This document shows positions 1-41,639 of a stretch of DNA of 41,639 nucleotides, piece after piece. The DNA lies in the NCBI GenBank assembly GCA_021806565.1, contig JAJZXK010000020.1, positions 1 to 41,639 of the forward strand. Reading direction: 5' to 3'. This DNA comes from Bacillota bacterium (GTDB taxonomy: Bacteria; Bacillota; Sulfobacillia; RBS10-35; JAJYVN01). Numbering within the stretch: the first letter of the stretch is position 1; each line of letters begins with the position of its first letter. Under the pieces are notes generated by a model. The model did no database searches. It worked only from the letters and a program-made list of their open reading frames with translations, and had not been told where the DNA came from. The position numbers and the translations under genes were made by a program.

Positions 1-180
1 AAAATGTCCCGGTCGGTGCTACGCGGCATCCGGGTCGACTCCACAGAGGAATTCTCCGCCCGCATCCGCCAGTACTGGGACTCACTCAACGCACAGCCAG
101 TCGTCTTCCGCTGGAAGTACGGCATCGACGACTTGGAGCAGTTGACGGCTCCCGAGCACGCGAATAGTGCCGAGACTTAG
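1..180 (+). CDS. IS630-family transposase, C-terminal end (cut by window edge)
   Basis: An open frame enters from the left edge and stops at a TAG at 178-180; the only in-window ATG (position 4) is probably internal. The last ~58 residues have the layout of the C-terminus of IS630-type DDE transposases: a short VLRGIRV stretch, an amphipathic helix (EEFSARIRQYWDSLN) and the motif NAQPVVFRWKYG, which corresponds to the family's N-x-(D/Q)P-x-x-F-x-W-(T/K) tail. The catalytic DDE residues would lie outside the window. The stop is only 11 bases from the stop of the oppositely oriented polysaccharide gene at 192, so the right terminal inverted repeat of the insertion sequence probably overlaps or touches the end of that gene. 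The family call rests on recalled pattern similarity. Confidence 0.7.
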   Translation, partial: KMSRSVLRGIRVDSTEEFSARIRQYWDSLNAQPVVFRWKYGIDDLEQLTAPEHANSAET

Positions 181-191
181 GGAACTCTCTA

Positions 192-1577
192 CTAGCCAAG
201 GAGCGATCCAGCCAGTAGCCAAACGAGAGCGGACACGAAATAGTATCCACCATTCAACCATTGACCACTCGTCAACAACAGGATCGATGGAAGCACATAG
301 GCCGCCACTGACGATAGCTTCGATTGCGTCAGCGAGCGGTACGCAAGAATCATCACCGTCCAAAGGTAGGCCAGTCCACCGAAGACCCCTCCTGCAATAA
401 AGAAGTTTGAATAGTCGGCCTCCATACTCATGGAGCCACTGCCAAAACGCCCTCCCGCCGCGGTAATCACACCTAGTCCATCGCCCAAAGGATGGCGGAA
501 TCCGAACATGACGCCATATTTTATCATATCGATATGAATGGTCAACGTCGATGTCTTCGCGCTGAATGGAGCGGAGAGCGCACTCATCTGGTGGCTGAAC
601 ATCTGCCCCGCCTTACTCGACGCACCCAGACCTCCCGCGGCGAAATGGTGCCCGTGCACCGCGACCAGATAGATCACCACGGTCCCGACGGCGGCCGCAA
701 GAAGGCGCATGTAACGCTGCGATTCGACGCGATAGGCCCAGAGAATGCCGACGCCAGCCGCCGTATACACCATGCCGGTTCGAGACCCGTCCAGAAAGCC
801 CGCCGCCCAGAAGCCAACCCCCAGCGCCCCATACAACACCGCCGCCACACCACGCAGGCGAAAGGCGAGGCCGAAGCTCACCAGGGCTGCGATCAACAGG
901 AACGTCTCATACTCAGCGGATGAGGCGAACGTACCGAAAGGTCGAACGAATCCGCCCACATGCAGAGCGGTATAGCCCGCCAGATGCACCCACGCCTTGT
1001 CCCACGGCAGGAAACCGACATTGAACTGATACATGCCGTAGGACCCGATAATGATCCCGAGGAACGGGATCGCCCGCACGATCAGGTCGATCGTCTTGGC
1101 GTCGACCGTCCGACCCACGAAGAACCACAGCAACGGGACGACGATAAACATCGCCCCGATGAGGTTGGCCCGCAACCCAGCCCCCATCGGACTGACGGCC
1201 TGGACGCAGGCCACCGCGAGCACCACGACCATCCAGCGGGTGATGTCGTTCCACGGCTTCCGAAACACCGGGTGCAACAGACAGTAGATGCCGACGACCG
1301 CCGGAACAAACAGCAAAATTGGATCGTTCGGCGACCAGCCGGCTGCGGGGATGAGCATGCGCCGCACCATTTCCTGAAACGGCAGCCATGCGACCAAGAA
1401 GAGCACCGTGGCGCGCGGCCAGAGAAACACGGCCAACCCCGCCACCACGGTCAGGATCAGCGCGATGATCACGCGGGCATCCCCGTGGATAAGGAGAAAG
1501 GCGGAAACTCCACCCACCAGTATCGCCATGGCAGAGGCCAACCAGCGGTGGCGCACCAGCACCGAATCAAGTCCCAC
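192..1577 (-). CDS. O-antigen ligase/polymerase-like membrane protein (Wzy_C type)
   Basis: About 461 residues, almost entirely hydrophobic helices: a multi-pass membrane protein. A central loop followed by GSRTG-x-x-Y-x-x-A-x-G is the typical Wzy_C signature of O-antigen ligases and polysaccharide polymerases, which join lipid-linked repeat units on the outer face of the cytoplasmic membrane. The start chosen is the GTG at 1577-1575, preceded at 8 bases by GGGGAGG. Longer frames would run deep into the upstream glycosyltransferase, whose stop lies at 1567-1569, so the two genes overlap by 11 bases and are translationally coupled. It is the last gene of the leftward polysaccharide operon. The protein ends soon after its final helix, and its 3' end lies against an IS630 transposase end, so the native C-terminus may have been altered. 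A second Wzy-type protein is encoded at 11315-13666; which one polymerises and which ligates cannot be told. Confidence 0.8.
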   Translation of the reverse strand: MGLDSVLVRHRWLASAMAILVGGVSAFLLIHGDARVIIALILTVVAGLAVFLWPRATVLFLVAWLPFQEMVRRMLIPAAGWSPNDPILLFVPAVVGIYCLLHPVFRKPWNDITRWMVVVLAVACVQAVSPMGAGLRANLIGAMFIVVPLLWFFVGRTVDAKTIDLIVRAIPFLGIIIGSYGMYQFNVGFLPWDKAWVHLAGYTALHVGGFVRPFGTFASSAEYETFLLIAALVSFGLAFRLRGVAAVLYGALGVGFWAAGFLDGSRTGMVYTAAGVGILWAYRVESQRYMRLLAAAVGTVVIYLVAVHGHHFAAGGLGASSKAGQMFSHQMSALSAPFSAKTSTLTIHIDMIKYGVMFGFRHPLGDGLGVITAAGGRFGSGSMSMEADYSNFFIAGGVFGGLAYLWTVMILAYRSLTQSKLSSVAAYVLPSILLLTSGQWLNGGYYFVSALVWLLAGSLLG

Positions 1578-2802
1578 CGTCGCAACCTCCCCGCGCAACC
1601 AAACCCACCGCAACGCGACAGGGCGGGTCGCATCGCTGCTCCGCCTGCATCGCCGCATGAAAGGCGGCGTCCAATTGCGCCGCAACCCGAGCAACCGTAT
1701 AGCGCTGGGCTCGCCGTCTGCGCTCGACCGCGAGGATCGCCCGCCGATCACTGCGGATCTCATCCCGTACCCGGACCAGTGCTTGCGCCAAAGCGTCCGC
1801 ATCCCCCTGAGGCACGCACACACCTCCGAGGTCCCGCAGCAGTCGAGGGATCCAACCCACGTCCGTACCGATCAGCGCACAACCGTGAAGGGCCGCCTCC
1901 ACAAGTACGCGGCCAAACTGCTCCCGTGAGCGAGCCGTCTCGACCGATGGCAAGACCAGCACATCCATCGCTGCAAAGACCGATGCCATGTCACCATGCG
2001 GCACACGGCCCAGCAAGTGCAGGTCGGGCATGGCCCCCGATCCAGCGTCGGACCAGGCCCGACCGCGGACGCGCAGCATCTCCTCCAGCGGCCCCACCCC
2101 CGCGACCAGGAGGGTGAGTTCCGCCAACTTCGTGCGCTCGCACGCGGCAACAAGGGTGTCCAAACCCTTTTGCGCCACCAACCGCCCAGCGAAACCGACG
2201 ACAAAGCGATCCGCACCGCCGGCCCGACCGCAGATCACCAGGCGCCGGTCGTCGGAAACCTCCTGCGGTCGCACCCACAGGGGCACCTCCTGGATTGGGC
2301 AGGTGCATCCCTTGCGCCGCAGGACTTCCGCCACCTCCGCAGTGATGGGGAGCGCACCCGAAGCGTGTCGCAACATCCAGCGTTCCCGTGCCGCAAACGG
2401 CCATGGGTAACGCCGCTCGATGTTCTGGGCAGAGTAGAACACAAAGGGCCACTGCATCCCGACGGCCAGACGACCGACCTGATAGGCCGCCCAGCTGTAT
2501 GGCTCCTCCTCCACATAGACGACATCCGGTGTCGCCGCGCGTAGGGCCTGCCGTAACGACCGCGCCGGGTAATGGTGCAGGGGGATGCTGCCGGAAAGCC
2601 GCACGGGAAGCGGCTGAAGCGTGCCGCGCAGGCCACTGAGCCGGACCGGCGTCAATGGCCCCCACTCCGAGTGCCACTTCGCCGGTGTGACGATGGTGAC
2701 GTTCCAGCCAAGCCGTTCCAGTTCGAGGTACGGGGCCTGGTTTTCATCCACGACCGCAGGGTGGCTCACCACCGTCAATCGGCCCCTGCCACCGCCCGAC
2801 AT
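1567..2802 (-). CDS. GT4-family glycosyltransferase
   Basis: About 411 residues with a two-Rossmann GT-B layout. The N-terminal half carries LTVVSHP near the start and DVVYVEEEPYSW. The C-terminal half has the GT4 donor-binding pattern: VVGFAGRLVAQKGLDTLV, then LLVAGVGPLEEML, HLLGRVPHGDM, and DVLVLPS followed by an EQFGRVLVEA segment, the E-x7-E region that contacts the nucleotide sugar. It probably adds one sugar to the undecaprenyl-linked repeat unit on the cytoplasmic face. The start chosen is the ATG at 2802, preceded by AAGGGG; a longer frame would overlap the upstream dehydrogenase heavily. Its 3' end overlaps the next gene by 11 bases. Sugar specificity cannot be read from the sequence. 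Confidence 0.85.
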   Translation of the reverse strand: MSGGGRGRLTVVSHPAVVDENQAPYLELERLGWNVTIVTPAKWHSEWGPLTPVRLSGLRGTLQPLPVRLSGSIPLHHYPARSLRQALRAATPDVVYVEEEPYSWAAYQVGRLAVGMQWPFVFYSAQNIERRYPWPFAARERWMLRHASGALPITAEVAEVLRRKGCTCPIQEVPLWVRPQEVSDDRRLVICGRAGGADRFVVGFAGRLVAQKGLDTLVAACERTKLAELTLLVAGVGPLEEMLRVRGRAWSDAGSGAMPDLHLLGRVPHGDMASVFAAMDVLVLPSVETARSREQFGRVLVEAALHGCALIGTDVGWIPRLLRDLGGVCVPQGDADALAQALVRVRDEIRSDRRAILAVERRRRAQRYTVARVAAQLDAAFHAAMQAEQRCDPPCRVAVGLVARGGCDGGT

Positions 2803-2836
2803 CCACCACACGCCCCTTCGATGGCAAGCGACGATC

Positions 2837-4135
2837 CTACACACCCACGCCAAGGGGCTGAGTGGTCGCCTGACTCCGGCCCATCCCCTGGTAGTCCGCC
2901 CCTGCCCGGACCCATTCCCGTTCACAGAGGGCGTTGCGCCCGTCCACCACCAGAGGGTGCATGCCGTTCATGCGCGCCACGGCGGTGACCGGGTCCACCG
3001 TCCGATACTCCGGCCATTCCGTCGCCAGCACGACGGCATCGGCCCCGTTGAGCGCGGGGATCGCCCCGTCCGCCCACGTCACGTGTGGCGGCAGTCCTCC
3101 CGGCGCGCAGACCACGGGATCGTGGACCACCACCCGCGCCCCCCGCTCCAGCAGGAGTTCCGCCACCCGCACCGCCTGACTCTCCCGCACATCGTCGGTA
3201 CCGGGCTTGAAGGCCACGCCCCAGATCGCCACCCGCCGGTCACGCAAAGAGCCCAGGCGGGTCATCAGGCGGTCGACCAACCGCACGGGCTGTTGCAGAT
3301 TAACCTCGATCACCGCCCGCAACAGACGCAACTCACTTCCAACCGCCCGGCTCAACGCCGTCAGTCCCCGCACATCCTTGGGAAAGCACGATCCCCCATA
3401 CCCCAAACCCGCCCGCAGGAAGCTGGGGCCGATGCGCGGATCCATACCCAGGCCCTTGGCCACCACCTCGATATCGGCACCGAAGTGCTCCGCGACAACC
3501 GCCATCTCATTGATGAAGGAAATCCGCATCGCCAAGTGGGCGTTGGCCGCCACCTTGATCAGTTCCGCCGTGGGGATGTCCACCGCCAGACGCGGGCTGG
3601 ACAACCCCGGATAAAGGGCGAAAACCCGCTGGTGGATCCAGGGCTCGTCGGCCCCCACCACGATGCGCGACGGATGCACGCTATCCTGTAGCGCCCGCCC
3701 CTCCTGCAGGAACTCCGGGTGCGCCGCATATCCGTGCCCCGTCGCGGCGAGTTGGACGCCAAGCCGCGTCCCAGTCCCCGGTGGTACCGTGGAGCGCACG
3801 ACGAACACCGCCGGCGGCAGGCCGGCCATCTCGGTCGCCACCCCCTCAACCTGGGACAGGTCGCTGGATCCGTCGGACAGTGAGGGCGTGCCCACGCAGC
3901 AAACGACAAGGTCCGCCGACTCCGCATCGCGCAATGACGCCCGCAGGGCAACCGACGACCCCAGGGCCTTCCAGGCATGTTCGAGGGCTTCCTCGTGAAA
4001 GGGTAGGTGGCCTTCGGCCAGACAGGAGCGCCGATCGTCCCGCTGTTCCACCACCGCCACATCGTGTCCGCCCAACGCAGCGGTGACCGCGCTCGCCACC
4101 CCAACCGGCCCCGCACCCACCACCGCTACGCGCAT
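2837..4135 (-). CDS. ugd: UDP-glucose/GDP-mannose-type 6-dehydrogenase
   Basis: 432 residues, the usual length for UDP-glucose 6-dehydrogenase. It begins with the NAD-binding GAGPVG motif (residues 7-12). Further family motifs follow: RSTVPPGTG (~114-122), HPEFLQEGRALQD (~139-151), a central dimerisation helix with ELIKVAANAHLAMRISFINE (~191-210), and GYGGSCFPKD with the catalytic cysteine at residue 250. The C-terminal UDP-binding domain contains WGVAFKPGTDDVRESQA. The enzyme performs the two-step NAD+-dependent oxidation of a nucleotide hexose to the uronic acid, for example UDP-glucose to UDP-glucuronate, supplying an acidic sugar for the polymer. The ATG start opens directly onto the Rossmann fold. 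It lies 39 bases after the flippase stop and is part of the leftward operon. UDP-glucose as substrate is the most common case but is inferred; UDP-GlcNAc or GDP-mannose enzymes share these motifs. Confidence 0.9.
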   Translation of the reverse strand: MRVAVVGAGPVGVASAVTAALGGHDVAVVEQRDDRRSCLAEGHLPFHEEALEHAWKALGSSVALRASLRDAESADLVVCCVGTPSLSDGSSDLSQVEGVATEMAGLPPAVFVVRSTVPPGTGTRLGVQLAATGHGYAAHPEFLQEGRALQDSVHPSRIVVGADEPWIHQRVFALYPGLSSPRLAVDIPTAELIKVAANAHLAMRISFINEMAVVAEHFGADIEVVAKGLGMDPRIGPSFLRAGLGYGGSCFPKDVRGLTALSRAVGSELRLLRAVIEVNLQQPVRLVDRLMTRLGSLRDRRVAIWGVAFKPGTDDVRESQAVRVAELLLERGARVVVHDPVVCAPGGLPPHVTWADGAIPALNGADAVVLATEWPEYRTVDPVTAVARMNGMHPLVVDGRNALCEREWVRAGADYQGMGRSQATTQPLGVGV

Positions 4136-4173
4136 CCCGTCCAGCCCCCTTCACCGATTCCAGCCCCACTGCG

Positions 4174-5553
4174 CTACGCGCCAGAGGCGATCAAGCCACT
4201 GCGACGCAATAGCCCCATTCCCAGCCGCCGCGCCTCGTCCAAAGCGATACGGGCCACGCTGCGCAGATCGCCCAACGTCGGGGCCACCGCGCGCCAGCCG
4301 TCATCCTCCTGCCGGCTCCAAAGCGCCAGTACCACCAGCAGATCCAAGAGGTACGAGACCGACCCGGCCAAACCCGCGCCCGCGATACCCCAGCGGGGAA
4401 TCCACCACCACAGCAGCACCGCACCGGACGCGGCCCCCACAACCTCGCCCACTGCTGGTATCGCAAAGCGCCGCAGCGCGTAACAGCCCTGATACAGCAC
4501 ACTCAGCGACGCACCGCAGATGCCCGCCGGTGCGAGCGCGACGATGGCCGGCCACGCCCCGACGTACCGCGGCCCATAGACCCAGCGCAACATCGGCCAG
4601 GCTCCGACCAGCAACACGCAACCGGCGGCCGCGAACGCGAATACGCCACGGCGAAAGGCAAGCGAAGTACGGCGGCGGATATCCTCCGGAGTATCTCCCG
4701 CCACCATCGGAAAGAACACCGTTCCAAACGCCCCCGCCACCATGGCCACGACGGTCAGACTCGAGGACGCCACCCCATACCACCCGATCTCCCGCGCCGA
4801 AAGCCAGGCACTGGCGATCATCTGGTCCAGTTGGGCGTTGAACATGCTTGCCAGGCTGATCGCATAAAAGCGAACCCCCATCGCCGTCAACTGCTGCGCG
4901 GTCCGCAGCAGAAGGCGGCGTCCGGTCCGCACCGGCGGCAATCGCGCCCCGATGCGGAAGGCCAGCACCAAAACGGGGGCGGAAGCGAGAAACGAAGTCC
5001 CCCAGGTGACCACGACCTGCGCATACGGGGTGAGCCGCCCGAGCACGGCAAGCACGACCAGCGCCAGGGTGGAGACCAGCGCCCGCGACACGTTCATCCA
5101 GTTCAGCCAGGCGAAGGACTCGTGCACGGAGAGCAAGGCGGTACCCACCAGCACGGTGGTGCTCAAGCTGGAAAGGATGGCCCCAGTGAGCACCCATGGG
5201 CCGAGCCCTGGCCCCAGATGGCGCAGCACCCGGGCGGCAAGCAGGGCGCAGGCCGCAGCCGAAATGCCTCCCCAGGCGACGGACAGCAGGACCGCCATCC
5301 AATAGATGCGTCGCCGCTCGCCCTGCCCGGCTCGCGCATACAGCGTCGTGAACGCGGGGCTGAGCCCGGCGTTACCCAGCATCGCAAAGACACCGGGCCA
5401 GAGCACGATCGCGTTGAAGATCCCCTTGTTGGCGGGCCCCATCACCCGGGCGGCCAGAATCCCCGAGGCAAGGTTGATCGTCAGGACCACAGCATTGACG
5501 CGCAGGACCGCCTGCACCCATGCCACAATGCGTTGCCCTTTGCTTATCGGCAC
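4174..5553 (-). CDS. Wzx-like polysaccharide flippase (MOP/MVF superfamily)
   Basis: About 459 residues of repeated hydrophobic helices with the layout of oligosaccharide flippases: an early helix containing LTINLASGILAARVMGPANKG, where the R-x-(L/M)GP loop is typical of the family, a mid-protein ARLPPVRTGRRLLLRTAQQL amphipathic loop, and MFNAQLDQMIASAWLSAREIGWYGVA, the second-half hallmark with an LD-x-x-(I/L) motif. It would flip the undecaprenyl-diphosphate-linked repeat unit outward. The start chosen is the GTG at 5553, which has GGGGATGGGG at ~8 bases. An in-frame GTG at 5637 would add 28 polar residues but has no visible ribosome-binding site. It lies between the GT4 gene at 5656-6819 and the dehydrogenase gene in a tightly packed operon. 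Confidence 0.85.
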   Translation of the reverse strand: MPISKGQRIVAWVQAVLRVNAVVLTINLASGILAARVMGPANKGIFNAIVLWPGVFAMLGNAGLSPAFTTLYARAGQGERRRIYWMAVLLSVAWGGISAAACALLAARVLRHLGPGLGPWVLTGAILSSLSTTVLVGTALLSVHESFAWLNWMNVSRALVSTLALVVLAVLGRLTPYAQVVVTWGTSFLASAPVLVLAFRIGARLPPVRTGRRLLLRTAQQLTAMGVRFYAISLASMFNAQLDQMIASAWLSAREIGWYGVASSSLTVVAMVAGAFGTVFFPMVAGDTPEDIRRRTSLAFRRGVFAFAAAGCVLLVGAWPMLRWVYGPRYVGAWPAIVALAPAGICGASLSVLYQGCYALRRFAIPAVGEVVGAASGAVLLWWWIPRWGIAGAGLAGSVSYLLDLLVVLALWSRQEDDGWRAVAPTLGDLRSVARIALDEARRLGMGLLRRSGLIASGA

Positions 5554-5655
5554 GGCGTGGGCCCCATCCCCTGGACCCGCCACCGACCCACCGGCGCGCA
5601 CCGCCCGGCGTCCATCATGGTCGCCCCCCACCCACACTGCGCAACCGCGACGGTG

Positions 5656-6819
5656 CTACGCAAACTGAAACCGCGCGTCCAGGGCTCGCTCCCCGCCGGC
5701 CTCCTGCCACTGGCGCAGGTTCCGGGTCATCCCGAGGCGGAAAGCCCGGACGGAAAAACGCTCCGCGTGCGTGCGGATCGCCCCCCGATCCCACGCCGCG
5801 GCTCGAATCTCGCGCAGCCCCGCGGCGAACGCCTCAGGGCTGCCTCCAGACGTCAGTACCCCCGTGAGGCCGGGGCGCTGGGAGTCGAGCGCCCCTCCGG
5901 CCGCCTGCGCCAGGACCGGGGTGCCGGCGGCGTTCGCCTCCACAGACACCATGCCGAAATCCTCCACGCCCGGCATGACCAAGGCGTGCGCCTCCCCGAG
6001 AATGCGCCGCTTCTCCGCCTCGGACACCCGCCCGGCGAACGACACCCGCGGCCCCGCCATGGCACGCAAGCGCGGCAGGTCCGGCCCGTCTCCGACGATC
6101 ACAAGGCGCTCGCCCGCCATGGCGGCCGCGGCGATCGCCAGGTCGATGCGCTTGTATGGGATCAGACGGGAGAGCACACAGAAGTAGCGACGGGGACGGA
6201 AGGATACGGGGATTCCCTCCACATCGACTGGGGGTGGCAACACCGCAGCCGCTCGGCCCCACCGCCGACCGATCCGCTCGGCCACCACGCGGGAGTTGGC
6301 GAGCAACATCCCTGGTCGGCGACCCGCGCCGCGATCCCACGCCTGCAGCGATGGCACGGCCATCCGACCCACAGCCTTGACGACGCCCGGCCACGGTACG
6401 TCGCGCATGTAATCGGCATAGTCCCACGCAAAGCGCATGGTGTTGTGGATGTATGCCACGTGGCTGCGGCCCGGGATGCGTGCCCCGTGCGCGAATGCAC
6501 TGGACGAACTGAGCACGAGATCGAAACCCTCGACCCGCAGCGATTCGGCCGCCTTGGGCAGAAGGGGTAGGTAGCGTTTGAAGGCGCACAGGTCCGGCAT
6601 CCCGGGCCAGTGCTGCAGAAAGGAGGTTCGGAATTCGGCACCGGCCATCTCCGGCGGGAGAACGTTGCGATTCACCGCGATGGTATAGATCGGCGCCTCG
6701 GGGAACATGCGGTGAAAGACCGCGGCGACGCGTTCCGCCCCACCCCACTGGGTGAAGGAATCGTGCACCAACGCGACCCTGGCATCCGGGACCGACCGTG
6801 GCTGCACCATGGCACTCAT
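5656..6819 (-). CDS. GT4-family glycosyltransferase (mannosyltransferase-like)
   Basis: About 387 residues. The N-terminal domain begins VALVHDSFTQWGGAERV, the acceptor-side signature of a GT4 subgroup often annotated as mannosyltransferases. The middle has HVAYIHNTMRFAWDY. The C-terminal domain has YFCVLSRLIPYKRIDLAI, LVIVGDGPD and VEDFGMVSVEANAAGTPV, the E-x7-E donor site. It probably works on the cytoplasmic face on the lipid-linked repeat unit. The start is the ATG at 6819, preceded by GAAGGGG at ~9 bases; the frame is open for 60 more codons upstream, but that part is not glycosyltransferase-like. This is the first gene of the five-gene leftward run GT4-flippase-ugd-GT4-Wzy. The 385 bases upstream separate it from the HTH/degenerate-GGDEF gene, so a promoter for the run is expected there. 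Confidence 0.85.
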   Translation of the reverse strand: MSAMVQPRSVPDARVALVHDSFTQWGGAERVAAVFHRMFPEAPIYTIAVNRNVLPPEMAGAEFRTSFLQHWPGMPDLCAFKRYLPLLPKAAESLRVEGFDLVLSSSSAFAHGARIPGRSHVAYIHNTMRFAWDYADYMRDVPWPGVVKAVGRMAVPSLQAWDRGAGRRPGMLLANSRVVAERIGRRWGRAAAVLPPPVDVEGIPVSFRPRRYFCVLSRLIPYKRIDLAIAAAAMAGERLVIVGDGPDLPRLRAMAGPRVSFAGRVSEAEKRRILGEAHALVMPGVEDFGMVSVEANAAGTPVLAQAAGGALDSQRPGLTGVLTSGGSPEAFAAGLREIRAAAWDRGAIRTHAERFSVRAFRLGMTRNLRQWQEAGGERALDARFQFA

Positions 6820-7204
6820 GCGGACCGGCCCCTTCCCCGCCCTGGACCAGTGATCCGAACCGGGGCCCGCAGCCAACCAGGCGAGGGACTCTGAAACGGC
6901 ACTGCCAGCGGCAAAGTCAAGATATCGCGACCCACCCGGAGCCACAGTGCAGCGAGGCGTCTCAGCCTTGGTCCAGCAATCGTCTCGGCTACCACCCAAA
7001 GGAAGCCAGAACGGTCACGCACACGCCCGTGGATACGGCCGTCGTACAGAAACGCATCTAAATTTTCCCGAGAATCTTTCAGATCAGGATGCCACGGTTG
7101 GTCGTTGGGGAAACGGGCGGGTCGTCTGCGAACGCCTGACCATGCGATCCAAGACCCGCTGCGATGGACTTACCCGGAACGACGATGCGCCCGGGGTTGG
7201 CATC
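6820..7204 (-). promoter_or_regulatory. Intergenic region upstream of the glycosyltransferase-flippase operon
   Basis: About 385 bases without a convincing gene lie between the HTH/degenerate-GGDEF gene and the operon that starts at 6819. Part of it (about 7055-7085) is clearly more AT-rich than its surroundings. On the minus strand a TTGACT hexamer occurs at 6915-6920, but no good -10 box follows at the normal distance, so I mark the whole stretch as the probable promoter/leader region rather than a defined promoter. It is the obvious place for a polysaccharide regulator, including the neighbouring HTH protein, to act. Confidence 0.35.
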
Positions 7205-7855
7205 TCAGTCTCCCATTGACAGGCCCGCGGCCCTGCCCAGGCTGCGTTCGGCGCTACGGCAAAGATCGTCGCGGGCCGCCAGCTGGCTGACACGGCGCAA
7301 CAGCGCCTGGGCACCCTCTCCGGGGCGCCAGCGGGCCGCACCGACGGATACCCGCGCGTCCAGACGGCGCAACCTGGTCGCAACCCCGTCGCCGGCCCGA
7401 TCGTCCATGGCGGACATCACGACGAGGTAGCGGTCCGCACCTGAAGGAAACACCGCATCTCCCTGGCGGACGGCCCGCGCAAGCACGAAGGCCAGCGGGT
7501 GGCCCGCGCCCACCGTCGGCGGACCCATCACCAAAAGCACCACCAGAGGCACGCCCATGCGGCTGGCACGCGCCATGTGCCGCGCCAACGCACGCACAAG
7601 CGCCTCCTGACCCATCGAGCGGCTTGACGGCGTGCTCCGATTGGCGACGCGGCGCACCGCTGGGCGCGTTTCCGCCGTGGCCACGGCTGCGGCAGCCTCC
7701 CGCAGCAGCTTCGCGGCGGCCGCCCGCAGGTGGCGACGAACCGATGTCGGACTCAAACCCAGTTGAACCGCCACGTCGTCGGGGGCAGCCCCTTCGGCCA
7801 CAAGTCCCAACACCGAGCGTTCCCGCTCAGTAAGCAGATGGGTCGGGCTGGGCAC
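7205..7855 (-). CDS. LuxR-type HTH protein with degenerate GGDEF domain retaining the I-site
   Basis: 216 residues. Residues ~7-55 form a LuxR/GerE-like helix-turn-helix (LTERERSVLGLVAEG, then VAVQLGLSPTSVRRHLRAA). Residues ~80-200 align with the GGDEF domain of the protein at 18690-19439, for example VSVGAARWRPGEGAQALL against FSAGVAQWRVGEGISALV. Where the paralogue has RAGD-LMVRW-GGDEF, this protein has RQGD-AVFPS-GADRY (residues ~130-143). The RxxD inhibitory c-di-GMP-binding site and its five-residue spacing are kept while the catalytic motif is lost, so it should not be a cyclase. Family knowledge (PelD, PopA) shows that degenerate GGDEF domains can act as c-di-GMP receptors through this site. 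I infer a c-di-GMP-responsive DNA-binding regulator of the surrounding polysaccharide genes. The start is the GTG at 7855; its ribosome-binding site is weak. Confidence 0.7.
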   Translation of the reverse strand: MPSPTHLLTERERSVLGLVAEGAAPDDVAVQLGLSPTSVRRHLRAAAAKLLREAAAAVATAETRPAVRRVANRSTPSSRSMGQEALVRALARHMARASRMGVPLVVLLVMGPPTVGAGHPLAFVLARAVRQGDAVFPSGADRYLVVMSAMDDRAGDGVATRLRRLDARVSVGAARWRPGEGAQALLRRVSQLAARDDLCRSAERSLGRAAGLSMGD

Positions 7856-8104
7856 GCCGCATACCCCGCGATCTTTGCACTCCGTGGACGAAGACCCACA
7901 GGCCGCACACCCACGCCTGCGGCCGCCACATAAGACCCGTCCCTGACATGACGGTACCGCACCCCCCCGCTCGACACAGTGCCGCAGCCGGTGCCATGGT
8001 CGGTCTCAGACTCCACCGCGGTGTGGTGCGCCGCAACGCAGGGGGCAAAAGCACACACGGAGAAGCGTCTTGCGCCGCGCACCCTTTCCGCTGCAGCCAT
8101 CCGG

Positions 8105-8120
8105 TACAATCCTGGGCATG
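8105..8120 (+). promoter_or_regulatory. -10 box TACAAT immediately before the PAP2 start codon (leaderless candidate)
   Basis: TACAAT at 8105-8110 is followed after seven bases by the ATG at 8118-8120. With the usual -10 to +1 distance, transcription would begin at or within one or two bases of the start codon, so the mRNA would be leaderless. No Shine-Dalgarno sequence is visible before this ATG, which agrees. The -35 region is poor: TTTCCG at 8085-8090 is only 14 bases away. Confidence 0.5.
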
Positions 8121-8813
8121 CGTCGAGGTGGCGGTTGGCTTCTGACCTGCGCGACGATCGGGCTGCTCGCGGGCAATCGCAGTGTTGTGCGGTGGGACGT
8201 GCGGGCTGACGCGTGGCTGGCACATCAGGTCCATGCACTGACGCCGTTGCTGCATGTGGTTTGGCCGCTGGGAAGCCCCCTAGTCGCCAGCGGCCTTGCC
8301 GTCGCCGCCACGCTGCTCGCGGGGCCGGATTGGCGTCGTCGCCGCTTCGCATGGGTTTTGCTCGCCGTCGGCGGCTTGGCGGAACTGAGCAGCAAGGTTC
8401 TCGGCCTGGGCAGGCCCACCGCCATGCCGGCGATACCGGTGCTGCCGGTCTTGCGGCTTGGACTGCGTCCGGCATTCCACGCCATCGGGCGGCCGGTGCC
8501 CGCGTGGCTGGCGGCCATGGTGGCCGCCGTGCGCCTGCGGGGCACCTACCCCAGCGGCCATGTGATGCGCCTCGCGCTCATCCCGGGGTTCCTCTTCCGC
8601 CGCAGGGGTCAAGCCGCGGCCTTCGTCGTCGCACTGGTGGCCGGCCTGGCGGTCGTGGCCACCGGGGGACATTCGGTCACCGACGCCCTCGGCGGTCTCT
8701 GTCTCGCCCAGGCACTCCTTTGCTTCTGGCGGGCATCCTCTCCGCCGTCCGCCGTCCCTGAGACGTCTCCGGAGTCACCGTCACCAAGAGCATCAGGAAC
8801 CGCCCCTAAGTAA
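8118..8813 (+). CDS. PAP2-superfamily membrane phosphatase
   Basis: About 231 residues with several hydrophobic helices and the three PAP2 phosphatase motifs in order: K-VLGLG-RP (motif 1, usually K-x6-RP), YPSGHV (motif 2, PSGH) and GGHSVTDALGG (motif 3, usually SR-x5-H-x3-D; here the SR is replaced but the histidine and aspartate remain). Such proteins dephosphorylate lipid phosphates or diphosphates at the membrane surface. In a polysaccharide locus the likely job is recycling undecaprenyl diphosphate to the monophosphate, though lysophospholipid substrates are possible. The start is the ATG at 8118, chosen because a -10 box lies seven bases upstream; the frame could extend 16 codons further, but that part overlaps the promoter. 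It is the only plus-strand gene in this half of the locus and converges with the BY-kinase gene. Confidence 0.8.
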   Translation: MRRGGGWLLTCATIGLLAGNRSVVRWDVRADAWLAHQVHALTPLLHVVWPLGSPLVASGLAVAATLLAGPDWRRRRFAWVLLAVGGLAELSSKVLGLGRPTAMPAIPVLPVLRLGLRPAFHAIGRPVPAWLAAMVAAVRLRGTYPSGHVMRLALIPGFLFRRRGQAAAFVVALVAGLAVVATGGHSVTDALGGLCLAQALLCFWRASSPPSAVPETSPESPSPRASGTAPK

Positions 8814-8890
8814 GGACGGCTCCTGGAGCGGAAGGCATCCGTGCACGGGTCGCCCGTCATCGCCGACATCCCGCTCGCGGCAACCGAGGG

Positions 8891-9598
8891 TCAGCGGCCG
8901 GATACGCCGGTCGCCGCGCCAACGTAGCCGTAGCCGTACTCAAACCCCTGCGGGACGCGGCGCCCGTTGAGCACCACGCCGAGCAGGTCGACGCCAGCGT
9001 TGCGCAGTTGGTCCGCCGTGCGGCGCAGGGAACGATCGCTGGTCTGGCCCGCCCGCACCACCAGGATCGCGCGTCCCACGACCCGCGCCAGCACCAGGGG
9101 ATCAGTGATGCCGCTCACCGGGGGTGCGTCAAAGAGCACGTGGTCATACTCCTCCGCCCAACAGCCACACATCTGCAGCATGGCGGGCAGTCCCAGGAGT
9201 TCGGACGGGTTGGGCGGGACCGGACCGGACCCGACGACGCTGAGGTTTTCCACGTCGGTGATGCGGACCAGTGGGGTGGCCGTCTGCCCGGCCAGGAAGT
9301 CGCTGAGACCGCTGGTCTCCGCGTCGTAATGAAACGCCTTGTGCAAAGTGGGCCGGCGCATGTCCGCGTCCACCATCAACACGCGCTTGCCCGCGGCAGC
9401 CAGGGCGATCGCCAGGTTGACGCTGCAAAAGGTCTTGCCCTCACCCTGGTTGCAGCTGGTGAACACCACCGAACTCTGTTTATCCTGAGGCAACAACTGC
9501 AACGAGGTCCGCATACCGCGGTATGCCTCGGCCGCGGCCGAACGCGGCTGATCCCGCAGTACCAACAGGGCCCCATCTCCCGAGCGCGGTGCCGCCAT
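8891..9598 (-). CDS. BY-kinase / CpsD-CapB-type tyrosine autokinase
   Basis: About 235 residues. It has SCNQGEGKTFCSVNLA (Walker A), VLMVDADMRRPTLHKAF (the Walker A' motif specific to bacterial tyrosine kinases) and HVLFDAPPV (Walker B). The upstream AAAEAYRGMRTSLQ segment is the oligomerisation motif seen in CapB/CpsD. The C-terminal tyrosine cluster is very short, EYGYGYVG, with three tyrosines. In Gram-positive systems the kinase is separate from its membrane activator, and the chain-length protein directly upstream (9656-11305) provides that partner. Together they control polymer length and export. The start chosen is the ATG at 9598 with GGGGGGTGG ~7 bases upstream; a GTG at 9607 would add three residues. 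Confidence 0.88.
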   Translation of the reverse strand: MAAPRSGDGALLVLRDQPRSAAAEAYRGMRTSLQLLPQDKQSSVVFTSCNQGEGKTFCSVNLAIALAAAGKRVLMVDADMRRPTLHKAFHYDAETSGLSDFLAGQTATPLVRITDVENLSVVGSGPVPPNPSELLGLPAMLQMCGCWAEEYDHVLFDAPPVSGITDPLVLARVVGRAILVVRAGQTSDRSLRRTADQLRNAGVDLLGVVLNGRRVPQGFEYGYGYVGAATGVSGR

Positions 9599-9655
9599 CG
9601 GACCCACCCCCCAATCGCCGTCCCTGGTCGCGCCCGCAGGCGCACCGCCATGCCG

Positions 9656-11305
9656 CTACCCCCGAACGAACGGAATCACGGCCAGGGTCGGCAGCGATGC
9701 CGCGCGCCGGACATCCTCCGGATTCTTGACGGTGTTGTCGAGCTGTTCGAGCAGGAACGCCACGCCGCAGGCCGCCACCAGACCGACCAGCAACGACAGA
9801 GCAAGGTCGAGCTTCTTGCGCGGCGACACGGGAACCGACGGCGTCGTCGCCGGGGCGTCCAGTTGGATCAGCGCCTTGCCGGTGGCCACGGCCTCCTGAA
9901 CCTTGGTGGCGGTGATCTTCGCGGTGAGCGTCTGGTAGGCGGAACTGAGGTTTTTCACCTCATACTTCGCCGATGCCACCGCAGCCTGAGCCGCCGTCGA
10001 TTGCCCCTGCAGGTTCTGCAACTGATTTTGCAGGGTCGGCAGTTCCGCCCCGAGTTCCGCCACCGCCGCCCGCTCTTCCGCCACCGTCACCTGAGCCGCG
10101 CTGAGTTGCCGCGACAACGACTGATACACGGGGTTGGGGGCGACCGTCACCGTCGGCGACACCTTGGTCGGCGCCAGGGTCTTCGGGGTGGAGCGGATCT
10201 GGATCTGCAACTCCTGTTCCCCGGCCAGGGCGGCCTTCAGGCTCACCTTGGCCTGAGCGTAGGCCGAGGCGAGGGCAGACGCCGACTGACTGGAACTGCT
10301 CGACCCGCTGGGGCTCGGCGGGCTCGCCGATTGGGTGGACATCTCACGCTGCAGTTCCGCCACCCGTGCCTGGTCCTCAGCCACGACGACCGCCTGCTTA
10401 GCCAAGTCACCCTTGAGCGACTGGTATGCCGGGTTGGCCTGTGGCGACGCGCTGGTGGTCGAGGTGCTGTTGGAGGTGCGGATCGTCGCTGGCACCCCGC
10501 GCAGGCTGGCCTGGAGGGCGGACTCGGCGCCAAGCGCGGATTGCAGCTTGACCTTCGCCTGCGCATAGCCCTGCGCCAACGAACTCATCTGTCCGGTGTC
10601 CGCCTGGATCGTCGCGCCGGCCACCGCTGAGGCACCCGGCCGCTCCTCATCCTTGGCCAACTTCGCGGACGCCGCGCCGAGTTGCTTGCCCAATGAGGAC
10701 GCCTGTCCCTTGAGCAGAGTCAGGGCCTTGGCCAGCCGTCCCGCCACATTGTGGCTCTGGTCGGTGATAAAAGCCTGGGCGACGGCGTTGGCGATGGTGG
10801 CCGCCAAGCGCGGGTCGTGGTTGGTCGCCGAGATGGTCACCAGGCTCGTGCCGGCGACCGCCCCCGGGCTCACCATCCCGCCAATGGCATCGGCCGGAAG
10901 ATCGATCCCCTTGGCCTTCAGCGCCTTGGACGCGGAGGCCAGGACGGACGGGCTGGTCATCTCCCACTGATAGGTTTGGAGAGAGGCGGCGGGCAGGACC
11001 GACACTGAGTTGACGACACCCTGCAGATCGGTGGCCTGACCGACGGTCGGCGTTGACTGCCCGTTGGGGTTGGAGTTCAGCAGGCTGCCCATGTTGACGG
11101 TCGCCGTCGCCCGATAGACCTTGGGTAACACAAAGAAGGTCACCACGCCGGTGGTGCCGACCGCCGCCGCCACCACCAGGGCCATGACGCCCTTCCACTT
11201 GCCGAGCACATGCAGAATGTCGCGCAACTCCACGGCAGCCCCGGAACCGCCGCCTGGGCTGCCCACGGCCGCCGCCGTTCCCGGTCCGAGTCTCTCCATC
11301 CGCAT
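9656..11305 (-). CDS. Wzz/CapA-type chain-length determinant with internally duplicated coiled-coil
   Basis: 549 residues. It has a cytosolic N-terminus, a first membrane helix at ~38-60 followed by PKVYRATATV (the Wzz entry motif), a long extracytoplasmic helical region of ~430 residues and a second membrane helix at ~500-520. It ends NPEDVRRAASLPTLAVIPFVRG, the cytosolic Wzz tail that contacts the kinase. The periplasmic-type region is long for the Gram-positive members of the family and holds a direct duplication: residues ~241-322 and ~343-424 repeat with a period of 102 residues. The linkers are rich in Ser, Thr and Pro. It probably forms the oligomeric cage that sets polymer length and activates the BY-kinase encoded next. 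The start is the ATG at 11305 after GAGGGGG; a second ATG at 11299 is possible. Confidence 0.85.
   Translation of the reverse strand: MRMERLGPGTAAAVGSPGGGSGAAVELRDILHVLGKWKGVMALVVAAAVGTTGVVTFFVLPKVYRATATVNMGSLLNSNPNGQSTPTVGQATDLQGVVNSVSVLPAASLQTYQWEMTSPSVLASASKALKAKGIDLPADAIGGMVSPGAVAGTSLVTISATNHDPRLAATIANAVAQAFITDQSHNVAGRLAKALTLLKGQASSLGKQLGAASAKLAKDEERPGASAVAGATIQADTGQMSSLAQGYAQAKVKLQSALGAESALQASLRGVPATIRTSNSTSTTSASPQANPAYQSLKGDLAKQAVVVAEDQARVAELQREMSTQSASPPSPSGSSSSSQSASALASAYAQAKVSLKAALAGEQELQIQIRSTPKTLAPTKVSPTVTVAPNPVYQSLSRQLSAAQVTVAEERAAVAELGAELPTLQNQLQNLQGQSTAAQAAVASAKYEVKNLSSAYQTLTAKITATKVQEAVATGKALIQLDAPATTPSVPVSPRKKLDLALSLLVGLVAACGVAFLLEQLDNTVKNPEDVRRAASLPTLAVIPFVRG
10034..10585 (-). 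repeat. Two tandem diverged copies of a ~82-codon unit inside the chain-length gene (period 306 bases)
   Basis: Copy 1 covers 10340-10585 and copy 2 covers 10034-10279. At protein level both carry Y-AQAKV near the start, a TP/TS-rich linker, NPxYQSL in the middle and VAExxAxVAELxxE near the end, so each copy is helix-linker-helix. The copies have diverged at DNA level, so this is an old in-frame duplication and not a recent slippage event. Confidence 0.75.
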
Positions 11306-11314
11306 CCAACCCCC

Positions 11315-13666
11315 TCAGCCCACAGGGCGCGCCGCGCCCGCCCAGCGGGTCGCCGTACGCTGTGCGGTCTGTGCCTCTGCAAGTGCCGGACCAGCCGGAA
11401 GGTGCAACAACCGCGCCGCCTCTGCCCGCTGACCTTCCGCCGCCAGGGCCGCCGCCAGCCAACCCAAGGCCACCGGGTCTTGTTGGGTCGCCACCGGTTT
11501 CAGCAGGCTGGTGGCGCTACCGTAGTTCCCCACTAGGACCGCGGCCTCGCCTAGCGACAGCCGCAGGTCCGCAGGCACCGACCCAGCCGGAGTATCGGCC
11601 CCACGGACGCGCCGTGCAGTGCCATAGGAAGTGTCAAGGCGTGTCGCAGCCCGCAACGCCTCGCCTGCGGTTCGCGGATGGTGCTGCGCCAAATCTGCCT
11701 CTCCCTGTGCGACCAGGGACTGTGCGACGGCGGCGTAGGCGCGCGGATCGAGGGGAAAGGACTTGAGCAATTGGGCGGAAATCCGTTGCGCCACGGTGCG
11801 CCCCCCCGCCATGGTGGCGGCGGCCAGAGCGGTCTCCATCGCCGGCAGGTTCCCCGGATCGTCCCGCAGTGCGGCGGTCGCGTCCACGAGCGCCCGGGCC
11901 CGTACCGCCCCGCGTCCATCAGCCTGGTAAGCGGCCGCCTCCAGTTGCGCCAGACCAGCGTGGATGGCCGACGAACGATTCACCAGCACCTCCGCCCGTA
12001 GTTCGGCGTGGTAGGCGGGTACCAACTGGTCCGCCTGCGCCGCGGCCACCCCGAAGACCTCCAGACGGTGGGCATACGCCTGCCGGCCGGCGACCACGAT
12101 CACACCCAGGGCCAGAACGCCACTCAGACCCAGACCGAGGAGCCCCCGGCGACGATCAGCCCCCAGCGGCGGCGTGATCGGGTCGTCGGGAGCCACCGCA
12201 GCCCGGACCGAGGCCACCACCAGCCAAAAGAGTAGGGCCAGCGCCGGGATCGAGAGGTCGAAATCGATCATCGCATGCGCCCAGAGCCCGAAGCCGGCCA
12301 CCCCAATACCCCAGACCAGATCACCACCCGCATGACCGCGCTGTCGCCAGGCCGTCCGCAGCAGCAGCGGACCCACCGCGAGCAGGGCGATGCCGGCCGC
12401 GAGCCCACCACCGATCCAGGCCTGCAACACCGCCTGATGGGCCTCGCTGGACCAATAGAGCGTGTTCTGAATGGTGTGGTAGAGGGCCTCCCAGCCGCCG
12501 CCCCCGGACCCAAGCCATGGGTGGCGCCAGGCGAGTCGCGCGGCGTCCATCCACATAGCAAAGCGACTGGTCGCCCCCGCCGCGCCGAAACCGATCGACG
12601 ACACACGGTGCACCAGCCGTTGACGGAAGATTCCCGCACCAGCCACCGCAGCAAACCGCGCGCCGACTACCAATAGGAAGACGACCACGCTGACCGCATA
12701 CGCGCCTAGACCGATCAGCATGGCCCGTCGCGCGGCCGGCGACCATTCCTGGCGGTGCCAAGCGCGCCTCAGGCTGCGATACCCCGGAGGCGCGACCGCA
12801 CCGAGACCGGCCGCAGCCAACAGGACCACGACCGCCCGGCCGGAGGCCCCGTGCGCCGCGGCCCCCAAAAACGCCCGTGACAACAGCAACCCGGTGGCGA
12901 GCATCCAGGTCGCGAGGCCCGCGGCGGCCCCGCGCCCGTCGCGACGCAATCCGATCACCCAGACGCTCAGCGCCAGCACACACGCCAGCCAACCACCACG
13001 CGAGAAGGTGCCCACCAGCGCAAGCCCGACGACACCGAGCCCCGCCCCGTACGCGGCCAGGACCCATTGGCCATAACGGCTGCGTGGCCGGGCCAGGGAT
13101 TCGGCCACCAGGGCCAGACCCGCGACCAGCGCCATCCCGAGCCAGGCGGCCAGCGCGTTGGGATACTGCAGAGTGGACATCATGCGTCCCTGGATGAAGG
13201 CGTACGGAAAGTGCAGCCAACGCGCCGCCGCGAGGGCCGCCACCAGAGCCAGGCCGACGCCGGAGCCGAAAGTGAACCGACCGACGACCCGAAGGGCATG
13301 CGGTCCGCGCATCACCTCGACGGCCGCCCAATACCACCCGAGGTAGAAGACGGCACGCAGTGCGGCAAGCAATGCCGGATGCGGCGCCACCGGATGCGCC
13401 GCGGCACTCAGCACATACCCCGCTGCCGCCGCGAGCGCCACGCGGTCCAAAGGGTGCCGCCACGGCAACCAACGGCCGGCGACGGCCCGATAGACGGCCA
13501 CCACCGCGAGGAAAACCGCTGCATACATCTCAAACGGCAAGAGGGCGCTCTCGAAAAAGAGCCCCCGGAAAAAGACCGCCACCGCCAGCAGGCCGAGAAG
13601 CCCGAATGGTAGCAGGGCACCCAGGGCATCCACCCCCGTCGCGCCCCTGGACGAACCCTGGGCCAT
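11315..13666 (-). CDS. Wzy/O-antigen ligase-like membrane protein with C-terminal helical (TPR-like) domain
   Basis: About 783 residues. Roughly the first 500 are membrane helices with the Wzy_C pattern: a GTFSRGGWLA motif inside a run of helices, and a large outer loop with a GSGGGGWEALYH segment. The last ~230 residues are soluble, alanine-rich and helical, with repeated A-x-x-L-x-x-A-x-x-A spacing and stretches such as FPLDPRAYAAVAQSLVAQGE that look like tetratricopeptide repeats. Wzy_C-TPR proteins are common in Gram-positive polysaccharide loci. The probable role is polymerisation or ligation of repeat units, with the tail serving as a protein contact surface. The start is the ATG at 13666, just after a strong AAGGAGGGGG at 4-8 bases; longer frames from 13729 lack this. 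It stops 9 bases before the chain-length gene starts, so the two are one transcription unit with the kinase. Confidence 0.82.
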   Translation of the reverse strand: MAQGSSRGATGVDALGALLPFGLLGLLAVAVFFRGLFFESALLPFEMYAAVFLAVVAVYRAVAGRWLPWRHPLDRVALAAAAGYVLSAAAHPVAPHPALLAALRAVFYLGWYWAAVEVMRGPHALRVVGRFTFGSGVGLALVAALAAARWLHFPYAFIQGRMMSTLQYPNALAAWLGMALVAGLALVAESLARPRSRYGQWVLAAYGAGLGVVGLALVGTFSRGGWLACVLALSVWVIGLRRDGRGAAAGLATWMLATGLLLSRAFLGAAAHGASGRAVVVLLAAAGLGAVAPPGYRSLRRAWHRQEWSPAARRAMLIGLGAYAVSVVVFLLVVGARFAAVAGAGIFRQRLVHRVSSIGFGAAGATSRFAMWMDAARLAWRHPWLGSGGGGWEALYHTIQNTLYWSSEAHQAVLQAWIGGGLAAGIALLAVGPLLLRTAWRQRGHAGGDLVWGIGVAGFGLWAHAMIDFDLSIPALALLFWLVVASVRAAVAPDDPITPPLGADRRRGLLGLGLSGVLALGVIVVAGRQAYAHRLEVFGVAAAQADQLVPAYHAELRAEVLVNRSSAIHAGLAQLEAAAYQADGRGAVRARALVDATAALRDDPGNLPAMETALAAATMAGGRTVAQRISAQLLKSFPLDPRAYAAVAQSLVAQGEADLAQHHPRTAGEALRAATRLDTSYGTARRVRGADTPAGSVPADLRLSLGEAAVLVGNYGSATSLLKPVATQQDPVALGWLAAALAAEGQRAEAARLLHLPAGPALAEAQTAQRTATRWAGAARPVG

Positions 13667-13757
13667 CAGGCCCCCTCCTTGGCCTCCCGGTCCACCGACC
13701 GGTCGTTCGTCCCCCTGCATCGCTTGCATTGATGACAGCGACTACAGTAAGGGAGAA

Positions 13758-13788
13758 GTGCCGGAGAGGGGCCTTCCCCATCCGGCAC
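13758..13788 (-). terminator. Intrinsic-terminator-like hairpin after the LPXTG gene
   Basis: GTGCCGGA (13758-13765) pairs perfectly with TCCGGCAC (13781-13788), and an inner GGGG/CCCC pair extends the stem around a CCTT loop. On the minus strand the stem is followed by TTCTCCCTTACT, a moderately T-rich run. It lies between the stop of the LPXTG gene (13794) and the next leftward gene, and should separate their transcription. Confidence 0.65.
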
Positions 13789-13793
13789 CGACC

Positions 13794-14453
13794 TCAGGCC
13801 CCCCGCCGCTTGGGCCGCAGGGTGGCCAGGACCCCACCACCCACGAGCAACACGGCACCGAGGATCCCCATAAACGGCCCAGCGCCGGTCTTGGGCAGTT
13901 GCGCCGCGTTCTTGCCACCACCCACCGACCCGTTGCCACCGAATGGCACGGGACCAGGAGGCGGTAACTGCAGTCCTTTGGGCGCCTGCGCGTAGACGGC
14001 GACCAGGACGGCCTTGTTGTAGGCGGTCTGCTCGTACGCCGTGACACTCTTGAAACTGGTGCCGTTGGGCGCGTTGATCGGCAAACCGCTGTAGGTGGTC
14101 TTCGTTCCGGCCGTCAGCGCCCCAGTCTCACGCGTCTGCGGGACCAGGACCGAGGTCTTGCCCTTACCCTGCGCGAAAACCGCAACGTACGCACCCGTAC
14201 CGGAGCTGGCCTTCGGTGTGAAGGTCAGGGTCGTCTTCCCGCTCGCCACCGCGCTGAGGGCCGCTGTAATCCCCAGTTTGGCCCCGGCTGGCGGCGCCGC
14301 CCATGCCGCTGGCGCCACCACCAACGCGCCCGCGACCGCGATGCCCACCCCCACCACCCTGCCGAGCCGCCATCCGGCCGCGGCCCCGAGCGGTGCCCGT
14401 CCCGGGCTGGTTGCCGCACCGGCGACCCGTGGATCCTTGCGCGCCTCACCCAT
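13794..14453 (-). CDS. LPXTG-type cell-wall-anchored surface protein
   Basis: About 219 residues. An N-terminal signal peptide (a basic stretch, then VVGVGIAVAGALVVAPAAWA) ends in an AWA-A cleavage site. The mature part is ~130 residues and rich in Gly, Thr, Lys and Ala, with a beta-rich look (TLTFTPKASSGTGAYVAVFA). A Pro/Gly-rich spacer (LPPPGPVPFGG) precedes the sorting signal LPKTG at ~186-190, a hydrophobic helix (FMGILGAVLLVGGGVLA) and the basic tail RPKRRGA. Sortase should cleave between Thr and Gly and link the protein to peptidoglycan; no sortase is encoded in the window. The start chosen is the ATG at 14453. A frame start at 14579 is ruled out because that codon lies in the promoter's -10 box; a GTG at 14465 is an alternative. 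The gene has its own promoter and terminator. The function of the mature domain is unknown. Confidence 0.8.
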   Translation of the reverse strand: MGEARKDPRVAGAATSPGRAPLGAAAGWRLGRVVGVGIAVAGALVVAPAAWAAPPAGAKLGITAALSAVASGKTTLTFTPKASSGTGAYVAVFAQGKGKTSVLVPQTRETGALTAGTKTTYSGLPINAPNGTSFKSVTAYEQTAYNKAVLVAVYAQAPKGLQLPPPGPVPFGGNGSVGGGKNAAQLPKTGAGPFMGILGAVLLVGGGVLATLRPKRRGA

Positions 14454-14577
14454 CCCTCCGCTCACCCCCCCAGCCCATCCACAAAAACGACCGCCCAGCG
14501 CGGCGCCACCGACCACCGCAGGTATGCACCCGCAGCACCCACGGTAGAATCCGACTTCCCAGTCCCCGAGCGACGCC

Positions 14578-14607
14578 ATTGTAGGCCACCGTGGCAGGTG
14601 ATGGAAA
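14578..14607 (-). promoter_or_regulatory. Sigma-70-type promoter of the LPXTG gene
   Basis: On the minus strand TTTCCA (14607-14602) and TACAAT (14583-14578) are separated by 18 bases. The -10 matches consensus at 5 of 6 positions and the -35 at 4 of 6. Transcription would start near 14571, leaving a leader of about 105-115 bases before the LPXTG start codon. It also shows that the longest open frame of that gene (from 14579) cannot be its true start. Confidence 0.55.
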
Positions 14608-14623
14608 GGGGGCCTGCACCCTT

Positions 14624-14785
14624 TTATTCAACCGATTTTCCCGTGCCGTGCTTCGTGACCTTCACCATTCCACGACAAAGCTTCTGGAAGTACGACTCGC
14701 GGCCACAGAGATCGACCTCGATATACCAGTTGATACTCATCCCTGTACTGCAGATACCCAGGGCCAGATCTATCCTTTCTGTCAC
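14624..14785 (-). CDS. Possible small protein, 38-53 residues, AT-richer than its surroundings
   Basis: A short frame reads leftward from a GTG at 14785 (53 residues) or an ATG at 14740 (38 residues) to a TAA at 14626-14624. The shorter product starts MSINWYIEVDLCGRESYF and ends with a basic GMVKVTKHGTGKSVE stretch. Its residue mix is that of a normal soluble protein and its codons are less GC-rich than those of the neighbours. No strong ribosome-binding site is seen. It lies just upstream of the LPXTG promoter in the otherwise empty 260-base gap before the initiating transferase. I do not recognise a family. It may be a real small gene, a relic of a transferred gene, or chance. Confidence 0.25.
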   Translation of the reverse strand: MTERIDLALGICSTGMSINWYIEVDLCGRESYFQKLCRGMVKVTKHGTGKSVE

Positions 14786-14845
14786 GTGGCGTCGTGCGGC
14801 GCGAAGTAGATCGCATCGTGGATCTCTAAGGGGGGGTCGGCGGTC

Positions 14846-16216
14846 GTGCCGCTATCCCAATACCGCAGAGAGTTCAGTACCTTTCTCGACGTTCTCGTCG
14901 CGGTCCTCGCCTATGCGCTGGCCGTGCAGTGGCACGTCGGCGGGTTCGCCGGCGGCGCCAATCTCTGGTATGTGGAAATGGCACCGACCATCGTCGCGAC
15001 TTGGTGGATCCTATCGCTGCTCATCCGCCAGGACCTGCCCTACCGGTTGGGGGGCACATGGCGGGAGTTGCGGGAGACCGCCCTGCTCCATATCGTCGGT
15101 GCGGTGCTGCTGCTGGCCCTGAACTTGGCGACCAAGCACGACGCCGTCAGTCGTCTGGTGCTCGTTGGCTTTCCGGTGCTCGCCGCCCTGGCCTCCACGG
15201 CGATCCGCATCGGCATGCGTAGCTGGTTGGGCTGGAGGCGCAGGGGCGGACACGATGTCCACCATGTACTGCTGGCCGGACCGGCGACCCCCGTGCAGCG
15301 ACTGGCGGCATCCCTGCTGCACCGCGACGCCGGCCTCGTCCCGCTCGGGGTGCTGCTGCCGCCCGGCGACGCCGACGCTGGGGGCATGTCGCTGCCGATG
15401 CTGGGCGAGTACGACCGTCTCGCCGACGTGCTGCACGACCGCGTCGTCGACCAGGTCGCGTTCGCCATGCCTTTGGACGATGGCGCCCTGCGACCCCTGG
15501 TTGAGACCTGCCTGCGGGAGGGCAAGCCGGTGTGGCTTGCGACCGATGCGTTCGGCGCCCGCCTGCTTGGGAACCGCCCCGATCAACTCCTGGTGTTGTC
15601 GGCGGCGCGCGACTCCGTCAGCCTGAGGCTCAAGCGGCTGATCGACATCGGCATCGCGTCTGCGGCCCTGCTGGTGGCGGCACCGTTGCTCGCGGCCTGC
15701 GCCCTGGCCGTCCAACTCGACGACCCGGCGGGACCGGTGATCTTCCGCCAGAGTCGCGTCGGGCTTCACGGCCGTACGTTCACGGTTTACAAATTCCGCA
15801 GTATGGCGACCGACGCGGAACACCGCCGGGCGGCCCTGCAGGACCACAATGAGATGTCTGGTCCGGTCTTCAAGATCCGCAACGACCCGCGCATCACCCG
15901 CGTGGGCCGCTTCCTGCGCCGCTACTCCCTGGACGAGTTGCCGCAGTTGTGGAACGTCCTGCGCGGCGACATGAGTTTGGTCGGCCCCCGGCCCTCGCTT
16001 CCAGACGAGGTGCGCCAATATGAGCCGGAATTCCGGCGGCGGCTCGCCTGCCGTCCGGGGTTGACCTGTCTTTGGCAGGTGTCCGGCCGCAACACGGTCG
16101 ACTTCCGCACCTGGATGGAACTGGACCTGCAGTATGTAGACAACTGGTCTTTGGGACTCGACCTGCAGATCCTAATGCGCACCATTCCCGCAGTGTTCAA
16201 CGGCTCCGGGATGTGA
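14846..16216 (+). CDS. Polyprenyl-phosphate sugar-1-phosphate transferase (WbaP/CpsE-type initiating enzyme)
   Basis: 456 residues. The N-terminal ~120 residues hold four or five hydrophobic helices. Residues ~140-260 form the CoA-binding-like Rossmann-fold domain typical of large initiating transferases. The C-terminal ~200 residues are the catalytic bacterial sugar-transferase domain: KRLIDIGIASAALLVAAPLL (re-entrant membrane helix), VIFRQSRVGLHGRTFTVYKFRSM, PRITRVGRFLRRYSLDELPQLWNVL with the catalytic DE pair, GDMSLVGPRPSLPDEV, and RPGLTCLWQVSGRN. It moves a sugar-1-phosphate from a UDP-sugar to undecaprenyl phosphate, the first membrane step of repeat-unit assembly. The start is the GTG at 14846 after AAGGGGGGG at ~9 bases. 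It points right, away from the rest of the polysaccharide operon, with a short cupin gene after it. Confidence 0.92.
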   Translation: MPLSQYRREFSTFLDVLVAVLAYALAVQWHVGGFAGGANLWYVEMAPTIVATWWILSLLIRQDLPYRLGGTWRELRETALLHIVGAVLLLALNLATKHDAVSRLVLVGFPVLAALASTAIRIGMRSWLGWRRRGGHDVHHVLLAGPATPVQRLAASLLHRDAGLVPLGVLLPPGDADAGGMSLPMLGEYDRLADVLHDRVVDQVAFAMPLDDGALRPLVETCLREGKPVWLATDAFGARLLGNRPDQLLVLSAARDSVSLRLKRLIDIGIASAALLVAAPLLAACALAVQLDDPAGPVIFRQSRVGLHGRTFTVYKFRSMATDAEHRRAALQDHNEMSGPVFKIRNDPRITRVGRFLRRYSLDELPQLWNVLRGDMSLVGPRPSLPDEVRQYEPEFRRRLACRPGLTCLWQVSGRNTVDFRTWMELDLQYVDNWSLGLDLQILMRTIPAVFNGSGM

Positions 16217-16271
16217 GGCCCGGGATACGCCGAACACTGGACGGAAAACTGACGATCAGGGGGGATCCACC

Positions 16272-16745
16272 ATGGAAGGCTGCGGCAGCGATTCCCCAGG
16301 GCGCCATCAGAACGGCTTGGCATCCAACCTCGACCCAGGGCACGAACCGGATGTGCTCACCGCGGGGCAAGCCGCCATCCATGCGCCGGCGGCCATGCAC
16401 GTCGTCCCGAAACCATGGGGGCGTGAGGTCTGGTGGGCCGTCGCCGACCAGTACGTGGGCAAGCGGCTGGAGGTGACCGCCGGCCACTGCCTCAGCCTGC
16501 AATACCATCGGCGCAAGCATGAAACCCTGTACTTCCTGTCCGGTGACGTGCGCCTGCAATTGGGTGACGAGCGGCGAATCGTGGGGCCGGGCTATGTGGC
16601 GGTGGTCCCACCGGGAACGGTGCACCGCATGGAGGCCCTGACGAATGCGGTCATCTTCGAGGTGAGCACCCCGGAGTTGCAGGATGTCGTGCGGTTGGAA
16701 GACCGTTACGGCCGCGCGGCCGCGCTCAGCGCGCCCAGAAGCTGA
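16272..16745 (+). CDS. Cupin-fold protein resembling the C-terminal domain of type II mannose-6-phosphate isomerase
   Basis: 157 residues. From residue ~42 the sequence follows the cupin layout: PKPWGREVWWAV, YVGKRLEVTAGHCLSLQYHRRKHETLYFLSG (first cupin motif with metal-ligand histidines and glutamate) and PPGTVHRMEAL (second motif, histidine ligand). This single-domain form often occurs in capsule loci and is usually annotated as mannose-6-phosphate isomerase-like. It may interconvert fructose-6-P and mannose-6-P for GDP-sugar supply, or isomerise another sugar. The start is the ATG at 16272 with AGGGGGG ~7 bases upstream; the first ~40 residues are unlike the family and could be linker. It follows the initiating transferase by 55 bases on the same strand. 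Its last 20 bases overlap the end of the opposite-strand FkbM gene. Confidence 0.75.
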   Translation: MEGCGSDSPGRHQNGLASNLDPGHEPDVLTAGQAAIHAPAAMHVVPKPWGREVWWAVADQYVGKRLEVTAGHCLSLQYHRRKHETLYFLSGDVRLQLGDERRIVGPGYVAVVPPGTVHRMEALTNAVIFEVSTPELQDVVRLEDRYGRAAALSAPRS

Positions 16746-17577
16746 GGCCCATCCCACCGCCGTAGGGGTCGCGCCGCAGCACCTCTCGCAGGCCGGCGGC
16801 ACGCAGCAGGCCTGCGCAGCGCTCCAGCAGATCGTGGCTGTGGAATTCGAAGACCAGCCGCCGGGTGCGCCCCAGGGAGCGCGGCGCCCCGGTGAAGCAC
16901 TCAGCTTCCATGCCCTCGATATCTACCTTCAACAAGTCAATCACTGGAACGTTCGGCCCCAGTTCCCGCTCGACCAAAGCATCGAGCGTCTCGCAACGCA
17001 CCCAGCGCGGAAGACCGCCCCCGGCCGCCCGCACCAATGAGGCGCAGGGGGTGTCACCCGCACACGTCCACCCGGTGGCACACGCCAGACCCTGTGGTCC
17101 GTGCGGTAGCAGCAACTCCAGCTCGCCCCCCCGCTCCGCGACCGCCGACCTCACCCAGTGCACCTGCACACCCGGGTTGCGGGATTGGACATACCCCAGG
17201 TTGCGTTCTCCGAGCGCGGCGGACTCCGCCACGGGTTCGACGGCAACCAGGGTGCCGCGCCGCAGCAACGGTATCGCCCAGGCTGCAAACAAACCGAGGT
17301 TCGCCCCCACGTCCAGAACACACCACCCGGGGCGCGGCAGGAAACCTTTGTGACAGTACATGTTGGAGATGAAGATCTCGCGCGCCTCGGACACGTCACC
17401 TCCGTGCCCCATCCACAGCGGACCGGCCAGGCGTGTCTGAACGGGAACACGGTCTGAGGGCAGGGAGACGTCACCATATGCCGCCACGACCTGACGCAGC
17501 AGGCGGTCATCGGAGAGCAAAGCAGGAATACGCCACGGATAGTTGGTCAGCACACGGGCCACCGTGTGCAGGCGCAT
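16726..17577 (-). CDS. FkbM-family SAM-dependent methyltransferase
   Basis: About 283 residues. It has WCVLDVGANLGLFAAWAIPLL (SAM-binding motif I, D-x-GAN-x-G), LVAVEPVAESAALGERN (motif with the acidic ribose contact), a TLDALV segment and PVIDLLKVDIEGMEAECFTGA, the FkbM hallmark LKxDxEGxE. It closes with RRLVFEFHSHDLL. FkbM proteins methylate hydroxyl groups, often on sugars of polysaccharides or secondary metabolites, so O-methylation of the repeat unit is likely. The start chosen is the ATG at 17577, because longer frames run into the epimerase gene, whose stop is at 17616. A GGAGG lies ~18 bases upstream, which is too far, so the start is uncertain. It lies downstream of the epimerase gene on the same strand. 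Confidence 0.82.
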   Translation of the reverse strand: MRLHTVARVLTNYPWRIPALLSDDRLLRQVVAAYGDVSLPSDRVPVQTRLAGPLWMGHGGDVSEAREIFISNMYCHKGFLPRPGWCVLDVGANLGLFAAWAIPLLRRGTLVAVEPVAESAALGERNLGYVQSRNPGVQVHWVRSAVAERGGELELLLPHGPQGLACATGWTCAGDTPCASLVRAAGGGLPRWVRCETLDALVERELGPNVPVIDLLKVDIEGMEAECFTGAPRSLGRTRRLVFEFHSHDLLERCAGLLRAAGLREVLRRDPYGGGMGLSFWAR

Positions 17578-17615
17578 GCGATTCAGAGAACGTCGCCTCC
17601 ATGCTTCCGCCCGGG

Positions 17616-18557
17616 TCAGGACAAGGCCGCCGGGGCCATCTGTAAATGCGAGCGAATCTCCGCTATTCCCTGCGGCACCGTGTGCTGCGCCCGCCAGTTC
17701 AGCACTTCGGCCACCCGGCGGAAGTGCACTCGGTAGCTGCGCCGGTCCGCCACACCCGGCGGACAATCGATAAGCGCCGCAGGCACTGCCTCCCGGACTA
17801 ATGTGGCAAGGTCCTTGATGCGATAGATCTCGGCTTCGTGCCCCACATTGAAAATCCTGGCCAAAAGCAGGTCGCGCGGGGCCTCCAAGGCGTAGGCAAA
17901 GGCGTTCGCGGCGTCCCACACATGCAGGAACGGCCGCCACTGCATGCCGCCGCCGAGCACTCGGACACGCCCGCGTAGACAGGCGTCCCGGGTCATCGCG
18001 TTCACGACCAAGTCCCACCGCATACACGGTGAGGGGCCGAACAGCGTCGCCTGGCGCAGGTGCGCCACCGCGAGGTCTGTTCCGGCCGCCACATCGATCG
18101 CGGCTTCCGCCTGCAGCTTCAAACGCCCATACAATGACAGAGGCTTGGGATCATCGTCCTCTCCCATAGCCTCTCCGTCGGTGCATCCATACACCGAACA
18201 GGAGGAGGCGTTGATCAGCCGCGAGCAACCGGCAGCCCGCGCCAGGGCGGTCAACTCCGCGGCCGCTCGCACGTTCACCCTCCTGGCCAACTCCGGATCG
18301 CGCTCGCAGGAGCGGTCGTTGGCCAACCCGGCGAGGTGGACGACGGCATCGCAGCCCTGGAGCGCCGAGCGCACCAATGCCCGATCCTCGACGGAGCCCG
18401 CCCAGAGTTCAATGCGCCGACCCTGCAGCCGCGGGCGGATCAGATTCCTGCCACAGGAGAGGTTGTCCAGGCAACGCACGTGATGGCCCCGCTCCAGCAG
18501 TTCCTGCGCCAGCACCGTTCCCACGTATCCAGCCCCGCCAGTGACCAACACCTGCAT
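17616..18557 (-). CDS. NAD-dependent epimerase/dehydratase (extended SDR)
   Basis: 313 residues. It starts with VLVTGGAGYVGTVLAQELLERGH (TGGxGxxG NAD-binding motif) and CLDNLS. Further on are DAVVHLAGLANDRS, the serine region NASSCSVYG, and YGRLK (Y-x3-K catalytic pair), followed by LRQATLFGPS and RPFLHVWDAANAF. This is the usual architecture of nucleotide-sugar 4-epimerases and 4,6-dehydratases, acting in the cytosol on UDP-, GDP- or dTDP-sugars. It is somewhat shorter than typical UDP-glucose 4-epimerases. The ATG at 18557 has GGGGGGTGG upstream. The next gene (FkbM methyltransferase) starts 39 bases after its stop, so the two probably make and decorate one sugar. Substrate cannot be assigned. 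Confidence 0.88.
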   Translation of the reverse strand: MQVLVTGGAGYVGTVLAQELLERGHHVRCLDNLSCGRNLIRPRLQGRRIELWAGSVEDRALVRSALQGCDAVVHLAGLANDRSCERDPELARRVNVRAAAELTALARAAGCSRLINASSCSVYGCTDGEAMGEDDDPKPLSLYGRLKLQAEAAIDVAAGTDLAVAHLRQATLFGPSPCMRWDLVVNAMTRDACLRGRVRVLGGGMQWRPFLHVWDAANAFAYALEAPRDLLLARIFNVGHEAEIYRIKDLATLVREAVPAALIDCPPGVADRRSYRVHFRRVAEVLNWRAQHTVPQGIAEIRSHLQMAPAALS

Positions 18558-18689
18558 GCCAGACCACCCCCCAACGCGACGGCCACAGCCCTCTCAACCG
18601 CTCCTTCCCATTTCGACAGCATGTGCCGGTGGAAACTCTTGACGAACAGAGCAAAGCGCGGTGTGACGAAAGCCGACAGGAAGTCCGAC

Positions 18690-19439
18690 CTACTCAGATC
18701 GATGGGCGCGCCGACGCTTTTGCCGATACATGGCCTGGTCGGCCCGGCCGACCAGCGCCGAGATCCCTTCTCCGACACGCCATTGCGCCACACCGGCCGA
18801 AAAGGCCACCTCTGGCACCACGGCACGCAGACGATCGACAGCGGCCCTTGCCCCAGCCGCATCGGTTCCTGGGAGGATGGCCACGAACTCGTCGCCACCC
18901 CAACGCACCATCAGATCGCCCGCGCGTCGCGCCCGGACGACCGCCCGCCCGAAAAGCCTCAACATCCGATCGCCGCCAGCGTGTCCGAGGTGATCATTGA
19001 CGGCCTTGAACCCGTCCAAGTCAAGGAAGACGACGGACAGGGGCAAGCCGGTGCGCCGGGCCACCGCGATCCGCGAGCGCAGCACGCGCTCACCAACCCC
19101 GCGAGGAGGCAATCCCGTTACACTATCGCGATGCCACCGACCCGGAAGGCGCAGCACCGTTGGCCGGCCATAGCGTCGCGTGAGCGATCGCATCAGCGCA
19201 CCTACGCAGCGGCAGACCTCTTCGGCGCCGACTCCGTAGCGGTGCTCGATGTCGTGCAGGCTCGCACCACGCTCCAGCAGGCGCAGCACCTGGCGCTCCC
19301 GACGGGTGCTGCGCCTGCTGGAGGCGACCCTCCGCAGCCCCATCGCAGCAGGCCCGCCGTGCCGCCGTCGTGCGGGTTCCGTGCATTGCTCCCGCACGGA
19401 GGCCGAACCGTCCGTCGGCGACTGCAGCCCGTCCGACAT
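18690..19439 (-). CDS. HTH-GGDEF protein, probable active diguanylate cyclase
   Basis: About 249 residues. After a ~45-residue polar leader, residues ~45-92 form a LuxR-like helix-turn-helix (TRRERQVLRLLERGASLHDIEHRYGV is in this region). The GGDEF domain follows: DSVTGLPPR, LSVVFLDLDGFKAVNDHLGH (Mg/GTP-binding loop), and RAGD-LMVRW-GGDEF, meaning an intact catalytic GGDEF motif and an intact RxxD inhibitory site five residues before it. The end has FSAGVAQWRVGEG and GRADQAMYRQK, the standard C-terminal helix. It should condense two GTP into c-di-GMP with product inhibition. A DNA-binding N-terminus on a cyclase is unusual. The same architecture, with a dead active site, occurs at 7205-7855. 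The start chosen is the ATG at 19439; GGAGGGG lies 11 bases upstream, slightly far, and a GTG at 19448 is the alternative. Confidence 0.82.
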   Translation of the reverse strand: MSDGLQSPTDGSASVREQCTEPARRRHGGPAAMGLRRVASSRRSTRRERQVLRLLERGASLHDIEHRYGVGAEEVCRCVGALMRSLTRRYGRPTVLRLPGRWHRDSVTGLPPRGVGERVLRSRIAVARRTGLPLSVVFLDLDGFKAVNDHLGHAGGDRMLRLFGRAVVRARRAGDLMVRWGGDEFVAILPGTDAAGARAAVDRLRAVVPEVAFSAGVAQWRVGEGISALVGRADQAMYRQKRRRAHRSE

Positions 19440-19782
19440 TCCCTGCACCGCCCCTCCTGCCGTCGAACCCCACGGCGGCCCCGATCCCGCCAGCGGCTAC
19501 CACGGACGAGACGTGTCAACAGGCTACGGTGTTCGACCCCCAACGCCAGTGCCATCCAGAGTCTCACATCGGCTCTGGGAGTTGGGGTCGAATGATGGAA
19601 CGACGCCGCGCCTCACGGCCGTGCGGGGAGCAAAGAGGAGTGACCGCAACATACTGCACTCGGCAGAGCGGCTCCGGCGCAGGAATCGACGACGACCCTG
19701 ACGTAGCGACCGCCTGGGGGTATTGGTCATGCCTCGCCGCGGCGCCACATCCGCATCCCTTTCTCCGCGCAAGGAACCCGCT
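19440..19782. promoter_or_regulatory. Divergent intergenic region between the HTH-GGDEF gene and the helicase-associated gene
   Basis: About 340 bases with no supported gene. On the minus strand a perfect TTGACA hexamer lies at 19519-19514 (TGTCAA on the plus strand), about 75 bases before the GGDEF start. A clear -10 box at 16-18 bases is not visible, the best being GTAGCC at 13 bases. The rightward gene is served by AAGGA just before its ATG at 19783. I see no hairpin or repeat of note. Confidence 0.3.
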
Positions 19783-21532
19783 ATGGATCTTCCCGACCCC
19801 CCGGCGCAAGTGCTTATGCAGCAGTGGTTGACGGAACTGATGCGTGGGGGCGGCGCCACCCGGATGGGCGCGACGGCCTACGAGTTGGACCGCGCTTCCG
19901 GCGGCGGCGGCTGGCAAAGCCCGGAAGAGCGAGCCGCGGTGAGGAAGGCATGCGCGTCCCTGCGAGCGGCGGGCTGGGTCGGTCAGGATAGCGTCGGCTG
20001 GCACGGGGAAGCGATCCGCATCACGCCGGCCGCCCGCCAAGCACTGCCGGCATTCCTGCACAGCCGCTGGTCCGCCGAAGGCATCCGTGTCCGCGATGCC
20101 AAGATCGTCGAAGAGATTCCTCCGATCGAAGTGGTCACCGCCTTTGCACGCTTCCTCGGCAAGGCTGACGGGGTACCACTTGCCGCCGGTGGCAGGCCGC
20201 CCATCCGCGCGCAGGACACCCTGCATCGCCTACTGCCGGTCAGCCGCCTGGACGAGCACTGGGCTCGGCCGCGGCCGGCGGACTCCATCGAGCGGTTGCT
20301 GTGGGCCGCCAAGCCCTGGCCGGCTATCAACAGCGCGTCGCCCCCTTTGCGGCCATCGCCGCCTTCCTGCGGCTCTTGGAGTCCGGCTCGACGTGGTCAC
20401 TGGGCGATTTGGACGCCTGGCAGGCCGCGCCGGTGCCGCACCAGTGGAAGGACATGCTCGACGCATGGCCGCCTCCGACATCGGCCCGATCGCGCTGTCT
20501 GCGGCGGCCGACGCCTGGGTCTCACCGGAACGCCTGGCCAACTGGGCGGCGCGCCTCCACCCCTGGGCCGGGGTGTTCGCGGCGTTTCTCGCCGTCGTGG
20601 TCGCGGCCGGCGCCGTGGGACTCGGCGCAGCCAGCCTCGGGCAGGACGGCGACACTCCGGTCTTCCGGCTGACGACCGCCGGGAGCTCCCTGCTGTCCGG
20701 CATCGAGCCGCTGATCCCCGAGCCCAAGGATGCGGCCTCCCGGCGGGTCTTGGCGGACTTCACCTTCCTGCAGCCCGCCGATTGCCCACCGGCGGACGCC
20801 GCCTACCTGGGCCGGTTCGCCGAGGTCGAGCGGGTCGAGCGGATGGTCAGCGGCCGCCTCACACAGCGGTCCTGGAACGCCGCCCTTGCGAGCGGGGTGG
20901 GCCCCGAGGACGCGATCGCCTTCCCGCGTTCGGCAAGCGGCGACACACTGCCCCAGAACGTCGCCTACACGCTTGAACATGATTGGTCGGGCAGCGGCCG
21001 CGCGGCGAACCTGGCACCGATCCTCCTCCTGCGTCTGCCGAACGCCGAGGTCGCGGCCCGCGCCGAAGCCCACCGCGCTCTGCGTCAACTGCGGCTTGAG
21101 GTCCTCACTCCCACTCTGTGGGCCATGCCGCTCGAACGCGAAGCGGCGGTGCGCAGGGCCCTGACCGCGGCGGGCCTGCGGGACACCAACACGGGCACCC
21201 CCGAGACCGCCTCCGCCGACACCGCACCCTTTCGACTCGAATGTCCGGGTCCGTTCGGATCCCCCGACCGATCACATCCGGCACAAACCACGCCCGCATC
21301 CGTCGTGCGCATGCCACCCCAAGCGCTGTATCGGCGGCTGAGGTTGGCGTCCCAGGACGGCGACTCCGTCTGGGTCGACCTCGCCGAGGAGGGTATCGTC
21401 CTCTTCCAACCACTCTTGGTGACACGCCGCTCCGTAATCGGACAGTACAGCGGCTGCGGCGAAAGCCACACTCTACCGCTGAACGCGGTGCGCGGCCTGC
21501 TGGACGGAGAGGCCATCGCCGAACGCTCCTGA
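19783..21532 (+). pseudogene. Helicase-associated (XPB/Ssl2 N-terminal-like) protein gene with two frameshifts
   Basis: The reading runs through three frames. Frame 1 starts at the ATG at 19783 (AAGGA 8 bases upstream) and is protein-like to about 20300. A second frame continues from about 20301 to 20465 (GYQQRVAPFAAIAAFLRLL ... PHQWKDMLDAW). A third frame runs from about 20465 to the stop at 21532. Both changes equal the loss of one base. In the last part, FAEVERVERMVSGRLTQRSW followed by GDTLPQNVAYTLEHDW matches the pattern of the helicase XPB/Ssl2 N-terminal-like domain found in large bacterial helicase-associated proteins. The intact product would be ~580 residues; such proteins are thought to act with XPB-type DNA helicases, but none is encoded here. 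Either the gene is decayed or the sequence has two single-base errors. Conserved protein-like sequence in every segment favours recent damage or error over old decay. Confidence 0.7.
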
Positions 21533-21655
21533 CGACGGCCCGCGGTCCGAGTGGCCCCCGGCGGCCGACCGAATGGCGGTTGCCCGCCCCACCATCGCGA
21601 CCTTACGGTGCTAACGGTCGCCCGACTCGGTCGGCCCGGTGTGGGGGGATGCACG

Positions 21656-22798
21656 GTGCGTCTGGTGGTGGCGACAAGCTGGGACGACAACCTGCTGCGC
21701 GGGTTGCGCGGCCTGCCCGTTCAGGCGGTCTTCGGCAAACTGCAGCGCGATCTGGTGGGTGGCGGCCGTCCGGCGGCCGTCCTGCCGCCAGTGGACTGGG
21801 ACGCCATGGCCCGCCATATCGGCCTGGCGCACGAGTTCAGTCTGCGCTTCCTCTACTTGTGGAACGCCGCCAGCCTCGGAGACGCGGAATACGACGCCGC
21901 GTACGTGGCCGCGATGGAACAGCAGTTGCGAGAGCTGGTCGCCATCGGGGTCGACGGCCTCGTCGTCGCAATGCCATGGATGATCCCGCTGGCCAAGGGG
22001 ATCGCGCCAGACCTGGAGGTCTCTGTCTCCTCCATGATCAATGTGGTCAGCCCGCGGGAGGCCCGCCAGTTCCAGGCGATGGGGGCCGACACGATCATCA
22101 TCCACCACTCCGCCAACCGCGACTTCCGCCTGTTGGAGGAGATCCGCGCCTCGGTAGACTGCGACGTCGAGTTGATCCTCAACAACAGTTGCGTCTATCA
22201 GTGCCCGTACGCCTCCTGCCACCACGTCTCGCCAGCCTTCCACTCACGGGCCGGAAGCGCAAACGTCATGGAGTATGAGCTCTTTTGGTGCGCCGGCCGC
22301 TACGCGCTCGACCGGGGCGAGATCATTCGTGCCCGCTGGATCCGGCCGGAAGACCTCGCCTTCTATGAGAGCCGCGGGTACGACCGTTTCAAGATCGCCG
22401 GCCGTGGGCGCGACACCGAGTGGCTACTGCGGGCCGCCCAGGCGTACGCGTCGCGCAGCTATCCCGGCGACCTCACCGACATCATCAGCATGTCGCAACA
22501 CGCCCCACTGCGCGTGGCGCGACAGCGGGCGCAAGAGCACAACCCCAATGCGGCCGACTGGGTCGACATCGCCGACTCCCTGGAGCCGATCGGCCGACTC
22601 GCCCTCGACAATCGTGCCATCCCCACCGACTTCCTGGACTTCTTCACGCGGCACGACTGCAACACCCTGTCCTGCCGAGCCTGCGGCTATTGCGCCCAGG
22701 TGGCATCCCGCTCGGTGCGGGGGGTCAGCGGCCACGACCGCGACGGCGCCCCGACCATGCCAACCGCCCGCATGTTCGGCGACCTGCGCATGGGCTGA
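21656..22798 (+). CDS. Peptidase U32-family protein with two cysteine clusters
   Basis: About 380 residues with a TIM-barrel-like pattern of alternating hydrophobic strands: LVVAMPWMIPLA, VSVSSMINVVSPREARQF, ADTIIIHHSANRDF, VELILNNSCVYQCPY. The NNSCVYQCPY-x-x-CHH segment, with Cys ~179, 183 and 188 and a further Cys at ~212, resembles the Fe-S site of the U32 family (RlhA, TrhP, UbiU/UbiV), which despite its name mostly does RNA or quinone hydroxylation. A second cluster, Cys ~335, 340, 343 and 346 (C-x4-C-x2-C-x2-C), lies near the C-terminus. The exact function is open. The start chosen is the GTG at 21656 with GGGGGGA ~7 bases upstream; the frame extends 35 codons further but that part is unlike protein. 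It lies 123 bases after the frameshifted helicase-associated gene. Confidence 0.7.
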   Translation: MRLVVATSWDDNLLRGLRGLPVQAVFGKLQRDLVGGGRPAAVLPPVDWDAMARHIGLAHEFSLRFLYLWNAASLGDAEYDAAYVAAMEQQLRELVAIGVDGLVVAMPWMIPLAKGIAPDLEVSVSSMINVVSPREARQFQAMGADTIIIHHSANRDFRLLEEIRASVDCDVELILNNSCVYQCPYASCHHVSPAFHSRAGSANVMEYELFWCAGRYALDRGEIIRARWIRPEDLAFYESRGYDRFKIAGRGRDTEWLLRAAQAYASRSYPGDLTDIISMSQHAPLRVARQRAQEHNPNAADWVDIADSLEPIGRLALDNRAIPTDFLDFFTRHDCNTLSCRACGYCAQVASRSVRGVSGHDRDGAPTMPTARMFGDLRMG

Positions 22799-23631
22799 AT
22801 GAAGCGCCCACCCGGGCCACCCAGATCGGCCCCGCTGCGCCCGGAGCCTGTCGAACGGCCTCGGGCATGTCCCCCAAGTGCGCCGCACTCGGACGGCCCG
22901 TCGCCACCGGGTCACCGTGCCTCGCGGAGTGTGGTGGAGGGAGCGGAGGCAACCCGCGCAGCAGTCGCCGACCGCCAATCCGCGCGGGGCCTTGATGCCC
23001 TGCAATCCATCGCTGACGGTACGCCGCCTCAGACCAACCTCCGTGCGACCGACCCGGCACATGGTCAAGGGCTGACCAACGTAGGGACACGTCCTGACCG
23101 TCCCGCTGGAAGGCAACTGCGGACGTTCCCGCATCTCCGTGGGTCGCGCACCGCCAAAAAGCGCAGTCCAATACCTTGTGATCGGGCGCGGCGGAAGGTG
23201 GATAAGAAACCACCCCGATGGTCGCCCCGCCACGGTACGAGGCGGACCGAGCATCGCATGGTCGCCGTCCGACCTCCACGCCAGCACCGTCTCAATGTCT
23301 CAAGAGACCCTCACGGGCAATCCATCACGCCCCCCTTCCAATCGCCGCCCCGTCCTTGCACCCGTCCATGAAGCGGCAGGGCCGCATTCGACATCCAACC
23401 AGACCACTCCACCCCGGGGGCTCCATCACGTCGCACGCGGCGCTGCAGGAGGGGCTGAAGGCATCTGGAAAGGGCCGACCGAGGAAAACTGTCCTTCCAG
23501 TCATACCTAACCGTTGATTCACAGTGATTTGACATCCACAGAGTGTCGAGTCGCTTCTATTTGACACTGACACCACCCCACCATCACGCCACGGGCCGAG
23601 GGCGACCCAAGGGTCCTGCGCGAGGGGTGGG
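22799..23631. other. Gene-poor region of about 830 bases
   Basis: Open frames here on both strands have the arginine/proline-rich composition of antisense or chance frames in GC-rich DNA, and I recognise none. The last ~120 bases (from about 23500) are AT-richer and contain TTGACA twice. I see no tRNA-like cloverleaf, no repeat array and no strong hairpin. It may be former coding DNA that has lost its frame. Confidence 0.4.
23529..23566 (+). promoter_or_regulatory. Pair of TTGACA direct repeats upstream of the phosphotransferase gene
   Basis: TTGACA occurs at 23529-23534 and again at 23561-23566, 32 bases apart (about three helical turns). TTCTAT at 23555-23560 could be a -10 for the first copy, but at 20 bases. 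The location, 65-100 bases before the next start codon, suits a promoter or operator. No repeat beyond the hexamer is shared. Confidence 0.3.
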
Positions 23632-24657
23632 ATGCGAATGGAAGTCGGCTTCGGTCTGGTGCATGGGAAGCGGGTGATCGTGCGAGAGGGGAGCGTTGAG
23701 GATCTCCCTGAAGTCAGCGCAAGACGGTGGTGGCGCATGCTCAGCATCGCGGATGCCGGCCGCTTCCTCCACCAGCGCTACGGCTCGCGGGCCGGAGGCG
23801 TGGAGGCCCTTGGCGCGGGTGCGTGGTCGGTCGCATACGCCTTCACCCTGGACGGACGGGACGCCGTCGCCCGCTTCGGCCAGTATGGCGATGACTTCGC
23901 CAAGGACCGGCGCATGGGCGCCTGCGCCTCCCCCCGTCTGCCCATCCCCAGGGTCCTAGACTCGGGTGAGGCCCCCGGCGGCCACTTCGCCGTGTCCGAG
24001 CGCGTGCACGGCATTCCCATCGACGACCTCGATGGTGCCAGGATGCGCGCCGTGCTGCCGTCGCTGTTCCGCGCCCTGGACGCGCTGGCCGAGATCGACG
24101 TGTCCGCCCGGCGCGGTTTCGGTTCCTGGGGGCCCGACGGTGACGCGGACACCCCGGACTGGCCCTCCGCCCTGTGCCGCTTCGCGGGGAACCGCCTGAG
24201 CGGCTGGCGGGCCAGGCTCGAGGCCTCGCCGATCGGTACGGGGCCGATGGAGATCGCCGCCGCCAGACTCCAGGAACTGACCCGCGACCTCCCGGAGGTC
24301 CGGCACGTGATCCACGGCGACCTGCTCCACTGGAACGTCTTCGCGGACGGCCCGAGCATCAGCGGCCTGATCGACTGGGGCAACAGCCTCTACGGGGACG
24401 CCCTCTACGACGCCGCATGGTTGATCTTCTGGTGGCCCTGGTACCCGCAGTGGGCGGAGATCGACATCCGCGCGGAGTTCGAGCGCCACTGGGCAGACCG
24501 CGGCGCAGTCCCGCCCCAACGTGAGTTGCGGCTGCTCTGCTACCAATTGCGCATCGGGCTCGAACACATCGCCTACAACGCCTGGACGGGCAACGAGCCA
24601 CACCTGCGCCGCTGCGCACAGCAAACCCTTGAGCTGGCCATGGACGCACCCCGCTGA
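23632..24657 (+). CDS. Aminoglycoside-phosphotransferase-fold kinase (APH/HPH-like)
   Basis: 341 residues from the ATG at 23632. The N-lobe has LGAGAWSVAYAFTLDGRDAVARF, the strand-loop-strand with a nucleotide-contact glycine region, and HFAVSERVHGIPI as hinge. The C-lobe has the Brenner motif VIHGDLLHWNVFADG (~226-240; catalytic Asp ~230) and LIDWGNSLYGD (~246-256), which replaces DFG and binds Mg. The tail has the helical LCYQLRIGLEHIAYNAWTG. The overall order resembles hygromycin-B 4-O-kinases and similar phosphotransferases. It may inactivate an aminocyclitol antibiotic, or phosphorylate a metabolite; resistance is not proven. The first ~35 residues look unlike the family, so the ATG at 23737 (306 residues) is a serious alternative start. 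Its 3' end faces a broken gene across a strong hairpin. Confidence 0.8.
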   Translation: MRMEVGFGLVHGKRVIVREGSVEDLPEVSARRWWRMLSIADAGRFLHQRYGSRAGGVEALGAGAWSVAYAFTLDGRDAVARFGQYGDDFAKDRRMGACASPRLPIPRVLDSGEAPGGHFAVSERVHGIPIDDLDGARMRAVLPSLFRALDALAEIDVSARRGFGSWGPDGDADTPDWPSALCRFAGNRLSGWRARLEASPIGTGPMEIAAARLQELTRDLPEVRHVIHGDLLHWNVFADGPSISGLIDWGNSLYGDALYDAAWLIFWWPWYPQWAEIDIRAEFERHWADRGAVPPQRELRLLCYQLRIGLEHIAYNAWTGNEPHLRRCAQQTLELAMDAPR

Positions 24658-24670
24658 CCAGTCGGCCGGA

Positions 24671-24708
24671 CCGCGTCCCGCCCGAACGCCACCCCGGGCG
24701 GGACGCGG
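24671..24708. terminator. Perfect 14-bp GC-rich hairpin between convergent genes
   Basis: CCGCGTCCCGCCCG (24671-24684) and CGGGCGGGACGCGG (24695-24708) are exact reverse complements around a 10-base loop. It begins 14 bases after the phosphotransferase stop and lies just before the 3' end of the leftward broken gene at 24724. There is no T-run on either strand, so it would act as a T-less, possibly bidirectional terminator, as is common in GC-rich genomes. Confidence 0.6.
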
Positions 24709-24723
24709 CAGGTGCACCGACGC

Positions 24724-25535
24724 TCAAGGATAGGGCCGCATGGCCGCAGCAACGCCCACGGGCGTGCCGATGGTGTAGCCGGTCGTCCTGACGGTATCCA
24801 CGGTTCGTGCGCCGACCCACGAGAGGGCGGTGCTGGCGGGAATGGCGTCGCCGCAGGCGGTGTTGGAGATCAAGCTGTCCGGTCCGTGAGATGAGGGAGT
24901 GGCGGCCACATCCGGGCGACCTGCCGCGCGACCCGCCATGCCGTGGACGGACCCTGGTGGGAGGTGCAGTCCGCCGCGCCTTCCCGAAAGGTCCAACCGC
25001 CGGCCTTCCATGCGATCACCGCCCCGCCGGTCGCGCGGGTCGCGACCGGCACCGCGCCCAGCCGAGCCGCAGGTGACGCCCGACGGGACCAGCAGCGGCG
25101 CGATGGCGGACCGGGCCGCGGCGGCACTCAGATGGGCCGCCCCTCCGAAGAGGAAGCCGGTGGCTATTTCCACGATGGCTCCGTCGCAGGTCCGGGGGAC
25201 CACGGCGATCCAGGGCGCCGGCCGCGGGCAGACACCCACCGACACCGTGTATCAGGAATGGTCCAAGCGCACCCAGCCACCCGGGTGCGTCCCGGTCAGG
25301 GCGGTCGCAAGCCCCCCGGCCGGCGCGCACAGTGCCACGCCAGCCCTACCCTGGATCCGCCGCCGCATGGCTTGCCGCACCGGGGCGGCGAAGACCGCCG
25401 GCGCGCTGGCCGGGGACGCGCCCGCCGAGAACACACGCTTCGCCGACGTGGTGCGGCCGGCCGCGCCGCAGCGGCCAGGAGGGCACAGACCAGCCATGCG
25501 GCAGCGACGCCCCCAACCCTGCGCTTGGTCGCCAC
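24724..25535 (-). pseudogene. Secreted-protein gene broken by frameshifts and one in-frame TGA
   Basis: Reading leftward from a GTG at 25535 gives a signal peptide (MATKRRVGGVAAAWLVC, then leucine/alanine). Protein-like sequence then moves to a second frame near 25470 (TTSAKRVFSAGASPASAPAV ... HPGGWVRLDHS). It meets a TGA at 25254-25252 and continues in the same frame (YTVSVGVCPRPAPWIAVV ... EIATGFLFGGAAHLS). It shifts to a third frame around 25090 (GGAVIAWKAGGWTFREGA ... TAWRVARQVARMW) and returns near 24890 (SLISNTACGDAIPASTALSW) to a stop at 24724. The product would be an exported protein of ~265 residues with several cysteines; I do not recognise its family. Replacing the TGA by TGG (Trp) would restore that junction. 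Three shifts plus a stop make true decay likely, although the helicase-associated gene nearby is also frameshifted, so sequence errors must be considered. Confidence 0.55.
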
Positions 25536-25930
25536 CGCGCGGCCCGGCCCGACCCAGCGGGTGATGGCTCGCGACCCGCCGGGCGGGGAGTGCGCCCACC
25601 CGGCCTGAATCGCCAGGAATGACCCGCCAACGAAGACGCCCCCTTCGACCGCGCCAGCGGCAGTCGGCGCGACCGACGGTGAACCGTTCCCATCCGTCCA
25701 GTGCGCGGCGCAGCCGACGCCCTGGCGCCGCGCGGGGCGTCGCCCCCGGAGGCTCGTAGGGCCACGGGCATCCGACGCGGCACCGCGGCGCTACGCGGAT
25801 CCCCGCTGCACACCACACGGATGGACGCCTTACAGGCGGCTCCGGAGGCGGGCTCCGTGGCGGGACCGGCAGGCGGTGCGCCCACGCCCGCGAATGCGCC
25901 AGGCAACGCGGGCCGGACGGGGGATGAGCC
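25536..25930. other. Gene-poor region upstream of the epimerase-like gene
   Basis: About 395 GC-rich bases. All long open frames here are arginine/proline/alanine-rich and look like chance frames. The divergent starts of the broken secreted-protein gene (25535, leftward) and the epimerase-like gene (25931, rightward) imply that promoters lie here, but I see no clear -35/-10 pair. Confidence 0.4.
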
Positions 25931-26803
25931 ATGGACTCAAGCGACGCGAAGCGGTTGGGCATCCACCTTCTGGTCTGGGGCGCGGATTGGCCGGAGCCCG
26001 CCTTCGACCTGCCACGCGTCCTGGCCACCTGCCGCGAGCTTGGCTTCGGCGGCGTCGAGGTGCCCTACCTGCAACCGGTGCCGGCGGCGGCGTTGCGGGC
26101 GGCCGCCGGCACGGTGCGCGCGGCGGGGCTCTGGGCCACCGTCTCCACGGCGCTGCCGGCGCAGGCCTGCCTGGTCGATCCCGATCCGGGGCGCCGCGCG
26201 CGGGCCGTCCACTGGCTGCGGGAGGCGGTGGAGGCCGCGGCCGAGTTCGGTTCACCGGTGCTTGCCGGACCGCTGCTGGCCCCGGTCGGCGAACTCCCGG
26301 ACGGCATGGCGCGCAACTGGGGGCCGGCCATCGCGCCGCTTCGGGAGGTGGCGCTGTATGCGGCAGGCCGCAACATCCGCGTCTGCCTGGAGCCGCTCAA
26401 CCGCTTCGAAACCGACACCGTCAACACCCTGGGGCAGGGCGCGGACCTGTGCGGTGCCGTGGGCGGAGGGTTGAGCCTGGTTTCGGACACCTTCCACCAG
26501 AACATCGAGGAGGACGATCCGCTGGGCGCCCTGCGCCGCCACCTGAAGTGGGTCGCACACGTCCACTTCAGCGAAAACCACCGCGGACCGGCCGGCAGCG
26601 GCCACATCCCCTTCCCGGCCGTGCTGGACCTCCTGCGGCACGGCGGCTACCGCGGCCGGTTCGTCTTCGAGGGCTTCAACGGGCGCGTGCCCGCCCTCGC
26701 GCGCGCCACCCGCATCTGGCGGCCAGGAGCGGCATCACCGCGGGCCTTTGCCGAGCAGACGGCCTCCGCCCTACTGGATACGCCACCGGGAACGGCTTCA
26801 TAG
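25931..26803 (+). CDS. Ketose 3-epimerase-like sugar isomerase (TIM barrel, AP-endonuclease 2 superfamily)
   Basis: 290 residues, the normal length for D-tagatose/D-psicose 3-epimerase-type enzymes. It starts with GIHLLVWGADW and has ELGFGGVEVPYL. The four metal ligands of the family are visible: Glu ~154 in CLEPLNRFETD, Asp ~186 in SLVSDTFHQNIEE, His ~212 in VAHVHFSENHRGPAGSGHIPF, and Glu ~247 in FVFEGFN, the catalytic glutamates being the first and last. It probably inverts C3 of a free or phosphorylated ketose in the cytosol. The ATG at 25931 follows GACGGGGG at ~7-9 bases. It converges with urtE; a small GGCGG-CGT-CCGCC hairpin at 26804-26816 follows the stop at once. It has no obvious link to urea metabolism. 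Confidence 0.82.
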   Translation: MDSSDAKRLGIHLLVWGADWPEPAFDLPRVLATCRELGFGGVEVPYLQPVPAAALRAAAGTVRAAGLWATVSTALPAQACLVDPDPGRRARAVHWLREAVEAAAEFGSPVLAGPLLAPVGELPDGMARNWGPAIAPLREVALYAAGRNIRVCLEPLNRFETDTVNTLGQGADLCGAVGGGLSLVSDTFHQNIEEDDPLGALRRHLKWVAHVHFSENHRGPAGSGHIPFPAVLDLLRHGGYRGRFVFEGFNGRVPALARATRIWRPGAASPRAFAEQTASALLDTPPGTAS

Positions 26804-26922
26804 GGCGGCGTCCGCCGTGGGCCAGTGCACTTCGTCGATCTTCGCGTCCACTGCGGCAAACCGCGTGTCCATCTTGTCTTCAACTGCGCACCCCGGGTCC
26901 GAACCGACATGGGCGACAATGC

Positions 26923-27618
26923 TCAGAGGGCAAGCCTCGCCTCCACACCGGAGCGATCGATGCCCGCAATCGCTCCGTGATCGACCACCGTTCCGCGCTC
27001 CATGACGTAGTAGCGGTCGGCCAAGCGCAACGCGAACGCCAGATACTGCTCCACCAGCAGGATGGCCGTGTGTCCCCCCTTGCGCACCCGGATCAGGGCT
27101 GCCTCGATCTCGGCCACGATGGACGGCTGCACCCCCTCGGTCGGCTCATCCAGCAGCAACCAGCGTGGCCGCGCCGCCAGGGCCCGGGCGATGGCCAACT
27201 GCTGCTGCTGCCCCCCGCTCAGCGTCCCGGCCGCTTGGCGCAGCAGGGACCCGAGCGCCGGGAAGGTCGCCAATGCGTCGTCCAGGGCAGTCGAATCGCG
27301 TCGCGTACCGGCCTCCAGTCCCAGCAGCAAGTTTTCGCGCACCGTCAACTGCGGAAAGATGCCCCGCCCTTGCGGCACGTAGCTGAGGCCGGCCCGGGCC
27401 CGCCGCCAGGTCGGCCAGCGCGTCGCGTCCTGCCCGTCGAGCCACACCCGGCCTCGCCGCGGCCGCAGCACCCCGGCCAGCGTTCGCAGCAGGGTAGTCT
27501 TGCCGACCCCATTGCGGCCCATGAGGCAGACCAGCGCGCCCGCGGGCAGTTCCACACTCACCCCGCTTAGCGCCAGCCCCTCGCCGTACGAGGCATCGAC
27601 CGCGTCAGCCCGCAGCAT
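26923..27618 (-). CDS. urtE: Urea ABC transporter ATP-binding protein UrtE
   Basis: 231 residues, the size of LivF/UrtE-type ATPases. Walker A is GRNGVGKTT (~34-42), the signature LSGGQQQQ (~133-140), Walker B WLLLDEPTEGVQPSIV (~153-168), and the switch histidine is replaced by Gln in LLVEQYLAFA, as usual for the LivF/UrtE branch. EGVQPSIV is characteristic of UrtE. It powers urea import with UrtD from the cytosolic side. The ATG at 27618 follows GGGAGGGG at ~7 bases and overlaps urtD by 14 bases. It is the last gene of urtABCDE. The assignment to urea transport instead of branched-chain amino acids rests on these motifs, on urtA, and on the adjacent urease operon. Confidence 0.9.
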   Translation of the reverse strand: MLRADAVDASYGEGLALSGVSVELPAGALVCLMGRNGVGKTTLLRTLAGVLRPRRGRVWLDGQDATRWPTWRRARAGLSYVPQGRGIFPQLTVRENLLLGLEAGTRRDSTALDDALATFPALGSLLRQAAGTLSGGQQQQLAIARALAARPRWLLLDEPTEGVQPSIVAEIEAALIRVRKGGHTAILLVEQYLAFALRLADRYYVMERGTVVDHGAIAGIDRSGVEARLAL

Positions 27619-28363
27619 GCCGCGTCCCCTCCCGTCCCAGGTAGCTCGCGATCACCCGGGGGTCGGCTGCCACCTGCGCCATACCGCCCTCGCACAGCAC
27701 CCGCCCGCCGTGCAGCACGGTGACGCGGTCGGCTACCCTGCGCACGAAGTCCATATCGTGTTCGACCAGGAGCACGGTGGCTCGCCGCGCCACTTCAGTT
27801 AGGCGCACCGCCGTGTCGGCGCGCTCGGCACCAGTCATGCCCGCGACGGGCTCGTCAAGCAACAGCACCTTCGGTTGCCGCACCAGCAGCATGCCGATCT
27901 CCAGCCACTGCTTCTGGCCGTGGGCCAGGGTCCCCGCCGGTTGCGCGCTGGCGCCAGCCAAGTGGATCAGGGCGGCGACCTCGCGGATCCGGTCCAGCGC
28001 CGTCGGCGAAAGCGGCCGCACGATGGTCGCCCAAAGCCCCGGGGGCGCGGCGGCCAGCTCCAGGTTCTCCCGCACGCTCAACTGCGGGAAGACAGACGGT
28101 GTCTGGAACTTGCGTGCAATCCCCAGGCGCGCGCGCCGATGCTCCGCCAGGCGCACCAAATCAACCCGCCCGTCCAACCGCACCCGCCCGGCCGCCGGCC
28201 GCACCCGGCCGCAGATGGCGTCCAGGAGCGTGGTCTTGCCGGCACCATTGGGACCGATCAGGGCATGGACGCCGTTACGGCACACCCGCAGGTCCACGCC
28301 GCGTAACGCGTGAAACCCGTCGAACACCACGGACAGCCCTTCCACAGTCAGGACCGCGTCCAC
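27605..28363 (-). CDS. urtD: Urea ABC transporter ATP-binding protein UrtD
   Basis: 252 residues. It begins with VEGLSVVFDGFHALRGVDL, the UrtD/LivG opening. Walker A is GPNGAGKTT (~37-45). RKFQTPSVFPQLSVREN is the Q-loop region, where the FQTPSVF wording is typical of UrtD. The signature is the UrtD form LAHGQKQWLEIG (~146-157), Walker B is VLLLDEPVAGMTGAE, and LLVEHDMDFVRRVAD contains the switch histidine. It pairs with UrtE on the membrane subunits UrtB and UrtC. The GTG at 28363 has AAGGGGG at ~9 bases and overlaps the end of urtC by 16 bases, consistent with coupled translation. Confidence 0.9.
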   Translation of the reverse strand: MDAVLTVEGLSVVFDGFHALRGVDLRVCRNGVHALIGPNGAGKTTLLDAICGRVRPAAGRVRLDGRVDLVRLAEHRRARLGIARKFQTPSVFPQLSVRENLELAAAPPGLWATIVRPLSPTALDRIREVAALIHLAGASAQPAGTLAHGQKQWLEIGMLLVRQPKVLLLDEPVAGMTGAERADTAVRLTEVARRATVLLVEHDMDFVRRVADRVTVLHGGRVLCEGGMAQVAADPRVIASYLGREGTRHAAG

Positions 28364-29493
28364 GCCGACGCACCCCCTTCACCCGGAGCGTCCGCGGCCC
28401 GGCGGCGACCAGCCCGCCGTCGCAGCAGGTCGGTCGCGATGCCGGCGATCCCGCGCGGAAAGGCCACGACCGCCAGCACGAACAGGCCGCCCAGCAGGTA
28501 TTGCCACCCGGCCGGATCGAGGGTGTTGAGGCCGTTTTCCATAAACTTCACGATCAGGGCCCCAATGAGCGCGCCCACGATGGTGCCCCGCCCGCCGATC
28601 GCCACCAGGATCACCATCTCGATGGAAGGCACCACGCCCATGGCCGACGGAGAAATGATCCCGATCTGCCCCACGTACAACGCGCCGCCCAGACCGGCTA
28701 GGCCCGACGCCAGCGCGAAGGTGAAGGCCTTGAACAGGGCGGGGTCGTAACCGAGGTAGCGCACCCGGCTTTCCCCGTCACGGATCGCCAGCAACAGGCG
28801 GCCGAAGCGGCCCCCGACCAGGCGGCGGCAGGCGGCACAGACCGCGAGCGCCGCCACGGCGCTGGCGGCATAGAGCAAGAGCACCCCCTGTCGTCGCGCC
28901 AAAGCGATGCCAAAGAGGGTCGTGAAATCGGTGATGCCATTGAAGCCCCCGAGCATCCCTTGGGCGCCGATGAACAGCGTCACCGCCACCACGGCAAACG
29001 CCTGGGTGAGGATGGCGAAGTAGACACCACGCACGCGCTGGCGAAAGATGAGTAGCCCCATCCCACCCGCCAGCATCCCCGGCACCGCCGCGGAGGCGAA
29101 AAGGGCAAAAGCAAAGGAATGAAACGGCACCCAGAAGGCCGGCAGGCTTCGGACACCGTTCCAGCCCATGAAGTCGGGCATGGCTTGCCCGGAGGCGACG
29201 AGCTTCAGATACATGGCCATGGCGTAAGCCCCGAGGCTGAAGAAAGTTCCCTGCGCCAGGCTGAGCATGCCCCCGTAGCCCCACAGCAAGTCCAACCCCA
29301 TAGCGGCGATGGCGAAGCAAAGGAATTGGCCCAGCAGGCTGAGCTGGAAGGGACCCAGTACGAACGGCGCGGCGGCCAGGGCCGCGACCGCCAGCAGGGT
29401 CCAGAACCGGCCAGCCTGAGCCCAACGCCCGGATTGCGGTGTGAATCCCGCCATTTCCGCCGCGGCGGCCGAAGCTCCGATACCCGCAGACAT
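28348..29493 (-). CDS. urtC: Urea ABC transporter permease UrtC
   Basis: 381 residues with about ten hydrophobic helices, the LivM/UrtC permease layout. Typical stretches are AIAAMGLDLLWGYGGMLSLAQGTFFSLGAYAMAMYL near the N-terminus (GYGG-x-LSLAQG is the UrtC form), MLAGGMGLLIFRQRVRGVYFAILTQA, the GFNGITDF loop (with FxGITDF common in UrtC), and GRGTIVGALIGA in the coupling-helix region. UrtC forms the urea channel with UrtB. The ATG at 29493 follows a GGAGGGAGAGAG purine tract. Its stop overlaps the start of urtD. The ~30-residue leader before the first helix is polar and alanine-rich. Confidence 0.9.
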   Translation of the reverse strand: MSAGIGASAAAAEMAGFTPQSGRWAQAGRFWTLLAVAALAAAPFVLGPFQLSLLGQFLCFAIAAMGLDLLWGYGGMLSLAQGTFFSLGAYAMAMYLKLVASGQAMPDFMGWNGVRSLPAFWVPFHSFAFALFASAAVPGMLAGGMGLLIFRQRVRGVYFAILTQAFAVVAVTLFIGAQGMLGGFNGITDFTTLFGIALARRQGVLLLYAASAVAALAVCAACRRLVGGRFGRLLLAIRDGESRVRYLGYDPALFKAFTFALASGLAGLGGALYVGQIGIISPSAMGVVPSIEMVILVAIGGRGTIVGALIGALIVKFMENGLNTLDPAGWQYLLGGLFVLAVVAFPRGIAGIATDLLRRRAGRRRAADAPGEGGASAWTRS

Positions 29494-29554
29494 AACGGCT
29501 CTCTCCCTCCTGGACGCGTGCCGTGTGGGCCGAGCCAGCCGTGGCTACCCGGGA

Positions 29555-30448
29555 TCAGCCATCGAGCTGGCGCCCCCGCGGCGCGGCCAAGCCCTGTGGC
29601 CGCCACTGCAACATCAGAATGATCATGGCGAAGGCCAGCACGGTGCCGATGCTGGACGTGGTCAGGAATTGGAAGGATGTCTTGGCGCTGCCGAACAAGC
29701 CCGCCCCGATGACGGCCCCGCCAAGCTGTCCGACCCCACCAAGCACCACCACCATGAACGCATCGACGATGTAGTGCTGGCCGATGGCCGGCCCGATGGG
29801 CCCTACCAGGGTCAGGACGACGCCAGCCAGCGCCGCCAGACCGGAGCCGATGGCGAAGGTCTGGCCGTCCAGGCGCCGGGTGGAAATCCCCAGACAACCG
29901 GCCATCTCTCGGCTCTGCATCGCCGCCCGGGTACGCCGGCCGGCAGCGCTGCGATAAAGGTAGAGGTAGAGCACCGCCAGGACCGCCACGGCCACAGCCA
30001 GAATAAAGAGCCGTGCCTGCGGCAGTGCGACGCCCGCCACCGGCCGCCAGCTGCCCGCCAGCCAGGCGGGCCCACGGACCTCGACGTTGGGTGCGCCGAA
30101 GATGGTGCGCGCCGCCTGCTGCAGCAGCAGGCTCACGCCCCAGGTCGCCAGCAGAGTGTCTAGCGGCCGCCCATAGAGAAAGCGCACCAAGGACCACTCC
30201 AGAAGCCACCCGAGTCCGCCGCCGACCAGGGCGCCGACGGGCAGTCCCAAAAGCAGCACCAGCGAAGGCCGTCCGCCCAGGGCCTGCTGCAGCACATAGG
30301 CCACGTACGCCCCGATCATGATGAACTCGCCATGCGCCATGTTGATCACGCCCATCAACCCAAAGGTAAACGCCAAGCCCACCGCGATCAGCAGCAGGAT
30401 CGACCCTTCACTCAGCCCGTTGAAGACGAGTCTGATGGCGAGCGGCAC
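29555..30448 (-). CDS. urtB: Urea ABC transporter permease UrtB
   Basis: About 297 residues, with LivH/UrtB-type membrane helices: IRLVFNGLSEGSILLLIAVGLAFTFGLMGVINMAHGEFIMIGAYVAY, the NMAHGE motif being a family hallmark, then LLGLPVGALVGGGLGWLLE, YGRPLDTLLATWGVSLLLQQ and GGVGQLGGAVIGA. It is the partner permease of UrtC. The start chosen is the GTG at 30448, with AAGGGGG ~7 bases upstream and 30 codons inside the longest open frame; the upstream extension is Arg/Gly-rich and implausible. It lies 70 bases after urtA and 61 bases before urtC. Confidence 0.9.
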   Translation of the reverse strand: MPLAIRLVFNGLSEGSILLLIAVGLAFTFGLMGVINMAHGEFIMIGAYVAYVLQQALGGRPSLVLLLGLPVGALVGGGLGWLLEWSLVRFLYGRPLDTLLATWGVSLLLQQAARTIFGAPNVEVRGPAWLAGSWRPVAGVALPQARLFILAVAVAVLAVLYLYLYRSAAGRRTRAAMQSREMAGCLGISTRRLDGQTFAIGSGLAALAGVVLTLVGPIGPAIGQHYIVDAFMVVVLGGVGQLGGAVIGAGLFGSAKTSFQFLTTSSIGTVLAFAMIILMLQWRPQGLAAPRGRQLDG

Positions 30449-30518
30449 ACCCGCACCCCCTTGCCCGACCCGGAAACGGGGGCGGCCTCGCGGCCGCCCT
30501 CGCCACGGCACGAGGCGT

Positions 30519-31787
30519 TCAGCAACCACCACTGCCACTGGGCAGCTTGAACCACGCGTACGTCTTCATGCAGGGATCCGGCTTGAGCAGGGTCGCACCG
30601 GAGTTCCACACTTGGCGGATCTGCCCGTTGGACCGAATGACGCCGATGCGAGCCACCTGGGAGAGCATGTGGGTCGCGGGGTCGATCTGCACCGGCCCCT
30701 GCGGTGTGTTCATGGTCAAACCCTTGACCGCCGCCAGCACCTTGGCCGGATTGGTCGAGCCTGCCTTCTGCACGGCCTTCGCCCACAGCTGCACGTCGAT
30801 GTAGCCGTGCTCCATGGGGTCGTCGGTCACCTGGTTCTTGCCGTACTTCGCCTGATAGGCCTGGACGAAGGCGTGGTTGAGGGAGTTGTTCATGCTCTGG
30901 TAGTAGTTCCAGGCGACGTAGTCTCCGGCGACCAGGCTGGGGCCGATCCCCTTGATCTCCTGCTCCGCGATGCTGAAGGACATGACCGGTAGCTGCTTGG
31001 GGCCAAGCCCGGCGTCCTTGAGTTGTTTGAAGAAGGCGACGTTGCTGTCGCCGTTGAGCGTGTTGAGGATGGCCTGCGGTTTGCTCTGCTGGATCTTGGC
31101 GATGACGCTGGTGAAATCGGTACCGCCCAACGGCACGTACTCCACGCCGGCCACCGTCGCCCCGTAGTGCTTCAGCTCCGCCTGGATGATCTCGTTGGCG
31201 GTGCGCGGAAAGACGTAGTTGGAGCCGACCAGGAAGAAGCGCTTGTAACCCTTGGTCTTTGCGAGATACGTCACCGCCGGGATGATTTGCTGGTTGGGCA
31301 CAGCCCCGGTGTAAACGATGTTGGGTGAGTCCTCCAAACCCTCCCACTGCACCGGATACCACAGGTCGTTCTTATACTGCTGAAACACCGGCAGCATGGC
31401 CTTGCGACTGGCCGAGGTCCAACCGCCGAAGACCGCGGTCACGTGGTCCTGCTGGATAAGCTGGCGCGCCTTGGTAGCAAAGGTGGCGGGGTTGGATGCC
31501 CCATCCATGACAATCGGCTGGATCTTCTTGCCAAGCACACCGCCCTTGGCGTTGATCTGGTCGATCGCCAGCAACTCGGCACGTTCCAGCGGTACCTCGC
31601 TGATCGCCATGGTCCCACTGAGCGACTGCAGCACCCCAACCTTGATCGTGCCGGTCCCGTGGTGCGTCGCGGAGGCAGCCCCGGTCCCCGTCCCCGGGGT
31701 TGCCGGCGCCGACACGCTGCCGCAGCCGGCCGTCACCGTCAGGCACACCGCGGCAGCCAGGGCCCGGCCCAGTGACCGCATCTTCAT
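30519..31787 (-). CDS. urtA: Urea ABC transporter substrate-binding lipoprotein UrtA
   Basis: About 422 residues. It begins MKMRSLGRALAAAVCLTVTAGC, a lipoprotein signal with lipobox cysteine at residue 22, so the protein should be lipid-anchored on the outer face. The mature part follows UrtA closely: TIKVGVLQSLSGTMAISEVPLERAELLAIDQINAKGGVLGKKI, AVFGGWTSASRKAMLPVF, DLWYPVQWEGLEDSPNIVYTGAVPNQQ, FFLVGSNYVFPRTANEII, LNGDSNVAFFKQL, and DPMEHGYIDVQLWAKAV. YPVQ-x-EG and GAVPNQQ in particular are urea-binding-protein motifs that amide- and leucine-binding proteins lack. The ATG at 31787 follows GAGGAGG at ~8 bases; a longer frame to 31943 would bury the signal peptide. It is the first gene of the operon, transcribed away from the urease genes. 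Confidence 0.93.
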   Translation of the reverse strand: MKMRSLGRALAAAVCLTVTAGCGSVSAPATPGTGTGAASATHHGTGTIKVGVLQSLSGTMAISEVPLERAELLAIDQINAKGGVLGKKIQPIVMDGASNPATFATKARQLIQQDHVTAVFGGWTSASRKAMLPVFQQYKNDLWYPVQWEGLEDSPNIVYTGAVPNQQIIPAVTYLAKTKGYKRFFLVGSNYVFPRTANEIIQAELKHYGATVAGVEYVPLGGTDFTSVIAKIQQSKPQAILNTLNGDSNVAFFKQLKDAGLGPKQLPVMSFSIAEQEIKGIGPSLVAGDYVAWNYYQSMNNSLNHAFVQAYQAKYGKNQVTDDPMEHGYIDVQLWAKAVQKAGSTNPAKVLAAVKGLTMNTPQGPVQIDPATHMLSQVARIGVIRSNGQIRQVWNSGATLLKPDPCMKTYAWFKLPSGSGGC

Positions 31788-32028
31788 CCAATCATCCTCC
31801 TCGCACACTGGTGGAACCGGAGCGGTCAACTCCGACGCGGCAGGCGTACCGGTGCCGCCGGTCGCGTCGGCCCCTACGGATATAGCACCGCGCTCGCGCC
31901 GCCGGCGCAGAAGCGTCATGTTAGTGAAAGCTGCACGGCACAAAAGGTGCCACAGGCGGCATGAATGCTAACAGGAGCTGGCACGAAAGCTTTCGCTTGG
32001 ACACCCTGACGGCGAGGGAGGGACGCCC
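31788..32028. promoter_or_regulatory. Divergent control region between urtA and the urease operon, with a 12-bp palindrome
   Basis: The 241 bases separating the urea transporter (left) from urease (right) must hold both promoters. A perfect palindrome, CGAAAGCTTTCG, lies at 31984-31995, 34-45 bases before the ureAB start codon. TGTTAG (31919-31924) and CTAACA (31968-31973) form a wider inverted pair. A TATATC hexamer occurs on the minus strand at 31884-31879, but no -35 box lies at a good distance. The palindrome position suits a repressor or activator site for the urease genes; the regulator is unknown. Confidence 0.4.
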
Positions 32029-32687
32029 ATGCTGCTCGGTCCACGCGAACGGGACCGCCTGCTGCTGTATGCGGTGGCCGATCTCGCCCGCAGGCGCCAA
32101 CTCGCCGGCCATCGCCTCAGCCACCCCGAAGCGGTAGCGGTCATCGCCACAGCCGTACTGGAAGGAGCCCGCGCCGGTCGCACCGTGGCCGAACTGATGC
32201 GCGAGGGCCGGACGGTGCTTGGCACCGACGACGTCCAGTCCGGAGTCGCCGAACTGATGCCCGTGGTGCAGGTGGAGGCAACCTTCCCCGACGGCACCAA
32301 ACTCGTTTCGGTGCACGACCCCCTGTGCTCCGGGCCACCCGAGGAGCCGCCCCGCTATCTCTGGGCGGACGGGGAGATCGACCTCTGTCCGCATCGGGCA
32401 CGGCTCCGCCTCACCGTGGAGAGCACCGGTGACCGGCCGATCCAGGTGGGGTCGCACTACCACTTCTACGAGGTGAATGCCGCCTTGCGCTTTGATCGTG
32501 CCGCGGCCTGGGGTCTGCGGCTGGACATTCCCGCCGGGGCCGCCGTCCGCTTCGAGCCGGGCGAAACCCGCAGCGTCGGCCTGGTCGCGTTCGGCGGCGG
32601 GCGCCAGGCGGTTGGGTTCGCGGGTCGCGTGAACGGACCGCTGGACGGCCGCGCGCCGGGAGACGCGCCGCAGGGGGAGATGCCCCC

Positions 32688-32697
<10 letters not shown>
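32029..32697 (+). CDS. ureAB: Urease gamma-beta fusion subunit (UreA-UreB)
   Basis: 222 residues: the gamma subunit (~1-100: [83 protein letters not shown]) is joined directly to the beta subunit (~110-215: [70 protein letters not shown]). The two are separate in many bacteria and fused in some, Helicobacter being the best known case. It builds the structural part of the urease trimer around UreC. The ATG at 32029 follows GAGGGAGG at ~7 bases. The gene overlaps ureC by 10 bases. It is the first gene of ureAB-C-E-F-G-D. Confidence 0.93.
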
Positions 32698-34418
<1,721 letters not shown>

Positions 34419-34503
34419 TCGTCGGCGCCGGCACCGCGGTGCGCCGCGGCCCGTTCACGGCAAGCCGGGGCGAGATCCCAAGCCAAGTAAGGAGAGAAAC
34501 CGG

Positions 34504-35115
34504 GTGCACTTCGTCTCAAGGGTCCTTGGAAACGTGCGCGAGGACGCCGGCCTGGCGGCCGAGGCCGAAGACTGGGGCCGCCCAGGATCCGATGGGATCG
34601 TGGAACACATTGCCCTGGACGTCTGGCAGGCGCAAAAGGCTAGATTGCGCGTGCACGGCGACCTGGGCGGCGAGTTCGGTTTCGACCTGCCGCGGGGCAC
34701 CGTGCTGCGGGATGGGGATGTCCTCTGGCGCGACGCACCGCGGCGCCACTTGGCCCTCGCAAGCGTGCAGGGGCGCGAGGTGTTGTCCATCCGCCTGTTA
34801 CCGCAGCCGGAAGCGGAACGGGTGGCCACCGCCCTCAAGCTGGGTCACCTGCTGGGAAACCAGCACTGGCCCGTGCGCCTGGAGGAGGATATGGCCTACG
34901 TGCCGGTGCTCATCGACCGCAAGGTGATGGAGACCGTGCTGCGGACCCACGCCCTGGCCGGTATCAGCTTTACCTTCGAGCCGGCCCCGGCCGATGTCGC
35001 CCTGCCCCTGATCTTCCCGTCACTGCAAGACCATGCCCATACGCCTACGCAGACGCAGACCCATACCCATGCGCCGCCAGCTCCCGCCGCCGGCAGGGGC
35101 GGCCGGGAGCCATGA
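34504..35115 (+). CDS. ureE: Urease accessory nickel metallochaperone UreE
   Basis: 203 residues. The N-terminal peptide-binding domain includes ALDVWQAQKARLRVHGDLGGEFGFDLPRGTVLRDGD. The metal-binding domain includes KLGHLLGNQHWPVRLEEDMAYVPV, where the GN-x-HWP motif holds the conserved interface histidine. The C-terminus is a histidine/threonine/glutamine tail (HAHTPTQTQTHTHAPP), the nickel-storing tail seen in some UreE proteins. UreE delivers nickel to UreG for insertion into UreC. The start is the GTG at 34504, with AAGGAGAG ~9 bases upstream. It is separated from ureC by 85 bases, which hold a GCACCGCGGTGC palindrome at 34431-34442, and overlaps ureF by 4 bases (ATGA). Confidence 0.92.
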   Translation: MHFVSRVLGNVREDAGLAAEAEDWGRPGSDGIVEHIALDVWQAQKARLRVHGDLGGEFGFDLPRGTVLRDGDVLWRDAPRRHLALASVQGREVLSIRLLPQPEAERVATALKLGHLLGNQHWPVRLEEDMAYVPVLIDRKVMETVLRTHALAGISFTFEPAPADVALPLIFPSLQDHAHTPTQTQTHTHAPPAPAAGRGGREP

Positions 35116-35873
35116 CGCCGCGGTCGGTGCGACGCCCAGGCGGCGACACCCCCGCGGTCTGGTCGGTGCTGCAGTTGTGCGATTCGGGCTTCCCTTCCGG
35201 TCTGTTTACCCAATCCGGCGGCCTGGAGACCGCGGTCGACATGGGGCTGGTCCAGGACGCGGAGGACTTGGCGGCCTGGATGCTCGACGTGCTGACGCAG
35301 TCGGTCGCCCCCCTGGACGGACGCGTCCTGGCACTGGCGTGGCGCGCCGCGGGCGGCGGCCATGCCGAAGCGGTGCGGGCGGCGGACCGCTGGCTCGAGG
35401 CCATGCGGCTCTCGCGGGAACCCCGCGAGGCCTCAGCGCGTAGCGGTCGGCGCGTGCTCGCCCTGGCCGTAGCCCTCGGGTCGCCGGGACCCGGGCGGCC
35501 CGCTGGACTCGCTGCCGCCGGCGTCGCCGAAGCACTACGGCAATGGGGAGAGCGCGGCGAGTCCCCCTGCCACCATGCGTGCGTGCTCGGCGTCCTTGGC
35601 CGCGCCTGGGGCGCACGCCTACCCGATCTGCTGGAAGGCGCCCTGTTCGCGACGGCGGCAGGACAGGCGGCCGCCGCCGTGCGCCTGGGTGTGGCCGACC
35701 ATGTGGACGGTCAGCGCGCCCTGCTGCAGGTGCGGGCGCACTTGAACGACTTGGTGCGCCTGGCGCGGGCGCGCCCCTCCTCGCAGGCACCGCCCGGCGC
35801 CAGCTTCGCTCCGCTGGCCGAGATCGCCGCCATGCGCCACGAGCACGCCCACGTCCGACTCTTTGCCACTTGA
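35112..35873 (+). CDS. ureF: Urease accessory protein UreF
   Basis: 253 residues, mostly alpha-helical. The N-terminal [21 protein letters not shown]-like segment (here [19 protein letters not shown]) is the UreF signature, and the C-terminal [17 protein letters not shown] matches the family end (D/E-I-x-x-M-x-HE). UreF is the scaffold that recruits UreG to the UreD-urease complex and gates GTP hydrolysis during nickel insertion. The ATG at 35112 overlaps the ureE stop (ATGA). A 35-base gap with a GGGAGG then leads to ureG. The middle region is alanine- and arginine-rich and weakly conserved, as expected for the family. Confidence 0.9.
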
Positions 35874-35908
35874 GTCGAGCCACTCCACTCTGCCTCGGGA
35901 GGTCGGCC

Positions 35909-36568
35909 ATGACAGCACCGGCAACCGCCCGCCTCGGACACCGCCACGCCTCGATTCCACGCATCGGCATCGGGGGCCCGGTCGGGTCGGGCAAGACCGC
36001 CCTGATCGAAGCCATCGTCCCACGCCTGGTGGCCGCCGGTAACCGAGTGATCGTCATCACCAACGACGTCGTCACCATTGAGGACGCCATGCATGTGCGC
36101 CGCAGCCTCAAAGGGGTCCTGGACGAGGAACGGATCCTGGGGGTGGAGACGGGCGCCTGCCCGCACACCGCCGTCCGCGAGGACCCAAGCATGAACTTGG
36201 CCGCCTGCGAGGAGATGGAGGCACGCTTTCCGGATTCAGACCTCCTGCTGATCGAAAGCGGCGGCGACAACCTCACCCTGACCTTCAGCCCGGCTTTGGT
36301 GGACTATTTCATCTATGTCATCGATGTAGCCGCGGGCGATAAGATCCCGCGCAAGGACGGCCCGGGCATCACGCGCTCCGACCTGCTGGTGATCAACAAG
36401 ACGGACCTGGCGCCCTATGTCGGCGCCGATCTGGAGGTCATGGCGCGCGACTCGGAGCAGATGCGCGGGGCCCGCCCTTTCCTGTTCACCAATTGCCACA
36501 CCGGCGCGGGGGTACCCGAGGTAGTCGCGACCTTGCGGCGGGAGGCACTCTTTGGGCGCAACGCTTGA
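35909..36568 (+). CDS. ureG: Urease accessory GTPase UreG
   Basis: 219 residues. It has a P-loop GPVGSGKT (~23-30), the metal-binding and GTPase motif [16 protein letters not shown] with the Cys-Pro-His nickel site (~84-86), [16 protein letters not shown], and the guanine-specificity motif VINKTDLA. UreG hydrolyses GTP to drive nickel transfer into urease. The start chosen is the ATG at 35909, with GGGAGG ~6 bases upstream; the longest open frame begins 122 codons earlier but that part is the antisense-like overlap of ureF. Its end overlaps ureD by 17 bases. Confidence 0.96.
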
Positions 36569-37409
36569 AGCCGGCGTGGTGCGGCTGGCCTTTGCGGCGG
36601 ACGGCCCGGGACAGCCGACGCGCCTGACGGAGCGCTACGCCTGCCACCCGCTGGCCGTGCAACGCGCCACCTACGCGGACCCGGCCCTGCCCGGCCAGGC
36701 TCAGGTGCACCTGCTGTGCGCCGGGGCCGGTATTCTGGCAGCCGACGACCTGCGTTTGGAGGTGGATGTCGGCCCCCACGCCGCCGTCCTGCTGCGGGAC
36801 GTGGGCGCCACTCGCATCCATCCCTGTGCGGCGGCTGAGGGTGGTGCTGCGCTGCACGTCGCCCTGCGCCTCGGCGCCGCAGCCAGCCTCGAATGGCTAC
36901 CCGATCCGCTGATCCCGTTCACCAAGGCGCGCTTCCGCCAGACGATAGAGGTGGAACTGGACCCTGGTGCCTGCTGGATTGGAAGCGAACTCGTCGTTGC
37001 GGGCCGGTGCGCACGCGGTGAACGCTTGGCCTTCACCGCCCTGGACCAGTCGCTGGTGGTGCGCGCCGGCAGGGGGGGACCGGCACTGCTGGCCGAGGCA
37101 GTCCGCCTGCGTCCCGAGGCGCGCCGACTCGACGGACCGGCCACGCTCGGGGACCACACCGTCTGGGGCACCCTGCGCGTCGTGGCGCCTGGGCGGCCAG
37201 CGGCAGCCCTGGTCCAGGCGCTGCGCGACGCACTGGGCAGTTGCGCCGACGTCTGCGGTGGGGTCAGCGCTCTGGCCGGTGAGGCCGGGGCTGTGGCGCG
37301 CGTGCTCGGGCCGACCCCCCAGGCGGCATCGCAGGCACTGCGCCGCGCATGGGATGCCGCGCGCCGCCAGTGCCTGGGCGCGCCAGCTCCGCCACCCCGC
37401 CGCTACTGA
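36552..37409 (+). CDS. ureD: Urease accessory protein UreD (UreH)
   Basis: 285 residues, rich in beta strands. The order of weakly conserved family motifs is visible: [16 protein letters not shown], a [28 protein letters not shown] stretch (corresponding to GG-x-x-x-GD in other UreD proteins), the ATRIHP segment, [24 protein letters not shown] (the P-x-P-x-I-P-F region is the best signature), and TLRVVAPG. UreD forms the platform that binds urease with UreF. The start is a TTG at 36552, with GGGAGG 6-7 bases upstream, inside the end of ureG. As the last gene of the run it completes the ureAB-C-E-F-G-D set; no nickel transporter is encoded in the window. Confidence 0.88.
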
Positions 37410-37441
37410 GCGCCGCTTGCGGTCCATCCCGTGGTACCGCC

Positions 37442-37585
37442 TTGTTTACCGCGTTTCGGCGCAAGCATGGCTACGAACCGCTGGGCGACGAGATCCTGGC
37501 GGCCATCGCAGCACGCCTGGAGGCCGTGCGAACCTGGGAAGAGATCACGGCGCCGGTCCATTGGGCTCGCGGTGAAGCACCGTGA
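37442..37585 (+). CDS. Short unknown frame after ureD, possibly a gene remnant
   Basis: A frame ending at a TGA at 37583-37585 encodes a natural-looking stretch, FTAFRRKHGYEPLGDEILAA and AARLEAVRTWEEITAPVHWA in sequence, of ~47 residues if begun at the TTG at 37442. No ribosome-binding site is seen, and the frame is open further upstream into ureD. It ends 26 bases before the TGGTCACA repeats of the integrative element, so it could be the surviving C-terminal end of a gene that the element or an earlier event cut. I do not recognise a family. Confidence 0.3.
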   Translation: MFTAFRRKHGYEPLGDEILAAIAARLEAVRTWEEITAPVHWARGEAP

Positions 37586-37610
37586 CCGAATGCTCACCAA
37601 CCGCTGGAAT

Positions 37611-37630
37611 TGGTCACAGGAATGGTCACA
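37611..37630 (+). repeat. TGGTCACA repeat pair, outer copy (candidate integrase-binding or attachment site)
   Basis: TGGTCACA occurs at 37611-37618 and 37623-37630, 12 bases apart. The same octamer pair recurs at 37852-37869. Repeated short sites of this type beside an integrase 3' end suit arm-type binding sites of a tyrosine recombinase, or the attachment site. Confidence 0.5.
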
Positions 37631-37637
37631 GAATAGC

Positions 37638-37665
37638 AGGACCCCCGCCAGAATAGCGGGGTCCT
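37638..37665. terminator. GC-rich hairpin between the TGGTCACA repeat pairs
   Basis: AGGACCCCCGC (37638-37648) pairs with GCGGGGTCCT (37656-37665) around a 7-base loop, with one bulged C. It lies between the rightward genes ending at 37585 and the leftward integrase ending at 37865, so it could end transcription from both sides. No T-run follows on either strand. Confidence 0.5.
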
Positions 37666-37851
37666 GACCACAAATGCGGGCCTGAACTCCGGAGCCTACG
37701 AACTCCCGTCCGGCCTGCTTTCATTGGGTTTCTCAGCATCCAATCGGTCCTTCCACATGATGATGGCATCATTCTTGCACCTCCAAGTCCCTTCGTAAAA
37801 CCAGCGTCGCTGCGCGCTTTCAATGATCCAGCCTGGAACGATCTGGTGGAT

Positions 37852-37869
37852 TGGTCACAGATGGTCACA
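37852..37869 (+). repeat. TGGTCACA repeat pair, inner copy overlapping the integrase stop
   Basis: TGGTCACA occurs at 37852-37859 and 37862-37869, 10 bases apart, one helical turn. The second copy overlaps the last codons of the integrase gene. The pair matches the one at 37611-37630, about 240 bases away. The 10-12 base spacing places both sites of each pair on the same face of the helix. Confidence 0.5.
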
Positions 37870-38980
37870 AGGAACCAAAGAGCGCCCGCCCAATGCTCTC
37901 CGCCGATTGGGACCGCCGGTCTGGCAACACGTGCGCGTACCGCCGTAACGTCATGGCGGGATCGTGGTGTCCCAGCCGATCCGCAACCTCCTTGACGCCT
38001 CGCCCGTCCGCCAAGAGCAGCGTCGCATGGGTATGACGCAAGTCGTGGAACCGGATCGCGGGCACCCCCGCCCCTCGTGCCAGCCTTGCAAAGGCGTGGT
38101 CCAGGTCCGCTTGCCGGAGATACCCACCCGTGCGGGTCGAGAAAACCAGCTCCGGGTGTTCCCACGCTGCCCCGGCTCGCAGCCGCTCTTGCGCCTGCCG
38201 CCCGCGGTGGCTCCGCAGTAGACGCAAGGTGTTCGCGTCCAGGTCGATCGTCCGCCGGCTGCTGTATGTCTTGGGATCAGTTACCACCGGAGGTTCCCCA
38301 GACGGCCATGAAAGGCTCCGGGCGATTCGTACGGTGCACCGGTCCCATACGACATCATCCCATCGTAGGGCGCAAAGTTCTCCACCGCGAACTCCGGTCG
38401 TCAGTGCGGTCACATACAGCGCGTCATACCGGGTCTTCCCGTTCACGAAGCCAATGAACCGTGCCGCCTCACTCTGACACCAATACCGCATCTCAGGGTC
38501 CACACACCGCGGCCGCTTTACCCCTGCCGTAGGGTCCTTCTCCAGCAGTCCCCATGCCATAGCCTGTCGGAGAGCCGTGCGCAAGGTGGCATACGAAGCC
38601 CGCACGGTCGTCGGGGCTAGACTCATTCCCGCCAAGTGGGCCAAGGCTTCCTGGATACCAAGTGGAGTCAACTTCGCCAGTGACGCATCACCGATCAACG
38701 GTGTCCATCGCGCAAGAGCCGTCTGATAACTGCGCCGCGTGCCCGCTTTGAGGCTCGGCTCTACCTGCTCCAGGTAATACCCGAAGTAGGCTTCCACGCT
38801 GAGACGCCGCGCCGCCGTAGATCCTTCAGGCCCTGCGAGCATGTGGCGGGCGATCCACTGATCTGCAGCCCGACGGGTCGAGAAGGTCGCTGTCTTCTGC
38901 CTGCGTTCGCCTCCCTCTCCCCTCGTAACGTCGACGACCGCGCGCCACTTTGCGCCGCGCCGGTGCACGGATCCCCTCAT
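37865..38980 (-). CDS. Tyrosine-recombinase integrase
   Basis: 371 residues. It has an N-terminal AP2-like arm-binding domain (~1-50: GSVHRRGAKWRAVVDV), a SAM-like core-binding domain (~60-160: RLSVEAYFGYYLEQVEPSL, TTVRASYATLRTALRQAMAWGLLEKDP), and a catalytic domain with Arg198 (TTGVRGGELCALRW), Lys237, His312 and Arg315 (FHDLRHTHATLLL), His338 (LGHHDPAMT) and nucleophile Tyr348 (RRYAHV). All catalytic residues are present. It integrates and excises the element by site-specific recombination. The start chosen is the ATG at 38980, with GGGAGGGG ~8 bases upstream and ATGA-overlapped with the excisionase stop; a TTG at 38998 is the alternative. The 3' end overlaps a TGGTCACA site. Confidence 0.93.
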   Translation of the reverse strand: MRGSVHRRGAKWRAVVDVTRGEGGERRQKTATFSTRRAADQWIARHMLAGPEGSTAARRLSVEAYFGYYLEQVEPSLKAGTRRSYQTALARWTPLIGDASLAKLTPLGIQEALAHLAGMSLAPTTVRASYATLRTALRQAMAWGLLEKDPTAGVKRPRCVDPEMRYWCQSEAARFIGFVNGKTRYDALYVTALTTGVRGGELCALRWDDVVWDRCTVRIARSLSWPSGEPPVVTDPKTYSSRRTIDLDANTLRLLRSHRGRQAQERLRAGAAWEHPELVFSTRTGGYLRQADLDHAFARLARGAGVPAIRFHDLRHTHATLLLADGRGVKEVADRLGHHDPAMTLRRYAHVLPDRRSQSAESIGRALFGSL

Positions 38981-39258
38981 GCATGCGTCCCCTCCCAAGC
39001 CGGACGGGAGGAGACGCTATTCGGCAGCTGTGGGGCGGGCCCTTTGGCGGCTAGGCCCTCAAGCCACTCTCTGGAAACCCGGCGGTGCCGTCCGATCTTG
39101 ACGTTAGGAATGCGCCCAGTGCGGGCAAGCTCATACGCCGTCGACGACGGGATGCGCAGGACGGTGGCGACCTCGGCGATAGTCAGCCAGTCCGAGTGGC
39201 TCGTTGCGTTCACAGATGTCACGCCCACGTCCACGCCATCGGCCGTTTGTCTCTCCAT
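38977..39258 (-). CDS. Excisionase-type helix-turn-helix DNA-binding protein
   Basis: 93 residues. The core HSDWLTIAEVATVLRIPSSTAYELARTGRIPNVKIGRHRRVSREWLEGLA is the winged HTH_17/excisionase pattern, a MerR-like recognition helix followed by IGRxxRV. Such proteins bind attachment sites and direct the integrase towards excision, or act as regulators. The ATG at 39258 follows GAGGAGG at ~9 bases. Its stop overlaps the integrase start (ATGA), so the two are translated together. The ~24-residue leader and the C-terminal tail (PNSVSSRPAWEGTHA) are unlike the family. Confidence 0.85.
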   Translation of the reverse strand: MERQTADGVDVGVTSVNATSHSDWLTIAEVATVLRIPSSTAYELARTGRIPNVKIGRHRRVSREWLEGLAAKGPAPQLPNSVSSRPAWEGTHA

Positions 39259-39497
39259 CAGCCATCGCCTCCTCGTAGGTCGGCAGCCCGGACGTGAGGG
39301 ATCCGGGGACCCCGCCCCCGATGTCCTGGCGTGGAGATGCCCCGGCCTGCAGTGTCAGGATGGGAAGAGGGCGCAGGTACTTCCCGCCCGCGCCAGAGGG
39401 AATTAGGTGCACCGAGATCGAACCAACCGAAACCGGCCAAGACCAGCGGCGTCCAGTTACAGTCGGTCGTGGGCGCGGGTTGGCTTGTAGGCCAAGT

Positions 39498-40007
39498 CTA
39501 CGGTGAGGGAAAGGCCCCGCGATCGCGGAGGGTACCGAGGGAGATACGGCTCCTATGGCCGAGGGGCAATGTAGCGCCGGGCTCCAGCGCCGCCGCTGCA
39601 TAGGCGGTATTGCGCCGTGCGGCGGCCTGAGACCGCTTGCCCGCCGGCAATGGACGCCAGGATCCCTGCGCACCTATTGGTCGCAGAGCATCGACTGCTG
39701 CGTTCGCGTCGGCGATGGCGTTGGAGTAATCCACCAGGTGAACGGCCTCGGCCTCCCGTTGGTGGGCAAGCTCCCGCCATGCTTCCGTGACGGGCTCATG
39801 GAGGGGCGCGGGGAGGACCTTGGGTGATGCGGCCTTCCGGTTGTCGGCGTCACGGATGCGAAGCTCGGCCGCAAGTTCGTGGGTCCACCGTGGGGCCGGG
39901 GAGTAGCGGTGATCGGTACTGTCGGGGCGGCCACCGATGGTGGCTCGGACCTCGGCCCGGAGGGCGTCGCGACGTGCTTGGTGGCCGCGGCCATGACGAG
40001 TGGGCAC
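39498..40007 (-). CDS. Unknown protein of the integrative element
   Basis: 169 residues, arginine/alanine-rich and largely helical: RWTHELAAELRIRDADNRKA, HEPVTEAWRELAHQREAEAVHLVDYSNAIADANAAVDALRP. I do not recognise a family. Support for a real gene: a GGAGG ~7 bases before the GTG at 40007, a near-consensus promoter ~120 bases upstream on the same strand, and protein-like composition. It comes before the excisionase and integrase genes on the same strand, separated by ~240 bases that I cannot assign. The start is uncertain. It could be a replication or transfer-related accessory protein; that is only a guess from the position. Confidence 0.5.
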   Translation of the reverse strand: MPTRHGRGHQARRDALRAEVRATIGGRPDSTDHRYSPAPRWTHELAAELRIRDADNRKAASPKVLPAPLHEPVTEAWRELAHQREAEAVHLVDYSNAIADANAAVDALRPIGAQGSWRPLPAGKRSQAAARRNTAYAAAALEPGATLPLGHRSRISLGTLRDRGAFPSP

Positions 40008-40132
40008 AGTACCGCCTCCGTACCCCTACACTCGGACCTGCGGTGGCGCAGCGGTGCGGGGGCTTGCCGCGACGGTCCCGTTCCGGTTGTCTCCCCGGAC
40101 CCGACCACATGCCCGGAGGGCCGTCTAGGGAC

Positions 40133-40161
40133 ACTATAGAGGGTATATGCCTCTACGTCAA
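40133..40161 (-). promoter_or_regulatory. Leftward sigma-70 promoter with an inverted repeat in its spacer (probable operator)
   Basis: On the minus strand TTGACG (40161-40156) and TATAGT (40138-40133) are separated by exactly 17 bases; each matches consensus at 5 of 6 positions. The spacer and the -10 edge contain AGAGG-N7-CCTCT (40138-40154), an inverted repeat centred on GTATATG. A protein bound there would cover the spacer and block RNA polymerase. The promoter drives the leftward genes (40007 and onward), while the XRE regulator starts 43 bases to the right on the other strand, the arrangement of a phage or ICE repressor-operator switch. Confidence 0.7.
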
Positions 40162-40203
40162 CCGTAATAGGACAGATGACCTTTTCAGGGGGGTGTCGCC
40201 CCG

Positions 40204-41160
40204 GTGACCCATGCGCACGACGACATCGGCACTCGCATTCGGGTGCTTCGAGTGGCGAAGGGTTTGACCCAGGCTGCCCTCGCTGCCCGGGTCGGTGTGG
40301 ACTCAAGAACTATCAGAGGCTGGGAACTCGGGGGGCGCCCTGTGCGCGATGTATACTTGCAGCCACTAGCGCAAGCGCTGCACGTTAGGGTCTCGGAATT
40401 GTCCCCTGCGCACCCATCCGGAATCGATAGCGACCCACGTGAAGATGAAACACCAATCGCGCTACTTGATGCTGTCGCAGATATCCTCGCAATCATTGCT
40501 CGCGCGAACGAGGACGTGCGCAAGGTCCTCACGCGCACCCAGGTAGCGGTTCCAGGAGACGTGGCGGCTAGGCTGAGCGAGATCATGAGGGAGCTCGGAG
40601 TGCCACCACTCGTATCCAGCGACGTAGTGACGCAGACTTCCGCCGCCCTCACACTTGGGGTATCTCGTCAGGCCGTGCACCAGAAGGTGGCCGAAGGCCG
40701 CGTGAGGGGGTACCCAAATCTCGAACGCCCTGACCGCGCCCCGATGGTGTCGTTGGCCGAAGTCCGTAACGCGATGAGGCATCATGCGGAGAAGGCAGCC
40801 TCGGACGGGGATGCCTTCGCGGATCGCGCAACCGAGCAGATTCGCCCCCTAAACCCACAGCCTGAGAATGCCGATACCACACCAGGAGGGAGCCCACTGC
40901 CAGAACAACGCACACCTGCGGAGCCCGCAAGTGACGAAGGATTGCCGGACCCGCCGTGGCTCAGCGACGAGTACGTGCGCACTGCGTTTCGCGAATCGTC
41001 GGCTGCGGCAACGGGCGTGCCCTTCGAGGAACTGGGCCAAGAGGAGCAAGACGAGCTCATCCGCCTTCACACCGAACTAACCCGCGAGATATGGCGGGAG
41101 AAGACCGCAGAGGAACGTGCTGAGATGATCGCACGCTGGCAGAAACGGAGGTCCTCTTGA
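40204..41160 (+). CDS. XRE-family transcriptional regulator of the integrative element
   Basis: 318 residues. Residues ~8-66 are a Cro/CI-type helix-turn-helix (IGTRIRVLRVAKGLTQAALAARVGVDSRTIRGWELG). A second HTH-like motif lies at ~145-175 (SAALTLGVSRQAVHQKVAEGRV, then GYPNLERP), resembling a MerR/excisionase recognition helix. Between them is a helical linker, and after ~200 comes an acidic, proline-rich then helical tail (ERAEMIARWQKRR). It likely represses or activates the divergent leftward promoter, but this is inferred from position. The start is the GTG at 40204 with GGGGGG ~10 bases upstream. The codon mix is a little less GC-rich than that of the metabolic genes, consistent with transfer. 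Confidence 0.8.
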   Translation: MTHAHDDIGTRIRVLRVAKGLTQAALAARVGVDSRTIRGWELGGRPVRDVYLQPLAQALHVRVSELSPAHPSGIDSDPREDETPIALLDAVADILAIIARANEDVRKVLTRTQVAVPGDVAARLSEIMRELGVPPLVSSDVVTQTSAALTLGVSRQAVHQKVAEGRVRGYPNLERPDRAPMVSLAEVRNAMRHHAEKAASDGDAFADRATEQIRPLNPQPENADTTPGGSPLPEQRTPAEPASDEGLPDPPWLSDEYVRTAFRESSAAATGVPFEELGQEEQDELIRLHTELTREIWREKTAEERAEMIARWQKRRSS

Positions 41161-41173
41161 TTGGAGTGCGCCG

Positions 41174-41440
41174 ATGCCCGTTGGGGAAACCGCGTGCTAT
41201 TTGTCGTCCCAGTGGTTCCGCCTTCCTGTCGGACTTGAGGCCCCCCCTGATCCGCCGGCATCTTTCGACGCGTTGGTCTCGTGGGCAGGGCGCATACCCT
41301 GCTTGCATGTGAGGTGGTGTCGATCACTTCCAGATGCCCGAGCGACATACTTGTGGGATGTCTCCCTCCAAGAGGGGGTCATCTTCGTGCCCCACGGGGC
41401 CGCGGTGCGCCCGTCCCTAGGCACTTACCGTTACCCATAA
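41174..41440 (+). CDS. Small unknown protein following the XRE regulator
   Basis: 88 residues. The sequence is rich in aromatic residues and includes ETACYLSSQWFRLPVGLEAP, FDALVSWAGRIPCLHVRWC and YLWDVSLQEGVIFVPHGAAV; it looks like a folded soluble protein. I do not recognise a family. The ATG at 41174 has GGAG ~7 bases upstream and lies 13 bases after the stop of the XRE gene, so the two are likely co-transcribed. A regulator followed by a small protein with this spacing can be a toxin-antitoxin or exclusion pair, but nothing in the sequence shows this. Confidence 0.5.
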   Translation: MPVGETACYLSSQWFRLPVGLEAPPDPPASFDALVSWAGRIPCLHVRWCRSLPDARATYLWDVSLQEGVIFVPHGAAVRPSLGTYRYP

Positions 41441-41639
41441 CAGGCGTTCACGTTCTGGATGGTGAACCGCGGGGTGGGCACTCGATGCGATGTAAAGCGG
41501 TCGGCCGCGGTGAAGTGCGGCGGGGAGAGGGCCGATGGGGGCGAGTCTGCGGTTTGCGGGAGAAGTGGGTGTAGCCGGCAACCAGGGTGGCGGAACAGGG
41601 ATGGTGTTTCGCGGCGGGGATGCCGGTTCGGAGCGATGT
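41441..41639. other. Unassigned right edge
   Basis: About 200 GC-rich, purine-rich bases without a supported gene; open frames on both strands look like chance. The interior of the integrative element should continue to the right. Confidence 0.4.

Follow-up and report, generated by a model that had tools for sequence, protein, structure and literature searches.

The window, by which is meant the whole stretch of 41,639 nucleotides that was analysed, contained a polysaccharide locus, the gene of a candidate regulator, here called D, and that of a paralogue of D, here called A. The following genes were assigned:

2837..4135, minus strand, UDP-glucose/GDP-mannose dehydrogenase (Pfam)
4174..5637, minus strand, polysaccharide flippase, Polysacc_synt (Pfam)
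5656..6999, minus strand, glycosyltransferase, downstream of D (Pfam)
7205..7855, minus strand, candidate regulator D, LuxR-type HTH and degenerate GGDEF, 216 aa (GTG start; full-length homologues exist)
8070..8813, plus strand, PAP2-like phosphatase, divergent from D (weak Pfam match)
8891..9607, minus strand, AAA_31/ParA-type ATPase (Pfam)
9656..11305, minus strand, Wzz-type chain-length determinant (Pfam)
11315..13729, minus strand, Wzy/O-antigen ligase-like polymerase (Pfam E 2.6e-6, under the Pfam cut-off)
14846..16216, plus strand, bacterial sugar transferase of the initiating glycosyltransferase type
18690..19448, minus strand, partner A, with intact GGDEF (RAGD, GGDEF; Pfam GGDEF E 5.3e-30) and a weak N-terminal HTH

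A preliminary description of this DNA had placed D inside a polysaccharide locus, and the glycosyltransferases, flippase, UDP-sugar dehydrogenase, Wzz protein, Wzy-like polymerase and sugar transferase showed this placement to be correct. The AAA_31/ParA-type ATPase is, from its position adjoining the Wzz gene, presumably a CpsD-like tyrosine kinase. A 261-aa protein encoded in the same locus (13794-14579) gave a borderline match to a Gram-positive anchor (E 0.00068, 20 bits); despite this protein, no exosortase was found in the genome of the window. The c-di-GMP turnover genes of that genome comprised 11 GGDEF, 7 EAL and 2 PilZ matches. Two intergenic stretches without assigned strand are candidate operators:

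7856..8069, candidate operator between D and the divergent PAP2 gene, with one 7+7 inverted repeat at 7901-7924
7000..7204, second candidate operator, upstream of the glycosyltransferase ORF, in which a search for an inverted repeat found none

The operator stretch proposed earlier (6820-7204) is one of these two candidates, the other (7856-8069) lying upstream of D. Operator palindromes and sigma-70-like promoters were searched for near D, and nothing clear was obtained.

Two domains were distinguished in D, with the following parts:

7706..7837, minus strand, LuxR/GerE-type HTH, residues 7-50 (Pfam GerE E 6.9e-9)
7232..7618, minus strand, degenerate GGDEF-like domain, about residues 80-208 (paralogue alignment, profile search and model)
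7457..7468, minus strand, RQGD, the primary I-site motif RxxD (R130, D133), invariant in 18/18 homologues
7427..7441, minus strand, GADRY, replacing the catalytic GGDEF motif (alignment with A)
7373..7375, minus strand, R161, the third I-site residue, equivalent to PleD R390 and PelD R402, invariant in 18/18

With 35.7 bits against a curated cut-off of 23.5 (Pfam), the HTH places D by sequence among the putative LuxR/NarL-type HTH regulators. A LuxR-like HTH had previously been assigned to the N-termini of both paralogues; it was clear in D and weak in A (GerE E 0.16). The C-terminal half of D gave no Pfam match at E<=1, GGDEF included. Since neither GGDEF_2 nor HTH_30 matched D at E<=1 (Pfam), D falls outside the PucR/CdaR family, in which GGDEF_2 is followed by a C-terminal HTH_30, whereas the HTH of D is N-terminal and of the GerE type.

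The C-terminal domain was compared with that of A. BLASTP aligned most of both lengths with 29% identity (E 4e-9) and reproduced the motif alignment of the preliminary description, RQGD-AVFPS-GADRY of D facing RAGD-LMVRW-GGDEF of A, with RQGD on RAGD and GADRY on GGDEF. The corresponding starts, both on the minus strand, are RQGDAVFPSGADRY at 7468 and RAGDLMVRWGGDEF at 18926. The metal/GTP-binding segment (DxD..N..D) of A was absent from D, and the active-site segment was missing from D and from its degenerate relatives alike. Thus D possesses neither the GG(D/E)EF motif nor the metal/GTP-binding residues of an active diguanylate cyclase.

A GGDEF-like fold of this domain, which the preliminary description had presupposed, was supported by a profile for which 13 degenerate proteins, but no active cyclase, supplied the C-terminal domain. 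This profile matched GGDEF structures in the PDB (DosC 8e-8, SiaD 9e-8, PleD 5e-3), and several relatives of D gave sub-threshold Pfam matches to GGDEF, GGDEF_2 or PelD_GGDEF. AlphaFold prediction from D alone was poor for the C-terminal domain (pLDDT 53), and Foldseek with this model recovered LuxR-type HTHs and no GGDEF; the model was set aside, its C-terminal domain being too weak. With an alignment of D and A the pLDDT rose to 77, and 46 of the 47 structure matches at E<=1e-3 contained GGDEF; this agrees with the profile and is not independent evidence, because the model was built with an alignment to a GGDEF paralogue, on which the profile search does not depend. By homologue profile, paralogue alignment (E 4e-9) and alignment-assisted model, D belongs to the GGDEF superfamily.

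Searches within the class recovered full-length HTH-degenerate-GGDEF proteins as relatives of D. Eighteen sequences, all from the same class, were aligned: D, 16 proteins of family f11, read here as Sulfobacillus-like, and one of genome G104 (family f46). Of the five invariant columns, two (E12, K49) belong to the HTH and three (R130, D133, R161) to the C-terminal domain, where no other of the 129 scored columns was invariant. These three correspond to R359, D362 and R390 of PleD and to R367, D370 and R402 of PelD, so that D carries the RxxD and second arginine of an I-site effector. The spacing from R130 to R161 was 31 residues in 17 of the 18 proteins, as is that between R359 and R390 of PleD, whose I site consists of R359, D362, R390 and one arginine from a neighbouring molecule (PMC7288161). 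In PelD, each of the substitutions R367A, D370A and R402A abolished c-di-GMP binding (PMC2170427). Invariance of the I-site residues across 18 divergent homologues shows that the RxxD of D is not a chance match; the conservation anticipated for the motif was therefore found in every degenerate relative aligned.

For comparison, 32 GGDEF-motif proteins were sampled from the same class and the triad was counted by hand from the list. RxxD occurred in 23 and RxxD together with the R390 equivalent in 17, so the full triad is common in cyclases yet far from universal. The difference from the degenerate proteins (18/18 versus 17/32) gave 3e-4 in Fisher's exact test, in which the sequences are related and not independent. 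As about half of ordinary GGDEF proteins also have the triad, it could be kept for structural reasons. Several GGDEF-motif proteins of the window's own genome (L078, L081, L082, L083 and L084) lacked the RxxD arginine.

A structural role of R..D..R would fit a reading of D as a transcription factor in which the GGDEF-derived domain is a sensor of another ligand (GTP, ppGpp or another cyclic dinucleotide) or serves only in dimerisation. A similar role may hold for PucR-type regulators, of which MabR combines a degenerate GGDEF fold and an HTH with RHGR in place of RxxD (PMC11617747), and two of six HTH-degenerate-GGDEF proteins of the Symbiobacterium type lack part of RxxD. By their titles, the PDB entries 9g85 and 9g86 present PleD with ppGpp or pppGpp besides c-di-GMP. 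We nevertheless regard this alternative as unlikely, since in 18 proteins devoid of the rest of the GGDEF signature strict conservation fell on exactly the three residues of the c-di-GMP site and on no other C-terminal residue.

In the phylogenetic tree, the 16 D proteins of f11 formed one group (100/99 support), while the copies from the window, G107 and G104 were long branches outside it. A split supported at 91/93 kept all degenerate sequences together, and a single clade of D proteins including that of the window was not rejected (AU p 0.18). Because of the long branches outside the f11 group and this AU value, a single origin of the D proteins is treated as possible only. The window D had a branch length of 1.61 changes per column, has lost W138, present in the 17 other homologues, and has a C-terminal domain too divergent for Pfam, as might be seen in a decaying, functionless paralogue. 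Its frame is open, however, its HTH is intact, the I-site triad stands at exact spacing and similarity to D proteins extends over the full length; decay therefore appears very improbable.

The A-type proteins gave strong GGDEF matches and no HTH model above cut-off, and the D proteins the reverse. That D keeps the HTH and A-type proteins keep the catalytic GGDEF suggests a shared HTH-GGDEF ancestor followed by reciprocal loss. Outside the class, a phylum-wide search of 399 drawn genomes yielded no match at E<=1e-10 covering both domains; a scan of the genome contigs with D as the single query protein returned one locus, matching in the HTH only. We tentatively suggest, with somewhat less than even confidence, that reciprocal loss gave rise to a class-restricted family of one-component c-di-GMP sensors (LuxR-type HTH and I-site-only GGDEF), in which the inhibitory site would have become the receptor and the linked catalytic copy the writer.

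Near D-type genes of relatives, varying combinations of AAA ATPase, GT2/GtrA, PMT-like, GH79-like, MshEN-GT2 synthase, exosortase and glycosyltransferase genes were observed. The polysaccharide proteins of the window, compared with these loci, gave matches almost only for D and A proteins; the loci are therefore alike in kind and not made up of homologous genes. As the window's genome gave no exosortase match, the exosortase association is limited to the relatives. D was linked to an intact-GGDEF A-type gene in the window and in genomes G059, G123, G121, G122 and G107. The distance was about 11 kb in the window and at most about 16 kb in the five relatives; in G107 the two genes overlap. In G115 and G116, D is overlapped by a GGDEF gene other than the A type. 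Several genomes (L094-L099) showed no A-type gene next to D, and in several genomes other than those with a linked or overlapping GGDEF gene the stretch read contained no GGDEF gene that was seen. In the majority of Sulfobacillus-type genomes D adjoins a gene, mostly on the opposite strand, for an AAA_16 ATPase of 600-650 aa:

L064:4846-6699, AAA_16 ATPase beside D, with homologues in L026, L063, L066, L073, L074 and L094-L099

These associations might indicate that D works chiefly through protein contact, its partner being the linked GGDEF protein or, in relatives, the neighbouring AAA ATPase. In an anti-enzyme or trigger complex of this kind, D would not act through c-di-GMP-controlled DNA binding on its own. 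GGDEF domains dimerise, and the PdeR/DgcM/MlrA trigger system offers a precedent (PMC12564702). This reading is harder to reconcile with those genomes in which an A-type gene was not seen beside D, with the AAA gene, for which no match was found in the window, and with the intact I site, which a domain serving contact alone could do without; we judge it improbable, though less so than decay of the gene.

It is rather probable, in our view, that D is a one-component c-di-GMP-sensing transcription factor in an exopolysaccharide locus. Its C-terminal domain would descend from a diguanylate cyclase that lost the catalytic GGDEF and the metal/GTP segment and kept a complete I site. Intercalated c-di-GMP dimers would bind this site, most likely with the result that two protomers of D are cross-linked in the manner of PleD and WspR. 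Cross-linking would in turn control operator binding by the paired LuxR-type HTHs, and A, in the same locus, may be one local source of c-di-GMP. Beyond its computed features (two domains, active-site loss, I-site conservation and locus), we infer for D the binding of c-di-GMP, dimerisation, the DNA targets, the direction of regulation and a functional tie to A. In short, D may be described from its sequence as a LuxR-type DNA-binding head joined to an I-site effector domain like that of PelD.

VpsT (structure 3kln) is a LuxR/CsgD-type c-di-GMP-binding regulator of biofilm matrix genes. Like D it has a LuxR-type HTH, which in VpsT is under c-di-GMP control; unlike in D, the ligand site lies in a REC-type domain, the HTH is C-terminal and there is no GGDEF. 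To our knowledge, no transcription factor yet described as responding to c-di-GMP binds it at a site related to the cyclase I site. PelD, the c-di-GMP receptor for Pel polysaccharide, resembles D in three respects: it has lost catalysis, it keeps RxxD and a second arginine, and its gene belongs to an exopolysaccharide locus (PMC2170427, PMC8461298). It differs in that it is a membrane-bound GAF-GGDEF protein that acts on the synthesis machine and has no HTH. PopA and BcsE share with D a non-catalytic GGDEF-derived domain, which in these proteins binds c-di-GMP via the I site (PMC12564702, PMC8461298); unlike D they have no DNA-binding domain. In PdeL (PMC12564702), an N-terminal LuxR-like HTH is likewise fused to a c-di-GMP-related domain, although this is an EAL domain and PdeL a catalytically active phosphodiesterase (trigger enzyme). 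PucR/CdaR-type regulators (GGDEF_2 and HTH_30), among them MabR with its solved structure, likewise combine an HTH with a degenerate GGDEF fold. Their HTH differs from that of D in being C-terminal, and the RHGR of MabR is no I site (PMC11617747). PopA, PelD, FimX, LapD, PdeR and PdeL are named in the available part of the 2025 review of c-di-GMP effectors, and no HTH-degenerate-GGDEF regulator appears there (PMC12564702). The earlier statement that no regulator of this architecture has been described holds for the open-licence papers searched, the PucR type, with MabR lacking the I site, being the nearest.

Sulfobacillus-like bacteria serve in bioleaching, and the proposed role of D, if true, would predict how they control matrix production. 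On this view, a regulator in exopolysaccharide loci would have taken over the product-inhibition site of a cyclase as its sensor, tying cyclase evolution to effector evolution. The 18-sequence set supplies a directly testable residue triad (R130, D133 and R161).

Paired HTH-degenerate-GGDEF proteins were also encoded in Symbiobacterium-type genomes (L068:7863-8636 and 16030-16770; L069; L056; L070). The incomplete RxxD motifs among them were RARS in L069_5792 and APMPD in L070. Those neighbours that had Pfam matches were queuosine genes, and the pairs were left aside, probably representing a separate branch. Loci of D relatives were seen to encode a fusion of MshEN domains with a GT2 synthase of the exopolysaccharide type (L026:12553-14796, L062:13322-15568, L028:13482-15539), for which the NCBIfam MshE-related c-di-GMP-binding domain scored just under the cut-off. 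MshEN is a c-di-GMP-binding domain, and the fusion protein may therefore be a c-di-GMP-controlled synthase.
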